Below, piece by piece: positions 1 through 64,000 of a stretch of DNA of 64,000 nucleotides. Position 1 is the stretch's first letter, and each line of letters starts with the position of its first letter. The position numbers and the translations under genes are program-made. The notes under the pieces were generated by a model. That model worked only from the letters and a program-made list of their open reading frames with translations. It did not search any database and was not told the origin of the DNA. The DNA lies in the NCBI RefSeq assembly GCF_902498785.1, contig NZ_LR701493.1:107359-171358 (forward strand), written 5' to 3'. Origin of the DNA: Sphingomonas sp. EC-HK361 (GTDB lineage: Bacteria; Pseudomonadota; Alphaproteobacteria; Sphingomonadales; Sphingomonadaceae).

Positions 1-301
1 CGTCAGTGACAAGCATCCCGACGAGCATCGCGGTCACCGTCTTGGCCATCGACCAGCTGATGAAGCGGTTCGCGTCCGAATAGCCGGGTTCGTACATCTT
101 CGCCGCGACGCAGCCATTGCTGAGCAACAGCACGGCGCGGGTTTCCGGGCGCTGCGTGAACAGCGCATCGAGGTTCGGCTGGACCGCCGACAGGTCGATC
201 CCCGCACAACCGCCATGCTGCGCGATCGGCGCGCGGACCGGCGCCGCGGTCGTCGCCAGCAGCAGCGGCAACAGAACGGCGAGGATCGGCTTGCGCGGCA
301 T
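1..301 (-). CDS. Serine hydrolase / class C beta-lactamase-like protein, 5' part only
   Basis: Only the first 100 codons lie in the window; the gene continues past position 1. The protein opens with a signal peptide (MPRKPILAVLLPLLLATTA), so it is probably exported. At the window edge it shows SWSMAKTVTAMLVG, the S-x-x-K nucleophile box of beta-lactamase-fold serine hydrolases such as 6-aminohexanoate-dimer hydrolases and esterases. ATG at 301 is chosen because the signal peptide begins there; an in-frame ATG at 328 would add nine residues and would overlap the start of the divergent gene. The substrate cannot be told from this fragment. The family call is fairly firm, but true beta-lactam hydrolysis is not implied. 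Confidence 0.75.
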   Translation of the reverse strand, partial: MPRKPILAVLLPLLLATTAAPVRAPIAQHGGCAGIDLSAVQPNLDALFTQRPETRAVLLLSNGCVAAKMYEPGYSDANRFISWSMAKTVTAMLVGMLVTD

Positions 302-326
302 GATGCCGACGATACGATGCGCGCCC

Positions 327-665
327 ATGAAGGCAAGGCGCATCGCGGTCGCAATCGCAGTTCTGATCGTCGCGATGCTTGCGGGCGGGTGGCTCTATGT
401 CCGCAGCATCACGCCGCAGCTCGAACTCGGCGTCGGCTATGCCGCGCGGGTCGCCTGCGGATGCCGCTTCGTCGAGGGACGGACGCTCGCGAGTTGCCGC
501 ACCGATTTCGAGGCCGGGATGGAACCCATCCGCCTGAAAGAGGATGCTGCCGCAAAGAGCGTCACGGCATATGTGCCGCTGATCGCGAGCCGCACGGCGC
601 GGCTCGATCCCGTCCTGGGCTGCCAGCCCGCGCCGTTCACCGGAACGCCGATCGCGGTGCATTGA
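327..665 (+). CDS. Small membrane-anchored or exported hypothetical protein, cysteine-containing
   Basis: A 112-residue protein with a basic N-terminus (MKARR) and one hydrophobic segment at about residues 5-22, which could be a signal anchor or signal peptide. The rest is a compact domain with cysteines in ACGCRF, ASCRTD and LGCQP, suggesting disulfides outside the cytoplasm. It is divergent from the serine hydrolase, with starts only about 25 bp apart. Start ATG 327 is the one directly before the hydrophobic segment; an upstream extension in the same frame has no such features and is antisense to the hydrolase. I do not recognise the family. The shared promoter region and matching exported character suggest a link to the hydrolase, but that is inference. 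Confidence 0.6.
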   Translation: MKARRIAVAIAVLIVAMLAGGWLYVRSITPQLELGVGYAARVACGCRFVEGRTLASCRTDFEAGMEPIRLKEDAAAKSVTAYVPLIASRTARLDPVLGCQPAPFTGTPIAVH

Positions 666-717
666 GCGAAGCTGCACTGGCAACGCCCGCGATATTTGCT
701 AGAGCCTCGTCCGGTTT

Positions 718-3228
718 ATGGCGTCCAATCCCCCAGAAGACGTGAATTTCACGCTCCACCGCGACGGCGGCACCGTGCGCGATCGGCTCGGCCGTGCGTG
801 GGCGCGCCGCTGGGTCAAGGCGCTTGCGGTGCTGTTAGGCCTGTTCCTGCTCGGCATTCTCGCCTTCTGGCTGATCTTCGCGCGCGACCTGCCATCGGTG
901 TCGCAGCTCAGGACCTACGAGCCGCCGCTGCCGACGAACGTGCGCAGCAATGACGGCACGCCGATCTATTCCTACGCCCGCGAGCGACGGGTCGAGCTGT
1001 CCTTTGCGGAATATCCCCCGCTGCTGGTGAAAGCGTTCCTGTCGGCCGAGGACAAGACCTTTTTCGAGCATCACGGCCTCGATTATCCTGGCCTCGTCCG
1101 TGCGGCGTTCCAGGGCATCACGACGGGCAAGACCCCGCGTGGCACCTCGACGATCACGCAGCAGGTCGCGAAGAACCTGCTCGTCGGCAACGAGGCGAGC
1201 TACCGGCGCAAGATCCGCGAGGCGATCCTTGCCTACAAGATCGAGGATACGCTCACCAAGCCGCAGATTCTCGAGCTCTATCTCAACCAGATCGCGCTCG
1301 GCCGGAACGCGTTCGGTGTGGAAGCGGCGGCGCACGCCTATTTCGACAAGGAGCTGGACGAGCTGACGCTCGCGCAGATGGCGTATCTCGCGATTCTTCC
1401 GAAAGGCCCGTCCAACTACGATCCGTTCCGCCACACCGACCGCGCGCTGGAACGCCGGGGCTATGTGCTGGGCGAGATGCTGAAGAACGGGTTCATCACC
1501 CAGCCGCAATATCAGGAAGCGATGGCCGAACCGCTCGGCGCGATCATCCGCCGCACGCCCAAGTTCGAGCGGGTGGGCGGCTATTTCGTCGAGGAGGTCC
1601 GCCGCCAGCTGATCGCGAAGTTCGGCGAGAACGAGAAAGACGGCCCTTTCAGCGTCTATTCGGGCGGGCTGTGGGTGCGCACCTCGCTCGATCCGCGCAT
1701 TCAGGATTATGCCGCGAACGCGCTGCGCGAGGGATTGCTGCGCTATGACGCCGGGCGCGGCTGGGCGGGGCCGCTGCGCCATGTCGATATCGATGGCGAC
1801 AAGTGGCTGGGCGCGCTGCTCAACACCAACATCAGCCTCGACTACAAGGACTGGCGCGCCGCTATCGTGACCGCGACCGGTGGCAGCATCGCGACGATCG
1901 GTTTTGCCGATGGCAGGACCGGCGACCTGCCGCGCTACGGCGCGCAGATGCCGGTGCGCGGCAAGGGCGGCACCGCGTTCGCGGCGCTGAAGGTCGGCGA
2001 CATCGTCGCGGTCGCTCCTGACGGCGGCAATTTCGCATTGAAGGCCGTGCCCAAGATTTCGGGCGCCTTCGTGGTCGAGGAGCCGGCAACGGGTCGTGTT
2101 CTCGCGATGCAGGGCGGGTTCGATTCCACCCTCCAGGCGTTCAACCGCGCAACGCAGGCGGAGCGCCAGCCGGGTTCGACGATCAAGCCGATCGTCTATG
2201 CCGCCGCGCTGGAACACGGGATGACGCCGTCGTCGATCGTCGTCGACGGGCCGTTCTGCGTCTATCAGGGCGCAGCGCTCGGCCAGAAGTGCTTCCGCAA
2301 CTTCGGCAACATGCGCGGCGCCGGCCCGCATACGATGCGCTGGGGCCTCGAACAGTCGCGCAACCTGATGACCGTCCAGATCGCCAACAAGACCGGCATG
2401 ACCAACGTCGTGGCGCTGATGAAGGCGATGAACGTCGGCGACTATCAGCCCTATCTCTCCTATTCGCTGGGCGCCGGCGAGACGACGGTCAGCCGTATGG
2501 TCAATGCCTATGCGGTGCTGGCGAACAACGGCAAATGGCACCCGCCGAGCCTCGTCGATTTCGTCCAGGATCGCCACGGCAAGGTCATCTGGCCGGAAAA
2601 CTGGCGCGCGTGCGATGGCTGCAACGCGCCCGACTGGAACGGCAGGCCGATGCCGCGGCCGGGCATGCGCGGGCGCCAGGTGCTCGACGCGATGAGCGCG
2701 TATCAGATGGTGCATATCGCGGAAGGCGTGATCCAGCGCGGCACCGCGACGGTGCTGCGCGATCTCGACCGGCCGATGTTCGGCAAGACCGGCACCAATA
2801 CCGGGCCGAAGGACGTGTGGTTCATCGGCGGCACCCCGCAGATGATCGGCGGCGTCTATATCGGCTATGACAGCCCGGTGAACCTCGGCGGCTATGCACA
2901 GGGCGGCACGCTGGCCGCACCGATCTTCAAGTCCTTTGCGGTGAAGGCGTATGAGGGGATGGAGAAGCTGCCGTTCCGCGCGCCACCGGGCATCCGCATG
3001 GTGCGCGTCGACCGCGCGAGCGGGCGGCCGGTCTATGGCGCCTGGCCGAACATGGACGATCCGAAGCCTGCGGTGATCTGGGAAGCGTTCAAGCCCCTCG
3101 CCGAGGCGCGCCGGGCCGCGCGGCGTCCGGGTGCCGCGCCCACGGCCGCCCCGACCGCGACCGTCCAGCCGCGCGCCACCCAGCAGTCGGACAGCGATTT
3201 CTTGCAAAGAGAAGGCGGAATCTACTAG
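718..3228 (+). CDS. mrcA: Bifunctional class A penicillin-binding protein (PBP1A)
   Basis: It polymerises lipid II into glycan strands and cross-links the peptides in the periplasm. The 836-residue protein has a cytoplasmic tail, a TM helix at about 34-55, a GT51 domain with EDKTFFEHHG (catalytic Glu about 111) and TSTITQQVAKN, then a transpeptidase domain. The three penicillin-binding motifs are present: STIK (Ser about 487), SRN (547-549) and KTGT (690-693). An intervening OB-like segment and a proline/alanine-rich C-terminus are typical of proteobacterial PBP1A. ATG 718 precedes the cytoplasmic tail. It stands 63 nt before prfB on the same strand. All catalytic motifs look intact. Confidence 0.93.
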   Translation: MASNPPEDVNFTLHRDGGTVRDRLGRAWARRWVKALAVLLGLFLLGILAFWLIFARDLPSVSQLRTYEPPLPTNVRSNDGTPIYSYARERRVELSFAEYPPLLVKAFLSAEDKTFFEHHGLDYPGLVRAAFQGITTGKTPRGTSTITQQVAKNLLVGNEASYRRKIREAILAYKIEDTLTKPQILELYLNQIALGRNAFGVEAAAHAYFDKELDELTLAQMAYLAILPKGPSNYDPFRHTDRALERRGYVLGEMLKNGFITQPQYQEAMAEPLGAIIRRTPKFERVGGYFVEEVRRQLIAKFGENEKDGPFSVYSGGLWVRTSLDPRIQDYAANALREGLLRYDAGRGWAGPLRHVDIDGDKWLGALLNTNISLDYKDWRAAIVTATGGSIATIGFADGRTGDLPRYGAQMPVRGKGGTAFAALKVGDIVAVAPDGGNFALKAVPKISGAFVVEEPATGRVLAMQGGFDSTLQAFNRATQAERQPGSTIKPIVYAAALEHGMTPSSIVVDGPFCVYQGAALGQKCFRNFGNMRGAGPHTMRWGLEQSRNLMTVQIANKTGMTNVVALMKAMNVGDYQPYLSYSLGAGETTVSRMVNAYAVLANNGKWHPPSLVDFVQDRHGKVIWPENWRACDGCNAPDWNGRPMPRPGMRGRQVLDAMSAYQMVHIAEGVIQRGTATVLRDLDRPMFGKTGTNTGPKDVWFIGGTPQMIGGVYIGYDSPVNLGGYAQGGTLAAPIFKSFAVKAYEGMEKLPFRAPPGIRMVRVDRASGRPVYGAWPNMDDPKPAVIWEAFKPLAEARRAARRPGAAPTAAPTATVQPRATQQSDSDFLQREGGIY

Positions 3229-3291
3229 CCCGCCACCCTATATCGTGACGGCGGCATCCCCGTTGTCCTTCGAATTATCTGGAGTTTCCCT

Positions 3292-4419
3292 ATGCGCGCC
3301 GAAGCGCAGGCCCATGTCGACAGCATCAACGAGGCGCTGGCGCTGCTGCGCCGGTTCCTCGATTGGGACCGCGCGCTGCGCCGGCTTGACGAGCTCAACG
3401 CGCGCGTTGAGGACCAGGCACTGTGGAACGATCCGAAGGCGGCGCAGGCGGTGATGCGCGAGCGTCGGCGCCTGGATGAAGCGATCACCGCGACCCGCAA
3501 GATCGAGAGCGAGCTTTCGGACACCATCGAACTCATCGAAATGGCGGAAGCCGAAGGCGACAGCGAGATGGAGACCGAAGCGGTCGCCAGCCTCGGCGAA
3601 CTATCGAAGCGCGCGCAGGGCGACAAGGTGAAGGCGCTGCTGGCCGGCGAGGCCGACGCCAACGACACCTATATCGAGGTGAATGCCGGTGCCGGCGGGA
3701 CGGAAAGCCAGGACTGGGCGGGCATGCTCAGCCGCATGTATTCGCGCTGGGGCGAGCGTCACGGGCTGAAGGTCGAGCTGATCGACCAGCATTCGGGCGA
3801 GCAGGCGGGGATCAAGTCTGCGACGATGCTGCTCAAGGGCGAGAACGCGTACGGCTATGCCAAGACCGAGAGCGGCGTTCACCGCCTCGTCCGCATCAGC
3901 CCCTATGACAGCGCGGCGCGGCGGCACACCTCGTTCGCCAGCGTGTGGGTCTATCCGGTCATCGACGACAATATCGATATCGAGATCAACGAAAGCGATC
4001 TGCGCATCGACACCTACCGCGCATCGGGCGCCGGCGGGCAGCACATCAACACGACCGATTCGGCGGTGCGCATCACCCATCTGCCGACCAACATCGTCGT
4101 GCAGTGTCAGAACCAGCGATCGCAGCACAAGAACAAGGCGGAAGCCTATAACCAGCTGCGCGCGCGCCTCTACGAGCGCGAGCTGGCCGAGCGCGAAGCC
4201 GTGGCGAACGCGGAAAATGCCGCCAAGACCGATATCGGCTGGGGCCACCAGATCCGGTCCTACGTCCTCCAGCCCTATCAGCTGGTGAAGGACCTGCGCA
4301 CCGGCGTGACCTCCACCAGCCCGTCCGACGTGCTCGACGGCGACCTCGACGAATTCATGGCCGCCGCGCTATCGCAGCGCGTGACCGGCGAGAAGGTCGA
4401 GGTGGAGGACGTGGATTGA
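3292..4419 (+). CDS. prfB: Peptide chain release factor 2
   Basis: RF2 recognises UGA and UAA in the ribosomal A site and triggers peptide release. The 375-residue protein carries the GGQ hydrolysis motif (GAGGQH, 248-250) and the anticodon loop as [14 protein letters not shown], that is SPY (203-205) rather than the SPF of E. coli. The N-terminal part runs straight through [12 protein letters not shown] with no in-frame stop, so the programmed +1 frameshift that autoregulates E. coli prfB is absent. A TCTGGAG ribosome-binding site lies just before ATG 3292. The stop overlaps the next gene by 4 nt, so the pair is probably co-transcribed. Confidence 0.96.
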
Positions 4420-5186
4420 GACGAGCGGGGGTTTGGCTGGCGCTGATTGCGCTCACGTCCGGCGTGGCGGCGTGCGACGGCGCGACCCCGCTCATCAAGA
4501 AGCATGAAGACGCGCCGGGTCCGTTCCCGGCGGCCGACCGCCCCGTCGCCAGCATCGTGTCGGCACGCTGGTCGACCGAGGAGGAGCGCGACCGGCTGAA
4601 CGAATCGGGCGAGGTGATGGCGGGCGCCGCGATGAAGCGCGGGATGACCGTCGCCGATATCGGCGCGGGCGAGGGCTATTACACCATCCGCCTGGCGCAG
4701 CGGGTCGGCGCGAAGGGCAGGGTGCTGGCGGAGGATATCGTGCCCGCGGTGCGCGACGCGCTGGCCGAACGCGTCGCGCGCGAGCGGCTGGACAATGTCA
4801 GCGTGCGGCTTGGTGAGCCTGCCGATCCGAAGCTGCCCGAAGACAGTTTCGACCGCGTATTCCTGGTCCATATGTATCACGAGATCGCGCAGCCCTACGA
4901 GTTCCTGTGGCGGCTGCGGCCTGCGTTGAAACCCGACGGGCTGGTCGTCGTCGTCGATGCCAACCGAATCACCCGCAACCACGGCACCCCGCCGGCGCTG
5001 CTGAAATGCGAGTTCGCCGCGGTCGGCTACCGGCAGATCGAGATGAAGGACATGCCATCCGCCGGCGGCTATCTGGCGACCTTCCAGGCGGTCGGCCCGC
5101 GTCCCGCGCCGGCGGATATCCGCGCCTGCCGGATGCGTGCCAACACGCCCCTGGCCCCTAAAGCAGCCCCGCCGCCCGAAAGCTGA
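4416..5186 (+). CDS. Predicted lipoprotein with class I SAM-methyltransferase fold
   Basis: The 256-residue protein has a Rossmann methyltransferase core: motif I is [12 protein letters not shown] (about 79-90), followed by an acidic strand end (LAEDIVP) and a post-motif block ending in LVVVVDANR. The start is TTG 4416, overlapping the prfB stop as TTGA; the first ATG codons lie about 65 codons in and would remove the N-terminus. From the TTG the protein begins with a lipoprotein signal ([13 protein letters not shown], lipobox VAAC), which would place the domain at the cell envelope. An exported SAM enzyme is odd because SAM is cytoplasmic. Related predicted methyltransferases with leaders are known (COG4798-like). 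Substrate unknown. Confidence 0.75.
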
Positions 5187-5538
5187 ACCGGCTGCCGGCG
5201 GCCATGATGAGATGGTCGTGCAGATGCGCATCGATCGCCGCGAGCGCCTGCGACAGCCGCCGGGTCAGCGCGAGATCGGCCTCGCTCGGCCGCGGATCGC
5301 CGCTGGGGTGGTTGTGCGCGAGCACGACCTCGCGGGCGCCGAAGGCGAGCGTATCGATGGTGATGCTACGGAACGGCAGCTCGACCGTACTTGCGTCGCC
5401 TGCGCCGCAATGCCGCAGGCCGAGCAGCGCGCCGCGACGGTCGAAATAGGCGGCTGCGCACAATTCCCTCGGCGCCTTGGCGAGCGGTTCGAACAGTGCA
5501 GCAATGGGATCGTCTCGCCCCTCCATTCGGCCAAACAT
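5158..5538 (-). CDS. Short RadC-type JAB/MPN domain protein
   Basis: A 126-residue protein consisting of little more than the JAB metalloprotease-like domain of the RadC family. The metal-binding pattern H-x-H-x7-S-x2-D is complete: HNHPSG with His 75 and 77, Ser 85, Asp 88. Full RadC proteins are about 220 residues and begin with helix-hairpin-helix DNA-binding motifs; that half is missing here and no remnant is seen upstream. The 3' end overlaps the convergent methyltransferase gene by 29 bp. The biochemical role of RadC-like proteins is unsettled. A start upstream of ATG 5538 is not supported. Confidence 0.8.
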   Translation of the reverse strand: MFGRMEGRDDPIAALFEPLAKAPRELCAAAYFDRRGALLGLRHCGAGDASTVELPFRSITIDTLAFGAREVVLAHNHPSGDPRPSEADLALTRRLSQALAAIDAHLHDHLIMAAGSRFSFRAAGLL

Positions 5539-5636
5539 GACGCGCGGCGACTTCCCGTCACGCGTCGACTGATCCGTTTCGGTGCGACCGGCATCGCGGC
5601 TTGGCGACTCGCCGCGGCTTCGCTACGCCTCCGGTC

Positions 5637-6431
5637 ATGCGCCAATATCTCGATCTGATGTCCCGCGTGCTGAACGAGGGCGCGCGGCAGGACGACCGTA
5701 CCGGGACCGGCACGCTCTCGATCTTCGGGCACCAGATGCGCTTCGATCTGGCGCAGGGCTTCCCGATGCTCACGACGAAGAAGCTCCATTTCCGATCTAT
5801 CGCCATCGAATTGCTGTGGTTTTTGCGCGGCGACACGAACGTGCGCTGGCTGCAGGAGCGCAAGGTCAGCATCTGGGACGAATGGGCGGACGAGGGCGGC
5901 GATCTCGGCCCCGTCTATGGCAAGCAGTGGCGCGACTGGGAGACGGCGGACGGGCGCCGTATCGACCAGATCAGCGATCTGATCGGGCAGATCCGCACCC
6001 AGCCGGCCTCGCGCCGCCAGATCGTGACCGCGTGGAACCCCGGTGAACTCCACGCGATGGCGCTCGCGCCGTGCCACTGCCTGTTCCAGACGCATGTCGC
6101 GAACGGACGGCTGTCGCTTCAGCTCTATCAGCGTTCAGCCGACATCTTTCTCGGCGTGCCGTTCAACATCGCGAGCTACGCGCTGCTGACGGTGATGCTG
6201 GCGCAGCAATGCGGGCTTGAGCCGGGCGACTTCATCTGGACCGGCGGCGACTGCCATCTCTACGCCAACCATCTGGATCAGGCGCGTGAGCAACTGACGC
6301 GCACCCCGACAGCGCTGCCGCGGCTGGAGATCGTCCGCAAGCCGCCGGCGATCGATGGCTATGAATATGAGGATTTCGTGCTCCACGATTACGTCGCGCA
6401 GGCGCATATCAAGGCGCCGGTCGCGGTCTGA
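5637..6431 (+). CDS. thyA: Thymidylate synthase
   Basis: It converts dUMP to dTMP using 5,10-methylene-tetrahydrofolate and releases dihydrofolate. From ATG 5637 the protein is 264 residues, the same length as E. coli ThyA and collinear with it: [33 protein letters not shown], the catalytic cysteine in LAPCHCLFQ (about 146), [17 protein letters not shown] and the IKAPVAV C-terminus. A longer in-frame start (TTG 5601) would add twelve residues absent from the family. It is followed after one nucleotide by folA, which recycles the dihydrofolate it makes, so the two form an operon. Confidence 0.97.
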
Positions 6432-6432
6432 C

Positions 6433-6903
6433 GTGCCGGTCACGCTTCACCTCGCGCGCGCCGCCAATGGCGTCATCGGCGTCGACGGACGCCTGCCCTG
6501 GCATATCCCGGCGGACCTGAAGCGCTTCAAGGCGCAGACGATGGGCCGCGCGATGGTGATGGGGCGCAAGACGTTCGAGAGCTTTCCCGCACCACTGCCG
6601 GGGCGGCGCCACATCGTGCTGACCCGCGATCCAGACTGGACCGCGGCGGGGGCCGAGGTGGCGCACAGCCTCGACGCCGCGCTGGCGCTCGCCGGTCCCG
6701 ATGCGGCGGTGATCGGCGGGGCCGAGGTGTTCGCGCTGGCGCTGCCGCATGCCGAACGGATCGAGCTGACCGAGGTGCACCGCGATTACCCGGGGGATGC
6801 GGTCGTGCCGCCCTTCGCGGGGTGGCGCGAGGTCGCGCGCGAGGACTTTGCGGCGCAGGGCGATCGGCCCGCCTACAGCTTCGCAACGCTGATCCGGGAG
6901 TGA
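6433..6903 (+). CDS. folA: Dihydrofolate reductase
   Basis: It reduces dihydrofolate to tetrahydrofolate with NADPH, the partner reaction to thyA just upstream. From GTG 6433, one nucleotide after the thyA stop, the protein is 156 residues. It shows ANGVIGVDGRLPWHIPADLKRFK (N-terminal substrate and NADPH region), MVMGRKTFES, PGRRHIVLTR, and VIGGAEVFALALP, all standard DHFR blocks. The acidic substrate residue that is Asp27 in E. coli falls in the ADLKRF stretch. A longer reading from within thyA is only an open frame. Co-transcription with thyA is clear from spacing. Confidence 0.95.
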   Translation: MPVTLHLARAANGVIGVDGRLPWHIPADLKRFKAQTMGRAMVMGRKTFESFPAPLPGRRHIVLTRDPDWTAAGAEVAHSLDAALALAGPDAAVIGGAEVFALALPHAERIELTEVHRDYPGDAVVPPFAGWREVAREDFAAQGDRPAYSFATLIRE

Positions 6904-6905
6904 GC

Positions 6906-6957
6906 GTATCCCCGCGAAGGCGGGAATCTAGACTGGGTTCCCGCCTTCGCGGGAACA
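6906..6957. repeat. Intergenic palindromic repeat, CCCGCGAAGGCGGG type
   Basis: Two arms, about 6908-6927 and 6937-6957, form an inverted repeat built on CCCGCGAAGGCGGGA and its complement, with a short central spacer. The same unit recurs near 31595-31649 and 40617-40672. It fills the gap between folA and ribF and could act as a 3' hairpin for the thyA-folA transcript. Confidence 0.85.
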
Positions 6958-7005
6958 CATCGGGACGCACTAGCACCGCGCTGTTGCCCCCTCTATAGCC
7001 GCGTC

Positions 7006-7941
7006 ATGCAGCGGCTGGACGGCGGCGCAGCGGTTCCCGACGCCCTTGCCGGCGGGATCGTCGCGCTGGGCAATTTCGACGGATTTCATATCGGGCATCA
7101 GGCCGTCATCGGCCAGGCCGTCGGATGGGCGCGGCGCGAGGGGCGACCCGCGATCGTCGCGACGTTCGATCCGCACCCCGTCCGCCACTTCCGCCCGGAC
7201 GCGCCACCTTTCCGCCTGACCACCCTCGATCAACGCGAGCGGCTGTTCGCGAGTGCGGGTGCCGATGCGATGGCGGTGTTCCACTTCGACGCGGGGCTGG
7301 CGGCCCTGACCGCAGAGGCATTCGTCAGCGAACGGCTCGTGGGCGCGCTCCACATCGCAGGCGTGGTGACGGGGTCGGACTTCACCTTCGGCAATCGCAA
7401 GGGCGGCACTGTCGCGACACTCGCCGCGGCAGGTCAGGCGTATGGCTTCGGCGTGGAGACGGTGGGGCCGGTCGCCTTCGATGGCGAGGTCGTCTCCTCG
7501 ACGCGCATCCGCGATGCGCTGAAGGCAGGTGACATGGCGACCGCGGCGAAGCTGCTGACGCGGCCGTTCGCGATCGAAGGAGTTGTCCAGCACGGCGACA
7601 AGATCGGCCGCACGATCGGCTATCCGACCGCCAATATCGACATGGGCAAGTATCTGCGCCCCGCCTACGGCATCTATGCGGTGCGCGGGCGGCTCCCCGA
7701 CGGGCGCGTGCTGGACGGCGCCGCGAACCTCGGCATCCGCCCCAGCTTCGATCCCCCGCGCGAGATGCTGGAGTCGTACTTCTTCGATTTTACCGGCGAT
7801 CTCTACGGCCAGACGATCGCGGTCGAACTGGTGGCGTATCTGCGTCCCGAGGCAAAGTTCGATACGCTGGACGCGCTCACGGCGCAGATGGACGCGGATT
7901 GCGCGCAGGCGCGGCGCGCCTTAAGCGCTCAGCACCCATGA
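7006..7941 (+). CDS. ribF: Bifunctional riboflavin kinase / FAD synthetase
   Basis: RibF phosphorylates riboflavin to FMN and adenylates FMN to FAD. The 311-residue protein has an N-terminal nucleotidyltransferase domain (about 15-180) with LGNFDGFHIGHQAVI, which holds the H-x-G-H box, TFDPHPVRHF and VVSSTRIRDAL, then a C-terminal kinase domain with GRTIGYPTANID (the phosphate-binding PTAN motif) and YGIYAVRGRL. ATG 7006 is the first codon of the domain. The stop overlaps ileS as ATGA, reproducing the widespread ribF-ileS-lspA order. Confidence 0.96.
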   Translation: MQRLDGGAAVPDALAGGIVALGNFDGFHIGHQAVIGQAVGWARREGRPAIVATFDPHPVRHFRPDAPPFRLTTLDQRERLFASAGADAMAVFHFDAGLAALTAEAFVSERLVGALHIAGVVTGSDFTFGNRKGGTVATLAAAGQAYGFGVETVGPVAFDGEVVSSTRIRDALKAGDMATAAKLLTRPFAIEGVVQHGDKIGRTIGYPTANIDMGKYLRPAYGIYAVRGRLPDGRVLDGAANLGIRPSFDPPREMLESYFFDFTGDLYGQTIAVELVAYLRPEAKFDTLDALTAQMDADCAQARRALSAQHP

Positions 7942-10900
7942 CCGACACCACCGACACCCCTCAGCGCGACTGGCGCGATACCGTCTTCCTGCCGAAGACC
8001 GACTTTCCGATGAAGGCGGGGCTGCCGCAGAAGGAGCCTGCGATCCTCGCCAAGTGGCAGGCGGCGAACCTCTACGACCGGCTGCGCGACGCGCGGCGCG
8101 GGCGCGAGAAGTTCATCCTCCACGACGGCCCGCCCTATGCCAATGGCGACATGCATATCGGGCATGCGCTGAACCATATCCTGAAGGACATGGTGGTTCG
8201 CACCCAGTCGCTGCTGGGCAAGGACGCGCCCTATGTGCCCGGCTGGGACTGCCACGGCCTGCCGATCGAATGGAAGGTCGAGGAGGAGTATCGCAAGAAG
8301 AAGCGCAGCAAAGATGACGTGCCCGCTGACGAGTTCCGCGCGGAATGCCGGGCCTATGCGCAGAAATGGGTCGATATCCAGCGCGAGCAGCTGAAGCGGC
8401 TGGGGATCAATGGCGACTGGGACCATCCGTATCTGACGATGGATTTTCAGGCGGAGGCGACGATCGTCACCGAGCTGATGAAGTTCGCCGAGAGCGACCA
8501 ACTTTATCGCGGGGCGAAGCCGGTGATGTGGTCGCCGGTGGAAAAGACCGCGCTGGCCGAGGCCGAGGTCGAGTATGAGGACATCACGTCGACGCAGATC
8601 GATGTGGCGTTCGAGATCGTCGAGGCGCCGAATGCGCCGGAGCTGGTCGGCGCGCATGCGGTGATCTGGACGACGACGCCGTGGACGATTCCGGTGAACC
8701 AGGCGCTCGCTTATGGGCCGGAGATTGAGTACCGTCTTTGCCGCAAACGCCAGGATGACGGGCGGCAATATTTAATCGCGCTGGACCTCATTGGTGTGAC
8801 GGAAGCGCGTGTCGGCAATCTTGTGCCGATACAGGCGATCAAGGGCTCGCAACTTGCCGGCGCCGTTGCCCGCCACCCGATTTACAACTTCCTCCGTCAC
8901 CCCGGCGAAGGCCGGGGTCCCGCTTCTTCTTCTGGCGCGGGCGAAGGCAGCGGGAGCCCAGATCAAGTCCGGAGTGAAGGGGAGTGGGAGCGGGCGCTCG
9001 CGTTCTTCGCCAAGCCTCGCCCATTCCTTCCCGGCGATTTCGTCACCACCGATGCCGGCACCGGCCTCGTCCATATGGCGCCCGATCACGGCGAGGACGA
9101 TTTTGAGCTTTGCAAGGCGTACGGCATCGATCCGGTCTTCGCGGTCGAGGCGGACGGGAAATACCGTGCGGACTGGGCGTGGCTCGGCGGGCAGGGGAGC
9201 GTCATCAATACCAGGTTCGTCGCGTCGGACGGGCCGATTTGCTCCGATCTGCGCGCGGCGGGCGGGTTGCTCGCTGCGAGCGACGATTTCCGGCACAGCT
9301 ATCCGCATAGTTGGCGGTCGAAGGCGAAGGTGATCTTCCGCTGCACGCCGCAGTGGTTCGTGTCGATGGATCGGCCCCTCTCCCAGCGGGAGAGGGAGGG
9401 AGCGGCGGAGCCGCGGAAGGGTGAGGGCGGCACGGCTGACGTCGCGCACTCGCCCTCACCCCGCGCTGCTGCGCAGCTTGCCCCTCTCCCGCCGGGAGAG
9501 GGGATCGACACGCTGCGCACCCGCGCCATTGCCGCCATCGCCGACACGAAATTCTACCCCGAAAAGGGCCGCAACCGGATCGGGGCGATGGTCGAGGGGC
9601 GGCCCGATTGGGTGCTCTCGCGCCAGCGCGCGTGGGGCGTGCCGATCACGCTGTTCGTCGATCGCAAGACGGGTAAGTATCTGAAGGACCCGGCGGTCAA
9701 CGCGCGGATTATCGCGGCTGTGCGTGCGGGCGGGGTGGATGCCTGGTCCGACGCGCGGGCGCAGGAGTATCTGGGCGAGGCCTACCGCGCAGAGGATTTC
9801 GAGCGCGTCACCGACATTCTCGACGTGTGGTTTGATTCGGGGTGCACCCATGCCTTCGTGCTGGAAAGCGGGCGGTGGCCGGATTTGACGTGGCCGGCGA
9901 ACCTGTATCTCGAAGGCTCCGACCAGCATCGCGGGTGGTTCCAGTCGTCGCTCCTCGAAAGCTGCGGGACGCGGGGGCGGGCGCCGTATGATGCAGTGCT
10001 GACCCACGGGTTCACGATGGATTCGAAGGGCATGAAGATGTCCAAGAGCCTCGGCAACACGATCAATCCGCTCGACCTGATGCGCGATTACGGGGCGGAT
10101 ATCCTGCGGCTGTGGGCGCTGTCGGTCGATTTCACCGAGGATCACCGGATCGGGAAGGAAATCCTGGCCGGGGTCGCGGACCAGTATCGCAAGCTGCGCA
10201 ATACATTCCGCTATCTGCTGGGGGCGCTTGACGGGTTCAGCAAGGCGGAGCGGGTCGCGCCGGCGGACATGCCGGAGCTGGAGCGGTATGTGCTGCATTT
10301 GCTCCGCGCGCTGGACGTGGAGATGAAGGCGGCGGTCGAGGGGTATGACTTCAACCGCTACGTCCGCGCGCTGACCGATTTCGCGAACGAGGACCTGTCG
10401 GCCTTCTTCTTCGATATCCGCAAGGATTCGCTCTATTGCGACGCGGCGGACGATCCGAAGCGGCGCGCGTATCGGACGGTGCTCGACACGCTGTTCCACG
10501 CGCTGGTGCGCTATGCGGCACCGGTGCTCGTCTTCACCGCGGAAGAGGTGTGGCAGACACGCTATCCCGATGCGGAGTCGGTGCATTTGCTGGAGTGGCC
10601 GGAGTTGCCCGCTGCCACGGCGGATGACAATGCCGTCGCCCAGCGCTGGCTCGCCGTGCGCGCGTTGCGGGAACGGGTGACCGAATCGATCGAGCCCTTA
10701 CGTCGGGAGAAAACGGTGCGGTCGAGCCTCGAAGCCGAGGTTGTCGTGCCAGACATGCCGCTGGACGCCGATGCGCTGGCGGAGGCATTCATCGTGGCGA
10801 AGGTGTCGGCGGGCGATAGCGTCGATGTGATCCGCACCGACTTCCTCAAATGCGGCCGCTGCTGGCGGCATCTGCCCGAAGTGAGCGAGGACGGCGCGCT

Positions 10901-10943
10901 GTGTGCCCGGTGCGAGAGCGTCGTGAGCGAGGTGGTCGCGTGA
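7938..10943 (+). CDS. ileS: Isoleucyl-tRNA synthetase carrying two repeat-derived insertions
   Basis: It charges tRNA-Ile and edits valine. ATG 7938 overlaps the ribF stop. The 1001-residue protein has HIGH (73-76) and KMSKS (about 700-704), the editing domain with WTTTPWTIP, and a C-terminal zinc ribbon (CGRC...CARC, about 972-993). Two in-frame stretches have no counterpart in the IleRS fold as I recall it: residues about 318-350 and about 478-523. Both are translated palindromic repeats. Without them the length would be about 925, closer to relatives. Both sit beside conserved blocks (FFAKPRPFLPGD and TPQWFVSMD), so they are probably surface loops and the enzyme is probably active. GTGA overlap with lspA. 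Confidence 0.95.
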   Translation: MTDTTDTPQRDWRDTVFLPKTDFPMKAGLPQKEPAILAKWQAANLYDRLRDARRGREKFILHDGPPYANGDMHIGHALNHILKDMVVRTQSLLGKDAPYVPGWDCHGLPIEWKVEEEYRKKKRSKDDVPADEFRAECRAYAQKWVDIQREQLKRLGINGDWDHPYLTMDFQAEATIVTELMKFAESDQLYRGAKPVMWSPVEKTALAEAEVEYEDITSTQIDVAFEIVEAPNAPELVGAHAVIWTTTPWTIPVNQALAYGPEIEYRLCRKRQDDGRQYLIALDLIGVTEARVGNLVPIQAIKGSQLAGAVARHPIYNFLRHPGEGRGPASSSGAGEGSGSPDQVRSEGEWERALAFFAKPRPFLPGDFVTTDAGTGLVHMAPDHGEDDFELCKAYGIDPVFAVEADGKYRADWAWLGGQGSVINTRFVASDGPICSDLRAAGGLLAASDDFRHSYPHSWRSKAKVIFRCTPQWFVSMDRPLSQREREGAAEPRKGEGGTADVAHSPSPRAAAQLAPLPPGEGIDTLRTRAIAAIADTKFYPEKGRNRIGAMVEGRPDWVLSRQRAWGVPITLFVDRKTGKYLKDPAVNARIIAAVRAGGVDAWSDARAQEYLGEAYRAEDFERVTDILDVWFDSGCTHAFVLESGRWPDLTWPANLYLEGSDQHRGWFQSSLLESCGTRGRAPYDAVLTHGFTMDSKGMKMSKSLGNTINPLDLMRDYGADILRLWALSVDFTEDHRIGKEILAGVADQYRKLRNTFRYLLGALDGFSKAERVAPADMPELERYVLHLLRALDVEMKAAVEGYDFNRYVRALTDFANEDLSAFFFDIRKDSLYCDAADDPKRRAYRTVLDTLFHALVRYAAPVLVFTAEEVWQTRYPDAESVHLLEWPELPAATADDNAVAQRWLAVRALRERVTESIEPLRREKTVRSSLEAEVVVPDMPLDADALAEAFIVAKVSAGDSVDVIRTDFLKCGRCWRHLPEVSEDGALCARCESVVSEVVA
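8889..8990. repeat. Palindromic repeat inserted in frame in ileS (first)
   Basis: The core is an inverted repeat, ACCCCGGC-GAA-GGCCGGGGT, at 8899-8919, followed by about 70 nt of degenerate repeat flank. Translated it gives a low-complexity segment (RHPGEGRGPASSSGAGEG) unlike the enzyme around it. The reading frame stays open through it. Boundaries are approximate because no uninterrupted homolog was aligned. Confidence 0.75.
9372..9506. repeat. Composite palindromic repeat inserted in frame in ileS (second)
   Basis: Two copies of a CCCCTCTCCC-type hairpin (9375-9398 and 9480-9502) flank a GGGTGAGGGC/GCCCTCACCC inverted pair (9419-9428 and 9452-9460). This is a common repeat architecture in proteobacterial intergenic DNA. 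Here it is translated as part of IleRS (REREGAAEPRKGEGG, then HSPSPRAAAQLAPLPPGEG). The frame is kept; edges are approximate. Confidence 0.8.
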
Positions 10944-11452
10944 CCCGCGCGATGCCCCGCCTCGGCCTGATGCTCGCGGGCGCCATCTTCGTGCTCGATC
11001 AGCTGGTGAAGTGGATCGTCACCGGGCCGCTCGGCATCGCCACGCTGGGTGATGCGAAGACGCTGCTGCCGATCTTCGACCTGCGTTTCGTCCCCAATAT
11101 CGGCGTCTCGCTCGGGCTGATTCGGGCGGACAGCGACGCGATGCGCTGGGCGCTCGTGGTGCTCACCGCGGCGATTGCCATCGGCGTGGCGGTGTGGATG
11201 TTCCGTGAGCCGCGGCGCGGCGATCAGGTCGCGCTCGGGCTGGTGCTCGGCGGGGCGCTCGGCAATATCGTCGACCGGGTTCGGTTCGGCTATGTCGTCG
11301 ATTTCGCCGACCTGCACTTCGGCGAATGGCGCCCGTTTCTCGTCTTCAACCTGGCCGATGCGGCGATTACCATCGGCGTGCTCATCCTGCTTGCGCGCGC
11401 GCTTCTGATCCGCGACAAGCCGCGTGCCCCTTCGGAGAATGTGAATGCGTAA
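10940..11452 (+). CDS. lspA: Lipoprotein signal peptidase (signal peptidase II)
   Basis: LspA cleaves prolipoproteins after lipid attachment, in the inner membrane. From GTG 10940 (GTGA overlap with ileS) the protein is 170 residues with four hydrophobic segments. It shows the family motifs FVPNIGVSLGL, GGALGNIVDRVRFGYVVDF (catalytic Asp about 121) and FNLADAAI (Asp about 140). ATG 10952 is an alternative start four codons later. It belongs to the ribF-ileS-lspA operon, and the next gene encodes a lipoprotein that LspA would process. Confidence 0.95.
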   Translation: MTRAMPRLGLMLAGAIFVLDQLVKWIVTGPLGIATLGDAKTLLPIFDLRFVPNIGVSLGLIRADSDAMRWALVVLTAAIAIGVAVWMFREPRRGDQVALGLVLGGALGNIVDRVRFGYVVDFADLHFGEWRPFLVFNLADAAITIGVLILLARALLIRDKPRAPSENVNA

Positions 11453-11924
11453 GACCGTCCTCATCGCAACCGGCCTCGCCGCCGCGGCGCTGCTCTCCGG
11501 TTGCGGCAAGCGCGGCTACGACCGTGCGCGCCCCGACGAGTTCGCGGTCGCGCGGCAGGCGCCGCTCATCATCCCGCCCGATTTCGCGCTGGTCCCGCCG
11601 CAGCCGGGCGCCGCGCGCGTGCAGGCTGGCAACCCGCAGCAGGATGCGCTGAGCGCGCTCTTCGGCGACAATACAGGCCGCTCGGGCGCCGAGCGTGCGA
11701 CGCTGAACGAGGCGGGCGACGCCGATGCGGGCATCCGCTCCGATGTGGGCGATCCGGGCACCAATGTCGTCGACAAGGGCCAGACGACGCGCGACATCAT
11801 CGCAGCGCCGCAGGGCGACGGTCAGGATGCCCGCGCGGCGGTGCCGCAGGCTGGGGCGGCGCCTACGCCAGCTCCCACGCCTGCTCCGACGCCCACGCCT
11901 GCCCCAACAACGACGCCGCAATAA
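11445..11924 (+). CDS. DUF3035 outer-membrane lipoprotein
   Basis: A 159-residue protein with a clear lipoprotein signal (LLSGC, cysteine about 20) followed by RARPDEFAVARQAPLIIPPD, the hallmark block of DUF3035 proteins, and a proline/alanine/threonine-rich C-terminus that looks disordered. DUF3035 proteins follow lspA in many alphaproteobacteria. From memory, the Caulobacter BAM-complex subunit BamF has the same R-x-PDEF-like motif, so a role in outer-membrane protein assembly is possible but unproven here. It overlaps lspA by 8 nt and is the last gene of the operon. Confidence 0.85.
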   Translation: MRKTVLIATGLAAAALLSGCGKRGYDRARPDEFAVARQAPLIIPPDFALVPPQPGAARVQAGNPQQDALSALFGDNTGRSGAERATLNEAGDADAGIRSDVGDPGTNVVDKGQTTRDIIAAPQGDGQDARAAVPQAGAAPTPAPTPAPTPTPAPTTTPQ

Positions 11925-11972
11925 GCTCGCGTCTGTCGGACGATGGTTCGGACAGCTGAATAGAGCGCCACC

Positions 11973-12052
11973 GTGCTCCCGCGCACGCGGGAGCCCAGAG
12001 TTTCAAACGGTGGCGCCTGTTGCCCTGGACTCCCGCCTGCGCGGGAGTACAA
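11973..12052. repeat. Paired palindromic repeats downstream of the DUF3035 gene
   Basis: Two hairpin units, GCTCCCGCGCACGCGGGAGC (11975-11994) and ACTCCCGCCTGCGCGGGAGT (12029-12048), are separated by about 34 nt. They belong to the same loose family as the repeats at 6906 and 31595. They lie between the convergent DUF3035 and torF genes and may end transcription from one or both sides. Confidence 0.8.
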
Positions 12053-12089
12053 TTGCTGTAACGCCGCGCTGGGCGAAATACGCCCATCC

Positions 12090-12157
12090 GTTCGCCCTGA
12101 GCGAAGTCGAAGGGCAAGCGCCAGGCACAGTGCTTCGACTTCGCTCAGCACAAACGG
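12090..12157. repeat. Palindromic repeat, CTTCGACTTCGCTCAG type
   Basis: Arms CGTTCGCCCTGAGCGAAGTC and GACTTCGCTCAGCACAAACG form an imperfect inverted repeat. Related units with CTTCGACAGGCTCAG cores occur at 26679-26757 and 39247-39339. It sits 18 bp beyond the torF stop codon. This and the preceding repeat account for most of the 250-bp gap. Confidence 0.8.
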
Positions 12158-12175
12158 GAAATTGCGCTGGCTTCC

Positions 12176-13015
12176 TTAAAACGCCGCGCTGAGCGAGAAC
12201 ACGACCGTCGGATCGGTGATCGAAGACCCATCCGTCGTCTTCGCCAGGTTCGGCTTGAGATACGCCGATTCGCGGTCGCCGATATCGGTATCGACATACG
12301 ATACGCTGAGCGTCAGGTTCTTGTAGACCGCCCAGTCTGCGCCGAGGTTCCAGTCGACATAGTTGCCGGTGGGCGCGAGGCTGGTGCCGTTCGGGCCGAG
12401 GCCGGGATTGCCCTTCGACGCGCCGATATGCGCGCGCAGCGTCACCGGTGTATTGGGAATGCCCGCGGTCGCATCGCCGGTGATGTAGAGATTGTCCCAC
12501 CGCTTCGGATCGCGCTGGATGCCGGCGGCATAGTCGGCGGCGCTGTCATAGATGCGGCCGAGCGAGGTCTGGGTCGGCGCGTAATAGACCCCGGCGGTCA
12601 GCGTCGCGGGGCCGGCGGTGCCCGACAGCCGGCCGAAGAACTCGACGACATCGCTTTCGGAATAGCCGCCCGGATAGGTGTACCACGTTACCCCGGTATC
12701 GATCGTCGCGCTGCCGAAGGTGTGCTTGTAGCCGCCAATCGCATCGAGCTCCATGTTCGCGCCGCCGAACGTGCCCCAGCCGGACAGGTTGGATGCGAAG
12801 GTGCCGATATAGAAGCCGCTCTCATGCGCGATCGTCAGCGATCCCTGGACCGCGGCATGCTTGTCGGTCTGGGAAATGCCGCGCAGGCGATAATCGCTGT
12901 AGACGCCGACCGTGCCGCTGACGGTGACGGGCGGCGGCGGTGCCGTATCCTGCGCGAATGCAGGCGTGGCGGCGGCGAGCAAAAGCCCGCTGAGAAGTGA
13001 GTGGGAGAAGCGCAT
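12176..13015 (-). CDS. TorF-family putative outer-membrane porin
   Basis: A 279-residue protein with a signal peptide (SLLSGLLLAAATPAFAQD) and then VSGTVGVYSDYRLRGISQTD, the diagnostic opening of the TIGR02001/TorF family. Alternating hydrophobic strands follow and the last residue is Phe (VVFSLSAAF), the usual beta-signal of outer-membrane barrels. ATG 13015 is preceded by a good ribosome-binding site (AAAGGACACCG); an upstream in-frame extension lacks family similarity. In many relatives this family neighbours glnK-amtB, but here it stands alone. The function of the family is not established. Confidence 0.9.
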   Translation of the reverse strand: MRFSHSLLSGLLLAAATPAFAQDTAPPPPVTVSGTVGVYSDYRLRGISQTDKHAAVQGSLTIAHESGFYIGTFASNLSGWGTFGGANMELDAIGGYKHTFGSATIDTGVTWYTYPGGYSESDVVEFFGRLSGTAGPATLTAGVYYAPTQTSLGRIYDSAADYAAGIQRDPKRWDNLYITGDATAGIPNTPVTLRAHIGASKGNPGLGPNGTSLAPTGNYVDWNLGADWAVYKNLTLSVSYVDTDIGDRESAYLKPNLAKTTDGSSITDPTVVFSLSAAF

Positions 13016-13140
13016 CGGTGTCCTTTCGGAAACGAAGAATGAGGGCCGATGTCCCCGCCTGCCTGTCGCCGGCGCCGCATCTGTCGGGCTGAAAGCCCCG
13101 CGCGGTCTTGCAACGACCCCCGGATAGTGCGCGTCTCTGC
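13016..13140 (-). promoter_or_regulatory. 5' leader of torF with two predicted hairpins
   Basis: On the minus strand the leader contains GGTC-N7-GACC (13103-13117) and GGGCT-TTC-AGCCC (13085-13097), then a purine-rich ribosome-binding site next to the start. The hairpins are visible by eye, but I match them to no known riboswitch class. The 241-bp gap up to metC is otherwise without an obvious gene. Confidence 0.35.
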
Positions 13141-13256
13141 TGCGGCGCACAAGAGATTTGTTACGTCCCGGTTGCATCTCGGGACAGATCGTTGCGCGAG
13201 TGCAACACTCCCGCATCACCCCGGCCTCGCTTCAAGGTGACGATCGGCGCTGGCCT

Positions 13257-14465
13257 CTACATGGCTGCCGAAAACCGCCGCAACCCCGCTGCAAGATCGG
13301 CGATCAGGTCGTCGGTGTCCTCCAGTCCGATCTGGAGCCGGACGAGCGGGCCTGCGAAGTCGGGCGCTGTCGCCGTGCGATGCCGGGCGGGATCGATCGG
13401 CAGCGCGAGGCTTTCAAACCCGCCCCAGCTGTAACCGATCCCGAAGAGGTCGAGCCCGTCGATCAGCGCCGCACGCGCCGCCTCGTCTCCGCCATTCAGG
13501 GCGAAGGCGAAGAGACCGGACGACCCGAGAAAATCGCGCTTCCAATAGTCGTGCCCGGGGCAGGACGGGAGCGCGGGGTGAAGCACGGTCGCGATTTCGG
13601 GCCGCGCGGCGAGCCACTGCGCGATGCGCAGCGCGGAGGCTTCGTGATGCTTCAGCCGCACCGCCATTGTGCGCAGCCCGCGGCTGCCGAGCCAGGCGTC
13701 GTCGGGGCTCGCGACCTGGCCGAGCTGAAAGCTGGTCTCGCGCAGCCGCGCGAAATGGCCCGGCGCGGCAGTCACCGAACCCAGCATCACGTCGGAATGC
13801 CCGACGACATATTTGGTGCAGGCGAGGATCGACAGGTCGATTCCGTGTTCGATCGCCGGAAAGAGCAGGGGGGTCGCCCAGGTGTTGTCGAGGATCGTCA
13901 CCACGCCGCGCGCCTTTGCTGCGGCGACGATCGCGGGCACATCCTGCACCTCGAAGGTCAGGCTGCCGGGACTCTCGATCAGGACCGCGCGGGTGCGTTC
14001 GCCGATCAGGTCGGCGATGCCCGCACCGATCATCGGATCGTAGAAGCGGGTCGTGATGCCCATCCGCTTGAGCAGCCCGTTCGCGATGCCGCGCGTCGGG
14101 TCATAGGCCGAATCGACGCAGAGCAGTTCGTCGCCGGGCGCCAACACTGACAGCAAGGCGGCTGCGATCGCCGCCACGCCCGACGGATAGAGGAACGTCC
14201 CCTCGGCACCCGGTTCCAGCTCGGTCAGCGCATCGGCGAGCGTCCACTGGGTCGGCGTGCCGCGCCGGCCGTAGAACAGGCGGTGGTGCGTGTCGCGCGC
14301 GCCCGACGCGCGCAGGTCCGCGACACTGTCGTAGAGGATCGTTGAGGCGCGCCAGACCGGCGTGTTGACGATGCCAGCCGTCCATTCCTTGCGGCGGCCT
14401 GCGCCGACGACGCGCGTGGAATTGCCGGTCTTCGCCCTGATATCGCTCACGCCGCTATCGCTCAC
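13257..14465 (-). CDS. metC: Cystathionine beta-lyase, PLP-dependent
   Basis: This Cys/Met-metabolism PLP enzyme probably cleaves cystathionine to homocysteine, pyruvate and ammonia. Visible blocks are YGRRGTPTQWTLADAL, YPSGVAAIAAAL, DNTWATPLLFPAIEHG and ACTKYVVGHSD, where the lysine binds PLP. From GTG 14465 it is 402 residues. That GTG overlaps the sseA stop (GTGA), but a perfect 15-bp tandem duplication here gives a second in-frame GTG at 14450. It is the last gene of the photolyase-sseA-metC operon, next to another sulfur enzyme. Homologs annotated cystathionine gamma-synthase are close, so the exact reaction is less sure than the family. Confidence 0.88.
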   Translation of the reverse strand: MSDSGVSDIRAKTGNSTRVVGAGRRKEWTAGIVNTPVWRASTILYDSVADLRASGARDTHHRLFYGRRGTPTQWTLADALTELEPGAEGTFLYPSGVAAIAAALLSVLAPGDELLCVDSAYDPTRGIANGLLKRMGITTRFYDPMIGAGIADLIGERTRAVLIESPGSLTFEVQDVPAIVAAAKARGVVTILDNTWATPLLFPAIEHGIDLSILACTKYVVGHSDVMLGSVTAAPGHFARLRETSFQLGQVASPDDAWLGSRGLRTMAVRLKHHEASALRIAQWLAARPEIATVLHPALPSCPGHDYWKRDFLGSSGLFAFALNGGDEAARAALIDGLDLFGIGYSWGGFESLALPIDPARHRTATAPDFAGPLVRLQIGLEDTDDLIADLAAGLRRFSAAM

Positions 14466-15301
14466 GCCGCGCCCATCGCCTTTTGCGTCGTGCGGTCGGC
14501 GCCCCATTCGGACCAGCTGCCGTCATAGACCGCCGCGTCATTGCCGAGCAGGTGCGCGCCAAAGGCGAGGACCGAGGCGGTAATGCCCGAGCCGCAGGTG
14601 GTGACGAGCGGCTTCGACAGGTCGATGCCGGCACCCTCGAAGGCGGCCTTAAGCGCATCGCCCTGTTTCCAGGTGCCGTCCGGGTCGAACAGATCAGCAT
14701 AATACAGGTTCTTCGATCCCGGAATATGGCCGGCATGGGTGGCAGGCCGGGGATCGGGCTCCTCGCCGGTGAAGCGCGCTTCGCTGCGGGCGTCGAGCAC
14801 TTGCTCCGCGCCGCTTTCGACATTGGCCTTCATCTGCGCGAGATCGCGCACGCCCGTGGTGTCCGACCACACGGTGAAGTGCCGGTGGCGATGCTGCTCG
14901 CGTCCGCTCGCGACCTCGCGGCCCTCCGCCTGCCACTTGGCGAACCCGCCATCGAGGATCGCGACGTCGTGCGCGCCGAACGTCCGGAGCATGAACCAGG
15001 CCCGCGCCGCGGTGTGGAGCGGCGAGTTGTCGTAGAGGACGATCCGGCTGCCGTCGCCCAGACCCAGCGACTGCATCCGGCTGGCGAACTTTTCGGCCGG
15101 GGGCAGCATCATCGGCAGGTCGGACGACGTATCGACGATCTCGCCCAGGTCCATGAAGACCGCGCCGGGAATATGCGCGGCTTCGTGCTCGGCAGCGCCG
15201 CTGCGCTTGTGCTCGGGCAGGAACCAGCTCGCATCGACGACGCGCAGGTCGTTCGCGCCAAGCTCGCCCGCGAGCCATTCGGTCGTCACCAACGCGTCCA
15301 T
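14462..15301 (-). CDS. sseA: 3-mercaptopyruvate sulfurtransferase
   Basis: It transfers sulfane sulfur from 3-mercaptopyruvate to thiols or cyanide. The 279-residue protein is a two-domain rhodanese. The inactive N-terminal domain shows VVDASWFLP and HIPGAVFMDL; the catalytic C-terminal domain shows LDARSEARF, HIPGSKNLYY and the active-site loop CGSGITAS (Cys about 236). CGSG is the mercaptopyruvate type, as opposed to the CRKGVT of thiosulfate sulfurtransferases. ATG 15301 gives a full-length protein. It lies 35 bp downstream of the Fe-S photolyase and overlaps metC. Confidence 0.93.
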   Translation of the reverse strand: MDALVTTEWLAGELGANDLRVVDASWFLPEHKRSGAAEHEAAHIPGAVFMDLGEIVDTSSDLPMMLPPAEKFASRMQSLGLGDGSRIVLYDNSPLHTAARAWFMLRTFGAHDVAILDGGFAKWQAEGREVASGREQHRHRHFTVWSDTTGVRDLAQMKANVESGAEQVLDARSEARFTGEEPDPRPATHAGHIPGSKNLYYADLFDPDGTWKQGDALKAAFEGAGIDLSKPLVTTCGSGITASVLAFGAHLLGNDAAVYDGSWSEWGADRTTQKAMGAA

Positions 15302-15336
15302 CGCTTCGCCTCCTCGCCCGATTTGGTGCGCGAAGC

Positions 15337-16890
15337 CTAATCCCTCCCGCTTTCGGCGTCGAGGGAGGACAGGAACTCGGCCGCTCGGCCACGCACCGCT
15401 TCGCGGTCGCCCGCATCCATTCGCTGCCAGTTGCGATAGGGCATGGCGAGGCGCGGGTTGCGCGCCAGCTTCGCCTCGTTGCGCGCGAGAAAGTCCCAGT
15501 AGAGCGCGTTGAACGGGCAGGCATCCTCGCCCACCCGCGCCTTCACGTCATAGCGGCACTGCCCGCAATAATCCGACATGCGGTTGATATAGGCGCCGGA
15601 CGCCGCATAGGGCTTCGACCCCAGCAACCCGCCATCGGCGAACTGGCTCATGCCGAGCGTGTTGGGCAACTCCACCCATTCATAGGCATCGGCATAGACC
15701 TCAAGATACCATTCATGCACCTGTTTCGGGTCTGCGCCGATGAGCAGCGCGAAGTTCCCGGTCACCATCAGTCGCTGGATGTGATGGGCATAGGCATGGG
15801 TCAGCGTCTGCCCGATCGCGTCTGCCAGGCAACGCATGTCGGTGTCGCCGGTCCAGTAGAAGCCGGGCAGATCGCGCGTCGCGTTCAGGAAATTGCGATC
15901 GACATAGTCCGGCCCCTCGCGCCAGTAGATGCCGCGGACATATTCGCGCCACCCGATGATCTGGCGGATGAAGCCTTCCGCCGCGTTGATCGGCACCTTT
16001 CCCTTATCGTGTGCGGCCGCGACCTTGCGACAGAGGTCGAGCGGATCGAGCAGCCCGACATTGATGTAGGGGGAAAGGACGGCATGCCAGAGGAACGGCT
16101 CCCCGGTCAGCATCGCGTCCTGATAGTCGCCGAACCGGGCGAAGGCATGGGTGAGGAAATGCCGCTGCTGCTTCAGAGCATCGGCGCGCGTCACCGCGAA
16201 GTCGAAGCCGTCGAGCGTGCCCGGATGGTCGCCGAAACGTCTCGCGACGAGCGCGAGAACGTCGCGAGTCATATCGTCCGGCGCAAAGGATAGCGGGCGC
16301 GGCATAAGGAGATCGGCCTGCGCCGGCTTGCGGTTCTCGGCATCGAAGTTCCACCGCCCGCCGACGGGTTCGTCGCCGTCCATCAGCAGCCCGGTCTTGC
16401 GGCGCATCTCGCGGTAGAAATATTCCATCCTGAGCGCCTTGCGACCCTCCGCCCACGCCTCGAACTCGGCATGGCTCGCGATGAAGCGGGTGTCGGGGGC
16501 GATCGTCACCGGGGTGCCGAACAGCGTCTCCCAGCTTTCGATCGCGGCGCGCACCCGCCATTCGCCGGGTTCGGTGACGACGATCCGATCCGGCGCGTGC
16601 CGTTCGACCGCGCGGGCGACCTCCCCGGTAAAACTGCCGCTATTGTCGGGGCCGTCGAGCGCGACGTAATCGACCGTCCATCCCGCGTCGCGCAGCGCCG
16701 CTGCGTGGTGGCGCATCGCGGATAGGATGAAGGCGATCTTCTTCTTGTGGTGGCGGACATAGGTCGTCTCCTCCGCCACCTCCATCATCAGGATCGTCGT
16801 GGAATCCGGGGAGGCCTTCGCCAGCGACCAAAGGTCGAGCGACAATTGATCGCCGAGCACCGGGATCAGCGTTCTTTGCTTTGCCGTCAC
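15337..16890 (-). CDS. Iron-sulfur bacterial (6-4) photolyase / cryptochrome (FeS-BCP class)
   Basis: It probably repairs UV-induced (6-4) photoproducts using FAD and blue light. The 517-residue protein matches the PhrB/CryB class: N-terminal antenna domain beginning [14 protein letters not shown], then the FAD domain with [35 protein letters not shown] and [14 protein letters not shown]. Cysteines for the [4Fe-4S] cluster are in [17 protein letters not shown] and EDACPFN, matching the four ligands known for Agrobacterium PhrB. The start is GTG 16890. It is divergent from queF (20 bp between starts) and heads an operon with sseA and metC. Confidence 0.93.
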
Positions 16891-16910
16891 CGCGCCCTAC
16901 ATCCCCGCGC

Positions 16911-17372
16911 ATGAACCCGTCCGACCTTCAGCCGAAGCATCTCGGCCAGACCAGCAGCCTCCCCGCATCGCCAGAAGCCGCGATACTCGATTACGTTCCG
17001 AACCCGAGGGTCGGGCGCACCTATCTCGTTCGCTTTGCGGTGCCCGAGTTTACATCGCTCTGCCCGGTGACCGGTCAGCCCGACTTCGCGCATCTCGTCA
17101 TCGATTATGTGCCGGGCGATACCATCGTCGAGTCGAAGTCGCTGAAGCTGTTCCTCGGCGCCTTTCGCAACCATGCCGCCTTTCACGAGGATTGCACGGT
17201 CGGAATAGGAGAACGGCTCGTCGCGGAGATGGCGCCGCAGTGGCTGCGCATCGGTGGCTATTGGTATCCCCGCGGTGGTATTCCCATCGACATATTCTGG
17301 CAGTCGGGTGCGCCACCCGCAGACCTGTGGCTGCCGGATCAGGGCGTGGCGAGTTACCGCGGCCGGGGCTGA
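16911..17372 (+). CDS. queF: NADPH-dependent 7-cyano-7-deazaguanine reductase
   Basis: QueF reduces preQ0 to preQ1 in queuosine biosynthesis. The 153-residue protein is the short, unimodular type. Hallmarks are the catalytic cysteine in [39 protein letters not shown] (substrate-binding Glu and His) and [14 protein letters not shown] near the end. ATG 16911 begins the conserved N-terminus; ten upstream in-frame residues are not family-like. It shares a 20-bp divergent promoter region with the photolyase gene. No other que genes are in the window. Confidence 0.95.
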
Positions 17373-17499
17373 AAAATTGATGAAGATCATGCGCTTTCAG
17401 CGCTTCTGCAGTGCAGCATAAACGCAACCAAAGTCCGTGTCGCCCGTTTGGCAATCGAACCCTCGCCCTGCGCGCGGGACAGCGACAAAAGGCACGAGG

Positions 17500-19767
17500 A
17501 TGACGACGTTCGAGTCTGGACGGAAAATCGGGCGCATCGCGCTCATCGGAAACTTCCTGCCGCGCAAATGCGGTCTGGCGACTTACACCACCGATACCTA
17601 TCAGGCCTTGCGCGCGCGTTTTCCGGACATGGCCGTCGACGTCTATGCGATGGACGACCATCCGGGGCGTTACGACTATCCGCCAGCCGTCGTGTCGGCG
17701 ATCCCCCAGCAGGAACGCGCCGCCTACATCGCCGCGGCCCGTCAGATCGAAGCGAGTGGCGCGGAAGCGATCTGGCTCCAGCACGAATACGGGATATTCG
17801 GCGGATCGGCGGGCGAGCATATCCTCGCATTGCTCGACCGGACGTCGCTGCCGCTGATCGTCACGCTGCACACCATCCTCGAAAAGCCGAGTGCCGAAGA
17901 GCGTGCGGTCATGGAAGGGCTGCTTCGGCGCGCCGCGCGGGTCGTCGTGATGGCGGAGCGCGGGCGCGAAATCCTCCAGCGGGTCTATGGTGCGAATGCG
18001 AAATCGGTGGTGATGATCCCGCACGGCGTGCCGGACCGGGAACTCGCTGATCCGGACACCCTCAAACCGCGTTTCGGCTGGTCGGGGCGCAAGGTCATCC
18101 TGACCTTCGGCCTTCTGGCACCGGGCAAGGGGATCGAAACGCTGATCGATGCCATGCCCGCCGTGGTCGAACAGAATCCCGACGCGATGTATGTCGTGCT
18201 CGGCGCGACGCACCCCAATCTGGTGGCGCATGAGGGGGAGAAATATCGCAACGGCCTGAAGGCACAGGCCGCGGCGCTTGGCGTGGCGGACAATGTCTCG
18301 TTCATCGATGCGTTCGTCGATTATGAGGATTTGCTCGACTATCTGCAGGCGGCGGACATCTACGCCACGCCTTATCTCAACCCGGCGCAGATCACCTCCG
18401 GTACGCTCAGCTACGCGGTGGGCGTCGGCAAGCCGGTAATTTCCACGCCCTATGTCCACGCCACCGAGATTCTGGCCGACGGTCACGGCGTGCTCGTCGA
18501 TTTCCGCGACAGCGCGGCCTTCGCGCGCGAGATCAACACGCTGCTCGGCAACGCGCGCAATCGCCAGCGCTTGTCGGAGCGTGCCTATGCTCGCGGCCGG
18601 ACGATGATCTGGCCCAAACTGGTTGAAACAGCGATGACCGAAATCGAACAGATCGTCGCCGCGCGCCCGCAGCGCCTCGCGAAGCCGGCCAAGCCATCGA
18701 CGCTTGCTCCTGATCTGAGTGCTGTCGTCCGGATGAGCGACTCCACCGGCATGTTCCAGCACGCGATCTTCTCGATCCCCGATCGTCGCCACGGCTATTG
18801 TATCGATGACAACGCGCGTGCGCTGATGCTGATGACGGCGATGCCCGATCTCGATGACGAGACGCGGGATCGCTGGACGACGACCTACGCGTCGTTCGTC
18901 CAATATGCCTGGAACCCGGACAAAAGGCGGTTCCGGAACTTCATGAATTTCGACCGGACCTGGTGCGAGGACGAGGGGTCGGAAGATTCGAACGGTCGAA
19001 CGCTGTGGTCGCTCGGCGTCACCGCGCGCGATGCGCAGGCGCGCAAGCACCGCGATTGGGCGACGGCCATGTTCGACACGACCGCGAGCATCGCGTTCGA
19101 CATTCAAAGCCCGCGCGCGCAGGCGTTCGCGATGCTCGGCGCCGCCGCGATGCTGGAAGCCTCGCCCGGGCACCAGCTGGCGAAATCGATCCTGGAGCGT
19201 TTCCCCGATCAGCATCTCGCGCTCCTTGATGAGGCGCGCCGCCCGGAATGGCAGTGGTTCGAGATCGTGCTGGCCTATGACAATGCGCGCCTGCCCGAGG
19301 CGATGCTGCGCGCTGGCACGGCACTCGGACGCGCTGACCTCGTCGCGTGCGGGCTCAAGACGCTCGACTGGATCATCGGCAAGCAGACCTCGCCCGATGG
19401 CCGTTTCCGCGCCATCGGCAGCGAGAGCTTCGGCCGCGCCTATGCCGAGCCGCTGCCATTCGATCAGCAGCCGCTCGAGGCGCAAGCGTCGATCGACGCC
19501 TGTCGCGCGGCGTTTGACGCGACCGGCGACCGGCGGTGGTTCGACGAGGCGGAGCGCGCCTATCACTGGTTCCTCGGCGTGAACGACCTCGATCTGCCGC
19601 TCGCCACCGCGCAGGACGGCGGCTGTTTCGACGGGTTGATGCCGCACGGCCTGAACCGCAATCAGGGCGCTGAGTCGATTATCGCGCTCCAATTGGCGTC
19701 CTGCGGCATTTCTGCCCTTTCAAAGCAGGTCGAAAGCATGGCAGGCCCCGCCCGGGTCGTCGCATAG
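17500..19767 (+). CDS. GT4-family glycosyltransferase with C-terminal helical domain
   Basis: From ATG 17500, preceded by GGCACGAGG, the protein is 755 residues. The N-terminal half (about 1-390) is a GT-B glycosyltransferase: IALIGNFLPRKCGLATYT, LHTILEKPS, IPHGVPD, LTFGLLAPGKGIETLIDA and GVGKPVISTPYVHA. The C-terminal half (about 400-755) has repeated helical motifs (HGYCIDDNARALMLM, WFEIVLAYDNARLPEAML, ASIDACRAAF) like the alpha/alpha toroid of glycan-processing enzymes. It lies 55 bp before a GH130 phosphorylase gene. The fusion and partnership suggest building or turning over a mannose- or glucose-containing glycan, but donor and acceptor are unknown. Confidence 0.85.
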   Translation: MTTFESGRKIGRIALIGNFLPRKCGLATYTTDTYQALRARFPDMAVDVYAMDDHPGRYDYPPAVVSAIPQQERAAYIAAARQIEASGAEAIWLQHEYGIFGGSAGEHILALLDRTSLPLIVTLHTILEKPSAEERAVMEGLLRRAARVVVMAERGREILQRVYGANAKSVVMIPHGVPDRELADPDTLKPRFGWSGRKVILTFGLLAPGKGIETLIDAMPAVVEQNPDAMYVVLGATHPNLVAHEGEKYRNGLKAQAAALGVADNVSFIDAFVDYEDLLDYLQAADIYATPYLNPAQITSGTLSYAVGVGKPVISTPYVHATEILADGHGVLVDFRDSAAFAREINTLLGNARNRQRLSERAYARGRTMIWPKLVETAMTEIEQIVAARPQRLAKPAKPSTLAPDLSAVVRMSDSTGMFQHAIFSIPDRRHGYCIDDNARALMLMTAMPDLDDETRDRWTTTYASFVQYAWNPDKRRFRNFMNFDRTWCEDEGSEDSNGRTLWSLGVTARDAQARKHRDWATAMFDTTASIAFDIQSPRAQAFAMLGAAAMLEASPGHQLAKSILERFPDQHLALLDEARRPEWQWFEIVLAYDNARLPEAMLRAGTALGRADLVACGLKTLDWIIGKQTSPDGRFRAIGSESFGRAYAEPLPFDQQPLEAQASIDACRAAFDATGDRRWFDEAERAYHWFLGVNDLDLPLATAQDGGCFDGLMPHGLNRNQGAESIIALQLASCGISALSKQVESMAGPARVVA

Positions 19768-19822
19768 CAGCAAGGCTACGCGGCGGCGCGTATGGAAAAC
19801 GGGTACGCGAGGCACGCCGGTC

Positions 19823-21103
19823 TTGGAGCTTTTCAATCATTCGTTGCGGTTGCACGCCGATCCCTCGCGAGTCGTCGTCCGGCCGTTCCATCTCGCGTGG
19901 CAGGCCAATGGTCACGGGGTCAGCCGGTCGGAGCGGATCATCCGCGAGGTGCTCGACCTTAGCCCGGCCGAGGCGCATGCGCAGCTCGAGGTAGTGCTGA
20001 AGGACTTCGAGGCACGCCACTGGCAGACCCGCCGCGTGTTCATGACCCGCTATGACGAGATCGAGGCGAAGCACGGCCTCGACGGCGCCAACATCTCGGA
20101 CGAGAAGCGCCAGCTGATCGGCGCCTATTTCTGTCACGAGTACAGCTACGCCGCCGCCGCGCTGATGAACCCCAGCGCCGTGGCGCATTTCGACCAGTCG
20201 GGCATGCCGCACGGATCGCAGCGCATCCTGATGTCGCTGCGCGCGGTGGGCGAGGGGCATATCTCGTCGGTTGCGTTTCGCGAAGGCATCATCACCGAGG
20301 ACAACGAGCTGAAGCTCGCGCCCGAGCCGCCGTTCGCGACCGCGACCGATATGCTGGGCAGCGAAGAGGACGAGGCGCCGACCGGCCCCGTCACCGTCCA
20401 CCGCCACCGCGATTCGACTCTGTCGGGCACGGTGATCTTCCCGATCACGGCGGCGCAGTCGAAGGGGCTGGAGGATCTGCGTCTCGTCCAGTTCCGGCAT
20501 GACGACGGCAGCATGGAGTGGCTCGGCACCTACACCGCCTATAACGGCTCGACGATCCAGTCGGAGCTCTTGCGCACGCGCGATTTCCGGGCGTTCGATC
20601 TCGTTCCCATGACGGGGACGGCGGCGCGCAACAAGGGCATTGCTCTGTTTCCGCGCAAGGTCGGCGGCGAGTATCTGGCGATCGGGCGGCAGGACGGAGA
20701 GAACCTCTATCTGCTGCGCACCGATGATCTGACCCATTGGGACGACGGCGACCTGATCCTGACGCCGGAACAGCCCTGGGAGTTCGTCCAGATCGGCAAT
20801 TGCGGCCCGCCGATCGAGATCGACGAGGGCTGGCTGCTGCTGACCCACGGTGTCGGCGCGATGCGCAAATATTCGATCGGGGCCGCGTTGCTCGATAAGC
20901 GCGATCCGTCGAAGGTCATCGGGCGGACGCAGCAGCCGATCCTGGCCGCGAAGGATCAGGACCGCGAGGGCTATGTTCCCAACGTCGTCTACACCTGCGG
21001 CGCGATGCGGCACGGCGACAAGCTGTTCATGCCGTATGGCATCGCCGACAGCTCGGTCGGCTTCGCCTTTGTCGAGATCAAGGAACTGCTGGCAGCGATG
21101 TGA
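19823..21103 (+). CDS. GH130-family glycoside phosphorylase / hydrolase
   Basis: A 426-residue protein with the five-bladed propeller features of GH130 mannoside phosphorylases: VVVRPFHLAWQANG at the start, HFDQSGMPHGSQRILMSLRAVGEGHISS in the middle, RNKGIALFPRKVGGEYLAIGRQDGEN, and NCGPPIEIDEGWLLLTHGVG. GH130 enzymes generally phosphorolyse or hydrolyse beta-mannosides. The only plausible start is TTG 19823, with GAGG about 12 nt upstream. It follows the GT4 gene closely, so the two form a pair that could make and recycle the same glycan. The 3' end overlaps the convergent OPT gene by 26 bp. Confidence 0.88.
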   Translation: MELFNHSLRLHADPSRVVVRPFHLAWQANGHGVSRSERIIREVLDLSPAEAHAQLEVVLKDFEARHWQTRRVFMTRYDEIEAKHGLDGANISDEKRQLIGAYFCHEYSYAAAALMNPSAVAHFDQSGMPHGSQRILMSLRAVGEGHISSVAFREGIITEDNELKLAPEPPFATATDMLGSEEDEAPTGPVTVHRHRDSTLSGTVIFPITAAQSKGLEDLRLVQFRHDDGSMEWLGTYTAYNGSTIQSELLRTRDFRAFDLVPMTGTAARNKGIALFPRKVGGEYLAIGRQDGENLYLLRTDDLTHWDDGDLILTPEQPWEFVQIGNCGPPIEIDEGWLLLTHGVGAMRKYSIGAALLDKRDPSKVIGRTQQPILAAKDQDREGYVPNVVYTCGAMRHGDKLFMPYGIADSSVGFAFVEIKELLAAM

Positions 21104-23057
21104 CCGCGCGGCGGGTGGTGGCGTAGAGCCACCAGACCGCTGCAAGGAACAGGACCGTCCCGCCGATCAGCGCCGGGCCGGCGAAGCCAGCATCGACGAT
21201 CGCGATCGGCGAATCGCTGCCTGATGCCGCCACGATCCCCGCAAAGGCGACGCCCCACAGGCTCTCGCCCACGATCATGCCGGTCGCGGTCAGCACGCCG
21301 AGGCGGTGCGCGAAGTCGGGGTTCGCGGTCTTGCCTGCCCAGCGATCGTAGAACCAGCCGACCACCGATCCGATCGTGACCGGCAGAATGACCGCCATCG
21401 GCAGGTAGATGCCGATGCCGACCGCGAGCGGCGGCAGGCGCAGCTTGCCCGCACGGCCAAGCACTTCGTCGAGCAGGATGAAGCCGACACCGGCGGCGGC
21501 GCCATAGGCCAGCATCGGCCAGTTGAGGCTCCCGCCCAGCACGCCCGTCGCAAGCGCGGAGATCAATCCCGCCTGCGGGGCGGCGAGCGCGTTTGGGCCG
21601 GCGCCCGGCGCGCCCGCGAACCCGAAGGCGGTGTTGAGCAGGTCGAGCACCGGCGGCACGACGAGCGAGCCGAAGACCACGCCGATGATAAGCGCGACCT
21701 GCTGCTTCCACGGCGTCGCGCCGACGAGCTGCCCGGTCTTCAGATCCTGGAGGTTGTCGTTCGAGATGGTCGCCACGCCGAAGACGATGCCGGTGACGAT
21801 CAGCGCATAGGCGACCATCGCCTGCGTCGTGCCCGCGGCGTTCTCGCGCCCGAACAGCCCGGCGAGCATCAGCGACGCGGCGAGGACGGAGAGAATGCCG
21901 ATCGCGGAGACGGGCGAGTTGGATGCGCCGATGAGCCCCGCCATATAGCCGCATACCGCGGCGATCATCAGCCCGATGACGATGACGAAGATCAGCGACC
22001 CCGCGATGAGCAACGCCGCCGACCCCGCAAGCGGACCGCCGGACAGCACGCTCCACAGCAGCCAGGCGATCGGCAGCAGAATCGCCAGCGAGCCGCCGAA
22101 GACGATGCCGATCGGCAGGTCGCGTTCCTCCAGCGCCAGCGTCTCGCCGGCGTCGCGCGCGCGCGCGGCTGCCATCGCGGAGGTGACGCCGCCGACGACC
22201 GGCCGCGCGATCTTGATAAGCGTCCACACCGCCGCGACGCCGATGACGCCCGCGCCGAAGAAGCGCACGTCGCGGCTGAACACCGCGCCCGCCCAGGCTT
22301 CCGCGCCGCCCGGCATCGGGCTCGCCGCGGTCAGGATCGGCAGGAGAATCCACCAGCCGGTGACGAGCCCGAGGAGCTGCGCCAGCCCGACCGACAGGCC
22401 GACGAGGTGCCCGACGCCAAAGAGCGCGAAGGAGAGCCCGCCCGAAATGCCGGTGGCGCCGGCGCCCGCGCGGAACCACACCGCTGCCTCCGCCGCCGCG
22501 ACCTTCATCTGGGTGAGGACGGCGAACCCGGCGGAAACGATGCTGCCACGGACGAGCACCGCGAGACCACGGCGGCTTTCCTCCGCGCCTTCCGCGGTCG
22601 TGGAGCCCACGCGCAAGACCTCGGCTGCGGCGCGGCCTTCGGGGTAGGGCAGGTCGGTATCGACGACGAGCGCGCGTCGCAGCGGGACCGAGAACATCAC
22701 GCCAAGGATGCCGCCCGTCGCGGTGATCGCGGCGGTGGTGATGTACGGAAAGCCGGTCCACCAGCCGATCATCACGAGGCCGGGCAACACGAAGATGATC
22801 GCCGCCAGCGTCCCCGCCGCGCTCGCGATCGTCTGGACGATGTTGTTTTCCAGGATCGTCGAATCCTTGAACGCGCGCAGGATCGCCATCGATATGACCG
22901 CGGCGGGGATAGATGTCGCAAAGGTCAGCCCCACCTTCAGCCCGAGATAGACGTTCGCCGCGGTGAACAGGATCGTGATGAGCCCGCCGAGCAGGATGCC
23001 GCGCAGCGTCAGTTCGGCGACCCCGGTGGTGCGCGGAGCGGAGGTAGCGGCGGTCAT
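21078..23057 (-). CDS. OPT-family oligopeptide transporter
   Basis: A 659-residue polytopic membrane protein with about 14-16 hydrophobic segments. Family blocks include TLRGILLGGLITILFTAANVYLGLKVG near the N-terminus, GWWTGFPYITTAAITATGG, LPYPEGRAAAEVL, the loop SNDNLQDLKTGQLVGATPWKQQ, and LAVGIGIYLP. These match the bacterial oligopeptide transporter (OPT/YSL) family, which imports small peptides or metal chelates by proton symport. ATG 23057 starts just before the first membrane segment; about 70 upstream in-frame residues are non-homologous. It converges on the GH130 gene and diverges from hrcA. Substrate unknown. Confidence 0.92.
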   Translation of the reverse strand: MTAATSAPRTTGVAELTLRGILLGGLITILFTAANVYLGLKVGLTFATSIPAAVISMAILRAFKDSTILENNIVQTIASAAGTLAAIIFVLPGLVMIGWWTGFPYITTAAITATGGILGVMFSVPLRRALVVDTDLPYPEGRAAAEVLRVGSTTAEGAEESRRGLAVLVRGSIVSAGFAVLTQMKVAAAEAAVWFRAGAGATGISGGLSFALFGVGHLVGLSVGLAQLLGLVTGWWILLPILTAASPMPGGAEAWAGAVFSRDVRFFGAGVIGVAAVWTLIKIARPVVGGVTSAMAAARARDAGETLALEERDLPIGIVFGGSLAILLPIAWLLWSVLSGGPLAGSAALLIAGSLIFVIVIGLMIAAVCGYMAGLIGASNSPVSAIGILSVLAASLMLAGLFGRENAAGTTQAMVAYALIVTGIVFGVATISNDNLQDLKTGQLVGATPWKQQVALIIGVVFGSLVVPPVLDLLNTAFGFAGAPGAGPNALAAPQAGLISALATGVLGGSLNWPMLAYGAAAGVGFILLDEVLGRAGKLRLPPLAVGIGIYLPMAVILPVTIGSVVGWFYDRWAGKTANPDFAHRLGVLTATGMIVGESLWGVAFAGIVAASGSDSPIAIVDAGFAGPALIGGTVLFLAAVWWLYATTRRAVTSLPAVP

Positions 23058-23248
23058 GCGCCAGCCGCCCCGCGGGTGGCGAAACAGGGCGGTAGGTCGC
23101 GCATGGCGGCAGGCTTGAAGATCGACATGCGACAAGCGTGGCAGAAAGCGGCGGTCGAGGACAAGGATTTTACCCGAACGCGGCTGGGCACCGCGGCGAA
23201 GCGAAACGATCCGTTGCCGCGGCCTGCACCGCATCCTAGATCGAGGGC

Positions 23249-24292
23249 ATGAGCCACGCGCCCCCAATCGCCGAGATGAGCGACCGCGCGCGCGACATCT
23301 TCCGCCGGGTCGTCGATGGCTATCTGCTCAGCGGCGTGCCGGTGGGGTCGAAGACGCTGGCGCAGGGCGGGCTGAACCTCTCGCCCGCCTCGATCCGCAT
23401 GGTGTTGCAGGAACTCGAGGAGCGCGGGCTGCTGTCCGCGCCGCACACCTCGGCGGGGCGGATGCCGACCGATCTGGGCCTCAGGCTTTTCGTCGATGGC
23501 ATGATGCAGGCGCACGAGCCGTCCCCGCAGGAGCGCGCGGAGATCGAGGCGCGGGCGCGCGGCGGCGGCCCCGTCGAGGATGCGATCGCGGCGACGACGG
23601 CGGCGCTGTCCGGCCTTTCCGCCTGCGCCGGCCTCGTCATGGTGCCAAAGCGCGAGCAGGTGCTGCGCTCGATCGGGTTCGTCTCGCTTTCTCAGGGGCA
23701 GGCGCTCGCCGTGCTCGTGAGCGAAGACGGATCGGTCGAGAACCGGGTCGTCGATCTGCCGCGGGGCATGGGGCCGTCGACCCTGGTCGAGGCGGGCAAC
23801 TACATGACCGCGGCGCTGGCCGGGCTGACCCTGGCGCAGGCGCGCGTGCGCGTCGAAACCGAGCTTACGGAAGGACTCGCGGCGGTCGATGAAGCGGCGC
23901 GCGCCTTGATCGAGCGCGGCCTCGCGGTGTGGAGCGAGGATGGCGAGCGGCGACCGGTGCTGATCGTGCGCGGGCAGGGGCGGCTGCTCGACGATGCGGC
24001 GACGGCCGATCTGGAGCGGGTGCGCGATCTGCTCGACGATCTCGACGGCAAGCAGGAGATCGCGGCGCTGCTCGATTCGGCGCGCGCGGGCGATGCGACA
24101 CGGATTTTCATCGGCGCGGAGACGAAATTGTTCGCGCTGTCTGGATCGTCGGTCATCGCCCGACCGTTTCGCGGTGGCGACGGGCGCGTCGTCGGCGTCG
24201 TCGGCGTGATCGGCCCCACCCGCTTGAACTACGCGCGGGTGGTGCCAATAGTGGACTTCACGGCCGCGACGCTCGCCCGGCTCATGGGTTGA
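23249..24292 (+). CDS. hrcA: Heat-inducible transcription repressor HrcA
   Basis: HrcA represses groE and dnaK-type operons at CIRCE operators and is kept active by GroEL. The 347-residue protein has an N-terminal winged helix (RARDIFRRVVDGYLLSGVPVG, SPASIRMVLQELEERGLLSAPHTSAGRMPTD), a GAF-like middle and the C-terminal RPFRGGDGRVVGVVGVIGPTRLNYARVVP. ATG 23249 is used; only short leader DNA separates it from the divergent OPT gene. grpE follows 44 bp downstream, the common hrcA-grpE arrangement. I see no CIRCE inverted repeat in front of either gene. Confidence 0.95.
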   Translation: MSHAPPIAEMSDRARDIFRRVVDGYLLSGVPVGSKTLAQGGLNLSPASIRMVLQELEERGLLSAPHTSAGRMPTDLGLRLFVDGMMQAHEPSPQERAEIEARARGGGPVEDAIAATTAALSGLSACAGLVMVPKREQVLRSIGFVSLSQGQALAVLVSEDGSVENRVVDLPRGMGPSTLVEAGNYMTAALAGLTLAQARVRVETELTEGLAAVDEAARALIERGLAVWSEDGERRPVLIVRGQGRLLDDAATADLERVRDLLDDLDGKQEIAALLDSARAGDATRIFIGAETKLFALSGSSVIARPFRGGDGRVVGVVGVIGPTRLNYARVVPIVDFTAATLARLMG

Positions 24293-24336
24293 GCGTCGCG
24301 CAACATTTACGACAGAATTTCAGAACTGGGATGTGC

Positions 24337-24885
24337 ATGACCGAGACCAACGACCCCACCGACCTGCGCGAGGAAACCGCGGACGCCGCACCCGAAGTCG
24401 CCGAGCACGACGCATCGGCGGAGCGGATCGCGGAGCTGGAGGCGCAGCTTGCCGAGGCCAAGCAGGGCACGCTCTACGCGCAGGCCGAAGTGCAGAATGT
24501 GCGCCGCCGCGCGGAAAAGGATGCCGCGGACGCGCGCACCTATGCCGCGACCAGCTTCGCGCGCGACGTGCTGTCGGTGGCCGACAATCTCGAGCGCGGG
24601 CTCGCCGCGATTCCCGACGATCTGCGCGCTGACGAGAAGATGAAGGGCCTCGTCACCGGCTTGGAGGCGACCGGCCGCGAGATCCAGAACGTGTTCCAGC
24701 GCCACGGCATCACCCGCATCGCCGCGATGGGCGAGACGCTCGACCCCAATCGCCACCAGGCGATGATGGAGATGCCGAGCGACGCGGCACCGGGCACGAT
24801 CGTGCAAGAAATGCAGTCGGGCTGGATGATCAAGGACCGCCTGCTGCGCCCTGCGCTCGTGGCGGTCGCGAAGAAGGCGGATTGA
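24337..24885 (+). CDS. grpE: Nucleotide exchange factor GrpE
   Basis: GrpE releases ADP from DnaK during heat-shock refolding. From ATG 24337 it has 182 residues: an acidic disordered N-terminus, a long coiled coil (AERIAELEAQLAEAKQGTLYAQAEVQNVRRR, about 31-60) and the C-terminal beta domain with FARDVLSVADNLERGLAAI, NVFQRHGITRIAAMGE and NRHQAMMEMP. An ATG two codons earlier (24331) is possible, but the GGGATG-like ribosome-binding site is better spaced for 24337. It is downstream of hrcA; dnaK is not in the window. Confidence 0.95.
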   Translation: MTETNDPTDLREETADAAPEVAEHDASAERIAELEAQLAEAKQGTLYAQAEVQNVRRRAEKDAADARTYAATSFARDVLSVADNLERGLAAIPDDLRADEKMKGLVTGLEATGREIQNVFQRHGITRIAAMGETLDPNRHQAMMEMPSDAAPGTIVQEMQSGWMIKDRLLRPALVAVAKKAD

Positions 24886-24887
24886 CG

Positions 24888-25106
24888 ATGCCGACGCACG
24901 ATCTCGGGCCACGACGATCGCCGGCCGGGAGCGTGCGACGCGAACGTCGCGAGGCGCTGCTCGCGCGGATTGCCGAGCAAGCCCAGTCGCGCAAGCGCAA
25001 GCGCCCGGGCAAGGACGGCGCGGGCGGCTATCCCGTGCCGGTCGAGCCGAACCGCCCGAACAACCTCACCGGCGGCGCCGCCGCCGCGCTGGAGTTCGAT
25101 GACTGA
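24888..25106 (+). CDS. Small basic hypothetical protein downstream of grpE
   Basis: A 72-residue protein two nucleotides after the grpE stop, so probably co-transcribed. The N-terminal half is strongly basic and helical (VRRERREALLARIAEQAQSRKRKRPG); the C-terminal half is a short non-helical tail (GYPVPVEPNRPNNLTGGAAAALEFDD, split here only by description of its parts). No domain is recognised. Its composition is compatible with nucleic-acid or chaperone binding, but that is a guess. The tight spacing and codon use like its neighbours argue that it is a real gene. Confidence 0.6.
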   Translation: MPTHDLGPRRSPAGSVRRERREALLARIAEQAQSRKRKRPGKDGAGGYPVPVEPNRPNNLTGGAAAALEFDD

Positions 25107-25426
25107 CGCACACGCTTGCCCCTCCCTGGCAGGGAGGGGTTGGGGTGGGTCGGCCTGTGAGGCACGGTGCCGCCCAGCGACAAACCATCGAACATCGACG
25201 CTTGCAGCACCGCAAGCGCGCCGCCTAACATCAACCCCCAGACGAGGCCCGCACTCCACTAATTTACGCCGCGAGATGCGCCAAATGATCTGACGACGGA
25301 CAGCACGCGAAGCGTGACGGAGGGGGCGGACTCCCCACGCACGGCATCGCGTCCTCCCCCTCCGTCAGCTTCGCTGACACCTCCCCCTGGCGGGGGAGGA
25401 TCGTTCACAGCGACGGCTTTCGATCC
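25107..25426. repeat. Gene-free 320-bp gap filled with palindromic repeats
   Basis: No convincing gene lies here. Two repeat units are visible. One at 25117-25155 has CCCCTCCCTGGCAGGGAGGGG followed by GGGGTGGGTCGG. One at about 25303-25406 contains GCGTGACGGAGGGGG paired with CCCCCTCCGTCAGCTTCGCT, then CCTCCCCCTGGCGGGGGAGG. The stretch between them (about 25160-25300) shows nothing I can name. The region separates the grpE operon from the convergent ilvA gene, so the hairpins may end both transcripts. Confidence 0.8.
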
Positions 25427-26668
25427 TCAAGCCAATTCCACGGTGCTCGTCTCATACCCCGCGGCCTTGAGTGCCGCGATCAGCCGGTCGAGATGCGCCT
25501 TGTCGCGCGCCTCGCACTCGATATCGGTGATGAGGCCCTTGGCGGGAAGCGTGGTGAATACGCGCTGGTGATACACCTCGATGATGTTGATGCGTTCCTG
25601 ATCGAAGATGCGCGCCACGTTGAACAGCGCGCCGGGCTGATCCTGGAGTCGGATACGCAGGCGCGCGAGCCGCCCCGACCGCGCGAGATCGCGCAGCAGC
25701 ACGTTCGCCAGCAGGCGGGTGTCGATATTGCCGCCGCAAAGCACGACGCCGACGGTCTTGCCCATGAACCGCTCCGGATGCTGCATCAGCGCCGCAAGCC
25801 CTGCCGCACCCGCGCCCTCTACGACGGTCTTTTCGATCTGGAGCAGCAGACTTACTGCCTCCTCAAGGCTTCGCTCGGAGACGAGAACGATGTCGTCGAC
25901 AAGTTCGCGGACCATCGCGGAAGTGATCGCGCCCGGCTCCTTCACCGCGATGCCCTCTGCCAGCGTGTCACCTTCACACGGCATCTTCAGGCCGCGGATG
26001 CGCGCATACATCGACGGGAAGAGTTCGGCCTCCACACCGATGACCTCGATCCGCTTGCCGGCCGCGCGCGCGACGGTCGCCATCCCTGAGATCAGTCCGC
26101 CGCCGCCGATCGGCGTCACGATCGTGTCGATGTCGGGCACGTCCTCCAGCATCTCGATTGCGGTCGTGCCTGCCCCGGCGATGATCCGCGGATCATCGAA
26201 GGGGTGGACGAAGGTGTAGCCCCGCTCCGCCTCCAGCACGCGGGCGTGGGCATAGGCGGCGTCGAATGTGCTGCCTTCCAGCACGACGGTGGCGCCGTGC
26301 CCTTCGGTCTGCACGACCTTCACCGTCGGCGTATTGGTCGGCATGACGATCGTCGCGGGAATGCCGAGCCGCTTTGCGTGATAGGCAAGGCCCTGCGCAT
26401 GGTTGCCCGCCGAGGCTGCGATCACGCCCTTGGCGCGCGCTTCGGGGGTCAGCTGGAGCAGCGTGTTGAGCGCGCCGCGCTCCTTGTAGGCGGCGGTGAA
26501 CTGGAGGTTCTCGAACTTCAGATAGACGGTCGCGCCGGTCAGTTCGGAGAGCGTGCGGCTGATGAGCGTGGGCGTCCGCACGACCGCGTCGCGAATGCGC
26601 GCATGCGCGGCGCGGATATCATCGATCGAGACGGGGAGGGCGGTGTCGGTCTTTGTCTGGGTTGCCAT
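25427..26668 (-). CDS. ilvA: Threonine ammonia-lyase (threonine dehydratase) with ACT domain
   Basis: It deaminates threonine to 2-oxobutyrate, the first step of isoleucine synthesis. The 413-residue protein is a fold-type II PLP enzyme: KFENLQFTAAYKERGA carries the PLP lysine, ASAGNHAQGLAYHAKRLG binds substrate carboxylate, and PIGGGGLISGMA binds the cofactor phosphate. The C-terminal about 80 residues form one ACT-like domain (LRIRLQDQPGALFNVARIF), unlike the double regulatory domain of E. coli IlvA. This single-ACT layout is common in alphaproteobacteria. ATG 26668 is well placed. A catabolic (TdcB-like) role cannot be excluded. Confidence 0.93.
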   Translation of the reverse strand: MATQTKTDTALPVSIDDIRAAHARIRDAVVRTPTLISRTLSELTGATVYLKFENLQFTAAYKERGALNTLLQLTPEARAKGVIAASAGNHAQGLAYHAKRLGIPATIVMPTNTPTVKVVQTEGHGATVVLEGSTFDAAYAHARVLEAERGYTFVHPFDDPRIIAGAGTTAIEMLEDVPDIDTIVTPIGGGGLISGMATVARAAGKRIEVIGVEAELFPSMYARIRGLKMPCEGDTLAEGIAVKEPGAITSAMVRELVDDIVLVSERSLEEAVSLLLQIEKTVVEGAGAAGLAALMQHPERFMGKTVGVVLCGGNIDTRLLANVLLRDLARSGRLARLRIRLQDQPGALFNVARIFDQERINIIEVYHQRVFTTLPAKGLITDIECEARDKAHLDRLIAALKAAGYETSTVELA

Positions 26669-26678
26669 ATCTTCTTCC

Positions 26679-26757
26679 GTTCGCCCTGAGCTTGTCGAAG
26701 GGCGGCCTGCACGGCGCCCGGCGGGCGGGCTTCGACAGGCTCAGCCCGAACGGGTCA
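26679..26757. repeat. Palindromic repeat, GTTCGCCCTGAGCTTGTCGAAGG type
   Basis: Arms CGTTCGCCCTGAGCTTGTCG (26679-26698) and CGACAGGCTCAGCCCGAACG (26731-26750) form an imperfect inverted repeat around a GC-rich centre. It is the same class as 12090-12157 and 39247-39339. It lies in the divergent promoter region between ilvA and the following reductase gene. Confidence 0.8.
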
Positions 26758-26820
26758 GAGGTTCGGGCACGCGCCTAGACCATCTGGCGCGGCGGGGGAA
26801 CAGGCCCTATCGCGAGCTCC

Positions 26821-27660
26821 ATGAAGATCGCTTTCATCGGAACCGGCGTGATGGGCGCGCCGATGGCGGGGCACCTCGCCGCGGCGGGGCACGACCTCAC
26901 CGTCTATAATCGCACGCGCGCCAAGGCCGAGGCGACTGGCTTGCGCGTCGCGGCCACGCCCGCCGAGGCAGCGAGCGACAAGGACGTCGTCATCACCTGC
27001 GTCGGGAACGATAGCGATCTGGAAGCCGTAACGCTCGGCCCCGACGGTGCGTTTGCCGCCATGCGCGACGATGCGGTTTTCATCGATCATACGACGGTGT
27101 CGGCCGATATCGCGCGAAGGCTAGCGGGCGCACGATCGATGGTTGTCGATGCGCCCGTGTCCGGGGGGCAGGCGGGCGCGGAGGCCGGCAAGCTGTCGAT
27201 CATGTGTGGCGGCACGGCAGAAGCCATGGCGAAGGCGGAGCCGATCATGCGGGCCTATGCTGCGCGGATCGTCCATGTCGGCGCGGCGGGCGCGGGCCAG
27301 CAGACCAAGATGGTCAACCAGATCTGTATTGCAGGCGTCCTGCAGGGTGTCGCCGAGGGTCTGCGTTTCGCCCAGAAGAGCGACCTCGATCTCGACAAGG
27401 TGCTGGAGGCGATCTCGGGCGGCGCTGCGCAAAGCTGGCAGATGGTGAACCGCTGGCAGTCGATGGCGGAGGACCGCTTCGACTTCGGCTTCGCAATCGA
27501 CTGGATGCGCAAGGACCTTGGCCTCGCGCTGGACGAGGCGACGCGTAACGGCGCGGTGTTGCCTCTGGCGGCGCTGGTGGATCAATTCTACGCCGAGGTT
27601 CAGGGGATGGGCGGCGCGCGACAGGATACGAGTGCGCTGGTGAGAAGGCTTCCGAGATAA
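26821..27660 (+). CDS. NAD(P)-dependent beta-hydroxyacid dehydrogenase (HIBADH family)
   Basis: A 279-residue oxidoreductase of the 3-hydroxyisobutyrate dehydrogenase / tartronate semialdehyde reductase family. The nucleotide-binding motif IGTGVMGAPMAGHLAAAGH is at the N-terminus with VYNRT next to it, a pattern compatible with NADP preference. Further blocks are DAPVSGGQAGAEAGKLSIMCGG (substrate binding) and QQTKMVNQI, which contains the catalytic lysine. The C-terminal all-alpha domain is complete (WMRKDLGLALDEA). Members differ in substrate, so the exact one is open. No pathway partner is next to it. Confidence 0.9.
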   Translation: MKIAFIGTGVMGAPMAGHLAAAGHDLTVYNRTRAKAEATGLRVAATPAEAASDKDVVITCVGNDSDLEAVTLGPDGAFAAMRDDAVFIDHTTVSADIARRLAGARSMVVDAPVSGGQAGAEAGKLSIMCGGTAEAMAKAEPIMRAYAARIVHVGAAGAGQQTKMVNQICIAGVLQGVAEGLRFAQKSDLDLDKVLEAISGGAAQSWQMVNRWQSMAEDRFDFGFAIDWMRKDLGLALDEATRNGAVLPLAALVDQFYAEVQGMGGARQDTSALVRRLPR

Positions 27661-27661
27661 C

Positions 27662-27758
27662 CGTCGCCCCTGCGCAGGCAGGGGCCTATGGCTCTCACCT
27701 TCAAGTGCTAAGTTCAATAACGGATAGACATAGGCCCCTGCCTGCGCAGGGGCGACGG
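27662..27758. repeat. Long perfect inverted repeat, 28-bp arms
   Basis: The arms at 27662-27689 and 27731-27758 are complementary over about 28 bp (core CCCCTGCGCAGGCAGGGGCC), separated by an AT-richer 41-bp loop. Each arm also contains a small palindrome. It lies directly downstream of the reductase gene and 9 bp before the amidohydrolase start, with the last bases of the right arm (GACGGAG) serving as ribosome-binding site. Confidence 0.9.
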
Positions 27759-27767
27759 AGTAAGTGG

Positions 27768-29450
27768 ATGCGTCGTTCCCTCATCGCCTTTTTCGCTTTC
27801 GCGCTCTCCACCCCCGCGTTCGCCGATGGTATTATCGACAACGTCAACGGCATCGCGCTCGATTCGCGCGGGCAGGTGGTGCATTTCAAGGCGCTGCTGA
27901 TCGACAAGGAGGGGCGCGTTACGCGCCTCGTGCCCCCGGGCGAGGAACCACCCAAGCTCAGCCGTAAGGAATTGAAGAAGAACGCCGGCAAGCCGCTCTA
28001 CGACTGGCGCGCAGACATGGGCGGCAAGACGCTGATTCCCGGCTTTATCGATGCGCACGGTCATGTCACCGAACTCGGCTTCCGCGCCGGCGCGCTCGAT
28101 CTTTCCGACACGAAGTCGCTCGACGAGGCAAAGGCGAAGATCGCGGCCTATGTCGCGGCGAATCCGGAGAAGCGCTGGATCCTGGGTGGCGGCTGGAACC
28201 AGGAGCAGTGGGGCCTTGGCCGCTTCCCGACAGCCGCGGACCTCGAGGGCGTGGCGGGCGATCATCCGATCTGGCTGTCACGCGCGGACGGCCATGCCAG
28301 TTGGGCGAACGCCGCTGCGATGCGCGAAGCTGGCATTACGGCGGCGAGCGTCGCCCCGGCTGGCGGGCGGATCGAAAAGGCGGGATCGCAGCCATCGGGC
28401 GTCTTCGTCGATGCGGCGCAATCGCTCGTCGAAAAGGTCGTGCCGCAGCCGCTCCCCAAGGAGCGCGATGCCGCGTTCCTGACGGCGCAGCAGATCCTGC
28501 TCGGTTATGGTGTCACCGCGGTGGCCGACATGGGCACGACGCTGGACGACTGGCTGACCTATCGCAGGATGGGCGATATCGGCGCGCTGCGCGTGCGGGT
28601 GATGAGCTATGGCCTGGGCGTCGAAACCGCGATCCGCGTCGGGGGCAAGGGACCGACGCCGTGGCTCTACGGCGATCATCTGCGCATGGGTGGGGTGAAG
28701 CTCTACGCCGACGGTGCGCTTGGTTCGCGCGGGGCGTGGCTGAAACAGCCTTATAGCGATGCACCGGGGCAGCGCGGCGCCGGTTTCCTGACCGATACCC
28801 AGCTCCAGAACTCGATGAGCCGGGCTGCGATGGATGGCTGGCAGGTCGCGGTCCATGCCATCGGCGACAAGGCGAACGAGGAGGTCCTCGACGCCATCGA
28901 TGTGCTGTCGCAGACCTACAAGGGTGATCGCCGCTGGCGTGTCGAGCATGCGCAGATCGTCGATCCCGCCGACCTGCCGCGCTTCGGGCGTAACACGACG
29001 ATCGCATCGATGCAGCCGACCCACGAGACGAGCGACCGGCTGATGGCGGAAGCGCGTCTCGGTCCGCAGCGACTTGCGGGCGCCTATGCGTGGAAATCGA
29101 TGCTTGCCAATGGATCGAAGCTTGCCTTCGGGTCGGACTTTCCGGTGGAGCGGCCGGACCCGTTCGCGGGCTGGGCTTCCGCCTTCACGCGGCAAGGTGC
29201 CGATGGTTTGCCGCCCGGCGGGTGGCAACCGCAGGAGATCGTGACGCGCGAGCAGGCGTGGTGGGCATTCACTGGCGGTGCCGCCTATGCCGGCTTTGCG
29301 GAAGGCAAGTTCGGCAGCCTGCAGCCGGGTCAGCGTGCGGACTTCATCATCGTCGACCGGGACCCCACGATCGTCAATGCCGGCGATCTGCGCAGGACCG
29401 TGGTGCAGCAGACCTGGGTGGGCGGCGAAAAGGTCTTCGAGCGCAAATAG
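27768..29450 (+). CDS. Exported amidohydrolase, YtcJ/imidazolonepropionase-like
   Basis: A 560-residue member of the amidohydrolase superfamily with a Sec signal peptide (LIAFFAFALSTPAFAD, about 5-20), so it acts in the periplasm. Metal ligands are visible as DAHGHV (HxH, near 95) and later as HAIGD and the terminal Asp of FGSDFPVE. The insert with WILGGGWNQEQWG is typical of the YtcJ-like branch, whose substrates are mostly unknown. ATG 27768 starts the signal peptide. The upstream region is a 28-bp inverted repeat, so translation may be affected by RNA folding. Confidence 0.88.
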   Translation: MRRSLIAFFAFALSTPAFADGIIDNVNGIALDSRGQVVHFKALLIDKEGRVTRLVPPGEEPPKLSRKELKKNAGKPLYDWRADMGGKTLIPGFIDAHGHVTELGFRAGALDLSDTKSLDEAKAKIAAYVAANPEKRWILGGGWNQEQWGLGRFPTAADLEGVAGDHPIWLSRADGHASWANAAAMREAGITAASVAPAGGRIEKAGSQPSGVFVDAAQSLVEKVVPQPLPKERDAAFLTAQQILLGYGVTAVADMGTTLDDWLTYRRMGDIGALRVRVMSYGLGVETAIRVGGKGPTPWLYGDHLRMGGVKLYADGALGSRGAWLKQPYSDAPGQRGAGFLTDTQLQNSMSRAAMDGWQVAVHAIGDKANEEVLDAIDVLSQTYKGDRRWRVEHAQIVDPADLPRFGRNTTIASMQPTHETSDRLMAEARLGPQRLAGAYAWKSMLANGSKLAFGSDFPVERPDPFAGWASAFTRQGADGLPPGGWQPQEIVTREQAWWAFTGGAAYAGFAEGKFGSLQPGQRADFIIVDRDPTIVNAGDLRRTVVQQTWVGGEKVFERK

Positions 29451-29473
29451 GTCCGAAACGGATTTTGCCTACG

Positions 29474-29488
29474 TTAACCAGTGCTTAG
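29474..29488 (+). promoter_or_regulatory. Candidate CtrA box upstream of the PilZ gene
   Basis: The sequence TTAA-CCAGTGC-TTAG fits the alphaproteobacterial CtrA consensus TTAA-N7-TTAA with one mismatch. It is about 80 bp before the GTG start of the PilZ gene, a typical distance for CtrA activation. AT-rich half-sites are uncommon by chance in DNA this GC-rich, but one near-match in 64 kb is not proof. Confidence 0.4.
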
Positions 29489-29567
29489 CGCGATGACGAT
29501 AGGATTTAGGCAAGGGCAGGCCGGGGATCGGCACATGTCTTGTACTTGGTCGTGACGGAGTCTGCCG

Positions 29568-30071
29568 GTGAAAGAACGCGAGCCGCGCCGACGCGTATTG
29601 GTGAAGGCACGGATGCGGCTGGGCAATGATTGGTCGGACGTGTCGATCCAGAATGTCTCGTCACGCGGGCTCATGGCGCGCGCGGGCGGGGCAGCACCGC
29701 AGCAGGGCGCCTATATCGAAATCCGCAAGGCGACCATCGTCATCGTTGCGCGGGCGGTGTGGGTGAAGGGGCAGATGTTCGGCGTCCGCACACAGGACAG
29801 CCTCGATATCGAAGGGTTGCTGCAAAGCGCAGCCGACCAGAACAAGCAGGTTGCGAACCGCGGCGCCGGGAAAGTGGAACGCCGCGATCCGCAGCGCCTT
29901 GCCAGCGATATCGCCGCGCGAACAGAACGCAGCCGCGCGCTTGCCCGGTCGATGCAGTTCATCGTTTTCGTCGGCGTGATCGGCGTCGCCGGCTGGCTGC
30001 TCGTCGATGCGCTGAGCGGCGCGCTGGCCAGCCCGCTCGCTGTTGTGCGAAGCGCGCTCGCCGGCGGCTGA
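29568..30071 (+). CDS. PilZ-domain protein with C-terminal membrane segment
   Basis: A 167-residue protein that probably binds cyclic di-GMP. The PilZ signature is complete: R-x3-R within the first eight residues (REPRR) and N-x-S-x2-G as NVSSRG (about 29-34). A beta-rich domain follows to about residue 85. A charged linker leads to one hydrophobic helix (FIVFVGVIGVAGWLLVDAL, about 129-147), so it is likely anchored in the inner membrane. Start is GTG 29568 with GGAGTCTGCCG upstream. A CtrA-like box lies in its promoter region, suggesting cell-cycle or motility control. It converges on the next gene with 7 bp between stops. Confidence 0.85.
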   Translation: MKEREPRRRVLVKARMRLGNDWSDVSIQNVSSRGLMARAGGAAPQQGAYIEIRKATIVIVARAVWVKGQMFGVRTQDSLDIEGLLQSAADQNKQVANRGAGKVERRDPQRLASDIAARTERSRALARSMQFIVFVGVIGVAGWLLVDALSGALASPLAVVRSALAGG

Positions 30072-30078
30072 TCGGGCG

Positions 30079-31482
30079 TCAGTCGCCGGTCAGGATGCGA
30101 TCGACGAGCTGCTTCACGGTTGGCACGAAGCCGTTGGAATAGAATGGGTCGCGCTTGAAGTTGAAGGCGGAATGGCCCGCGAACATCAGGTTCTGCTCGG
30201 TATCGCCGCCGTGCGCGATGTCCTGGAGCGTCTTCTGGATGCAGAAGCTGCGCGGGTCGGCGAGGCGGCCCGTGGAATTGGTTTCGCTGTCCATCCATGA
30301 CGAGAAGGCGCACTGGCTGAGGCAGCCCATGCAATCGGCCTGATCCTTGCGGATTTCCGTCTTTTCGGAAGGGGTCACGAAGACAAGTGTGTTGTCCGGG
30401 GTCTTCAGCGCGTCGGTGAAGCCGTGGCCGAACCATTCGCGTGCGCGCAGCAGATCGTTGCGGGTCACCCAGAAGTTCTTGCCCTTTACGCCGACATCGA
30501 GCTGGAAGATGTGGTCGCCGGCCTCCTGCGTGGAAAAGGCGATCTGCCTTTCGCTGCGCGCTTCGAGATTGCGCAGGAACGGGTTGCGCACCGCGGAGGA
30601 ATAGAAGCCGGTCGGCGAGAAGCGGTGGAGGAGGACATCGCCCTCCTCGATCGTCATCAGCCGCTCTTTCCACCCCTCGGGGATCGGGCTTTCCTTGGTC
30701 AGCAGCGGCCGGGTGCCGAACTGGAAGGCGATCTTGCCGAGCTCGGGATTGTCGATCCAGTCGTTCCAGTCACGCAGATACCAGACGCCGCCCGCCATCA
30801 CGATCGGGGTGGAATCGGGAATGCCGCCTTCGCGCATCGTCTCCCGCAGCGCCTTCACGCGTGGATAGGGGTCTTGCGGCGCAAGAGGGTCCTCGGCGTT
30901 CGACAGGCCGTTATGCCCCCCCGCGAGCCAGGGGTCTTCATAGACCACGGCCGCCAGCCATTCGGACGCTTTCGAATAGGCGCGCTTCCACAGCGCGCGG
31001 AAGGCGCGGCCGGAGCTGACGATGGGAAGGTAGGAGACGTTGTAGGACGCCGCGATCTCGCTGAGCTTGTAGGGCATGCCGGCGCCGCAGGTCACGCCCG
31101 CGACAAGGCCCTTGGTACGCTCCAGCACGCCGTGCAACACACGCTGCGCGCCGCCCATTTCCCACAGCACGTTGATGTTGATCGCGCCCTTGCCACCGGC
31201 GATGTCGAACGCGCGGCGGACCTGCTGGACGGCGCCCTCGATCGCGTATTCGATCAGTTCCTCATGCCGGGCGCGGCGGGTGAGGGCGTTGTAGACCTGC
31301 GGGATGATCTTGCCTTCGGGATCGTAGCTGTCGGCGTTAACCGCAGAGACCGTACCGATTCCGCCAGCCGCCGCCCAGGCGCCAGCGGATGCATGGTTGG
31401 TCGCCGCCACGCCCTTGCCGCCCTCGACGAGCGGCCACACTTCGTGGCCGCCATAGATGATCGGCGTCAGTCCCTTGAACAC
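30079..31482 (-). CDS. Nitronate monooxygenase-like flavoprotein with cysteine-rich C-terminal extension
   Basis: A 467-residue TIM-barrel flavoprotein of the nitronate monooxygenase / FabK-like family: IIYGGHEVWPLV, ININVLWEMGG, GVTCGAGMPYK, PIVMAGGVWYLRD and AFQFGTRPLLTKESPIPE. Usual members have about 320-380 residues. Here about 110 extra C-terminal residues include C-x2-C-x3-C (DCMGCLSQCAF) and a further cysteine (RSFCIQK), resembling an iron-sulfur ligand set. Start is GTG 31482. It probably uses FMN; the substrate and the cluster are unproven. It stands alone, convergent with the PilZ gene. Confidence 0.82.
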   Translation of the reverse strand: MFKGLTPIIYGGHEVWPLVEGGKGVAATNHASAGAWAAAGGIGTVSAVNADSYDPEGKIIPQVYNALTRRARHEELIEYAIEGAVQQVRRAFDIAGGKGAININVLWEMGGAQRVLHGVLERTKGLVAGVTCGAGMPYKLSEIAASYNVSYLPIVSSGRAFRALWKRAYSKASEWLAAVVYEDPWLAGGHNGLSNAEDPLAPQDPYPRVKALRETMREGGIPDSTPIVMAGGVWYLRDWNDWIDNPELGKIAFQFGTRPLLTKESPIPEGWKERLMTIEEGDVLLHRFSPTGFYSSAVRNPFLRNLEARSERQIAFSTQEAGDHIFQLDVGVKGKNFWVTRNDLLRAREWFGHGFTDALKTPDNTLVFVTPSEKTEIRKDQADCMGCLSQCAFSSWMDSETNSTGRLADPRSFCIQKTLQDIAHGGDTEQNLMFAGHSAFNFKRDPFYSNGFVPTVKQLVDRILTGD

Positions 31483-31594
31483 GTCTCTTCGTCACCTTTT
31501 CGACACAATGCGTGGCCTCCCTATAGCGAAAGGCAGCGCGGACGCGAGGAAATACGTTTGGGGCGCGGGGTTGGATGCGGGAGCGACAGCCGAT

Positions 31595-31649
31595 GTGCTC
31601 CCGCGAAGGCGGGGACCCAGGCTGGGCTCCCGCCTTCGCGGGAGCACAA
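31595..31649. repeat. Palindromic repeat, GCTCCCGCGAAGGCGGG type
   Basis: The arms GTGCTCCCGCGAAGGCGGGG and CTCCCGCCTTCGCGGGAGCAC form a strong inverted repeat with a short GACCCAGGCTGGG centre. It ends a few bases before the lpdA stop codon and could act as a terminator hairpin for the pdhC-lpdA operon. It is nearly identical to 40617-40672. Confidence 0.85.
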
Positions 31650-31654
31650 TAAAC

Positions 31655-33052
31655 TCAGATATGAATCGCCCGCCCATATGCTCCCAGCACGCTCTCATGC
31701 ATCATTTCGGAGAGCGTCGGGTGCGGGAAGACGGTTTCCATGAACTCCGCCTCGGTCAGCTCGCCCGTCTTGCCGACGGTGTAGCCCTGGATCAGCTCGG
31801 TCACTTCCGCGCCGACCATGTGCGCCCCGAGCAACTCGCCGGTCTTCGCATCGAACACCGTCTTCACAAAGCCCTCGGCTTCGCCCAGCGCGATCGCCTT
31901 GCCGTTGCCGATGAAGGGGAAGTTGCCGACCTTCACCTCATAGCCGGCTTCCTTCGCCTTCGCCTCGGTCAGCCCGACGCTCGCGACCTGCGGGTGGCAG
32001 TAGGTGCAGCCGGGAATGTTGAGCGGGTCCATCGCGTGCGGGTGCTTGCCCGCAATGGCCTCGGCCGCGATGACGCCCTCGTGGCTCGCCTTGTGCGCGA
32101 GCCAGGGCGGGGCGGTGATGTCGCCGATCGCGTAGATGCCGTCGACATTGGTCTTGCACATCGCATCGGTCTTCAGGAACCCGCGATCGGTCTCGACCCC
32201 CAGTGCCTCCAGGCCGATATCTGCGGTGTTCGGCACGATCCCTATCGCGACGATGACATGGCTGAAATCGGTCGTCGCAACCTTGCCGTCCTTGTCCTTG
32301 ATCGTCGCCTTGACCCCCGACGCGCCGACCTCGATCTTGTCCACCCCAGCCTTGGTCATGATCGTCATGCCCTGCTTGGTAAGCGCCTTCTCCAGGAAGG
32401 CGGAGACGTCGGCATCCTCGACCGGCACGATCCGGTCGAGCATCTCGACCACGGTCACCTCGGCGCCCATGTCGTTGTAGAAGCTGGCGAACTCGATCCC
32501 GATCGCCCCGGAGCCGATGACGAGCAACTTCTTCGGCATTTCGGGCGGGGTCATCGCGTGGCGATACGTCCACACGCGCTTGCCGTCAGCGGGCACGCCC
32601 GGGAAGTCACGCGCCCGCGCGCCGGTCGCGACGATGATGTTCTTGGCCGAAAGCTCGGTCGTCTTGCCGTCCTTGTCGGTGACGGTCAGCTTGCCTTTGC
32701 CCGTCAGTTTGCCGGTGCCCATATGCACGACGATCTTGTTCTTCTTCATCAGGTGCGTGACGCCCTGATTGAGCTGCTTCGCCACCCCGCGCGACCGCTT
32801 CACGACAGCATCGATATCCGCGCTGATCTTCTCGGCGGCGAGGCCGTAGTCCTTGGCGTGGCGCATATAATGGAAAATCTCGGCCGATCGCAGCAGCGCC
32901 TTGGTCGGGATGCACCCCCAGTTGAGGCAGATCCCGCCAAGCAGCTCCCGCTCGACGATCGCGACCTTGAGGCCGAGCTGCGCCGCCCGGATCGCCGCGA
33001 CATAGCCGCCGGGGCCCGAGCCGAGCACGATGAGGTCGTAGGTGTCTGCCAC
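31655..33052 (-). CDS. lpdA: Dihydrolipoyl dehydrogenase (E3)
   Basis: E3 reoxidises dihydrolipoamide of 2-oxoacid dehydrogenase complexes with NAD+. The 465-residue flavoprotein has the FAD motif LGSGPGGYVAAIRAAQLG, the redox disulfide GGICLNWGCIPTKALL (C-x4-C), an NAD motif VIGSGAIGIEFASF, and the C-terminal interface with HPHPTLSE-like VFPHPTLSEMMHES, which carries the catalytic His-Glu pair. Start is GTG 33052. It is the last gene of the pdhC operon, so pyruvate dehydrogenase is its likely main partner; the same E3 may also serve the 2-oxoglutarate complex. Confidence 0.96.
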   Translation of the reverse strand: MADTYDLIVLGSGPGGYVAAIRAAQLGLKVAIVERELLGGICLNWGCIPTKALLRSAEIFHYMRHAKDYGLAAEKISADIDAVVKRSRGVAKQLNQGVTHLMKKNKIVVHMGTGKLTGKGKLTVTDKDGKTTELSAKNIIVATGARARDFPGVPADGKRVWTYRHAMTPPEMPKKLLVIGSGAIGIEFASFYNDMGAEVTVVEMLDRIVPVEDADVSAFLEKALTKQGMTIMTKAGVDKIEVGASGVKATIKDKDGKVATTDFSHVIVAIGIVPNTADIGLEALGVETDRGFLKTDAMCKTNVDGIYAIGDITAPPWLAHKASHEGVIAAEAIAGKHPHAMDPLNIPGCTYCHPQVASVGLTEAKAKEAGYEVKVGNFPFIGNGKAIALGEAEGFVKTVFDAKTGELLGAHMVGAEVTELIQGYTVGKTGELTEAEFMETVFPHPTLSEMMHESVLGAYGRAIHI

Positions 33053-33102
33053 TGTGTCCGTCCTTGTTCGCGTGGCCCGCTCAAGGGCCGCATATTCGAA
33101 AA

Positions 33103-33489
33103 CTACGCCGCCATTCCCGGCACCTTGCGCGGCTGGCGGTCCTCGCCGATCGCGACGAAGACGAAGCGCGCCTGCGTCACGTTATAGGCTTCCTCGCTGT
33201 GGCGGCTGCGGCGCCACGCCTCGACCTCGATCGTCATCGACGTGCGGCCGGTCGCGACAAGCGTCGCGTAGACCGACAGCTCGTCGCCGACGATGACGGG
33301 GCGGTGGAACTTCATCCCCTCGACCGCGATCGTGACTGCGCGGCCGCCGCAATGCCGCGACGCGACCGACCCGGCCGCCAAATCCATATGGCCCATCAGC
33401 CAGCCGCCGAAGATGTCGCCGTAGGGGTTGGCGTCGGCGGGCATTGCCGTGACGCGGATGATGGGGGAGCCTTGCGGCAACATCGTCAT
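33103..33489 (-). CDS. Acyl-CoA thioesterase, YciA-type hot-dog fold
   Basis: A 128-residue hot-dog protein. NPYGDIFGGWLMGHMDLAAG contains the family's catalytic Asp region, followed by GGRAVTIAVEGMKFHRPVIVGD and TSMTIEVEAW. This matches YciA-like acyl-CoA hydrolases, which cleave short- to long-chain acyl-CoAs. ATG 33489 is fixed by its ATGA overlap with the upstream small membrane gene. Its place between the E2 and E3 genes of pyruvate dehydrogenase suggests that it may relieve acetyl-CoA or free CoA imbalance, but this is inferred from position alone. Confidence 0.88.
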   Translation of the reverse strand: MTMLPQGSPIIRVTAMPADANPYGDIFGGWLMGHMDLAAGSVASRHCGGRAVTIAVEGMKFHRPVIVGDELSVYATLVATGRTSMTIEVEAWRRSRHSEEAYNVTQARFVFVAIGEDRQPRKVPGMAA

Positions 33490-33677
33490 GCGCGACGCCC
33501 CGCGCGCAGGATCGGCGGCACCTGGAGCAGTGCGGCAATCGCGACCGTCACGCCGCCGACCGCCCAGATCGTCGCTGCGCCGGGCGGATAGCTCCACGCA
33601 AACGCCCAGAAGACGAGGAAGACGACCGCGACGGCGATCACCAGATGCGCGACTTCGATGACAAGCGCGGGCCGCAC
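33486..33677 (-). CDS. Small two-helix membrane protein in the pdh operon
   Basis: A 63-residue protein with two hydrophobic helices (VIEVAHLVIAVAVVFLVFWAF and IWAVGGVTVAIAALL), ending in a short basic tail. GTG 33677 lies one nucleotide after the pdhC stop, and the gene overlaps the thioesterase start, so it is translated within the operon. No family is recognised. It is probably an inner-membrane protein. Position suggests a link to pyruvate dehydrogenase output, but no function can be assigned. Confidence 0.65.
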   Translation of the reverse strand: MRPALVIEVAHLVIAVAVVFLVFWAFAWSYPPGAATIWAVGGVTVAIAALLQVPPILRAGRRA

Positions 33678-33678
33678 C

Positions 33679-34977
33679 TCAGGCCAGCATCGCCAGCGGA
33701 GATTCGACGAGCGTCTTCAGCGCCTGCATCAGTTCGGCGCCGTCCGCGCCGTCGATCGCGCGGTGATCGAAGCTGCCGGTCGCCGACATGATCGTCGCGA
33801 CGCCGAGCGTGCCGTCCTCCATGACCCACGGCCGCTTCTCGCCCGCGCCGACCGCAAGGATCATGCCCTGGGGCGGGTTGATGACCGCCTCGAACTGCTT
33901 GATCCCGTACATGCCCATGTTCGAGATCGACGCGGTGCCACCCTGATATTCCTCGGGCTTCAGCTTGTTGTCGCGGGCGCGGGCGGCGAGGTCCTTCATC
34001 CGGGTCGAGATCGACGAGAGCGATGCGCTGTCCGCCTCGGTGATGACCGGCGTGATGAGCCCGGACGGTGTGGACACTGCGACCGAGATGTCGGCGCGCT
34101 TGAAGCTGATGAGCTGATCTGGCGTGTACATCGCGTTGCACTTCGGCACCTGGACGAGGGCCGCTGCGAGCGCCTTGATCATCAGGTCGTTGACGCTCAG
34201 CTTCACGCCGCGCGCTTCCAACCCCTTGTTGAGATCGGCGCGCAGCTTGAGGAGCGCGTCGAGGCGGATATCGACCGTCAGATAGATGTGCGGGACCTGC
34301 TGCTTCGATTCGGTGAGGCGGCGCGCGATCGTCTTGCGGACGTTGGAGAGCTTGGTCGCCTCGTGCGGGATGTCGGGGACGGTCGCCGGCCTGGGTGCGG
34401 GGGCGGACGCCGCCGTTTCCGCTGCCGCTGTCGTCGGGGCGGGCGCAGGCGCCGCACCTGTCTTCGCGCCTTCGAGGTCAGCCTTTACGATGCGACCGTT
34501 CGGGCCGGAGCCCGTGAGGCTCGCAAGGTCGATGCCTTTCTCCGCCGCGATACGGCGGGCGAGCGGGCTCGCCTTCACGCGTGTGCCGTGATCGGACTTT
34601 GCAGCGGCGGAGGGCGTTGCATTCTGGGCCTCCACCTTTGGTTCCTCGGCCTTGGCAGGCGCGGGTTCGGGCTTTGCCTCGGGCGCCTTGGCCTCCGACT
34701 TGGCAGGCGCAGCCTCCGCCTCGCCAGCGTCCTCGCCATCCGCCGCCAGCACCGCGATGACCGCGCCGACCTTCACCCCGTCGGTGCCCTCGGGCACGAC
34801 GATCTTCGCGATGGTGCCCTCATCGACCGCTTCGAACTCCATCGTCGCCTTGTCGGTTTCGATCTCCGCCATCAGGTCGCCCGACTTCACGACGTCGCCT
34901 TCCTTCACCAGCCATTTCGCCAGCGTGCCTTCCTCCATCGTGGGCGAGAGGGCGGGCATCTTGATTTCGATCGGCAT
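33679..34977 (-). CDS. pdhC: Pyruvate dehydrogenase E2, dihydrolipoamide acetyltransferase
   Basis: E2 transfers the acetyl group from lipoamide to CoA and forms the complex core. The 432-residue protein has one lipoyl domain ([19 protein letters not shown], with the lipoylated lysine in [10 protein letters not shown], about 43), an Ala/Pro-rich linker, a peripheral-subunit-binding domain ([17 protein letters not shown]) and the catalytic domain ending in [14 protein letters not shown], which holds the H-x3-D-G active site. ATG 34977 starts the lipoyl domain. E1 genes are not in the window. It leads the operon with a small membrane gene, the thioesterase and lpdA. Confidence 0.95.
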
Positions 34978-35116
34978 GAAGCGTCCTTGCGGGGCAGAGA
35001 TTCCGTAGGGGCGTCTCTTGCGCCCGCTTGGCGTCGGGTCAACCCCAACGCCCGACGCATGCGCTTGCACGACCGCATTCTTCGCGCCACCTATCGCGCG
35101 AGAGAGGGGCCGCAAC

Positions 35117-35569
35117 ATGCGCATGTATCTGGTGGTGATCGATGACAGTCCGGAGGCGGAAGCCGCGCTCCGCTTCGCCGCCCGGCGCGCGGTGAAGACC
35201 GGCGGCGGAGTGGAAATTCTCGCCATGCTGCCGGAACAGGAGTTCATCGCGTTCGGCGGCGTGCAGGCGACGATCGAGGAGGAGGCGCGTCTTCATGCCG
35301 AGGGGGTGGTTGCGAAGGCGGCGGGGACGCTGATCGAGGAATCGGGGCTACGCCCGTCGATCACCGTCCGCCAGGGCGACAGCGTGAAGATCGTTCACGA
35401 GGTGATCGACGCGAACCCGCAAATCGCGGCGCTGGTGCTGGGCGTGGCAGCCAGCGGCGCGCCGGGGCCGCTCGTTGCGCACTTCGCGGCGGAGGCGGGG
35501 GCGCTGAGAGTGCCGGTGATGCTGGTGCCGGGCAGGCTGGACCGCGAGGCGATCGACCGGTTGAGTTGA
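35117..35569 (+). CDS. Universal stress protein family protein
   Basis: A 150-residue single-domain UspA-fold protein. It begins [21 protein letters not shown] and has a later [18 protein letters not shown], which corresponds to the G-x2-G-x9-G(S/T) nucleotide loop of ATP-binding Usp proteins, though spacing here is only approximate. ATG 35117 begins the fold; a longer frame upstream lacks it. It diverges from pdhC with about 140 bp between starts. A specific stress cannot be named. Confidence 0.88.
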
Positions 35570-35582
35570 GGATTACCGGCGG

Positions 35583-35840
35583 TCAGTCCCGGTCGCGTTC
35601 CATCTTCGTCACACGTCCCGAATGCGGATCGACATGAAAGTCGTATTTGCGGCCACCCCGTGTCGCCTCGCCCTCCCAATGACCGTCGTCCGCCTCGATC
35701 TTGATGACGCGGTAGCCCTGTTTGGCGAGAGTGCGCGACACCTTCGCGCTGCTCATCCAGCCGCGGCCCGGCACATCGGCGTTCGCCGCGACCGGCAGGC
35801 AGAGCGTGATCGCGGCGGCGATCATAAGGGGTTTGGGCAT
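35583..35840 (-). CDS. Exported PepSY-domain protein
   Basis: An 85-residue protein with a signal peptide (LMIAAAITLCLPVAANAD) and a single PepSY-type domain: VSRTLAKQGYRVIKIEADDGHWEGEA, KYDFHVDPHSGRVTKME. Such small periplasmic PepSY proteins are thought to be inhibitors or binding modules and are often found with sensor kinases or peptidases; none is adjacent here. ATG 35840 starts the signal peptide. The gene is convergent with the universal stress gene, 13 bp between stops. Confidence 0.85.
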   Translation of the reverse strand: MPKPLMIAAAITLCLPVAANADVPGRGWMSSAKVSRTLAKQGYRVIKIEADDGHWEGEATRGGRKYDFHVDPHSGRVTKMERDRD

Positions 35841-35911
35841 GACGGTATCCCGGAGTTGATCTCGGACAACCCGCCGCGTCGCGAATGTTTCCCGCGGATG
35901 GCGTGCGTATC

Positions 35912-36802
35912 TTACCCCCGCGCCCGACCCTGCCGGTATGTCCCCAGCAACCGCACATATTTGGAATGGAACCCCAGTTCCGCCAGCGCCCGGTCGAATG
36001 GCGCGTCTCCTGGCTTGCCCTCGACATCGGCGTAGAATTCGGTCGCGGCGAAGCTGCCGCCCTGCTGGTAGCTTTCGAGCTTCGTCATGTTGACGCCGTT
36101 GGTCGCAAAGCCGCCCATCGCCTTGTAAAGCGCGGCGGGGACGTTCTTCACTTCGAAGATCAGCGTCGTCATCCACGGGCCGTCGCCCGCGGGCTCGATG
36201 CCTTCCCGCGACAGGATCACGAAACGGGTCATATTATGGTCGGCGTCCGCGATATCGGTGCCGAGCAGGTCCAGGCCGTAAATCTCCGCCGCCTTTGGCG
36301 GGGCGAGCGCCGCGATTGCCGGGTCCTGCAACTCCGCGACCAATGCGGCGGCGCCCGCGGTGTCGGGATAGTTCACCGGGTGGATGCCTTGCGCGCGTAG
36401 CCAGTGGCGGCATTGGCCCAGCGCCTGCGGGTGGCTCATCGCCTGCCGCACGCCGTCACGCGGACCGACGCCCATCAGCGCGTGGCGGATGGGCAGGAAA
36501 TACTCGCCGGTGATGACCAGCCCCGACTCGGGCAGCAGGAAATGGATGTCGGCGACGCGGCCGTGGAGCGAATTCTCGATCGGGATGATCGCGCGGGTTG
36601 CGGTGCCGTCCTTCACGGCGTCGATCGCGTCGGCGAAATCGAAGCAGGGAACGGGCAGGCCATCCGGGCAAGCCTCGATCGCGGCGACATGGCTGTTGGC
36701 GCCCGGCGCGCCCTGAAACGCGACCGCGCGCGCCGGATCGGCGGCGGCCGCATCTATCATGGCGGCGACGAGCGGGCGGGCGGGGGCGGCATATTGGTCC
36801 AT
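35912..36802 (-). CDS. pheA: Prephenate dehydratase
   Basis: It converts prephenate to phenylpyruvate in phenylalanine synthesis. The 296-residue protein is monofunctional, with no chorismate mutase domain. Catalytic-domain blocks are AFQGAPGANSHVAA, IPIENSLHGRVADIH and NMTRFVILSRE, where the TRF motif (usually TTRF) sits. The C-terminal ACT domain (LIFEVKNVPAALYKAMGGFATNG) should bind phenylalanine; the usual ESRP allosteric motif reads ESYQ here, as I recall for other alphaproteobacteria. ATG 36802 is used. The start region is divergent from the cytochrome gene. Confidence 0.93.
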   Translation of the reverse strand: MDQYAAPARPLVAAMIDAAAADPARAVAFQGAPGANSHVAAIEACPDGLPVPCFDFADAIDAVKDGTATRAIIPIENSLHGRVADIHFLLPESGLVITGEYFLPIRHALMGVGPRDGVRQAMSHPQALGQCRHWLRAQGIHPVNYPDTAGAAALVAELQDPAIAALAPPKAAEIYGLDLLGTDIADADHNMTRFVILSREGIEPAGDGPWMTTLIFEVKNVPAALYKAMGGFATNGVNMTKLESYQQGGSFAATEFYADVEGKPGDAPFDRALAELGFHSKYVRLLGTYRQGRARG

Positions 36803-36908
36803 ATCGCAGCGCGGGTTAGGCGCGGAACCGTCGCTGCTCAAGCGCGCTTGCGCGGCCATGCCCGCTTTGTCTATGGGACGCGCAATTCCTGGAGGGGCGA
36901 CAACACAC

Positions 36909-37613
36909 ATGGATGATCGGTCGAATACCATCGCGGGCTGGGTGCTGGCAGCGTGCGGCGCTGCGCTGGGCCTGTCGATTGCCGGCGGCATGATCTTCCA
37001 TTCGGAAAAGCCCGAGAAGGAAGGCTATCCCGTCCAGGCGGCCGAGGAAGCCGGTGGCGGTGGCGCAGCCGAAGTGCCGATCGCAGCGCTGTTGCCGACC
37101 GCCGATGCCGCCAAAGGCGCCGAGGTTTTCAAGAAGTGCGGCGCGTGCCACACGATCAACCAGGGCGGAGCGAACGGTATCGGGCCGAACCTCTATGGCA
37201 CGCTCGGCGAACCGATCGGCGCGGGCAAGGGCGGCTTCGCGTTCTCCGACGCGCTGAAATCGGTCGGCGGTAACTGGGATTTCGAGAAGATGAACGCGTG
37301 GCTCACGAGCCCACGCAAGTTCGCCAACGGCACGAAGATGACCTTTGCCGGCCTTTCCAATCCGCAGGACCGCGCGAACATCCTGCTCTACATCAACCAG
37401 CAGGGGTCGAACCTGCCGCTGCCGGCTGCTCCTGCCGCCGCACCCGCCGGCGGCGACAACGCTGCGGCGCCTGCCGAGGGCGGAAACGCGGCGGCTGCGG
37501 TCGCGAACGCGACGGGCGCGGAAACGGGCAACATCGCGAACACCGGCACCCCCGCATCGGGCGCGCCGTCGGTTGATCCCAATGCGGCCAAGGAAGCGGC
37601 GAAGAAGCAGTAA
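36909..37613 (+). CDS. Membrane-anchored class I cytochrome c
   Basis: A 234-residue protein with an uncleaved N-terminal anchor (WVLAACGAALGLSIAGGMIF, about 10-29), a linker and a cytochrome c domain. The haem motif is CGACH (about 77-81), with GPNLYGTLGEPIG and a distal methionine in TKMTFAGLSNPQDRANI. This matches CycM/c552-type electron carriers between the bc1 complex and terminal oxidases. The C-terminus is an Ala/Gly/Pro-rich extension of about 70 residues, probably disordered. ATG 36909 is preceded by GGAGGGGCGAC. It diverges from pheA. Confidence 0.92.
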   Translation: MDDRSNTIAGWVLAACGAALGLSIAGGMIFHSEKPEKEGYPVQAAEEAGGGGAAEVPIAALLPTADAAKGAEVFKKCGACHTINQGGANGIGPNLYGTLGEPIGAGKGGFAFSDALKSVGGNWDFEKMNAWLTSPRKFANGTKMTFAGLSNPQDRANILLYINQQGSNLPLPAAPAAAPAGGDNAAAPAEGGNAAAAVANATGAETGNIANTGTPASGAPSVDPNAAKEAAKKQ

Positions 37614-37630
37614 GGGAGCTTCCGGCCCTT

Positions 37631-37660
37631 GCGTCATCCCAGCTGTCGCCGGGATGACGC
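37631..37660 (+). terminator. Hairpin downstream of the cytochrome c gene
   Basis: A perfect 10-bp inverted repeat, GCGTCATCCC and GGGATGACGC, starts 18 bp after the cytochrome stop and is followed by CCTTCTTGTTC. It could end transcription; it also resembles a common sphingomonad repeat unit, so either reading is possible. Confidence 0.55.
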
Positions 37661-37671
37661 GCCCTTCTTGT

Positions 37672-38559
37672 TCAGGCAGCGATGTCGCCCTGTTCGCCTT
37701 CGGCTTTCTCATAGAACTTCTGGACGACGGCCCAGCCTTCGGCCGCGGTTTCCACGAAGGTGAAGATGCCGAGGTCCTTCTCGCTCACCACGCCTTCTTC
37801 CACCAGCGCATCGAAATTCACGACGCGCTCCCAGAATTCGCGGCCGAATAGCAGCACCGGAATCGGCGCGATCTTGCCCGTCTGGATCAGCGTCAGCAGC
37901 TCGAAGAGCTCGTCGAACGTCCCGAATCCGCCGGGGAAAGCGGCGAGCGCGCGGGCGTGGAGCAGGAAGTGCATCTTGCGCAGCGCGAAATAGTGGAACT
38001 GCAGGCTGAGCGACGGGGTGACGTAGGGATTCGGCGCCTGTTCGTGCGGGAGCACGATATTGAGTCCCAGCGATTCGGCATGCACATCAGTCGCGCCTCG
38101 GTTCGCGGCTTCCATGATCGACGGGCCGCCGCCCGAACACACGACGAAATGCCGCCGCCCGGCCTCGTCCCGCGGGAAATTCGAGCAAAGGCGGGCGAGT
38201 TCGCGCGCCATGTCGTAATATTTTGACTTCGCGACCAGGCTCTCGGCGACCTTTTTCGCCTTAGCGTCGGTTGCCATGTCGAGCATCGCTTGTGCCTTGG
38301 CCGGCTCGGGGATGCGGGCCGAACCGTAGAAGACGAAGGTCGATCCGATATGCGCCTCTTCCATCAGGAGCTGCGGTTTGAGCAGTTCGAGCTGGAAGCG
38401 CACCGGGCGCAGGTCTTCGCGCAGCAGGAAGTCCATGTCCTGGAAGGCGAGCCGATAGGCGGAATTTTCGGTCTGCGGCGTGGAGACGCCGCCCTTGGCG
38501 GTCTCGGCGTCCTGCTTTGCGCGTGCGAAGACGCGGCTTGGTACTCGTGTTTCGGTCAT
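37672..38559 (-). CDS. LOG-family (TIGR00730-type) protein
   Basis: A 295-residue protein with the Rossmann core of the lysine-decarboxylase-like/LOG family: TFVFYGSARIPEP, VVCSGGGPSIMEAANRGA, and the diagnostic PGGFGTFDELFELLTLIQ (the PGG-x-GT-x2-E nucleotide motif). It is longer than the plant-type LOG proteins (about 190 residues) because of an N-terminal extension. LOG enzymes are nucleoside-5'-monophosphate phosphoribohydrolases; lysine decarboxylase activity is not expected. ATG 38559 is supported. The physiological role here is unknown. Confidence 0.88.
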   Translation of the reverse strand: MTETRVPSRVFARAKQDAETAKGGVSTPQTENSAYRLAFQDMDFLLREDLRPVRFQLELLKPQLLMEEAHIGSTFVFYGSARIPEPAKAQAMLDMATDAKAKKVAESLVAKSKYYDMARELARLCSNFPRDEAGRRHFVVCSGGGPSIMEAANRGATDVHAESLGLNIVLPHEQAPNPYVTPSLSLQFHYFALRKMHFLLHARALAAFPGGFGTFDELFELLTLIQTGKIAPIPVLLFGREFWERVVNFDALVEEGVVSEKDLGIFTFVETAAEGWAVVQKFYEKAEGEQGDIAA

Positions 38560-38591
38560 CGGCGGGGGTTAGAGCAAAGTTCGCGCGCGCG

Positions 38592-39236
38592 CTAGCGGCA
38601 GAAATTCGCGCTGTCGTCCTCAAGGTGGAGGTGATTCTGGTGCGCCGCGTTGTAGTCAGGGCTGAGCACCGTGCCGAAGCGCTTGCAGGCAGAAGTGTGG
38701 ATCGCGCGCCAGAACGCGGCGACCTGCGGATCGACCGACCGATAGTCGGTCAGGACGCTGATCCGTCGTCCGTCCTTCAGCACGAAGCCGCCGACGTCGA
38801 TCGCATTGGCGATCGCGTGGCCCGATCGGCGCGCCGGCCCCGCGGTGCCGACGGTATTGCGGCACGCATAGCTGCCCATCGAATCGACCCGGGCGAGCTC
38901 GCTGCCGAGGATCTGATAGGCCGCCGGAGCAACCGCGTTCCTGATCCAGCCGACAAAGGCGCGCGCTTCGCCGCATCGCACCGCGGTGAGGTTGTTCACC
39001 GGGACGCCAATCTCGACCAGCTGCGCCGTGCCGACAAGGCCGCAGCCCGGCCCTGTCTCCTTGTCGGGCAGAACACGGTAGGCGACGCCGATTTCGCGCA
39101 GGTCGGCCAGGCACTGCGCGGTTTCTCGCACGCTTGGGCCGACGAGTGGGCGGGAGGGCGTGGGTTGCGCGGGGCGTTCGGTGCGGCCGTAGGCGGCGAG
39201 CAGCGCGAGGACCAACACAGAAACAATGATACGCAA
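38592..39236 (-). CDS. Extensin-like C-terminal domain protein
   Basis: A 214-residue protein with an N-terminal membrane or signal segment (IIVSVLVLALLAAY) and the extensin-like domain: RCGEARAFVGWIRNAVAP, GSYACRNT, RRSGHAIANAIDVGGFVL and AHQNHLHLEDD. The H-x-N-A-I-D and H-x-H patterns resemble D-Ala-D-Ala carboxypeptidase-like (LAS) metallopeptidases, so an envelope role is likely. TTG 39236 with GGGGAAG upstream is chosen; a GTG at 39272 lies inside a palindromic repeat and would prepend repeat-encoded residues (LRQAQHERG). Confidence 0.8.
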   Translation of the reverse strand: MRIIVSVLVLALLAAYGRTERPAQPTPSRPLVGPSVRETAQCLADLREIGVAYRVLPDKETGPGCGLVGTAQLVEIGVPVNNLTAVRCGEARAFVGWIRNAVAPAAYQILGSELARVDSMGSYACRNTVGTAGPARRSGHAIANAIDVGGFVLKDGRRISVLTDYRSVDPQVAAFWRAIHTSACKRFGTVLSPDYNAAHQNHLHLEDDSANFCR

Positions 39237-39246
39237 CGCACTTCCC

Positions 39247-39339
39247 CGTTCGTGCTGAGCCTGTCGAAGCACCGTCCTGTCTTCTTCCTGAATTCGGCGG
39301 AAGAAGAAAGCAGCCCTTCGACAGGCTCAGGGCAAACGG
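39247..39339. repeat. Palindromic repeat between the extensin-like gene and serC
   Basis: Arms CGTTCGTGCTGAGCCTGTCG (39248-39267) and CGACAGGCTCAGGGCAAACG (39319-39338) pair imperfectly. The centre also contains CTTCTTCC/GGAAGAAG. Same class as the repeats at 12090 and 26679. It lies directly before the extensin-like gene's start and upstream of serC, in a divergent promoter region. Confidence 0.8.
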
Positions 39340-39430
39340 AATGGGGAGCGGGACAAACGACGCTTGCGCTCCATCCGCCGCCTCGCTACCGCCGTCGACG
39401 GGCCACGCGGTCCCAACGCCGCGCGTGCTC

Positions 39431-39448
39431 TCTGTGAGGAGAGTTGAC
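39431..39448 (+). promoter_or_regulatory. Hairpin over the serC ribosome-binding site
   Basis: CTCTC-TGTGAG-GAGAG (39430-39445) can fold into a 5-bp stem that covers the GAGGAG ribosome-binding site, ending three nucleotides before the serC ATG. This could limit translation. A conserved RNA called the serC motif has been described upstream of serC in alphaproteobacteria; I have not matched this hairpin to its consensus. Confidence 0.4.
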
Positions 39449-40606
39449 ATGACTGATACGACCGTTGCCGACGCCGCCATTGCGTCCGTTGCAAAGCCTG
39501 CCACAAGGCCGGCGCGCCCCTTTTTCTCTTCCGGTCCCTGCGCGAAGCCGCCCGGCTGGTCCCCTGACAAGCTCGCCACCGAATCGCTTGGTCGCTCGCA
39601 CCGGTCGAAGGTCGGCAAGACGCGGCTGCAATACGCGATCGACCTGATGCGCGAGCTGCTCCAGCTTCCCGACACGCACCGCATCGGCATCGTCCCCGGT
39701 TCGGATACCGGCGCATTCGAGATGGCGATGTGGACGATGCTGGGCGGGCGGCCGGTGACGACGCTTGCCTGGGAAAGCTTCGGCGAGGGCTGGGTGACCG
39801 ATGCGGTCAAGCAGCTGAAGATCGACCCCAATGTGATCCGCGCCGACTACGGCCAGCTGCCCGATCTGCACGCGGTCGACTGGTCGAACGACGTGCTCTT
39901 CACCTGGAACGGCACGACCTCGGGCGTTCGCGTGCCCGACGCCGACTGGATTCCCGACGACCGGGAGGGGCTGTCATTCGCCGACGCGACCTCCGGGGTG
40001 TTTGCCTACGACATCGACTGGGCGAAGATCGATGTCGCGACCTTTTCCTGGCAGAAGGTGCTGGGCGGCGAGGGCGCACACGGCGTCCTGATCCTTGGCC
40101 CGCGCGCGGTCGAGCGGCTGGAAAGCTACACCCCCGCCTGGCCGTTGCCCAAGGTCTTTAGGCTCGTCTCGAAAGGCAAGCTGACCGAGGGCATCTTCAA
40201 GGGCGAGACGATCAACACGCCGTCGATGCTCGCGGTCGAGGATGCGATCTTTAGCCTCGAATGGGCGAAGGCGCTGGGTCCGCGCGGCCTGATCGCGCGG
40301 TCCGACGCCAATGCGGCGGCGCTCGACCGGATCGTCGCGGAGCGCGACTGGCTCGGCCACCTCGCCGCCGACCTGGCCTCGCGGTCGAAGACAAGCGTGT
40401 GCCTGACGGTCGAGGGCGCGGACGAGGCGTTCATCAAGGCGATGGCCTCGGCGCTCGAGAAGGAGGGCGCCGCGTTCGATATCGCCGGCTACCGCGACGC
40501 GCCGCCGGGCCTGCGCATCTGGTGCGGCGCGACTGTCGATACCGCTGACATCGAAGCGCTCGGTCCGTGGCTCGACTGGTCCTACGCGATGGCGAAAGCC
40601 GCCTGA
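39449..40606 (+). CDS. serC: Phosphoserine aminotransferase
   Basis: It converts 3-phosphohydroxypyruvate and glutamate to phosphoserine in serine synthesis. The 385-residue PLP enzyme is of the alphaproteobacterial/archaeal type: FFSSGPCAKPPGWS near the start, GIVPGSDTGAFEMAMW, WNGTTSGVRVPDADW, FADATSGVFAYDIDW and the PLP lysine in FSWQKVLGGEGAHG. ATG 39449 follows a strong GAGGAGAG ribosome-binding site. serA, the preceding enzyme of the pathway, follows 89 bp downstream with a repeat between them. Confidence 0.95.
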   Translation: MTDTTVADAAIASVAKPATRPARPFFSSGPCAKPPGWSPDKLATESLGRSHRSKVGKTRLQYAIDLMRELLQLPDTHRIGIVPGSDTGAFEMAMWTMLGGRPVTTLAWESFGEGWVTDAVKQLKIDPNVIRADYGQLPDLHAVDWSNDVLFTWNGTTSGVRVPDADWIPDDREGLSFADATSGVFAYDIDWAKIDVATFSWQKVLGGEGAHGVLILGPRAVERLESYTPAWPLPKVFRLVSKGKLTEGIFKGETINTPSMLAVEDAIFSLEWAKALGPRGLIARSDANAAALDRIVAERDWLGHLAADLASRSKTSVCLTVEGADEAFIKAMASALEKEGAAFDIAGYRDAPPGLRIWCGATVDTADIEALGPWLDWSYAMAKAA

Positions 40607-40616
40607 CCACGTCATT

Positions 40617-40672
40617 TGTGCTCCCGCGAAGGCGGGAGCCCAGTCTGGATCCCCGCCGTCGCGGGGATACAT
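40617..40672. repeat. Palindromic repeat inside the serC-serA spacer
   Basis: GTGCTCCCGCGAAGGCGGGA and TCCCCGCCGTCGCGGGGATA form an imperfect inverted repeat, like 31595-31649. It fills most of the gap between serC and serA and, if transcribed, could shield or process the operon mRNA. Confidence 0.8.
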
Positions 40673-40695
40673 TTCTTCTCAAGAAAGGCATCCAC

Positions 40696-42273
40696 ATGCC
40701 CAAAGTCCTCATCAGTGACAAAATGGACCCGAAAGCCGCGCAGATTTTTCGCGAGCGCGGCGTCGAGGTGGACGAGATCACCGGCAAGACGCCCGACGAA
40801 CTGAAAACGATCATCGGCGCCTATGACGGCCTCGCCATCCGCTCCTCGACCAAGGTTACCAAGGATATCCTGAGCGCCGCGACCAATCTGAAGGTCATCG
40901 GTCGTGCCGGGATTGGCGTCGACAATGTCGATATCCCCGCGGCCAGCGCGCAGGGCGTCGTCGTGATGAATACGCCCTTCGGAAACTCGATCACCACGGC
41001 GGAACACGCGATTGCACTCATGTTCGCGCTCGCCCGCCAATTGCCCGAGGCGGATGCGTCCACCCAGGCGGGGAAGTGGGAGAAGAACCGCTTCATGGGG
41101 GTCGAGCTGACCTCGAAGACGCTGGGGCTGATCGGCGCGGGGAATATCGGCTCGATCGTCGCCGACCGGGCGCGCGGACTCAAGATGAAGGTCGTCGCGT
41201 TCGATCCCTTTCTTACCCCCGAACGCGCGGTCGAGATGGGCGTCGAGAAAGTGGACATCGACACGCTGCTCGCGCGCGCCGATTTCATCACGCTCCACAC
41301 GCCGCTCACTGACCAGACCCGCAACATCCTGTCGGCGGAAAATCTCGCCAAGACCAAGAAGGGCGTGCGCATCATCAACTGCGCGCGCGGCGGGCTGATC
41401 GACGAGGCTGCGCTGAAGGCGGGACTCGATTCGGGGCATATCGCGGGCGCCGCGCTTGACGTTTTCGTGACCGAGCCGGCGAAGGAATCGCCGCTGTTCG
41501 GCACGCCCGGCTTCGTCTCCACCCCGCATCTCGGTGCATCGACGACCGAAGCACAGGTCAACGTCGCGATCCAGGTCGCCGAGCAGATGGCCGACTTCCT
41601 CGTTTCCGGCGGGGTTACCAACGCGCTCAACATGCCGAGCCTGTCGGCGGAGGAAGCGCCCAAGCTGAAACCCTACATGGCGCTTGCGGAAAAGCTCGGC
41701 TCACTCGTCGGCCAACTCGCGCACGGTGCGCTCTCGGGGATTTCGGTCGAGGTGGAAGGCGCAGCGGCGAGCCTCAACCAGAAGCCGATCACGGGCGCCG
41801 TGCTCGCCGGCCTGATGCGGGTGCATTCGGACACGGTGAACATGGTCAACGCGCCGTTCCTCGCCAAGGAACGGGGCCTCGACGTGCGCGAGGTGCGGCA
41901 TGATCGCGAGGGCGATTACCACACGCTCGTCCGCGTGACGGTGAAGACCGAAGCCGGCGATCGCTCAGTCGCGGGCACGCTGTTCGGCGATGCGGCGCCG
42001 CGCCTGGTCGAGTTGTTCGGGATCAAGGTCGAAGCCGATCTCGTCGGGCACATGCTGTATGTCGTCAACGAGGATGCGCCGGGGTTCATCGGCCGGCTCG
42101 GCACGACGCTTGGCGAGGCGGGGGTCAATATCGGCACCTTCCATCTCGGACGGAGAGCGGCAGGCGGTGAGGCGGTGCTGCTGCTGTCGGTCGACGAGCC
42201 GGTGACCGCTGACCTGTTGACCAAGGTGAAGGCGCTGCCCGGCGTGAAGACCGCGATGGGCCTCGCCTTCTGA
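40696..42273 (+). CDS. serA: D-3-phosphoglycerate dehydrogenase
   Basis: It oxidises 3-phosphoglycerate with NAD+, the first committed step of serine synthesis. The 525-residue protein is the long form: substrate-binding KVLISDKMD, IGRAGIGVDNVDI, NAD motif LGLIGAGNIGSIVA, INCARGGLIDEAAL and HLGASTTEAQ (catalytic His), then an intervening domain with GVTNALNMPSLS and a C-terminal ACT domain (MLYVVNEDAPGFIGRLG) that usually mediates serine inhibition. ATG 40696 follows AAGAAAGG. It is paired with serC and ends before a strong hairpin. Confidence 0.96.
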   Translation: MPKVLISDKMDPKAAQIFRERGVEVDEITGKTPDELKTIIGAYDGLAIRSSTKVTKDILSAATNLKVIGRAGIGVDNVDIPAASAQGVVVMNTPFGNSITTAEHAIALMFALARQLPEADASTQAGKWEKNRFMGVELTSKTLGLIGAGNIGSIVADRARGLKMKVVAFDPFLTPERAVEMGVEKVDIDTLLARADFITLHTPLTDQTRNILSAENLAKTKKGVRIINCARGGLIDEAALKAGLDSGHIAGAALDVFVTEPAKESPLFGTPGFVSTPHLGASTTEAQVNVAIQVAEQMADFLVSGGVTNALNMPSLSAEEAPKLKPYMALAEKLGSLVGQLAHGALSGISVEVEGAAASLNQKPITGAVLAGLMRVHSDTVNMVNAPFLAKERGLDVREVRHDREGDYHTLVRVTVKTEAGDRSVAGTLFGDAAPRLVELFGIKVEADLVGHMLYVVNEDAPGFIGRLGTTLGEAGVNIGTFHLGRRAAGGEAVLLLSVDEPVTADLLTKVKALPGVKTAMGLAF

Positions 42274-42282
42274 TCGTATGAC

Positions 42283-42317
42283 GCCGGCCGCGGGGATGAA
42301 GTCTCCCGCGGCCGGCT
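42283..42317 (+). terminator. Hairpin downstream of serA
   Basis: GCCGGCCGCGGGGA and TCTCCCGCGGCCGGC form a near-perfect 14-bp stem with a five-base loop, 10 bp after the serA stop. It lacks a T tract, so it would be a hairpin that stabilises or ends the mRNA rather than a textbook intrinsic terminator. Confidence 0.65.
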
Positions 42318-42405
42318 ATGCCGTCCCGGCATGGGCGTCGCAAAGCCGCGTCATGGACAGGCGACGGCCAACCTCGGTATCGCGCGCATGTCTGGAGACG
42401 CGCGC

Positions 42406-43287
42406 ATGGCTTATTTTCTCGGAATCGACGCGGGCGGTAGCCATTGTCGCAGTCGGTTGATCGACGCAGCGGGCGGGGTCATCGGCACAGGTCAGACCGG
42501 ACCCGCGAATGCGCGGATCGGGATGGACAAGCTCTATGCGACGCTGGGCGACGCGATCGGGCAGGCGGTCGATGCGGCAGGGCTCGAGGGCGCACAAATT
42601 GCCACGATCCGCGCCGGGATGGGGATTGCGGGGATATCGCGGCCGGGCGTCCGTGATGCGCTGACACAACTCGATTTCCCCTTTGCCGCCATTCGCTACG
42701 AAACCGATGCGGTGATCGCGAACCTTGGCGCGCATGGCGGGCAGGACGGTGCGACGCTCATCATCGGCACCGGCAGCATCGCGCAGGTGCGGTTCGAGGG
42801 GAAGGATTTCAGCATCGGTGGCTACGGCTTTCCGATTTCCGACGAAGGCAGCGGCGCGGCACTGGGGCTGAGCGCGATGCGCCATGCGCTGCGGGCGCTC
42901 GACGGGCGGACGCAGCCGACGCCCTTAAGCAGCGCGGTCACCGCGCGGTTCGGACACGAAACGGCTCGGGCGATCGCGTGGATGGATCAGGCGACGCCGC
43001 GTGACTATGCCGCGCTCGCGCCCGTCGTCATGGATTACGCCGAGGCGAACGACGCGATCGCGCGATCGATCGTCGAGGACGCGGCGCAACATATCGAGCG
43101 CTTCATCGAGACGATCTTCGAACGCGGGGCGCCTCGCTGCGCGCTCGCGGGCGGGCTGTCGGAACGGATGCTGCCGTGGCTTCGCGCGCGCACCGTGTCG
43201 CGGCTGACGCCGGCGATCGGCGATCCACTCGACGGGGCGCTGTATCTCGCCGGCTACCGCGCGGGGCTGGTTTCGGCCGCGGCCTGA
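42406..43287 (+). CDS. BadF/BadG/BcrA-family amino-sugar kinase (candidate GlcNAc/MurNAc kinase)
   Basis: A 293-residue ASKHA-fold kinase: phosphate-1 motif FLGIDAGGSHCRSRLID, then LIIGTGSIAQV, FPISDEGSGAALGLSA and the adenosine motif CALAGGLSERML. The family includes N-acetylglucosamine kinases, glucosamine kinase GspK and the clostridial MurK, which phosphorylates both MurNAc and GlcNAc. ATG 42406 is preceded by CTGGAGACG; ATG 42388 is an alternative. It converges on nagA, overlapping it by 34 bp, and belongs functionally to the nagA-nagB-murQ region. With MurQ present and no anmK, MurNAc kinase activity is a reasonable inference. Confidence 0.83.
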   Translation: MAYFLGIDAGGSHCRSRLIDAAGGVIGTGQTGPANARIGMDKLYATLGDAIGQAVDAAGLEGAQIATIRAGMGIAGISRPGVRDALTQLDFPFAAIRYETDAVIANLGAHGGQDGATLIIGTGSIAQVRFEGKDFSIGGYGFPISDEGSGAALGLSAMRHALRALDGRTQPTPLSSAVTARFGHETARAIAWMDQATPRDYAALAPVVMDYAEANDAIARSIVEDAAQHIERFIETIFERGAPRCALAGGLSERMLPWLRARTVSRLTPAIGDPLDGALYLAGYRAGLVSAAA

Positions 43288-44441
43288 CCGGCCTCAGCGC
43301 CTTCGGATAACGCCCCGCCAATCCAGGTCCGCGTGACCGCCATCGCGTCGTTCAGATGGACGATATCGGCGGCGAGGCCGGGCGCGAGCGTGCCGGTGCG
43401 ATCCGCAATTCTCAGGAAACGCGCCGGATTGCCGCTCGCCATCGCTGATGCGGTGACGAGATCGACGCCCAGCATCTCCACGGCATTGCGCACCGCCTGT
43501 GCCATCGAGAGCGCGGAGCCAGCCAGCGTGCCGTCGGCAGACTGGCACACGCCGTCCTTCACCGTGATCTCGCGCCCCATGAGCGTGAAGCGCGTGGCGT
43601 CGGTGCCGACCGGCGACATCGCGTCGGTGACGAGCATCGCACCGCCCGGCCCGCGCGCGGCCAGCGCAACGCGAAGGCTGGCTGGTGCAACGTGATGGCC
43701 ATCGACGATGAGCCCGAAGAAGCTGGCGCGGTCCTCCAGCGCGGCGCCGACCATCCCCGGCTCGCGGCTGCCCAACTGCGTCATCGCGTTGAAAAGGTGG
43801 GTGAAGCCCGACAATCCCTCGTCCAGCGCCTCGCGGGTTGCCGCGTAGCCGGCCATGCTGTGCCCGGCAGCCACCACGACGCCCGCGGCGCGAAGCGCGC
43901 GGATCGTGCCCGGCGCAGCGAGTTCGGGCGCGAGGGTCACCAGCCGCACCCCGCGACCGGGGCGGGTCAGGAACGCTATCGCGGCATCGTCCAGCAGGCG
44001 GAACTTGCCCGGATCGTGGATGCCGCGCTTGTCGGCGTTGAGGAACGGCCCTTCGATATGGATGCCGAGAATACCCGGAACGCCGGCGGCAATGGCCGTG
44101 TCGACCGCATCGATCGCGCGTTCGATCGCCGCCAGATCGTCGCTGATGAGCGTCGGCATCATCCCCGTCGTTCCGAAACGCCGGTGCGCGGCCATGATCG
44201 TGCGCAAGCCATCGACATCGGGCGCGTCGTTGAACAGCACGCCGCCACCGCCATTGACCTGCGTGTCGATGAAGCCGGGCAGCAGGAAACCGCCGTGCAG
44301 ATCGATGCGCAGGGCATCTGGCGGGCAGGCGTCGGACGCACACAGCCCCGCGATCCGTCCTCCATCGATCAGCAGCGCGGTTCCGGGCAGGATAGCGGCG
44401 GGCGTCACCACCTGCGCGCCGCAAAGAGCGGTCAGCGTCAT
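43254..44441 (-). CDS. nagA: N-acetylglucosamine-6-phosphate deacetylase
   Basis: It converts GlcNAc-6-P to GlcN-6-P and acetate. The 395-residue amidohydrolase has the metal and substrate blocks GFIDTQVNGGGGVLFND, GILGIHIEGPFLN (metal-binding Glu), AAGHSMAGY, THLFNAMTQLGSREPG and LVTDAMSPVGTD, which carries the catalytic Asp. ATG 44441 overlaps the stop of the upstream deaminase gene (ATGA), so the two are translationally coupled. The 3' end overlaps the convergent kinase gene. Confidence 0.94.
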   Translation of the reverse strand: MTLTALCGAQVVTPAAILPGTALLIDGGRIAGLCASDACPPDALRIDLHGGFLLPGFIDTQVNGGGGVLFNDAPDVDGLRTIMAAHRRFGTTGMMPTLISDDLAAIERAIDAVDTAIAAGVPGILGIHIEGPFLNADKRGIHDPGKFRLLDDAAIAFLTRPGRGVRLVTLAPELAAPGTIRALRAAGVVVAAGHSMAGYAATREALDEGLSGFTHLFNAMTQLGSREPGMVGAALEDRASFFGLIVDGHHVAPASLRVALAARGPGGAMLVTDAMSPVGTDATRFTLMGREITVKDGVCQSADGTLAGSALSMAQAVRNAVEMLGVDLVTASAMASGNPARFLRIADRTGTLAPGLAADIVHLNDAMAVTRTWIGGALSEGAEAGQAAAETSPAR

Positions 44442-45475
44442 AGGGTGCTGGTGACCTTGGAAAGATAGGGAGGGTGGTCGGGGTCGCGCCCGCGCGCGCG
44501 GGCGACGCCTTCGGCCAGGCGGTAGAAACTCGCGACCTGCCCGATCGCGCCGATGACGGGATGGGCGTGGGCGACGATCGGCAGGCGGATCGCAGCGCCC
44601 TCGGTGTCCGCCGCGTCGCCCGCGGCGATGACGAACGCGCCGCGCTCTTTAAAGGCACGGATGCGCGCGGCTGTGCCCTCGCGGGCGGCGTCTTCTGGGC
44701 AGAAGAGGAAGACGGGATCGCCTTCGTTGATGAGCGTCATCGGGCCGTGTGCGACTTCGGCGATGCTGAACGCTTCGGCATGGATCGCGGCGGTTTCCTT
44801 CAGTTTAAGCGCTGCTTCCCCCGCGATCGGCAGGGTCAGCCCGCGGCCGAGGACGAGCAGCGACTGCGCATCGGAGAGGACCGGGAGCGCGGCCGACCAG
44901 TCGAGCGCGAACGACGCCGCGAGCGCATCGCCGACGCTGTCCAGCGCCTGGTCGAGAATCGCGTCTCCGCCCCAAATTGCGGCGATCTGCGCGAGTGCGG
45001 TCAGGGTCGCGATGAAGCTTTTCGTCGCGGCGACGCTGCGTTCTGGGCCGGCGCCGAGCGGGATGACGTGATCGGCAAGTGCTGCGAGCGGGGATGCGGT
45101 GTCGTTGACGATCGCGACGACGATGGCGCCGACGCGCTTTGCGTCGGCGGCGGCGGTCAGAAGATCGGGGCTGCGGCCGGATTGCGAGAGTGCAAGCAGG
45201 GGAACGCGGGCGAATTTGGGGGATGTGACGCCGTAGAGCGAGCCGGTCGAAGGGGCGTGGCTGACGACCGGAAGGCCTAGACGTGTTTCGAACAAGACCT
45301 TTGCAAAGCTGGCGGCGTGATCCGAACTGCCGCGCGCGAGGGTTGCGATGAAGGGCGGATCGAGCGCCTTCAACGCCGCAACAATGCGCATGATTTCGTC
45401 GCGATTTGACGCGATTTGGCGCGATGCGATCGCTGCAGCCTCGCGTGCTTCGCTCAACATGAGGCTTTCGGGCAT
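44438..45475 (-). CDS. SIS-domain glucosamine-6-phosphate deaminase (NagB-II type)
   Basis: It probably isomerises and deaminates GlcN-6-P to fructose-6-P, replacing classical NagB. The 345-residue protein has two SIS domains but lacks the GlmS glutaminase domain: FIATLARGSSDHAASFAKVLFE, LALSQSGRSPDLL, and later LGRGLTLPIAGEAALKLKETAAIHAEAFS. This layout matches NagB-II of Shewanella and other proteobacterial GlcNAc operons; AgaS-type deaminases are close relatives. ATG 45475. It heads the nagB-nagA operon and diverges from the D-lactate dehydrogenase gene, with a candidate regulator site in the 67-bp gap. Confidence 0.88.
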   Translation of the reverse strand: MPESLMLSEAREAAAIASRQIASNRDEIMRIVAALKALDPPFIATLARGSSDHAASFAKVLFETRLGLPVVSHAPSTGSLYGVTSPKFARVPLLALSQSGRSPDLLTAAADAKRVGAIVVAIVNDTASPLAALADHVIPLGAGPERSVAATKSFIATLTALAQIAAIWGGDAILDQALDSVGDALAASFALDWSAALPVLSDAQSLLVLGRGLTLPIAGEAALKLKETAAIHAEAFSIAEVAHGPMTLINEGDPVFLFCPEDAAREGTAARIRAFKERGAFVIAAGDAADTEGAAIRLPIVAHAHPVIGAIGQVASFYRLAEGVARARGRDPDHPPYLSKVTSTL

Positions 45476-45500
45476 TGATCAACCTGATAATTGGACTGCG

Positions 45501-45517
45501 AGTGGTATTAGACTGGT
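45501..45517. promoter_or_regulatory. Candidate NagR/GntR operator between nagB-II and the dehydrogenase gene
   Basis: AGTGGTATTAGACTGGT lies in the 67-bp divergent promoter region, 26 bp from the deaminase start and 26 bp from the dehydrogenase start. It resembles HutC-subfamily GntR operators of the TGGTCTAGACCA type but is an imperfect dyad. The regulator encoded at 47833-48597 is of this subfamily. The region is AT-richer than its surroundings, consistent with promoters for both directions. Confidence 0.45.
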
Positions 45518-45542
45518 TGCGCGCTGCGCGCCAGTGCGTCAA

Positions 45543-46925
45543 ATGTGCGGCATGGACGGACTCGCATCGTTGACGGCCGCGATCGGCGCCGATTTCGGCG
45601 ACCGGTGGATCACCGCCCCGGGTGCGCTCGCGCAGTATCGCCCGCTCGAGGGGCCGCACCCTGCCGACGCGCCCGGCATCGTCGTCCAGCCGCTGACGAT
45701 CATCGAGGTGCAGCGGATCGTCGCCGCAGCGCACGCCGCCGCGATCCCGATCGTGCCGTGGGGCGTGGGGACGTCGCTGGAGGGCAACGCAGCGGTCGGG
45801 GCGGGGGCGTTGTGCGTCGATCTGTCTCGCATGAATCGCATCGTGGAGATCGCGGACGCCGATCTGCTGTGCGTGGTCGAGCCGGGGGTGACGCGGGAGC
45901 AGTTGAACGAGGACCTGCGCTCGACGGGGTTGTTCTTCCCGATCGATCCCGGCGCCAATGCGACGCTGGGCGGGATGATCGCGACGCGGGCGAGCGGGAC
46001 GAACGCGGTGCGTTACGGCACGATGCGGGAGAACGTGCTGGCGCTGCAGGTCGTGCTGCCCGACGGGCGGCTGATCCGCACCGGCACGCGGGCGCGCAAA
46101 TCGGCGGCGGGCTATGATCTGACGCATCTGTTCACCGGGTCCGAAGGGACGCTGGGGCTGATCGTCGAAGCGACGCTTCGGCTCCACGGCATTCCCGAGA
46201 CGGTGCTGTCGGGGACATGGCCGTTCACGACGCTGGCGGGGGCGGTCGATACCGTGATCGCGGCGGTGCAAGCGGGCATTCCCGTCGCGCGGATCGAGTT
46301 GCTCGACGAGGCGGCGATCCGGGCGTGCAATACGCATGGCGGGCTGGACCTGCCGGAGCAGCCGATGCTGTTCGTCGAGCTTCACGGCAGCCCGGCTTCG
46401 GTCGCCGAGCAGCGGGCGATGCTCGCTGCGATCGGCGAGGAGCTTGGCGGGGGCACCCTCGCGCTCAGCACCGACCGGGACGAGCAGCGTCGGTTGTGGC
46501 GGGCGCGGCATCAGGCGCTGCCGGCGGCGCGCGCGATGCTGCCCGGCGCGGTGACGTGGATCAGCGATATCTGCGTGCCGATCTCGAAGCTGGCCGAAGC
46601 GATCGGGCGTGCGCAGGCGGCGATCGCGGCGGCGGGGCTGCTCGCGCCGATCCTGGGGCATGTCGGCGACGGCAACTTCCACGTCTTCTTCGTGCTGCAC
46701 CCCGACGACCGCGATGCATGGGCGCGCGCCGCCAAGGTCAACGCCGCGATGATCGATTTCGCGCTGTCGGTCGGCGGCACGTGCACGGGCGAGCACGGCA
46801 TCGGCATCGGCAAGCGTGAGGCTTTGGTGCGCGAGCACGGCGCCGATGCGGTCGCGGTGATGCGCGACATCAAACGCGCGATCGACCCGATGGGGCTGAT
46901 GAACCCGTCCAAAATCTTTCTTTGA
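45543..46925 (+). CDS. FAD-linked D-lactate dehydrogenase / glycolate oxidase-type oxidase
   Basis: A 460-residue flavoprotein of the GlcD/D-LDH family. The N-terminal FAD-binding domain has VVQPLTIIEVQRIVAAAHA, VPWGVGTSLEGNA and GANATLGGMIATRASGTNAVRYG; the C-terminal domain has ARHQALPAA, GHVGDGNFHVFF and GGTCTGEHGIGIGKREAL. Starts at ATG 45543 or ATG 45552 are both possible; no clear ribosome-binding site decides. Its position directly before murQ suggests that it oxidises the D-lactate that MurQ releases from MurNAc-6-P, delivering electrons to quinone. Glycolate oxidation remains an alternative. Confidence 0.87.
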   Translation: MCGMDGLASLTAAIGADFGDRWITAPGALAQYRPLEGPHPADAPGIVVQPLTIIEVQRIVAAAHAAAIPIVPWGVGTSLEGNAAVGAGALCVDLSRMNRIVEIADADLLCVVEPGVTREQLNEDLRSTGLFFPIDPGANATLGGMIATRASGTNAVRYGTMRENVLALQVVLPDGRLIRTGTRARKSAAGYDLTHLFTGSEGTLGLIVEATLRLHGIPETVLSGTWPFTTLAGAVDTVIAAVQAGIPVARIELLDEAAIRACNTHGGLDLPEQPMLFVELHGSPASVAEQRAMLAAIGEELGGGTLALSTDRDEQRRLWRARHQALPAARAMLPGAVTWISDICVPISKLAEAIGRAQAAIAAAGLLAPILGHVGDGNFHVFFVLHPDDRDAWARAAKVNAAMIDFALSVGGTCTGEHGIGIGKREALVREHGADAVAVMRDIKRAIDPMGLMNPSKIFL

Positions 46926-46949
46926 CCCGCCAGCGACGCAAGGAAACGC

Positions 46950-47840
46950 ATGTCCACCGAAACCGTCGATCCCCGCTTCGTCGATCTCGATCGCTGGCCG
47001 ACCGCGCTCGCGGTCGAGGCGATGCTGGAGGGGCAACTGGCCGCGGTCGCCGCGATCAAGAGCCAGACGGGCGCCATCGCCGCGGCGTGCGATGCGGCCG
47101 CGCCCCGTCTGCTGCGCGGCGGGAGGCTCGTCTACGCGGGTGCGGGCACATCGGGGCGGATCGCGGTGCAGGACGGGGTTGAGCTGTATCCCACCTATAA
47201 CTGGCCGCGCGACCGGCTGGTCTTCCTGCTCGCCGGCGGCACCGATGCGCTGGCCGAAAGCGCGGAAGGCGCGGAGGACGATGCGGACGCCGCGCGCGCG
47301 GGCGTAGTGGCGGAGGGCGTCGGCGCGGACGATATCGTCATCGGTGTGGCGGCAAGCGGGCGCACGCCGTTCACCGTCGCGGTGGTCGAGGCGGCGCGCG
47401 GGGCGGGAGCATTGACCATCGGTGTCGCGAACAATCCGGACAGCGTGCTGCTCGCGGCGGCAGATCATGCGATCGTCGCCGATACAGGGAGCGAGCCGGT
47501 CGCGGGATCGACGCGGATGAAGGCGGGGACGGCGCAGAAGGTCGTGCTGAACCTGCTGTCCACCGCGCTGATGCTGCGTTGCGGGCTCGTCTACCGTGGG
47601 CTCATGGTCAACATGCGCGTGTCGAACGACAAGCTGGCCCACCGCGCGACCGCGATCGTGTGCCAGACCGCGCAGGTCGGGGAAGCGGCGGCCAATGCGG
47701 CGCTGAGCGCGGCGGATCAGGATATCAAGCTGGCGGTGCTGCTGGCGAAGGGCTGGCAGGCGGATGTGGCGCGCGCGGCGCTGGCGCGGCACCACAACAA
47801 TCTGCGCGCCGCGCTGGAGGCGGGGGACCGCCATGCGTGA
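46950..47840 (+). CDS. murQ: N-acetylmuramic acid 6-phosphate etherase
   Basis: MurQ cleaves the lactyl ether of MurNAc-6-P to give GlcNAc-6-P and D-lactate. The 296-residue SIS-domain lyase shows LVYAGAGTSGRIAVQDGVEL (catalytic Glu about 78), AEGAEDDAD, IVIGVAASGRTPFTVAV, GSEPVAGSTRMKAGTAQK and NMRVSNDKLAHRA. These match MurQ rather than other SIS sugar isomerases. ATG 46950 follows AAGGAAACGC. It lies 24 bp after the dehydrogenase and overlaps the regulator gene by 8 nt, so all three are probably one transcript. Confidence 0.94.
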   Translation: MSTETVDPRFVDLDRWPTALAVEAMLEGQLAAVAAIKSQTGAIAAACDAAAPRLLRGGRLVYAGAGTSGRIAVQDGVELYPTYNWPRDRLVFLLAGGTDALAESAEGAEDDADAARAGVVAEGVGADDIVIGVAASGRTPFTVAVVEAARGAGALTIGVANNPDSVLLAAADHAIVADTGSEPVAGSTRMKAGTAQKVVLNLLSTALMLRCGLVYRGLMVNMRVSNDKLAHRATAIVCQTAQVGEAAANAALSAADQDIKLAVLLAKGWQADVARAALARHHNNLRAALEAGDRHA

Positions 47841-48597
47841 GGCGCTTGCGGCGCGCGGGGGCAGCGATACGCCGCTCTACCTCCAGCTTGCGCGGTCGCT
47901 GCGCGAGCATGTCGCGGACGGCGGGGTCGCGGCCGGCGGTGCGCTGCCGTCCGAACGCGACCTGGCCGAGATGTCGGGCATGTCGCGCGTCACCGTGCGC
48001 AAGGCGATCGAGGCGCTGATCCAGGAGGGCATCCTGTATCGCAAGCAGGGATCGGGCACGTTCGTCGCGCGGCGGATCGACCACGCCGGCGCCGCGCTCA
48101 TCAGCTTTACCGCCGAGGCGTGCGCGCGGGGCGAGCGGCCGTCGGTCATCTGGATCATGCGCCGCCGCGGCACCGCGACCTATGCCGAGGCGATGGAACT
48201 GCACATGCCCGAGGACACACCGGTCGCGCGGCTGAGCCGGGTGCGGCTGACCAATGACGAGCCGCTGGCGATCGAGCATGCGGTGGTGCCGGCGGCGCTG
48301 CTGCCCGATCTCGATACGCTGGGCGATTCGCTCTACGCGGCGCTGGCGGAGGCGGGCACCCGGCCGGTTTCTGGCACGCAGCGAATCCGCGCGTGCCTGG
48401 CGACGCCGACCGAGGCGGGCATCCTGTCGATCGCGGAGAATGCGGCGATCCTGCGTATCGAGCGCGTGGCCTTCGACGCGCAGGGCCGTGCGGTGGAATT
48501 CACCCGGTCGGCCTATCGGGGCGACCGGTTCGATTTTGTCACCGATCTGTCGCGGTCGACGGTGCAGGCGAAGGATGGGGTGGGGTTCGAGGTGTGA
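47833..48597 (+). CDS. GntR-family (HutC/NagR subfamily) transcriptional regulator
   Basis: A 254-residue repressor. The N-terminal winged helix ([46 protein letters not shown]) is followed by a UTRA ligand domain ([48 protein letters not shown]). UTRA-type GntR proteins respond to sugar phosphates such as GlcNAc-6-P or GlcN-6-P. ATG 47833 lies within the end of murQ. Its neighbourhood and the candidate operator at 45501-45517 suggest that it controls the amino-sugar genes on both strands. Confidence 0.9.
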
Positions 48598-48622
48598 GGA
48601 GGTGTGGTAGATGACCGCTGGC

Positions 48623-48757
48623 CAACCCACCCCCGACCCCTCCCTTGTCAGGGAGGGGAGTTAGAAGGGCGCTGTCCCTTTTCGGGAAGGGACGATAGAG
48701 AGACGGCCTCGTCTTTTTCCTCCCCTCCCTGACAAGGGAGGGGTCGGGGGTGGGTTG
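48623..48757. repeat. 38-bp inverted repeat downstream of the GntR gene
   Basis: The segment 48623-48660 and its exact complement at 48720-48757 each contain CCCCTCCCTTGTCAGGGAGG plus a CAACCCACCCCCGA flank; the 59-bp spacer shows no gene. A third, slightly diverged copy is at 49134-49172, on the far side of the next gene. Confidence 0.9.
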
Positions 48758-48789
48758 CTCTCGGTGAACCGATACGCAAGCATCGCACG

Positions 48790-49179
48790 ATGCCCCGCCT
48801 GCCGCCCAAGATCACGTCCCATGCCCGGGACCTTCGCAACAAATCGACGCCGGAGGAGCGCTCCATCTGGCACCTCGTGCGCCACCACCGTCCCCGCTTT
48901 ACTCGACAACTTCCCGTCGGTCCCTACATCTTGGACCTAGCGTGTCGTTCACGTCGTGTCGCAATCGAGCTCGACGGAAGCCAGCATCTCAACTCCGCAG
49001 ATTACGACAGGGCTCGGACGGCTTTCTTGACCGACTTGGGCTGGACGGTGCTACGATTCTGGAACAGCGACGTCCGCGCCAATCCCCATGGGGTGGCGGA
49101 GGCGATACTGGCTGCCGTTGGAGAAGACATCGGGCCAACCCACCCCCGGCCCCTCCCTTCCAGGGAGGGGAGCAAATAG
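48790..49179 (+). CDS. DUF559 endonuclease-like protein whose tail is repeat-encoded
   Basis: A 129-residue protein of the DUF559/Vsr-like PD-(D/E)XK superfamily: ARDLRNKSTPEERSIWHLVR, FTRQLPVGPYILDLACRSRRVAIELDGSQH and LTDLGWTVLRFWNSDVR, which give the D-x-n-E-x-D-G-x-Q-H nuclease core. The last 14 residues (GPTHPRPLPSREGSK region) are read from a palindromic repeat at 49134-49172. DUF559 genes are small mobile-looking cargo in many genomes; this one sits between repeats at both ends. ATG 48790. No methylase partner is near. Confidence 0.82.
   Translation: MPRLPPKITSHARDLRNKSTPEERSIWHLVRHHRPRFTRQLPVGPYILDLACRSRRVAIELDGSQHLNSADYDRARTAFLTDLGWTVLRFWNSDVRANPHGVAEAILAAVGEDIGPTHPRPLPSREGSK
49134..49172. 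repeat. Palindromic repeat overlapping the DUF559 3' end
   Basis: CCAACCCACCCCCGGCCCCT followed by CCCTTCCAGGGAGGGGAG, the same type as 48623-48660, with a few substitutions. The DUF559 stop codon lies just beyond it. Confidence 0.85.
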
Positions 49180-49210
49180 GCGTCCCATTCCGGGGTGACG
49201 ATGCCCTTAG

Positions 49211-50197
49211 TTACGCCGCCCGGTAGAAATCCCGATACCATGCGGCGAAGCGGGTCAGGCCCTCCGCCAGCATCACCCTGGGTTGGTAGCCGGTCAGCGC
49301 GGCGAGTTTTGACACGTCGGCATAGGTTGCGGTGACGTCGCCGGGCTGCATCGGGCGCATGATCTTTTCCGCCTTGCGGCCGAGCGCCGTCTCCAGCGTC
49401 TCGATCATTTCCATGAGGCCGACGGGGTGGCTGTCGCCGATGTTGAGGACGCGGTTCTGGCCTCGCGCGGGGGGATGATCGAGCGCGCCGACGATGCCGT
49501 CGACGATGTCGTCGATATAGGTGAAGTCGCGCGCCATCTTGCCTTCGCCGAACACCTCGATCGGATCGCCGCGCAAGATTTTCTGCGTGAAGCCGAAATA
49601 GGCCATGTCGGGGCGTCCCCACGGGCCGTACACGGTGAAGAAGCGAAGCCCGGTCTGCGGAAAGCCGTAGAGCGCGGCATAGGCCTGGCTCATCAGCTCG
49701 CACGCGCGCTTCGTGGCGGCGTAGAGCGAGACGGGGGAGGCGGCGGGCTCGTCCTCGGTGAAGCCGGCGCCGCCTACCGGCTTGTCGCCGTAAACCGAGC
49801 TGGACGAGGCATAGACGAGATGTTCGAAGCCGGGCGCGTGGCGGCACGCCTCCATGATCGACAAATGCCCGGCGAGGTTCGAGCGTTCATAGGCGAACGG
49901 GTTTTCGATGCTGTAGCGCACGCCCGCCTGCGCCGCGAGGTGGACGACGCGGGTGATGCCGTTGTCGGCGACCAGCCGCGCCATGGTCTCAGCATCGGCG
50001 ATGTCGGCGCGGTGGAAATCGAACCCGTCCACGCCGTCGAAGGTGGCGAGCCGGGCTTCCTTCAGCGCCGGGTCGTAATAGTCGTTGACGCTATCGACGC
50101 CGATCACTCGCTCGCCGCGCGCCAGCAGCCGGTGCGCGGTCGCGTGGCCGATGAAGCCGGCCGCGCCGGTGACGAGTATAGGCGCGCGCGCCGCCAT
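49211..50197 (-). CDS. NAD-dependent epimerase, UDP-glucuronate 4-epimerase type
   Basis: It probably interconverts UDP-glucuronate and UDP-galacturonate. The 328-residue short-chain dehydrogenase/reductase has the NAD motif VTGAAGFIGHATAHRLL, HLAAQAGVRYSIENPFAY (strongly typical of UDP-glucuronate epimerases), SSSSVYGD, the catalytic YAATK, and FFTVYGPWGRPDMAYFGF. ATG 50197 overlaps the UDP-glucose dehydrogenase stop (ATGA), so the enzyme that makes its substrate is encoded in the same operon. The product would feed capsule or lipopolysaccharide. Confidence 0.92.
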   Translation of the reverse strand: MAARAPILVTGAAGFIGHATAHRLLARGERVIGVDSVNDYYDPALKEARLATFDGVDGFDFHRADIADAETMARLVADNGITRVVHLAAQAGVRYSIENPFAYERSNLAGHLSIMEACRHAPGFEHLVYASSSSVYGDKPVGGAGFTEDEPAASPVSLYAATKRACELMSQAYAALYGFPQTGLRFFTVYGPWGRPDMAYFGFTQKILRGDPIEVFGEGKMARDFTYIDDIVDGIVGALDHPPARGQNRVLNIGDSHPVGLMEMIETLETALGRKAEKIMRPMQPGDVTATYADVSKLAALTGYQPRVMLAEGLTRFAAWYRDFYRAA

Positions 50198-51498
50198 CAG
50201 CGCCCGACGGCGTGGTAGGTGAAGCCAGCGCCCTCGACCGCATCGCGCGGGTAGATGTTGCGCAGATCGACGAGGACGGGGCTGCTCAGCAGCGACTTCA
50301 CGCGGGCAAGGTCGAGCGCGCGGAACGCGTCCCATTCGGTGACGATGACGAGCGCGTCGGCGCCCTCCATCGCCTGATAGGGGCCGTCGCAATAATCGAC
50401 ATGGTCGAGGACCTTCTTCGCCTGTTCGGTTCCTTCCGGATCATAGGCGCGAACCGTGGCGCCGGCATCCTGCAGCGTCTGGATCACCGCGATCGCGGGG
50501 CTGTCGCGCATGTCGTCGGTGTTGGGCTTGAAGGTGAGGCCGAGCACCGCGACGGTCTTGCCGCGCACGTCGCCGCCCATCGCGGCGATGACCTTCCGGC
50601 CCATCGCGCGCTTGCGGTTGTCGTTCACTGCCACGACCGCCTCGACGATGCGCTGCGGCGCTTCGTTGTCCTGCGCGGTCTTCAGGAGCGCCAGCGTGTC
50701 CTTGGGGAAGCACGACCCGCCATAGCCGGGTCCGGCGTGGAGGAACTTCGAGCCGATGCGGTTGTCGAGCCCGATGCCGCGCGCGACGTCCTGCACGTCC
50801 GCGCCGACCTTTTCGCACAGGTCGGCGATCTCGTTGATGAAGGTGATCTTGGTCGCGAGGAAGGCGTTGCCGGCATATTTGGTGAGCTCGGCGGCCTTGC
50901 GGCTCATCTCGATGATTGGCGAGCGGCCGAGCGCGAGCGGGCGGTAGATCTGGCGCATGACCTCGAGCGCGCGGGCGTCGTCGCCGCCGATGACGACGCG
51001 GTCGGGGCGCTTGAAGTCGTCGATCGCGGCGCCTTCGCGCAGGAATTCGGGATTGGAGACGACCGCGAATTCGGCCTGCGGGTTGGCGTCGCGGATGATC
51101 CGTTCCACCTCGTCGCCGGTGCCGACGGGAACGGTCGACTTGTCGACGATGACGGTGAAGCGACGAATCGCGTGCGCGATCTCCTCGGCGGCGGCGTAGA
51201 CATAGCTGAGGTCGGCGTGACCGTCCCCCCGGCGCGACGGCGTGCCGACCGCGATGAAGACCGCGTCGGCATCCTTCACGCCTTCCGCCAGATCGGTGGT
51301 GAAGCGGAGCCGGCCCGCCTTGACGTTGGTGGCGACGAGCTGGTCGAGGCCCGGCTCGAAGATCGGGATGCGGCCTTCGAGCAGCGCGGCGATCTTGCTC
51401 TCGTCCTTGTCCACGCACACCACGTCGTGCCCGAAATCGGCAAAACATGCGCCGGAGACGAGCCCGACATAGCCAGAACCGATCATCGTGACGCGCAT
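50197..51498 (-). CDS. UDP-glucose 6-dehydrogenase
   Basis: It oxidises UDP-glucose to UDP-glucuronate with two NAD+. The 433-residue protein has IGSGYVGLVSGACFADFGHDVVCVD at the N-terminus, STVPVGTGDEV, the helix with KYAGNAFLATKITFINEIADLCE, the catalytic cysteine in YGGSCFPKDT and GLTFKPNTDDMRDSPAI. ATG 51498 starts the NAD domain. It leads the two-gene operon with the epimerase and diverges from the NUDIX gene; the 207-bp gap between them holds the promoters but no other feature I can name. Confidence 0.95.
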   Translation of the reverse strand: MRVTMIGSGYVGLVSGACFADFGHDVVCVDKDESKIAALLEGRIPIFEPGLDQLVATNVKAGRLRFTTDLAEGVKDADAVFIAVGTPSRRGDGHADLSYVYAAAEEIAHAIRRFTVIVDKSTVPVGTGDEVERIIRDANPQAEFAVVSNPEFLREGAAIDDFKRPDRVVIGGDDARALEVMRQIYRPLALGRSPIIEMSRKAAELTKYAGNAFLATKITFINEIADLCEKVGADVQDVARGIGLDNRIGSKFLHAGPGYGGSCFPKDTLALLKTAQDNEAPQRIVEAVVAVNDNRKRAMGRKVIAAMGGDVRGKTVAVLGLTFKPNTDDMRDSPAIAVIQTLQDAGATVRAYDPEGTEQAKKVLDHVDYCDGPYQAMEGADALVIVTEWDAFRALDLARVKSLLSSPVLVDLRNIYPRDAVEGAGFTYHAVGR

Positions 51499-51705
51499 GG
51501 ATTTCCTCTTTGCAATTCGGCGATCCGGACGCGGATCGAAACTCTGTCGACCGGCTCTTAGATGCGCCGTGCGCGGCGGGCTAGCGCGCGGTCCAAAAAT
51601 CCGCCGGTTTTGCGCGGAATCGATCCTTTCGCGCGATCGGATTACCTCCTGCGGTCTGCCCCCACAGGGCTTGGCAGCGCGTGCGTGATGCGCCTAGCCT
51701 CGGGC

Positions 51706-52461
51706 ATGACGGACATGCCCCCTGCCATCCCGGCCGCGACCGCGGTGATCTTTCGCGAGAGCGAGGGCAGCGCGCCGGAGCTGCTGATGGTCGAGCGCGC
51801 GGCGAGGATGGTGTTCGCTGCCGGCGCGATGGTGTTCCCCGGCGGGCGGATCGACCCCGGGGATCATGCGCTCGCGGCCGCGATGGGCGGCGATGACGAT
51901 CTGGCGGCCCGGATTGCCGCCATCCGCGAGACCATCGAGGAAGCGGGTTTGGCGATCGGCGTTGCGGGGGCGCTCGATGCGGGGAGTATCGCGGCGATGC
52001 GCGCGGCGCTTCATGCGGGCGCGACGATGGGCGAGGCGCTGGCCGATCAGGGTGCGGCGCTCGACCCGGCGCAACTCGTGCCGTTCGCGCGGTGGCGGCC
52101 GGCGCATGCGCATATGCGGATCTTCGATACGCGCTTCTACCTCGCGCAGCTTCCCGCCGACGCGCCGCCGCCGACGGTGGACGCGAACGAGAACGTCCGG
52201 CTCGTGTGGGCAACGGCGCGCGACGTGCTCGAGGCGAGCGACCGCGGCGAGATGGCGATCATCTTTCCCACGCGGCGCAATCTGGAGCGGCTGGCGCAGT
52301 TCGGGAGCTTTGCCGAGGCGGTGGCGGATACGGCGCGGAATCCGGTGACGACGGTGACGCCGTGGGCGGAGGAGCGCGGCGGGCGCCAGCATCTGTGTAT
52401 TCCCGAGGGGATCGGCTATCCGGTGACGTCGGAACCGATCGACAGCGCGATGCGCGGTTAA
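51706..52461 (+). CDS. NUDIX hydrolase, NUDT19-like, with interrupted Nudix box
   Basis: A 251-residue protein. The Nudix box starts as AGAMVFPGGRIDPGDHA and resumes about 15 residues later as AAIRETIEEAGLAIG, so the R-E-x2-E-E-x-G part is intact while the first half carries an insertion. Such insertions occur in the NUDT19/RP2 branch, which hydrolyses CoA derivatives. ATG 51706 is chosen over a longer open frame because the family begins at PAATAVIFRE. The gene converges with purK, 3 bp between stops. The substrate is not determined. Confidence 0.85.
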   Translation: MTDMPPAIPAATAVIFRESEGSAPELLMVERAARMVFAAGAMVFPGGRIDPGDHALAAAMGGDDDLAARIAAIRETIEEAGLAIGVAGALDAGSIAAMRAALHAGATMGEALADQGAALDPAQLVPFARWRPAHAHMRIFDTRFYLAQLPADAPPPTVDANENVRLVWATARDVLEASDRGEMAIIFPTRRNLERLAQFGSFAEAVADTARNPVTTVTPWAEERGGRQHLCIPEGIGYPVTSEPIDSAMRG

Positions 52462-52464
52462 GCC

Positions 52465-53555
52465 CTAAGCTTCGATCTTCGCGCGCTTCAGGCGGGTGAC
52501 GTGGCCCATCTTGCGCCCGGGCCGTGCTTCGCGCTTGCCGTAAAGGTGCAGGTGCGCGTGCGGCTCGGCGAGGAGGTCGGGCCAGCGCTGCCAGTCGTCG
52601 CCGATGAGGTTTTCCATCTCGACGCCCGGTGCGGTCAGGTGGGTATCACCGAGCGGGAGGCCGCAGATCGCGCGGACGTGGTTCTCGAACTGCGAGGTCG
52701 CCGCACCCTCGATCGTCCAGTGCCCCGAATTGTGGACGCGCGGCGCCATCTCGTTGAGCACGGGGCCATCGGCGGTCGCGAAAAACTCGCACGTGAGCAC
52801 GCCGACGTGACCCAGCGCATCGGCGATCCGGCCGGTGAGGGCGGCGGCCTGCGCCCAGTGCGCCGCGATCTCGGCCGGGGCGGGGAGGGTGGAGCGGTGG
52901 AGGATGGCGCTGCGATGCTCGTTCCAGGGCGGGGGGTAGCTGACCATCCGGCCGTCCTGCCCGCGCACGAGGATGATCGAAAATTCGTGGCTGAAATCGA
53001 CGAACGCCTCGAGGATCGCGGGGCCGTTGATGGCGTTCCACGCGGCGTCGGCGTCGGCGGGGCTGTCGATGCGGACCTGCCCCTTGCCGTCATAGCCGAG
53101 CCGCGTCGTCTTCAGGATCGCCGGGATGCCGACATGGGTCAGCGCGGTGTCGAGGTCGGCGCGGCTCGTCACCTCGGCCCAGCGCGCGGTGGTGCCGCCG
53201 ACCTCTTCCACGAAGCGCTTCTCGCGCACGCGGTCCTGCGCGACCGCAAGGCTCTTCGCGCCGGGACGGACGGGCACGCGATCGGCGAGCCACGCGATGG
53301 GATCGACCGCGATATTCTCGAACTCGTAGGTCACGACGTCGCACGCGTTCGCGAAATCGGCGAGTGTGATGCGGTTGTGATAATCGGCGCGGGTCAGCGA
53401 CGAAGCGGTCTGCGCCGCCACGCTCTCGCTGTCGGGGGCGAGGACGTGGGTGCGGTAGCCGAGCTGTGCCGCTGCGACCGCGATCATTCGCCCGAGCTGG
53501 CCGCCGCCGAGGATGCCAATGGTGGAGCCGGGGGGAAGTACCGTCGCGCCGTTCG

Positions 53556-53559
<4 letters not shown>
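52465..53559 (-). CDS. purK: N5-carboxyaminoimidazole ribonucleotide synthase
   Basis: PurK carboxylates aminoimidazole ribonucleotide with ATP and bicarbonate in purine synthesis. The 364-residue ATP-grasp protein shows [61 protein letters not shown] and [17 protein letters not shown]. The C-terminus is complete ([18 protein letters not shown]). ATG 53559 overlaps the purE stop as ATGA, so purE and purK are coupled. Confidence 0.96.
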
Positions 53560-54032
<473 letters not shown>

Positions 54033-54087
54033 GGCAAGCGGTTAGCGGGGGTGGGGGGTGAGGGCAAGGAGGGTTACTTTTCTGTGT

Positions 54088-54190
54088 TCCCCTCCCTGCA
54101 AGGGAGGGGCGGGGGTGGGTCGGTTCGTGGAAATCGCACCGCTGCCCTCAGGCCGACCCACCACAAGCCCCTCCCTTCCAGGGAGGGGAG
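54088..54190. repeat. Pair of inverted palindromic repeats between gpmA and purE
   Basis: CCCCTCCCTGCAAGGGAGGGGCGGGGGTGGGTCGG-type DNA at 54088-54122 faces its near-complement CCGACCCACCACAAGCCCCT...GGGAGGGGAG at 54153-54190. Together they could fold into one long hairpin downstream of gpmA. Related to the repeats at 25117, 48623 and 49134. Confidence 0.85.
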
Positions 54191-54195
54191 GAAAA

Positions 54196-54882
54196 TCACC
54201 GCTCGCTCAGATAATAGCGGTCGGTCGCGTTCAGCGCGACGTCGAGTTCGTAGACGATCGGCTGGCCGGTCGGGATTTCGAGGCTCGTGATCGCGTCGTC
54301 CGAAATGCCCGACAGATGCTTCACCAGCGCGCGGAGCGAGTTGCCGTGGGCGGAAATGAGGACGCGCTGGCCGTCCTTGAGCGCCGGCGCGATGCGGGCG
54401 TCCCAATAGGGAAGCACGCGGGCGATCGTGTCCTTCAGGCTTTCGGTCTGCGGGATCGCGATGCCGGCATAGCGGCGGTCGTTCGATAGATCATATTCGC
54501 TGCCCGGTTCCATCGGCGGGGGGGGCACGTCGAAGCTGCGGCGCCAGATATGGACCTGATCGTCGCCGTGCTTCGCGGCGGTCTGCGCCTTGTCGAGTCC
54601 GGTGAGGCCACCATAATGCCGCTCGTTCAGCCGCCAGTCCTTCTCGACCGGCAGCCACAGGCGGCCCATCGCCTCGAGCGCAAGGTTCAGCGTCTTTATC
54701 GCGCGGGTCTGCAAGCTCGTGAAGGTCATGTCGAAGTCGAGGCCCTTGGCGGCCATCAGTTCGCCCGCGGCCTTCGCTTCGGCCGCGCCCTTTTCGGTCA
54801 CGTCGACGTCCCACCAGCCGGTGAAGCGGTTTTCCAGGTTCCACGCAGACTGGCCGTGGCGGATGAGGACGAGGGTCGGCAT
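54196..54882 (-). CDS. gpmA: 2,3-bisphosphoglycerate-dependent phosphoglycerate mutase
   Basis: It interconverts 3- and 2-phosphoglycerate. The 228-residue histidine phosphatase-fold protein has [27 protein letters not shown] (catalytic His 9), [30 protein letters not shown] and [14 protein letters not shown] (second His). This is the cofactor-dependent dPGM, not the metal-dependent GpmI. ATG 54882 is used. It lies 9 bp after the GNAT gene and ends a four-gene operon, followed by a palindromic repeat. Confidence 0.96.
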
Positions 54883-54891
54883 CGGGTCTCC

Positions 54892-55350
54892 CTAGAGCGA
54901 AAGCGTCATGAAGCGATTGTGCGGACTGGCCGGATAGCCGCCAAAGGCGTCGCAGTCACGAAATCCGTAGCGTTCATACATCGCGTTGGCGGGCGCGAAC
55001 ATTGGAGCGGTGCCGGTTTCGAGGCTCAGGCGCGTGTAGCCATCGGCCTTTGCGCGGGCCACGAGGTGGTCGAGCATCGCGCGGGCGACACCTTTGCGCA
55101 GATGACCGGGCGCGGTGCGCATCGATTTCAGCTCGGCATGCCCGTCCTCGACGCGTTTCAGCGCGCCGATGCCGAGCAGCTCGTCGCCGTCCCACGCGGA
55201 GAAGAAGACGACGCCGGGGGCCGCGAGCCCCGCCGAATCGAGCGAGTGCGCGTTGCAGATCGGGGTTGTCGCGCGCGCCTCGTCGCGGTGGAGGGTGAGG
55301 AGCGCCTCGACCCGCGCGTCGCCGAGGCCGCCTTCGCGAATCGCGATCAC
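54892..55350 (-). CDS. GNAT-family N-acetyltransferase
   Basis: A 152-residue protein with the GNAT fold. The acetyl-CoA loop is SMRTAPGHLRKGVARAMLDHLV (R/Q-x2-G-x-G/A pattern), preceded by FFSAWDGDELLGIGALKRV and followed by LSLETGTAPMFAPANAMYERYGF. It most resembles small PA4866/YedL-like acetyltransferases acting on small molecules. GTG 55350 overlaps the upstream carboxypeptidase stop as GTGA. The substrate is unknown; its operon partners give no clear hint. Confidence 0.88.
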   Translation of the reverse strand: MIAIREGGLGDARVEALLTLHRDEARATTPICNAHSLDSAGLAAPGVVFFSAWDGDELLGIGALKRVEDGHAELKSMRTAPGHLRKGVARAMLDHLVARAKADGYTRLSLETGTAPMFAPANAMYERYGFRDCDAFGGYPASPHNRFMTLSL

Positions 55351-56477
55351 AGCGTGTCGATGACCTCCGCGAGCGTTTCGAGGCAGGCATGCGCCAGCGT
55401 CTTGGAACGATCGGCCGACCAGCCGAATTCGGCGTCGGGGTTGGGATCGTGATCCTTGAACGGCATCTCCAGCGTCACCGACACCGCGCCGAAGCGCTCG
55501 GCAAGCTGGTTGGTCGACATCGACAGGTTCGCCGTACCCGGCCGCGACTTGGGGTAGCCCTTCTCGGTCTGGAAATCCGGCGTGCGTGCCGCAAGCCGCC
55601 GGCCGTAATCGTAGAATTTCTCGCCGTGCGCGTCGGTCCAGCGCGGGATGCCTTCGAAGCCGGCGATGAAATTCGCCGGGATCGCCTCATCGCCGTGGAC
55701 GTCGAGCGCGAATTTCACGCCGGTTTCGTCCATCAGGTCGCGCACGCTCTTCACCTCGGGGCTGCGCTCGGCGCTCGGCTCATGCCATTCGCGGTTGAGG
55801 TTCACGCCAACCGCATTGGTGCGAAGATGGCCGCGGCGTGTGCCATCCGGGTTCATGTTCGGCACGATGTGGAACGTCGCCTTGGCGAGCAGCGGCTTTG
55901 CGGCGTCGCTCGCCAGCCACTCCAGTGCGCCCTCCATCCACCATTCGGCCATCGATTCGCCGGGGTGTTGGCGGGCGTAGAGCCAGACCGGCTTGTCGCC
56001 CGTGCCGACGCGGAAATAGTCGATCGCCTGCCCGTCGAGGCTGCGGCCGATCTCGCGATGGGTGAAGCCGGGGGTGTTGGCGAAGCGCGCGACGAGCGCC
56101 TCGTGCATCTCCATCGTGTAGGGCGCGAAATAGGCGAACCAGACGATCTGCGCGTCGCCCGGCCAGTCGAACGACAGCACGCCGTCCGCGTAGCACGTCT
56201 CGATCATCCGCCACGTCACCCGATCGGTCGACGCGCGGACCTTGTAGCCCGGCCAGCCGTCCGGATAGGCGGAGCCGCCCGCATTGGTGATGCGGAAACG
56301 CGTCGTCCGTCCGCCCGCGCCGGCGACGCGAAAGGAGAACCACTGGTAGAAGTCCGACTGGCGGTCCTTGACGATCTCGAGCGACACGGTGTCGCCCTCG
56401 ACCTGTGAGACAAGGATGTTGCCGCCGTCGAAGGCGGAGGTGATCGCTATGGGCGAAACGAGAGGAGATTCGGTCAT
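55347..56477 (-). CDS. M14-type cytosolic carboxypeptidase-like metallopeptidase
   Basis: A 376-residue protein matching the cytosolic carboxypeptidase (CCP, M14) branch related to eukaryotic tubulin deglutamylases. The beta-sandwich N-domain (ITSAFDGGNILVSQVEGD, YQWFSFRVAGAGG) precedes the zinc peptidase domain: ARQHPGESMAEWWMEGAL (H-x2-E ligands), VPNMNPDGTRRGHLRTNAVGVNLNREW and DVHGDEAIPANF (third ligand His). No signal peptide, so it is cytosolic. ATG 56477 overlaps the DUF4136 gene. Bacterial substrates of this branch are largely unknown. Confidence 0.9.
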   Translation of the reverse strand: MTESPLVSPIAITSAFDGGNILVSQVEGDTVSLEIVKDRQSDFYQWFSFRVAGAGGRTTRFRITNAGGSAYPDGWPGYKVRASTDRVTWRMIETCYADGVLSFDWPGDAQIVWFAYFAPYTMEMHEALVARFANTPGFTHREIGRSLDGQAIDYFRVGTGDKPVWLYARQHPGESMAEWWMEGALEWLASDAAKPLLAKATFHIVPNMNPDGTRRGHLRTNAVGVNLNREWHEPSAERSPEVKSVRDLMDETGVKFALDVHGDEAIPANFIAGFEGIPRWTDAHGEKFYDYGRRLAARTPDFQTEKGYPKSRPGTANLSMSTNQLAERFGAVSVTLEMPFKDHDPNPDAEFGWSADRSKTLAHACLETLAEVIDTL

Positions 56478-57103
56478 TTCACCTCGATAGTGCGGCCCGA
56501 TTCTCCGGGAAAGCCCTGGAACAGCGCGGCGGCGAGGCGGCCCGCGACCGCCTGCGGATCGGCATCGGGGGCGCCGGCATCGGTCATCGATTGCGCCTGG
56601 CCTTCCCAGATCGCGTCGGGGCCCTTCTGGATGCGGACCGAAAGCTCGGTCAGGATGCCCTGCCGCGTCCCGCCGCCGCCAACGGGGAAGTTGACGCCGC
56701 CACCAAGGCCGACGCTCGTCCCGCCGCGATAGCCGCCGCCAGAAAACCCGCCGCCGCCGATGCCGATCGAGATCGGCGAGCGTTTCGGCCCGAGCGATTT
56801 CAGCGCGCGGGTGAAGCCGACGGTCGCGACGAATTGCGCGCGCGCGCCAGGGGCGGGAAGCGTGTAGCCCTGGCGCAGCATCTCGCTTTCCACCGCGGCG
56901 GCATAGGTCTTGAACTCGATGCTCGCGGGGCCGGGGCCGAGCGGCTGGACCTGCACGGTGCCGCGGTCGGTCATCGCGTCATAATGGAAGCGCGTCGCCT
57001 GCACCGGCCAGCGCGACGGGCCGGTCGCGCAGGCGGACAGCCCTGCGGCGAGGCCCAACAGCAGCGCACCCCGTGCGATTTCCGAACCAATCCCCGAACC
57101 CAT
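56474..57103 (-). CDS. DUF4136 lipoprotein
   Basis: A 209-residue protein with a lipoprotein signal (LLLGLAAGLSACATG, cysteine about 25) and a DUF4136-like domain: IEFKTYAAAVESEMLRQGYT, AQFVATVGFTRA, a glycine-rich middle (IGIGGGGFSGGGYRGG) and LSVRIQKGPDAIWEGQAQS near the end. It is likely in the outer membrane facing the periplasm; function unknown. ATG 57103 starts the signal. It leads an operon with the carboxypeptidase (ATGA overlap), GNAT and gpmA genes. Confidence 0.85.
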   Translation of the reverse strand: MGSGIGSEIARGALLLGLAAGLSACATGPSRWPVQATRFHYDAMTDRGTVQVQPLGPGPASIEFKTYAAAVESEMLRQGYTLPAPGARAQFVATVGFTRALKSLGPKRSPISIGIGGGGFSGGGYRGGTSVGLGGGVNFPVGGGGTRQGILTELSVRIQKGPDAIWEGQAQSMTDAGAPDADPQAVAGRLAAALFQGFPGESGRTIEVK

Positions 57104-57176
57104 GATCGACCACTCCCTTGTCTTACGCTACGGCACAAAACGCCCGGTCGCCGCGGCGGTTCACGCGCCCGACGAC

Positions 57177-57205
57177 TTGACTATGGCGGAGGTCGCGACT
57201 AGGCG
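57177..57205 (+). promoter_or_regulatory. Candidate promoter for rpmJ
   Basis: TTGACT (57177-57182) is followed after 17 bp by TAGGCG (57200-57205), about 45 bp before the rpmJ start. The -35 box fits the housekeeping consensus well; the -10 is weak, as is usual in GC-rich alphaproteobacteria. Confidence 0.4.
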
Positions 57206-57249
57206 CCACGCCTTTCCAAGATCAATCGAACAAGAAGCGAATCAACCCC

Positions 57250-57375
57250 ATGAAGATCCGCAACAGCCTCAAGTCGCTCAAGGACCGGCACCGCGACAAC
57301 CGCGTGATCCGCCGCCGTGGCCGCACCTATGTCATCAACAAGACGAACCGCCGCTTCAAGGCTCGCCAGGGTTAA
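57250..57375 (+). CDS. rpmJ: 50S ribosomal protein L36, zinc-independent form
   Basis: A 41-residue basic protein: [20 protein letters not shown] at the start and [13 protein letters not shown] at the end. This is the alphaproteobacterial (C-minus) L36 form with no cysteines, so it does not bind zinc. ATG 57250 is preceded by AAGAAGCG. The gene lies on its own, outside any ribosomal operon, which is usual for this form. It ends 13 bp before the HAD gene, so the two may share a transcript. Confidence 0.95.
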
Positions 57376-57388
57376 GGCTCGGGGTTAA

Positions 57389-58003
57389 GTGAAGCCGGTC
57401 ACGGCCGTCGTCTTCGACATCGGCCGCGTCCTCGTCGACTGGAACCCCAGGTTCCTTTACGAGCGCCTGATCGGGGACGATCGGGCGCTCGACGCGTTCG
57501 TGCGCGACGTGGTGACCGAGGAATGGCATTTCCAGCACGACGCCGGGCGGCCGTTCGCGGAGACGTCGGCGGAGCTGATCGCCGCGCATCCGCAGCATGC
57601 GGACCTGATTGCGGCCTGGGGACCGCGCTTCAACGAGACCAACCGCGCGCTGATTCCGGGGATGGAGGCGCTCGTCGCGGAACTCGACGAGGCGGGCGTG
57701 CCGCTGTTCGCGATCACCAATTTTTCGGGCGAGTTCTTCCCCGCCTTCCGCGCGAAATACGCGTCGCTGTTCGCGCGCTTCCGCGACATCGTCGTCTCGG
57801 GGGACGAGAAGCTGGTGAAGCCCGATCCCGCGATCTACCGCCTGGCGCTGGAGCGGTTCGGGTTGCGTGCGGAGGAGGCGGTGTTTGTCGATGACAATGC
57901 GGCGAACGTTGCGGCGGCGGCGGATTTGGGGATGATCGCGCTGCGGTTTAACGATGCGGAGACCCTGCGGACGGAATTGCTGGCGCTAGTGCAGCTCGCC
58001 TAG
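57389..58003 (+). CDS. HAD-superfamily phosphatase, YihX-like
   Basis: A 204-residue haloacid dehalogenase-like hydrolase. Motif I is VVFDIGRVLVDWNP (nucleophile Asp; DxG in place of DxD, as in YihX-type proteins), motif II is FAITNFSG, motif III is around GDEKLVKPDPAIYRLAL and motif IV is AVFVDDNAANVAAA. It probably dephosphorylates sugar phosphates or related small molecules. GTG 57389 begins the fold, 13 bp after rpmJ. Confidence 0.9.
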   Translation: MKPVTAVVFDIGRVLVDWNPRFLYERLIGDDRALDAFVRDVVTEEWHFQHDAGRPFAETSAELIAAHPQHADLIAAWGPRFNETNRALIPGMEALVAELDEAGVPLFAITNFSGEFFPAFRAKYASLFARFRDIVVSGDEKLVKPDPAIYRLALERFGLRAEEAVFVDDNAANVAAAADLGMIALRFNDAETLRTELLALVQLA

Positions 58004-58035
58004 CAAATTGTGAGTAGTTAGTAACTGCCATTTGT

Positions 58036-58254
58036 TCATCGAGCCGTTTTAGCGAGCGCGGCGAAGTAAAACGTCACGTAGGTCGCGGTGAACAAGATTG
58101 CCATCAACCACCACGCGACGCCATCGGCCATTTTGAGCGACACCCAGCCAAGGGCGGCCTCGATCAGCAGCAGGATAGCAACCAACGCCCAGCCTTCGAC
58201 CGAAACCGGCCGCAGAGCGAACCCAAACCAACGGCGAAACCAAATACGTTGCAT
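58036..58254 (-). CDS. Small two-helix membrane protein
   Basis: A 72-residue protein with an amphipathic, Trp/Arg-rich N-terminus (MQRIWFRRWFGFALRPVS) and two membrane helices (GWALVAILLLIEAALGWVSL and VAWWLMAILFTATYVTFYFAAL). ATG 58254. It resembles small hypothetical membrane proteins found in sphingomonads; no function is known. The frame extends further upstream but only as antisense to the next gene. The gene is isolated and convergent with the HAD gene. Confidence 0.6.
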   Translation of the reverse strand: MQRIWFRRWFGFALRPVSVEGWALVAILLLIEAALGWVSLKMADGVAWWLMAILFTATYVTFYFAALAKTAR

Positions 58255-58319
58255 GGTTGGGAAGATAGCGCGGTCTCGGATGCCTGCAACTAGCCGGCGA
58301 ACTGGCGCACTGTAAGCGC

Positions 58320-59180
58320 TTAACCCAACGCCTTGTCCAGCATCTTCGCGAGCCGCAATCCGCCACGTAGGACCTCCAGCCGTGCGGCGGGGACCATCTT
58401 TGCGATCGTCGCTTCGTCCAGCTTCACCCGCGCCGGCGTCGGGGCGCAGGGATCGCCGCCCAGCGCGTCGGTGTAGGCCACGTCGTGGGCGACTTGCCAG
58501 CTTTCGCGGCTCCAGTCGGTGACGGTGCCCGCGGCGATCTTCGCGCGGGTCGCGGCGGGGTAGCGGTGGACGATGTTGCCGCCGGTGGTGATCGCGCGTT
58601 CGGCGAGGAGGCCGTCCCAGACCGAGTGCAGGTTCAGCCGCGGGGTCGTGTAGATGCCGTAATCGGCCTTCACGTCGTTGCCGCCCTTGTCGTCCTTCTC
58701 GCCCGCGTGGAGCGGCTGGTGGAGATCGCCGACGAAGTGGATGAGGAAGACGAGCGCCTGGACGCGCTCCTTTGTCGGGGTTGCCTTGTCGCGGAGCAGC
58801 TTCACATCGCGCTCGATCTGCGCGGACACGCAATTGCCGTCCTTGCACGCGGGCGCGAGGTCGAACGGGCGACAGATGTTCACGTCCTGAAAATGCCAGG
58901 TATAGGCGTAGCCGAAGCGCGGCTTGCCATCCGCGCCTTTCAGCGGCTTGACGCAGTCCGCCCACACGCTCGCCTCGGCCATCGTCCGCGCGGGGCATTC
59001 GGGGGTGGCGAGCAGCGCCTGTTCCGCGAGCAGGCGGCGGATCGCGGCGCGGGTGCGCGGAGTGACGTTCGCCTCGGCGATGCGAGCGATCGTCTGGTGG
59101 CCATATTCCCAATAAGCCTGGGCGGGGGCTGCGATGAAGGCGGAGGCCGCAAGCGCTGCGGCTAGGACGGTGCGACTCAT
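58320..59180 (-). CDS. S1/P1-family zinc nuclease
   Basis: An exported nuclease of 286 residues, expected to degrade single-stranded DNA and RNA. The signal peptide (VLAAALAASAFIAAPAQA) is followed by YWEYGHQTIARIAE; in this family the mature N-terminal Trp and the nearby His bind zinc. Other ligands are in YTWHFQDVN and VFLIHFVGDLHQPLHAGEKDDKGGND. The C-terminal part carries SWQVAHDVAY. ATG 59180 starts the signal. A secreted nuclease of this type can scavenge nucleotides. Confidence 0.92.
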   Translation of the reverse strand: MSRTVLAAALAASAFIAAPAQAYWEYGHQTIARIAEANVTPRTRAAIRRLLAEQALLATPECPARTMAEASVWADCVKPLKGADGKPRFGYAYTWHFQDVNICRPFDLAPACKDGNCVSAQIERDVKLLRDKATPTKERVQALVFLIHFVGDLHQPLHAGEKDDKGGNDVKADYGIYTTPRLNLHSVWDGLLAERAITTGGNIVHRYPAATRAKIAAGTVTDWSRESWQVAHDVAYTDALGGDPCAPTPARVKLDEATIAKMVPAARLEVLRGGLRLAKMLDKALG

Positions 59181-59267
59181 AGGCGCGCCTTAGCCCAGCA
59201 TCTTCGCGAAATCAGGTGACAAATGAGGCGGGGCGGCCCCGGCGTGGTGCCGCCCCGCATCGAACCG

Positions 59268-59738
59268 TTATGCGTCGGCGCTGTCCTTGCGCGCGCGCGG
59301 CTTCATCTTGGCGCCGGGCTTGCGGCCGAGCCCGATCTTCTTCGCCATCGCGCGGCGGGCTTCCGAATAGGACTGCGCGACCATCGGATAGTCGGTCTTC
59401 AGCCCGAAGCGCTCGCGATACTGTTCCGGGGTAAGCCCGTGGCCGGCAAGGTGGCGGCGCAGCGTCTTGTAGGGCTTGCCGTCGATCATCGAGATGATGT
59501 GATCCTTCGATGCCAGCGACTTGCGCACCGAAACCGCGGGGGCGGCGCCCTCCATCGGTTCGCTGGCGGCGGTTTCGGTCGTCGCCGGCTGGGCAAGCGC
59601 CGAGACTGCTTCGTGCATCTTGCCGAGAAAGGCGGGGACCTCTTCGACCGACGCGCGGGTGTTGGGATTCGACAGCCATGCGATCGTCAATTCCGTCGCA
59701 AGTTCAACGGCATCGATAGTCATAGTCTCATCGGTCAC
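59268..59738 (-). CDS. MucR/Ros-family regulator lacking the zinc cysteine
   Basis: A 156-residue DNA-binding regulator. The Ros/MucR domain is visible as HIISMIDGKPYKTLRRHLAGHGLTPEQYRERFGL, DYPMVAQSYSEARRAMAKKIGLGRKPG (both read as parts). In classical members a cysteine sits where this one has Ser-Met-Ile-Asp, so the first zinc ligand is Ser and only the Asp and the two His remain. Zinc-free MucR relatives are known from Mesorhizobium. ATG 59738 or the internal ATG 59723 may be the start. Targets are unknown; MucR proteins commonly control exopolysaccharide and surface genes. Confidence 0.88.
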   Translation of the reverse strand: MTDETMTIDAVELATELTIAWLSNPNTRASVEEVPAFLGKMHEAVSALAQPATTETAASEPMEGAAPAVSVRKSLASKDHIISMIDGKPYKTLRRHLAGHGLTPEQYRERFGLKTDYPMVAQSYSEARRAMAKKIGLGRKPGAKMKPRARKDSADA

Positions 59739-59855
59739 GATCGAAGGCTCCTTTTGTTCTACTGGGAGGTACCGGAGCGGTTATGGCGTCGTTCGACGCG
59801 GGCGTAAAGCAATCGATCACGCAAATTGCGCAATCCGGCGCGTTTTATCCCAATT

Positions 59856-60467
59856 CTATTGATGGCGATCGCTGCGTGGCTGCCACCGTAATACGCGCCA
59901 AAGATAAGCGCCGATGATGACAACGCTCAGACCGACCGCAACCGGGCCGACATATCGATCGAGCACCGTGAAACGCGAGCCGAAGAACAATCCGGCCCAG
60001 GCAAGGATGCTGTTCCAGATCACCGATCCTGCGAAGGTCCACACCAGAAACTTCCATAACGGCATCTTTACCATACCCGCGGGGAGCGAGATGATTGTGC
60101 GGAAGGTCGGCATGAAGCGGAATACGAACACGACCCACTGGCCGTGCTTCATGAAGAAGGTGTGGAGCCGCTCGACATCGCGCCAGTCCATGGTCAGCCA
60201 GCGCTGGTGGCGTTCGACAAACGGGCGAAAGCGCGCGTAGCCGATGTTGCGGCCGATATAATACCAGAAGTAATTGCCGATCGTCGTCCCCGCCGTTCCC
60301 CACAGGACCAGCGGCACGATCGCCATGTCGCCGCGCGCGACCGCCATGCCGCCAAGCCCCATGATGACTTCGGACGGGATGGGCGGGACGATATTCTCCA
60401 GCGCCATCAGCAGGAAGATGCCGAAATAGCCGCCCCAGGCGATCATATCGAGAATGATGTCGGTCAT
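59856..60467 (-). CDS. DedA-family membrane protein
   Basis: A 203-residue inner-membrane protein of the DedA/SNARE-associated family: LMALENIVPPIPSEVIMGLGG (conserved P-x-P-x-E motif), NYFWYYIGRNIG, FFMKHGQWVVFVFRFMPTFRTIISLPAG (the conserved FxRxxPxxR-like motif) and three later hydrophobic segments. DedA proteins are proposed proton-dependent lipid carriers or flippases, some acting on undecaprenyl phosphate. ATG 60467. It follows gshB on the same strand with a 41-bp gap. Confidence 0.92.
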   Translation of the reverse strand: MTDIILDMIAWGGYFGIFLLMALENIVPPIPSEVIMGLGGMAVARGDMAIVPLVLWGTAGTTIGNYFWYYIGRNIGYARFRPFVERHQRWLTMDWRDVERLHTFFMKHGQWVVFVFRFMPTFRTIISLPAGMVKMPLWKFLVWTFAGSVIWNSILAWAGLFFGSRFTVLDRYVGPVAVGLSVVIIGAYLWRVLRWQPRSDRHQ

Positions 60468-60508
60468 GGCGTCGGGGTTGAGCGCGCGGGTGCGGCGCGT
60501 GGTTCCCG

Positions 60509-61483
60509 TCAGTCGCCCGCGCGCGCGCTACCCAGCGCGGCGTGGCGCCGCTCGATCGCATCCCAGATCAGCGCCGCGACATCTGTGCCGTCGAAGCGTT
60601 CGATCGTGACGATGCCGGTGGGCGAGGTGACGTTGATCTCGGTCAGCCATTCGCCGCCGATCACGTCGATGCCGACGAAGAGGAGGCCGCGGCGTTTCAG
60701 TTCGGGGCCGAGCGCGTCGCAGATCTCGCGCTCGCGGGGCGTGAGTTCGGTCTTCTCCGCCGCGCCGCCGACGGCGAGGTTGGAGCGGAACTCGCCTTCG
60801 CCGGGCAGCCGGTTGATCGCGCCCGCGACCTCGCCGTCGACCAGCACGATGCGCTTGTCTCCCCTGGCGACGGCGGGGAGGAAGGCCTGCACCATGTGCG
60901 GCTCGCGCCAGGTGTGGTTGAAGACTTCGATGAGCGCGGAAAGGTTCTCGCCGTCCGGCCCGACGCGGAAGATCGCCTTGCCGCCATTGCCGTGGAGCGG
61001 CTTGATGACGATCGCGCCGTGGACTTTCAGGAATGCGCGCGCCTCGTCGAGGCTGCGGGTGACGAGCGTCGGCGGCATGAAGCGCGCATAATCGAGGACG
61101 AACACCTTTTCGGGCGCGTTGCGCACGCTCGCCGGATCGTTGACGACGAGCGTGCGGTCGGTGATCCGTTCGAGCAGGTGCGTCGCGGTGATGTAGCCGA
61201 GATCGAAGGGCGGGTCCTGCCGCATCAGCACCACGTCGGCGTCTTCGCCCAGATCGAGGCGGACGGACTCGCTTGCGGTGAAGTGATCGCCCGCTACGCG
61301 CCGGACGGTGACGGGGGTGGCTTTCGTCCAGAGATGCCCGTCCGACCAGTTCAGGTCCTCGGCCGCATAATGAAACATCCGGTGCCCGCGCGCCTGGCCC
61401 ACAAGCATGAGCGCGAACGAGCTGTCGCCGGCAATGTTGATCGAGGCGAGCGGGTCCATCTGGACGGCGACGGTCAAAGGCAT
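60509..61483 (-). CDS. gshB: Glutathione synthetase
   Basis: It joins gamma-glutamylcysteine and glycine with ATP. The 324-residue ATP-grasp protein shows VAVQMDPLASINIAGDSSFALML at the N-terminus, LMRQDPPFDLGYITATHLLE, IVIKPLHGNGGKAIFRV (ATP grasp) and VGIDVIGGEWLTEINVTSPTG, all collinear with E. coli GshB. ATG 61483 begins the conserved domain. The next gene downstream is dedA; the gene upstream is the VHL-like protein, 71 bp away. Confidence 0.96.
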   Translation of the reverse strand: MPLTVAVQMDPLASINIAGDSSFALMLVGQARGHRMFHYAAEDLNWSDGHLWTKATPVTVRRVAGDHFTASESVRLDLGEDADVVLMRQDPPFDLGYITATHLLERITDRTLVVNDPASVRNAPEKVFVLDYARFMPPTLVTRSLDEARAFLKVHGAIVIKPLHGNGGKAIFRVGPDGENLSALIEVFNHTWREPHMVQAFLPAVARGDKRIVLVDGEVAGAINRLPGEGEFRSNLAVGGAAEKTELTPREREICDALGPELKRRGLLFVGIDVIGGEWLTEINVTSPTGIVTIERFDGTDVAALIWDAIERRHAALGSARAGD

Positions 61484-61554
61484 GCGCGCGGTCTTAGCGG
61501 CGGAAGCGGGGCGGGGTAAGGGGGTGTGCGCGCTGGCGCCTGGTCCCGACAGCC

Positions 61555-62478
61555 CTAACGCCACAGGCGGGCGATCAGGCGCTCGCCTTCTGGATCATAG
61601 CGGGCGAGATCGGCGCGGGTGAACGGAAAGAAGTCGTTTCGTCCGAAATAGGCTTCGCTCAATTCGGCGAAATACTCCTGCGCATTCTGGCGGGCATAGG
61701 CATTGACGATCGAACCGTCATTGCGCTTCACTCCAAGATACAGCCGGCTGGCGATGGCATGATTATAGGCGGCGACAATGTCGGCGCGATCCTGCTGCGA
61801 GAGGCGTGCGTGATAGGAATGGGCGAGTTCGTGCAGCACGGCGCTGGGTTGCGTCTTGACCGTATCGACGAAGACTTCGGCATCGGACACTTCGATCGCG
61901 TCGACCAACTCGACCGTCCGGCCATGCGCGATGAGCCAGCCCGCATCGTAGTGGAACATGCTGCCGGGACCGGCGTGATCGTGGAGGAAGATCGGGGTCG
62001 AGCGCACTTGCGCCAGGGACGCCGGCGGCAGGGCGGCCTCTGTCTTCGCGAGCTTTCCGGCGAGGGTAGCGAAGGCGGCGCGCGCCGGACGGGTGGCGGG
62101 ATCGAGCGCCTGATCCACAAAGACATGCCATCCGGGGCGAACCTCGACGGGCCGGTATCGGCTGGTGCCGACGAACGTGCCATGGAGCACGTCGTCGATA
62201 CGGACGGTCATCGCACAGCGTCCCGCGGGATCGATCAGCGCAAAGGCATGACCGACATAGGTCTGTATCGATCGATATCCGGCGGGTGCGATGACACCTA
62301 AATCGACCCTGTTGCCCTGCGGGTCCAGCCACAGAAGCCGCATCGGGGTCGGCTCGCCGTTCTGAAACACGTGGCGCACCGCCGTGTCGGAAGTCTTGGG
62401 TGATCGATACGTCGAGAGATTGGCGCAGGCTGGCGGTGAGGCGGCGATGGACGCGAGATGCAACGCAACAGCCAGCAA
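61555..62478 (-). CDS. Secreted VHL-beta-like domain fused to an HExxH metallopeptidase
   Basis: A 307-residue protein read from TTG 62478, the first start after an in-frame stop, with AGGAGA six nucleotides upstream. Residues 1-19 look like a signal peptide. Residues about 24-97 resemble the VHL beta domain: YRSPKTSDTAVRHVFQN, LLWLDPQGNRV, APAGYRSIQTYVGHAFALID. The Y-x-G-H block lines up with the hydroxyproline-binding SYRGHLW of human VHL. The C-terminal half has a zinc site, VLHELAHSYHARL (HExxH, 216-220), with Glu residues in QEYFAELSEAYFGRNDFFPF as possible third ligand. Substrate and partners are unknown. Confidence 0.7.
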   Translation of the reverse strand: MLAVALHLASIAASPPACANLSTYRSPKTSDTAVRHVFQNGEPTPMRLLWLDPQGNRVDLGVIAPAGYRSIQTYVGHAFALIDPAGRCAMTVRIDDVLHGTFVGTSRYRPVEVRPGWHVFVDQALDPATRPARAAFATLAGKLAKTEAALPPASLAQVRSTPIFLHDHAGPGSMFHYDAGWLIAHGRTVELVDAIEVSDAEVFVDTVKTQPSAVLHELAHSYHARLSQQDRADIVAAYNHAIASRLYLGVKRNDGSIVNAYARQNAQEYFAELSEAYFGRNDFFPFTRADLARYDPEGERLIARLWR

Positions 62479-62652
62479 CGCTCATCTCCTCATTCGACGT
62501 TTGTCACGGATCACCTTGAATTGAGGCATTTGTGGGGTGGTCGCTGAGGCGCCGGCCGATACCGACCAAAGGTTGCGTTCGGGCGCGGTGGCACCCTGGC
62601 TCGCTCCCGGCCGCCGTTCATAGTAGAATGGCGCTGCGTGGGAGGAATACGA

Positions 62653-63588
62653 ATGAGCCTGGCGCCGCTTCCGCAATTTGACCGGCCGTTGCTGACCGAT
62701 GCCGGGCTCGAAACCGACATGATCTTCAATCGCGGGATCGATCTGCCGCATTTCGCGTCGATCATCCTGCTCAGGAGCGCGGAGGGCCGGCAAGCGCTCG
62801 AGGCGTATTTTTGCGGATTCCTGGACCTGGCCAGGCGAATGGGGAGCGGGCTCATTCTGGAGAGCGCCACGTGGCGGGCAAGTCCTGATTGGGCAGGCCC
62901 GCTCGGGATGTCCGGGGCGGAGCTCGATGGCTTGAATCGTGACGCGATCGACGTGTTGATCCGGCTGCGTCAGGCTTACGGATCAACGGTTGCGCCGATG
63001 ATCGTGAGCGGCTGCATCGGCCCGCGCGGAGATGGCTATGATCCCGGAAGAATCATGTCGGTGGAGGACGCCGAAAGCTACCACGCGCACCAGTCGAAGG
63101 TGCTGGCGAGCGCCGGCGCGGACATGCTGACCGGGATCACCATGACGAACATTCCCGAAGCGATCGGCATCGCGCGGGCCGCGCGGACGCTCGCGGTTCC
63201 GGTCGCAATCAGCTTTACCGTGGAGATGGATGGTCGGCTGCCCACCGGCGATAGCCTTGGCGACGCGGTAACGGCTGTCGATGAGGCGCTAAGCGGCTAT
63301 CCTGCTTATTACATGATCAACTGCGCGCACCCCAGCCACTTTGCTGCAACGCTTGATGACGGTGCGGAATGGACGTCGCGCATTCGCGGGATGCGGGCGA
63401 ACGCGTCGCGTTGCAGCCATGCCGAACTCGATGCGATGACCGAACTCGATATCGGCGACATGGCCGAGCTTGCGGCGCTTTACCGGGATATCAGGCACCG
63501 CCATCCGGGGATCACGGTGCTTGGCGGATGCTGCGGAACGGACTTGCGGCACATCACCGCAATCGCCGAGGCGTGCCTGGACTCCTGA
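62653..63588 (+). CDS. Homocysteine S-methyltransferase family protein
   Basis: A 311-residue TIM-barrel methyltransferase of the MmuM/BHMT type. It begins LLTDAGLETDMIFNRGIDLP, has LILESATWRASPDWA and VSGCIGPRGDGY, and ends with the zinc-binding pair GGCCGTDLRHI; a further cysteine (NCAHP) completes the usual three-cysteine site. It could methylate homocysteine from S-methylmethionine or a betaine, or act on another thiol. ATG 62653 is supported by GGAGGAATACGA upstream. The gene is divergent from the VHL-like gene with 174 bp between starts. Confidence 0.9.
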   Translation: MSLAPLPQFDRPLLTDAGLETDMIFNRGIDLPHFASIILLRSAEGRQALEAYFCGFLDLARRMGSGLILESATWRASPDWAGPLGMSGAELDGLNRDAIDVLIRLRQAYGSTVAPMIVSGCIGPRGDGYDPGRIMSVEDAESYHAHQSKVLASAGADMLTGITMTNIPEAIGIARAARTLAVPVAISFTVEMDGRLPTGDSLGDAVTAVDEALSGYPAYYMINCAHPSHFAATLDDGAEWTSRIRGMRANASRCSHAELDAMTELDIGDMAELAALYRDIRHRHPGITVLGGCCGTDLRHITAIAEACLDS

Positions 63589-63625
63589 TTGTCGGACACT
63601 CCGCGCGCTCGCATCGCGAACGGCG

Positions 63626-64000
63626 CTACCCCATCCACGCATTCTCGATATGCCGCGGGCGCGTGCCGGGGGCGAGGAGGAGGACGTCGATGCGGATGTC
63701 CTCGCCGGCCGTCGCGTAGCGCGGCGCGAGATAGCCGGCGGCGGCGGCGACGCGGGCGAGGCGGGGTTCGTCGATCGCGAAATCGAGTTCGGCGGCGGTC
63801 GCGCGGGTTTTTACTTCGACAAAGGCGATGAGCGCGCCGCGTTTGGCGACCAGGTCGACTTCGCCGACGGGGGTGCGGACGCGGCGGGCGAGGATCTGCC
63901 AGCCCTTGAGGCGCAACCACCACGCCGCGAGGCGCTCGCCGCGGCGGCCGGCGGCTTCGGCGGTGCGGCGTTTGTCGGTGGGGTTTGGGGTGGTTTTCGG
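63626..64000 (-). CDS. YraN/UPF0102 family protein, 3' part
   Basis: The gene runs off the window; 124 codons are visible. The frame is open from 64000, through a basic N-terminal helix (RTAEAAGRRGERLAAWWLRLKG), to the UPF0102 core: ILARRVRTPVGEVDLVAKRGALIAFVEVKTRA, which holds the D-x-n-E-x-K nuclease-like motif of the restriction endonuclease superfamily, and IDVLLLAPGTRPRHIENAW. The family is universal in proteobacteria and of unknown function. Only the start lies outside. Confidence 0.92.
   Translation of the reverse strand, partial: PKTTPNPTDKRRTAEAAGRRGERLAAWWLRLKGWQILARRVRTPVGEVDLVAKRGALIAFVEVKTRATAAELDFAIDEPRLARVAAAAGYLAPRYATAGEDIRIDVLLLAPGTRPRHIENAWMG

Follow-up and report, generated by a model that had tools for sequence, protein, structure and literature searches.

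A six-gene cluster in Sphingomonas sp. EC-HK361 (contig NZ_LR701493.1, positions 42406..48597 of the 64-kb stretch of DNA analysed, termed the window below) raises the question of how MurNAc enters catabolism in a sphingomonad and what happens to the D-lactate that is split off from it. The fate of MurQ-released D-lactate is usually left to general metabolism. In the open-licence literature, judged largely from titles and abstract openings, no report of a lactate dehydrogenase within a murQ cluster and no account of MurNAc use in sphingomonads were found. The accessible part of one study names MurQ as a D-lactate source in E. coli, giving no gene link (PMC3022706), and an excerpt of another states that engineered C. 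glutamicum accumulates lactate on MurNAc (PMC6165865). The locus described here probably degrades MurNAc fully, including the released lactate, with a kinase performing the first step that is given elsewhere to different enzymes.

Layout of the cluster and its core enzymes

Gene content and layout were observed directly. All six ORFs proved open and intact in the ORF check and the DNA of the window, and their domain and profile matches agree with the six gene families of a MurNAc/GlcNAc cluster proposed in the initial annotation. A BadF/BadG-family amino-sugar kinase, a probable MurNAc/GlcNAc 6-kinase (42406..43287, plus strand; PF01869, 9e-29), overlaps tail to tail by 34 bp with nagA, encoding GlcNAc-6-P deacetylase (43254..44441, minus strand). 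Next comes nagB-II for a SIS-type GlcN-6-P deaminase (44438..45475, minus strand). Divergent from it, at a distance of about 67–76 bp, stands the gene of an LDHD-type FAD/Mn D-lactate (D-2-hydroxyacid) dehydrogenase (45543..46925, plus strand; PF01565 and PF02913), which starts at ATG 45543 or alternatively at ATG 45552. The claim that an FAD dehydrogenase lies directly before murQ, the MurNAc-6-P etherase gene (46950..47840, plus strand), holds: the two share a strand and are 24 bp apart from stop to start. The murQ stop in turn overlaps the start of gntR, which encodes a NagQ-like GntR/UTRA (HutC-type) regulator (47833..48597, plus strand; PF00392 and PF07702).

MurQ scores above the cut-off with PRK05441 (332.5 bits, cut-off 168) and with PRK12570 (272.6 bits, cut-off 255) but below it with TIGR00274 (253.6 bits, cut-off 302); the solved MurQ 4lzj gives 196.8 bits. 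In an alignment with solved MurQ and HI0754, the Glu residues of the GAGTSGR...E and EGAED motifs, which we take to be catalytic, are present. NagA passes TIGR00221 with 283.5 bits (cut-off 225.65). The SIS protein finds its best model in NagB-II SO3506 (NF046059; 283 bits, below the equivalog cut-off of 430), and the solved GlcN-6-P deaminase 8eol is the third-best entry in its structure match list with 214 bits; on these two matches, it is predicted to work like NagB-II.

The steps would then follow in this order. Free MurNAc, and probably GlcNAc too, would be phosphorylated at C6 by the BadF-family kinase, and MurQ would cleave MurNAc-6-P to GlcNAc-6-P plus D-lactate. GlcNAc-6-P would be carried to fructose-6-P by NagA and NagB-II, while the LDHD-type flavoenzyme would turn D-lactate into pyruvate. 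We consider it likely that the genes constitute such a peptidoglycan amino-sugar catabolic module, with the kinase acting on MurNAc, LDHD on D-lactate, MurQ and NagA/NagB-II in between, and GntR in control.

To call the module complete, as was done initially, is too strong. Queried with 14 neighbour proteins from relatives, which included one AnmK but no PTS protein, the 64-kb window yielded no tblastn match at E ≤ 1e-5, and no transporter or uptake gene was found there by this search. This would suit a module that recycles the cell's own wall instead of scavenging, returning GlcN-6-P to biosynthesis and oxidizing lactate as housekeeping. Three related loci (L002, L007 and L026) point the same way, as their kinase, dehydrogenase and murQ genes are consecutive and both nagA and nagB-II are lacking; the genome of L007 (G006) yields no NagB-II anywhere at E ≤ 1e-55. 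However, the window itself encodes the catabolic enzyme NagB-II, its gene running divergently from that of the dehydrogenase, and genes for a sodium symporter and for a TonB receptor are frequent in related murQ loci (33 of 80 each). We therefore regard recycling as unlikely and retain the catabolic reading.

The kinase as the probable entry point for MurNAc

Phyletic co-occurrence, again a direct observation, ties the kinase to MurQ. A sample of 367 genomes from a single sphingomonad family includes 27 with MurQ; a kinase homologue (E ≤ 1e-30) is present in 27 of these 27, and MurQ in 27 of the 28 kinase genomes (hypergeometric 5e-40, kinship ignored). Three of the matches counted, the kinases of G093 and G362 and the MurQ of G292, have an in-frame stop, and absence of a gene from a relative's genome may reflect an assembly gap (G309, for example, comprises 1.9 Mb). 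In a set of 149 genomes, kinase and MurQ occur in the identical 14. NagB-II tracks MurQ less well, being found in 23 of the 149 genomes and in 11 of the 14 with MurQ. Kinase and MurQ are both missing from 12 of the 23 NagB-II genomes, so the distribution of the kinase goes with MurQ and not with GlcNAc use.

AnmK is present in 14 of the 27 MurQ genomes and absent from 13, all 27 having the kinase. The kinase lies within 2.5 kb of murQ in 13/13 AnmK-less but in only 3/14 AnmK-bearing genomes (Fisher 3e-5, kinship ignored, with the limit picked after inspection of the data); a 5-kb limit gives 13/13 vs. 5/14 (Fisher 6e-4, kinship likewise ignored). Once kinship is taken into account, the association of AnmK absence with kinase-murQ adjacency comes down to 2–5 independent pairs and loses significance. 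PTS EIIB was absent from all seven of the 13 AnmK-less genomes tested for it. When 14 AnmK-less MurQ genomes were tested, 12 had no EIIB at all, and AnmK and EIIB were both missing from 12 of the 29 MurQ relatives examined for the pair. As the kinase tracks MurQ and not AnmK, and as 13 genomes do without AnmK and the seven tested among them without EIIB, a non-AnmK, non-PTS route for MurNAc via the kinase is likely; AnmK would presumably be absent from EC-HK361 too.

The kinase tree was searched for a clade restricted to genomes without AnmK, and none was found: AnmK status switches at least 5–6 times on this tree, in which G391, G010 and G257 are long rows of unsure placement. It counts against the route that the 14 AnmK-bearing MurQ genomes also possess the kinase, which could serve GlcNAc alone there.

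Six genomes (G016, G087, G093, G309, G329 and G382), all without AnmK, match the window in gene order (kinase, nagA, nagB, murQ) and in the facing orientation of kinase and nagA. The kinase-murQ distance in the window, 3.7 kb, exceeds the 2.5-kb limit used for relatives because the dehydrogenase sits between. On the other hand, gntR directly follows murQ in the window and in three genomes that have AnmK (G024, G362 and G397), and it was not found in the fetched stretch of the six AnmK-less genomes. The layout is thus not one-directional, its gene order resembling AnmK-less genomes and its gntR position AnmK-bearing ones.

The sequence of the kinase leads closer to GlcNAc kinases. Its nearest solved relative is the probable GlcNAc kinase 1zc6 (113.6 bits), and the NagK_SO3507 model scores 245.7 bits, short of its equivalog cut-off of 370. 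The MurNAc/GlcNAc kinase 8zo3, taken by its name to be Clostridium acetobutylicum MurK, scores 58 bits; 8oqw ('ATPase') and 8ow9 ('putative novel MurNAc kinase'), which we take to be Tannerella forsythia kinases, reach only 20 bits. In T. forsythia MurK, according to the available portion of PMC10465942, the features that admit MurNAc are a Thr before the catalytic Asp and small residues at 133–135. A MurK would be expected to combine the BadF fold and this Thr with the lack of a bulky charged residue opposite the lactyl group. The ETD motif and GGYG stretch of the window kinase are compatible with this pattern, but the probable GlcNAc kinase 1zc6 equally has TD and GGWG in the alignment; 8zo3 carries Asn instead of Thr before the catalytic Asp. 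The greater closeness to GlcNAc kinases than to 8zo3 makes a kinase that phosphorylates both MurNAc and GlcNAc likelier than a strict MurK. The original proposal of a MurNAc kinase is thus supported by the co-occurrence with MurQ, but has to be widened in view of the sequence.

The same matches could mean that the protein is an ordinary NagK for the GlcNAc half of the disaccharide, MurNAc-6-P being supplied by an AnmK encoded elsewhere. An AnmK-cluster protein in 45 of 80 murQ loci, the 14 genomes with AnmK and the gntR position shared with AnmK-bearing genomes speak for this possibility. Against it stand the 13 MurQ genomes that have the kinase and no AnmK, and a kinase distributed with MurQ among NagB-II genomes, and we consider it rather unlikely. 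A dual MurNAc/GlcNAc kinase is the preferred reading, and its near-perfect tie to MurQ provides a concrete test case for an AnmK- and PTS-free route in sphingomonads.

A dehydrogenase clade linked to murQ

The best solved match of the dehydrogenase is mouse LDHD (8jdc; 433 bits, a nearly full-length match), and both FAD_binding_4 and FAD-oxidase_C domains are present. Two other identities, glycolate oxidase (232 bits) and D-2-hydroxyglutarate dehydrogenase (146 bits), were set aside on scores and pocket residues; TIGR00387 GlcD is the best NCBIfam model with 311 bits, but has a cut-off of 568. According to the accessible text of PMC10589216, Arg347, His398, His405, Glu442 and His443 are the metal/substrate residues of LDHD. 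The counterparts of all five are observed in the aligned window enzyme. At the four positions of the hydrophobic pocket it carries Leu, Leu, Ile and Phe, where mammalian LDHD has Val101, Trp351, Ser365 and Ile407; a pocket of this kind argues against substrates that bear a charge, D-2-hydroxyglutarate for example. These data suggest an LDHD-type enzyme with D-lactate as the probable substrate; its electron acceptor is likewise a matter of prediction.

In the 367 genomes, the close dehydrogenase type (≥64% identity) occurs three times, each time no more than 3.4 kb from murQ; the 39 other dehydrogenase places (≤59% identity) are all in positions not next to murQ. A search of 50 of the 80 MurQ-locus genomes gave 10 matches of ≥61% identity in murQ loci and 12 of ≤56% outside. 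The window enzyme and the ten murQ-linked ones are observed as one clade with support 100/99; G020 and G029 each have one linked and one unlinked copy, and the linked copies occur in murQ loci of several gene orders. A chance neighbourhood was rejected on the confinement of close copies to murQ loci and to one clade. The proposal that a D-lactate enzyme belongs to such clusters is borne out by these data. The survey also sets its extent: every close copy is murQ-linked, yet only 3 of the 27 MurQ genomes have one. The link is real and specific, yet a minority trait.

The 24 MurQ genomes without a close copy leave room for a dehydrogenase that acts on another D-2-hydroxyacid and is near murQ through shared regulation or chance. 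LDHD accepts many hydrophobic D-2-hydroxyacids, several of them demonstrated for the mouse enzyme in the excerpt of PMC10589216. One substrate-pocket site is Leu in the murQ-linked clade and Tyr in 27 of 28 unlinked homologues, and Leu in place of Trp/Tyr could widen the pocket. This alternative is nevertheless quite improbable, given that all close homologues found reside in murQ loci of differing gene order, that the D-lactate made by MurQ is the type substrate of LDHD, and that charged acids are disfavoured. If the murQ-specific clade does act on D-lactate, some bacteria have wired lactate use into the MurNAc pathway.

Proposed regulation and comparison with known systems

The GntR/UTRA protein would repress the divergent nagBA and dehydrogenase-murQ-gntR operons via an operator between them, its ligand probably being a pathway sugar phosphate. 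Its protein cluster is represented in 59 of 80 murQ loci, in many directly after murQ. A candidate operator in the divergent nagB/dehydrogenase promoter (45503..45519, plus strand), a tandem of TGGTATT and TGGTTG 11 bp apart, is the sole match of the pattern in the window. The pattern was counted 24 times across 81 sequences, in 22 cases in front of a cluster gene, an enrichment that is partly circular as the pattern was drawn by eye from loci later counted. It has no match in 27 further loci (212 kb), four of which have the regulator; the two of these four whose promoters were inspected (L128 and L129) carry single TAATACCA sites. Single sites, counted as TGGTATNA on either strand, precede 16/26 TBDR, 5/10 AnmK, 4/12 NagB-II, 7/26 MurQ, 1/6 kinase and 1/2 dehydrogenase genes, as compared with 14/269 non-core and 6/92 other core genes.

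For sphingomonads and their relatives, we lean slightly towards a further proteobacterial route of MurNAc entry: a BadF-family kinase for GlcNAc and MurNAc would take the place of AnmK and the MurP PTS, a murQ-specific LDHD clade would burn D-lactate, and apparent D-glutamate salvage genes in some Sphingomonas clusters would allow all D-configured muropeptide parts to be used. The cluster is likely a variant of the known MurNAc pathway.

The best functional analogue of the kinase is 8zo3, which is of the BadF family as well and acts on both sugars, although it is less similar to the window kinase than 1zc6. Shewanella-type NagK/NagB-II (NagK_SO3507, NagB_SO3506) furnish the best NCBIfam models of kinase and deaminase, but the window proteins miss both curated cut-offs and the window adds MurQ and the dehydrogenase. 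The available part of PMC5790795 describes C. acetobutylicum MurK and the murTKQ operon of T. forsythia, which resembles the window in having a BadF-family MurNAc kinase and MurQ, and in which PTS-type transporters are missing; it differs in a transporter inside the operon, where the window search found none, and that part of the text does not mention the lactate dehydrogenase present here. The NagQ regulons of Proteobacteria, alphaproteobacteria included, similarly place nag genes under a GntR regulator with tandem-repeat sites, whereas murQ, which the window regulator follows, is unmentioned in the main text (PMC5343134). With mammalian LDHD, the window enzyme shares the near full-length match and all five catalytic residues, and differs in the pocket. 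The E. coli AnmK/MurP-MurQ-NagA-NagB route, as given in the accessible text of PMC6165865, has the same MurQ and NagA steps and the same D-lactate release; in their company, the window has a BadF kinase in place of AnmK/MurP, a lactate enzyme within the cluster, and NagB-II.

Gene set and promoter region

The initial annotation placed six genes at 42406–48597; this was borne out, and all of them are intact on ORF and DNA reading. Pfam and NCBIfam identified a BadF-family kinase, NagA, NagB-II, an FAD dehydrogenase belonging to the GlcD/LDHD group, MurQ and a GntR/UTRA regulator. On the + strand, dehydrogenase, murQ and gntR follow each other closely. A common stretch of ~70 bp separates this set of three from nagB-nagA, which run divergently on the opposite strand, while the kinase gene lies tail to tail with nagA; serC and serA stand upstream of the set. 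Just 3' of gntR, a long inverted repeat around CTCCCTGACAAGGGAG was read by eye (about 48623–48661 and 48720–48757), and the adjoining small ORF 48790–49179 presumably encodes a DUF559-like protein. In sum, the module is real and mostly matches the first account.

One TGGTATTAGACTGGTTG occurs in the window, at 45503, inside the nagB/dehydrogenase promoter. The same spaced repeat was found 24 times in 80 murQ loci of relatives together with a 23-kb part of the window (1.6 Mb in all), as against 0.4 expected from base shuffles, and 22 of the 24 stand close before cluster genes. NagQ sites are tandem repeats, according to passages of PMC5343134. The repeat is a candidate operator, suggestive only, since the pattern was partly derived from those same loci and did not occur in 27 loci added later.

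Kinase and the source of MurNAc-6-P

The kinase (E<=1e-30) and MurQ occupy the identical 14 of 149 genomes; NagB-II (E<=1e-55) was found in 23, including 11 of these 14. AnmK is present in 49 of the 149, including 8 of the 14. In an even sample of 367 genomes from the family of G006 (a Sphingomonas), the kinase was detected in 28, among them all 27 that carry MurQ. Misses are possible in these larger searches, because only six candidates per genome (four for the dehydrogenase) were fully scored. The sole kinase genome without MurQ, G391, has a 39% copy adjoining nagB and nagA; the G010 copy shows just 36% identity. In-frame stops fall inside the kinase matches of G093 and G362 and the MurQ match of G292.

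The best NCBIfam model for the window kinase is NagK_SO3507, with a score under its cut-off, and the solved probable GlcNAc kinase 1zc6 outscores the MurNAc/GlcNAc kinase 8zo3 against it. In T. forsythia MurK, Thr94 and small residues at 133–135 are required for MurNAc, as stated in passages of PMC10465942; by alignment the window kinase matches this pattern, and 1zc6 matches equally. The earlier proposal of a MurK-like MurNAc kinase agrees with the co-occurrence, but the sequence does not mark the enzyme as a MurK. A predicted dual-specificity enzyme best fits the facts, a likeness to Clostridium MurK as described in part of PMC5790795.

Across the 27 MurQ genomes, AnmK is present in 14 and absent from 13 (assembly completeness unstated). 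With a 2.5-kb limit set after the data were in view, the kinase is near murQ in 13 of 13 genomes without AnmK vs. 3 of 14 with it; kinship-aware treatment weakens this test. In the window the distance is 3.7 kb, or ~2.3 kb without counting the dehydrogenase. The PTS component EIIB was found in 3 of 29 chosen MurQ genomes (G001, G003, G018) and was absent from 12 of the 14 AnmK-less ones among them. Eleven of these 12 possess the kinase; for the twelfth, G011, only the locus was covered. The EIIB test included 7 of the 13 AnmK-less family genomes, that is, all but G202, G273, G292, G309, G329 and G382.

Six AnmK-less genomes (G016, G087, G093, G309, G329 and G382) share the window order, in which the kinase faces nagA. 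A gntR after murQ is shared with AnmK-bearing G024, G362 and G397, where the kinase is codirectional with nagA or points away from it. In the kinase tree AnmK-less G016 is the row closest to the window, followed by G024, G397 and G362. Because layout and tree tie the window to both groups, the prediction that its genome would lack AnmK is only moderately strong.

Dehydrogenase and murQ

Named genomes gave 236 murQ loci, of which the best 80 were compared (nearest relatives, no frequency sample); ten of the 80 have a close dehydrogenase homologue within 10 kb of murQ. Kinase, dehydrogenase and murQ are consecutive in L002, L007 (the G006 locus) and L026; the others are L010, L012, L013, L027, L054, L051 (divergent from nagB) and L018 (cut by the locus end). 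In the 367 genomes, the dehydrogenase (E<=1e-110) was found at 42 places in 41 genomes. Three places show at least 64% identity (G006, G010, G273), each within 3.4 kb of murQ; the remaining 39 show 44–59%, include three from MurQ genomes (G016, G104, G292), and none adjoins murQ. When 50 of the 80 loci were extended to their whole genomes, the gap recurred: ten matches of 61–73% in murQ loci, twelve of 49–56% outside.

In a tree of 39 dehydrogenases, the window and ten linked copies form one clade (100/99), and all 28 unlinked copies fall outside. Five catalytic LDHD residues are kept in 39 of 39. The mouse LDHD Trp351 site (positions from passages of PMC10589216) holds Leu in 11 of 11 linked rows, Tyr in 27 of 28 unlinked ones and Ala in one. 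The link survives rearrangement, since in G273 nagB and the dehydrogenase diverge just as they do in the window, yet murQ lies beyond the kinase on the far side. Against the link, no close copy was found in 24 of the 27 MurQ genomes. The claim that the lactate gene belongs to the module holds for the close copies, which form one clade and adjoin murQ; the co-occurrence survey proposed for sphingomonads gave all three close places beside murQ, but only 3 of 27 MurQ genomes.

Neighbourhoods and known systems

In L002, L006, L007, L008, L022 and L026 a larger cluster surrounds the kinase-murQ unit, about 1–10 kb before murQ. It comprises an MFS permease that looks AmpG-like by eye, a member of the beta-lactamase family, an S13 carboxypeptidase, a protein of the enolase superfamily, a LysR regulator and a dicarboxylate symporter (one representative scanned per protein cluster). 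A DUF1611 protein is also present in L006, L008 and L022; it and the enolase-superfamily protein are probably products of D-glutamate salvage genes (DgcN/DgcA). DgcN is tied to D-glutamate in a literature listing. Such genes near the unit would fit the use of whole muropeptides, which the larger cluster apparently salvages.

A PP2C-like gene (PF13672) adjoins nagB in 19 of the 80 loci by clustering (e.g., L028:3438-4307). A common sphingomonad murQ cluster combines a TonB receptor and a sodium:solute symporter with AnmK and an N-acetylglucosaminidase of PF07555 (examples at L030:5581-8355, L040:8434-10011 and L028:32-1111); none of the four was found in the window. The Rhizobiales-type loci viewed carry another BadF-family kinase directly 3' of murQ (L070:7416-8324, L034:10927); its cluster occurs in 23 of 80 loci, as does a PfkB kinase cluster. 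Records named Myxococcota, Arthrobacter and Bacillus (L015, L023, L055) have sphingomonad-like murQ loci (62–63% identity), and these assemblies are perhaps mislabelled or contaminated.

All enzyme families of the module are already known. Tannerella provides a precedent for a BadF kinase alongside MurQ where a PTS is missing (passages of PMC5790795). Caulobacter crescentus is without MurQ and uses the MurU route (passages of PMC13046382). The literature searched gave no account of MurNAc use in sphingomonads, and titles, abstract starts and selected passages of open-licence literature gave no paper describing the dehydrogenase-murQ link. Engineered C. glutamicum piles up lactate on MurNAc, according to part of PMC6165865, which shows why a murQ-linked dehydrogenase would help. 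The pathway itself is known, and the module is a variant of it.
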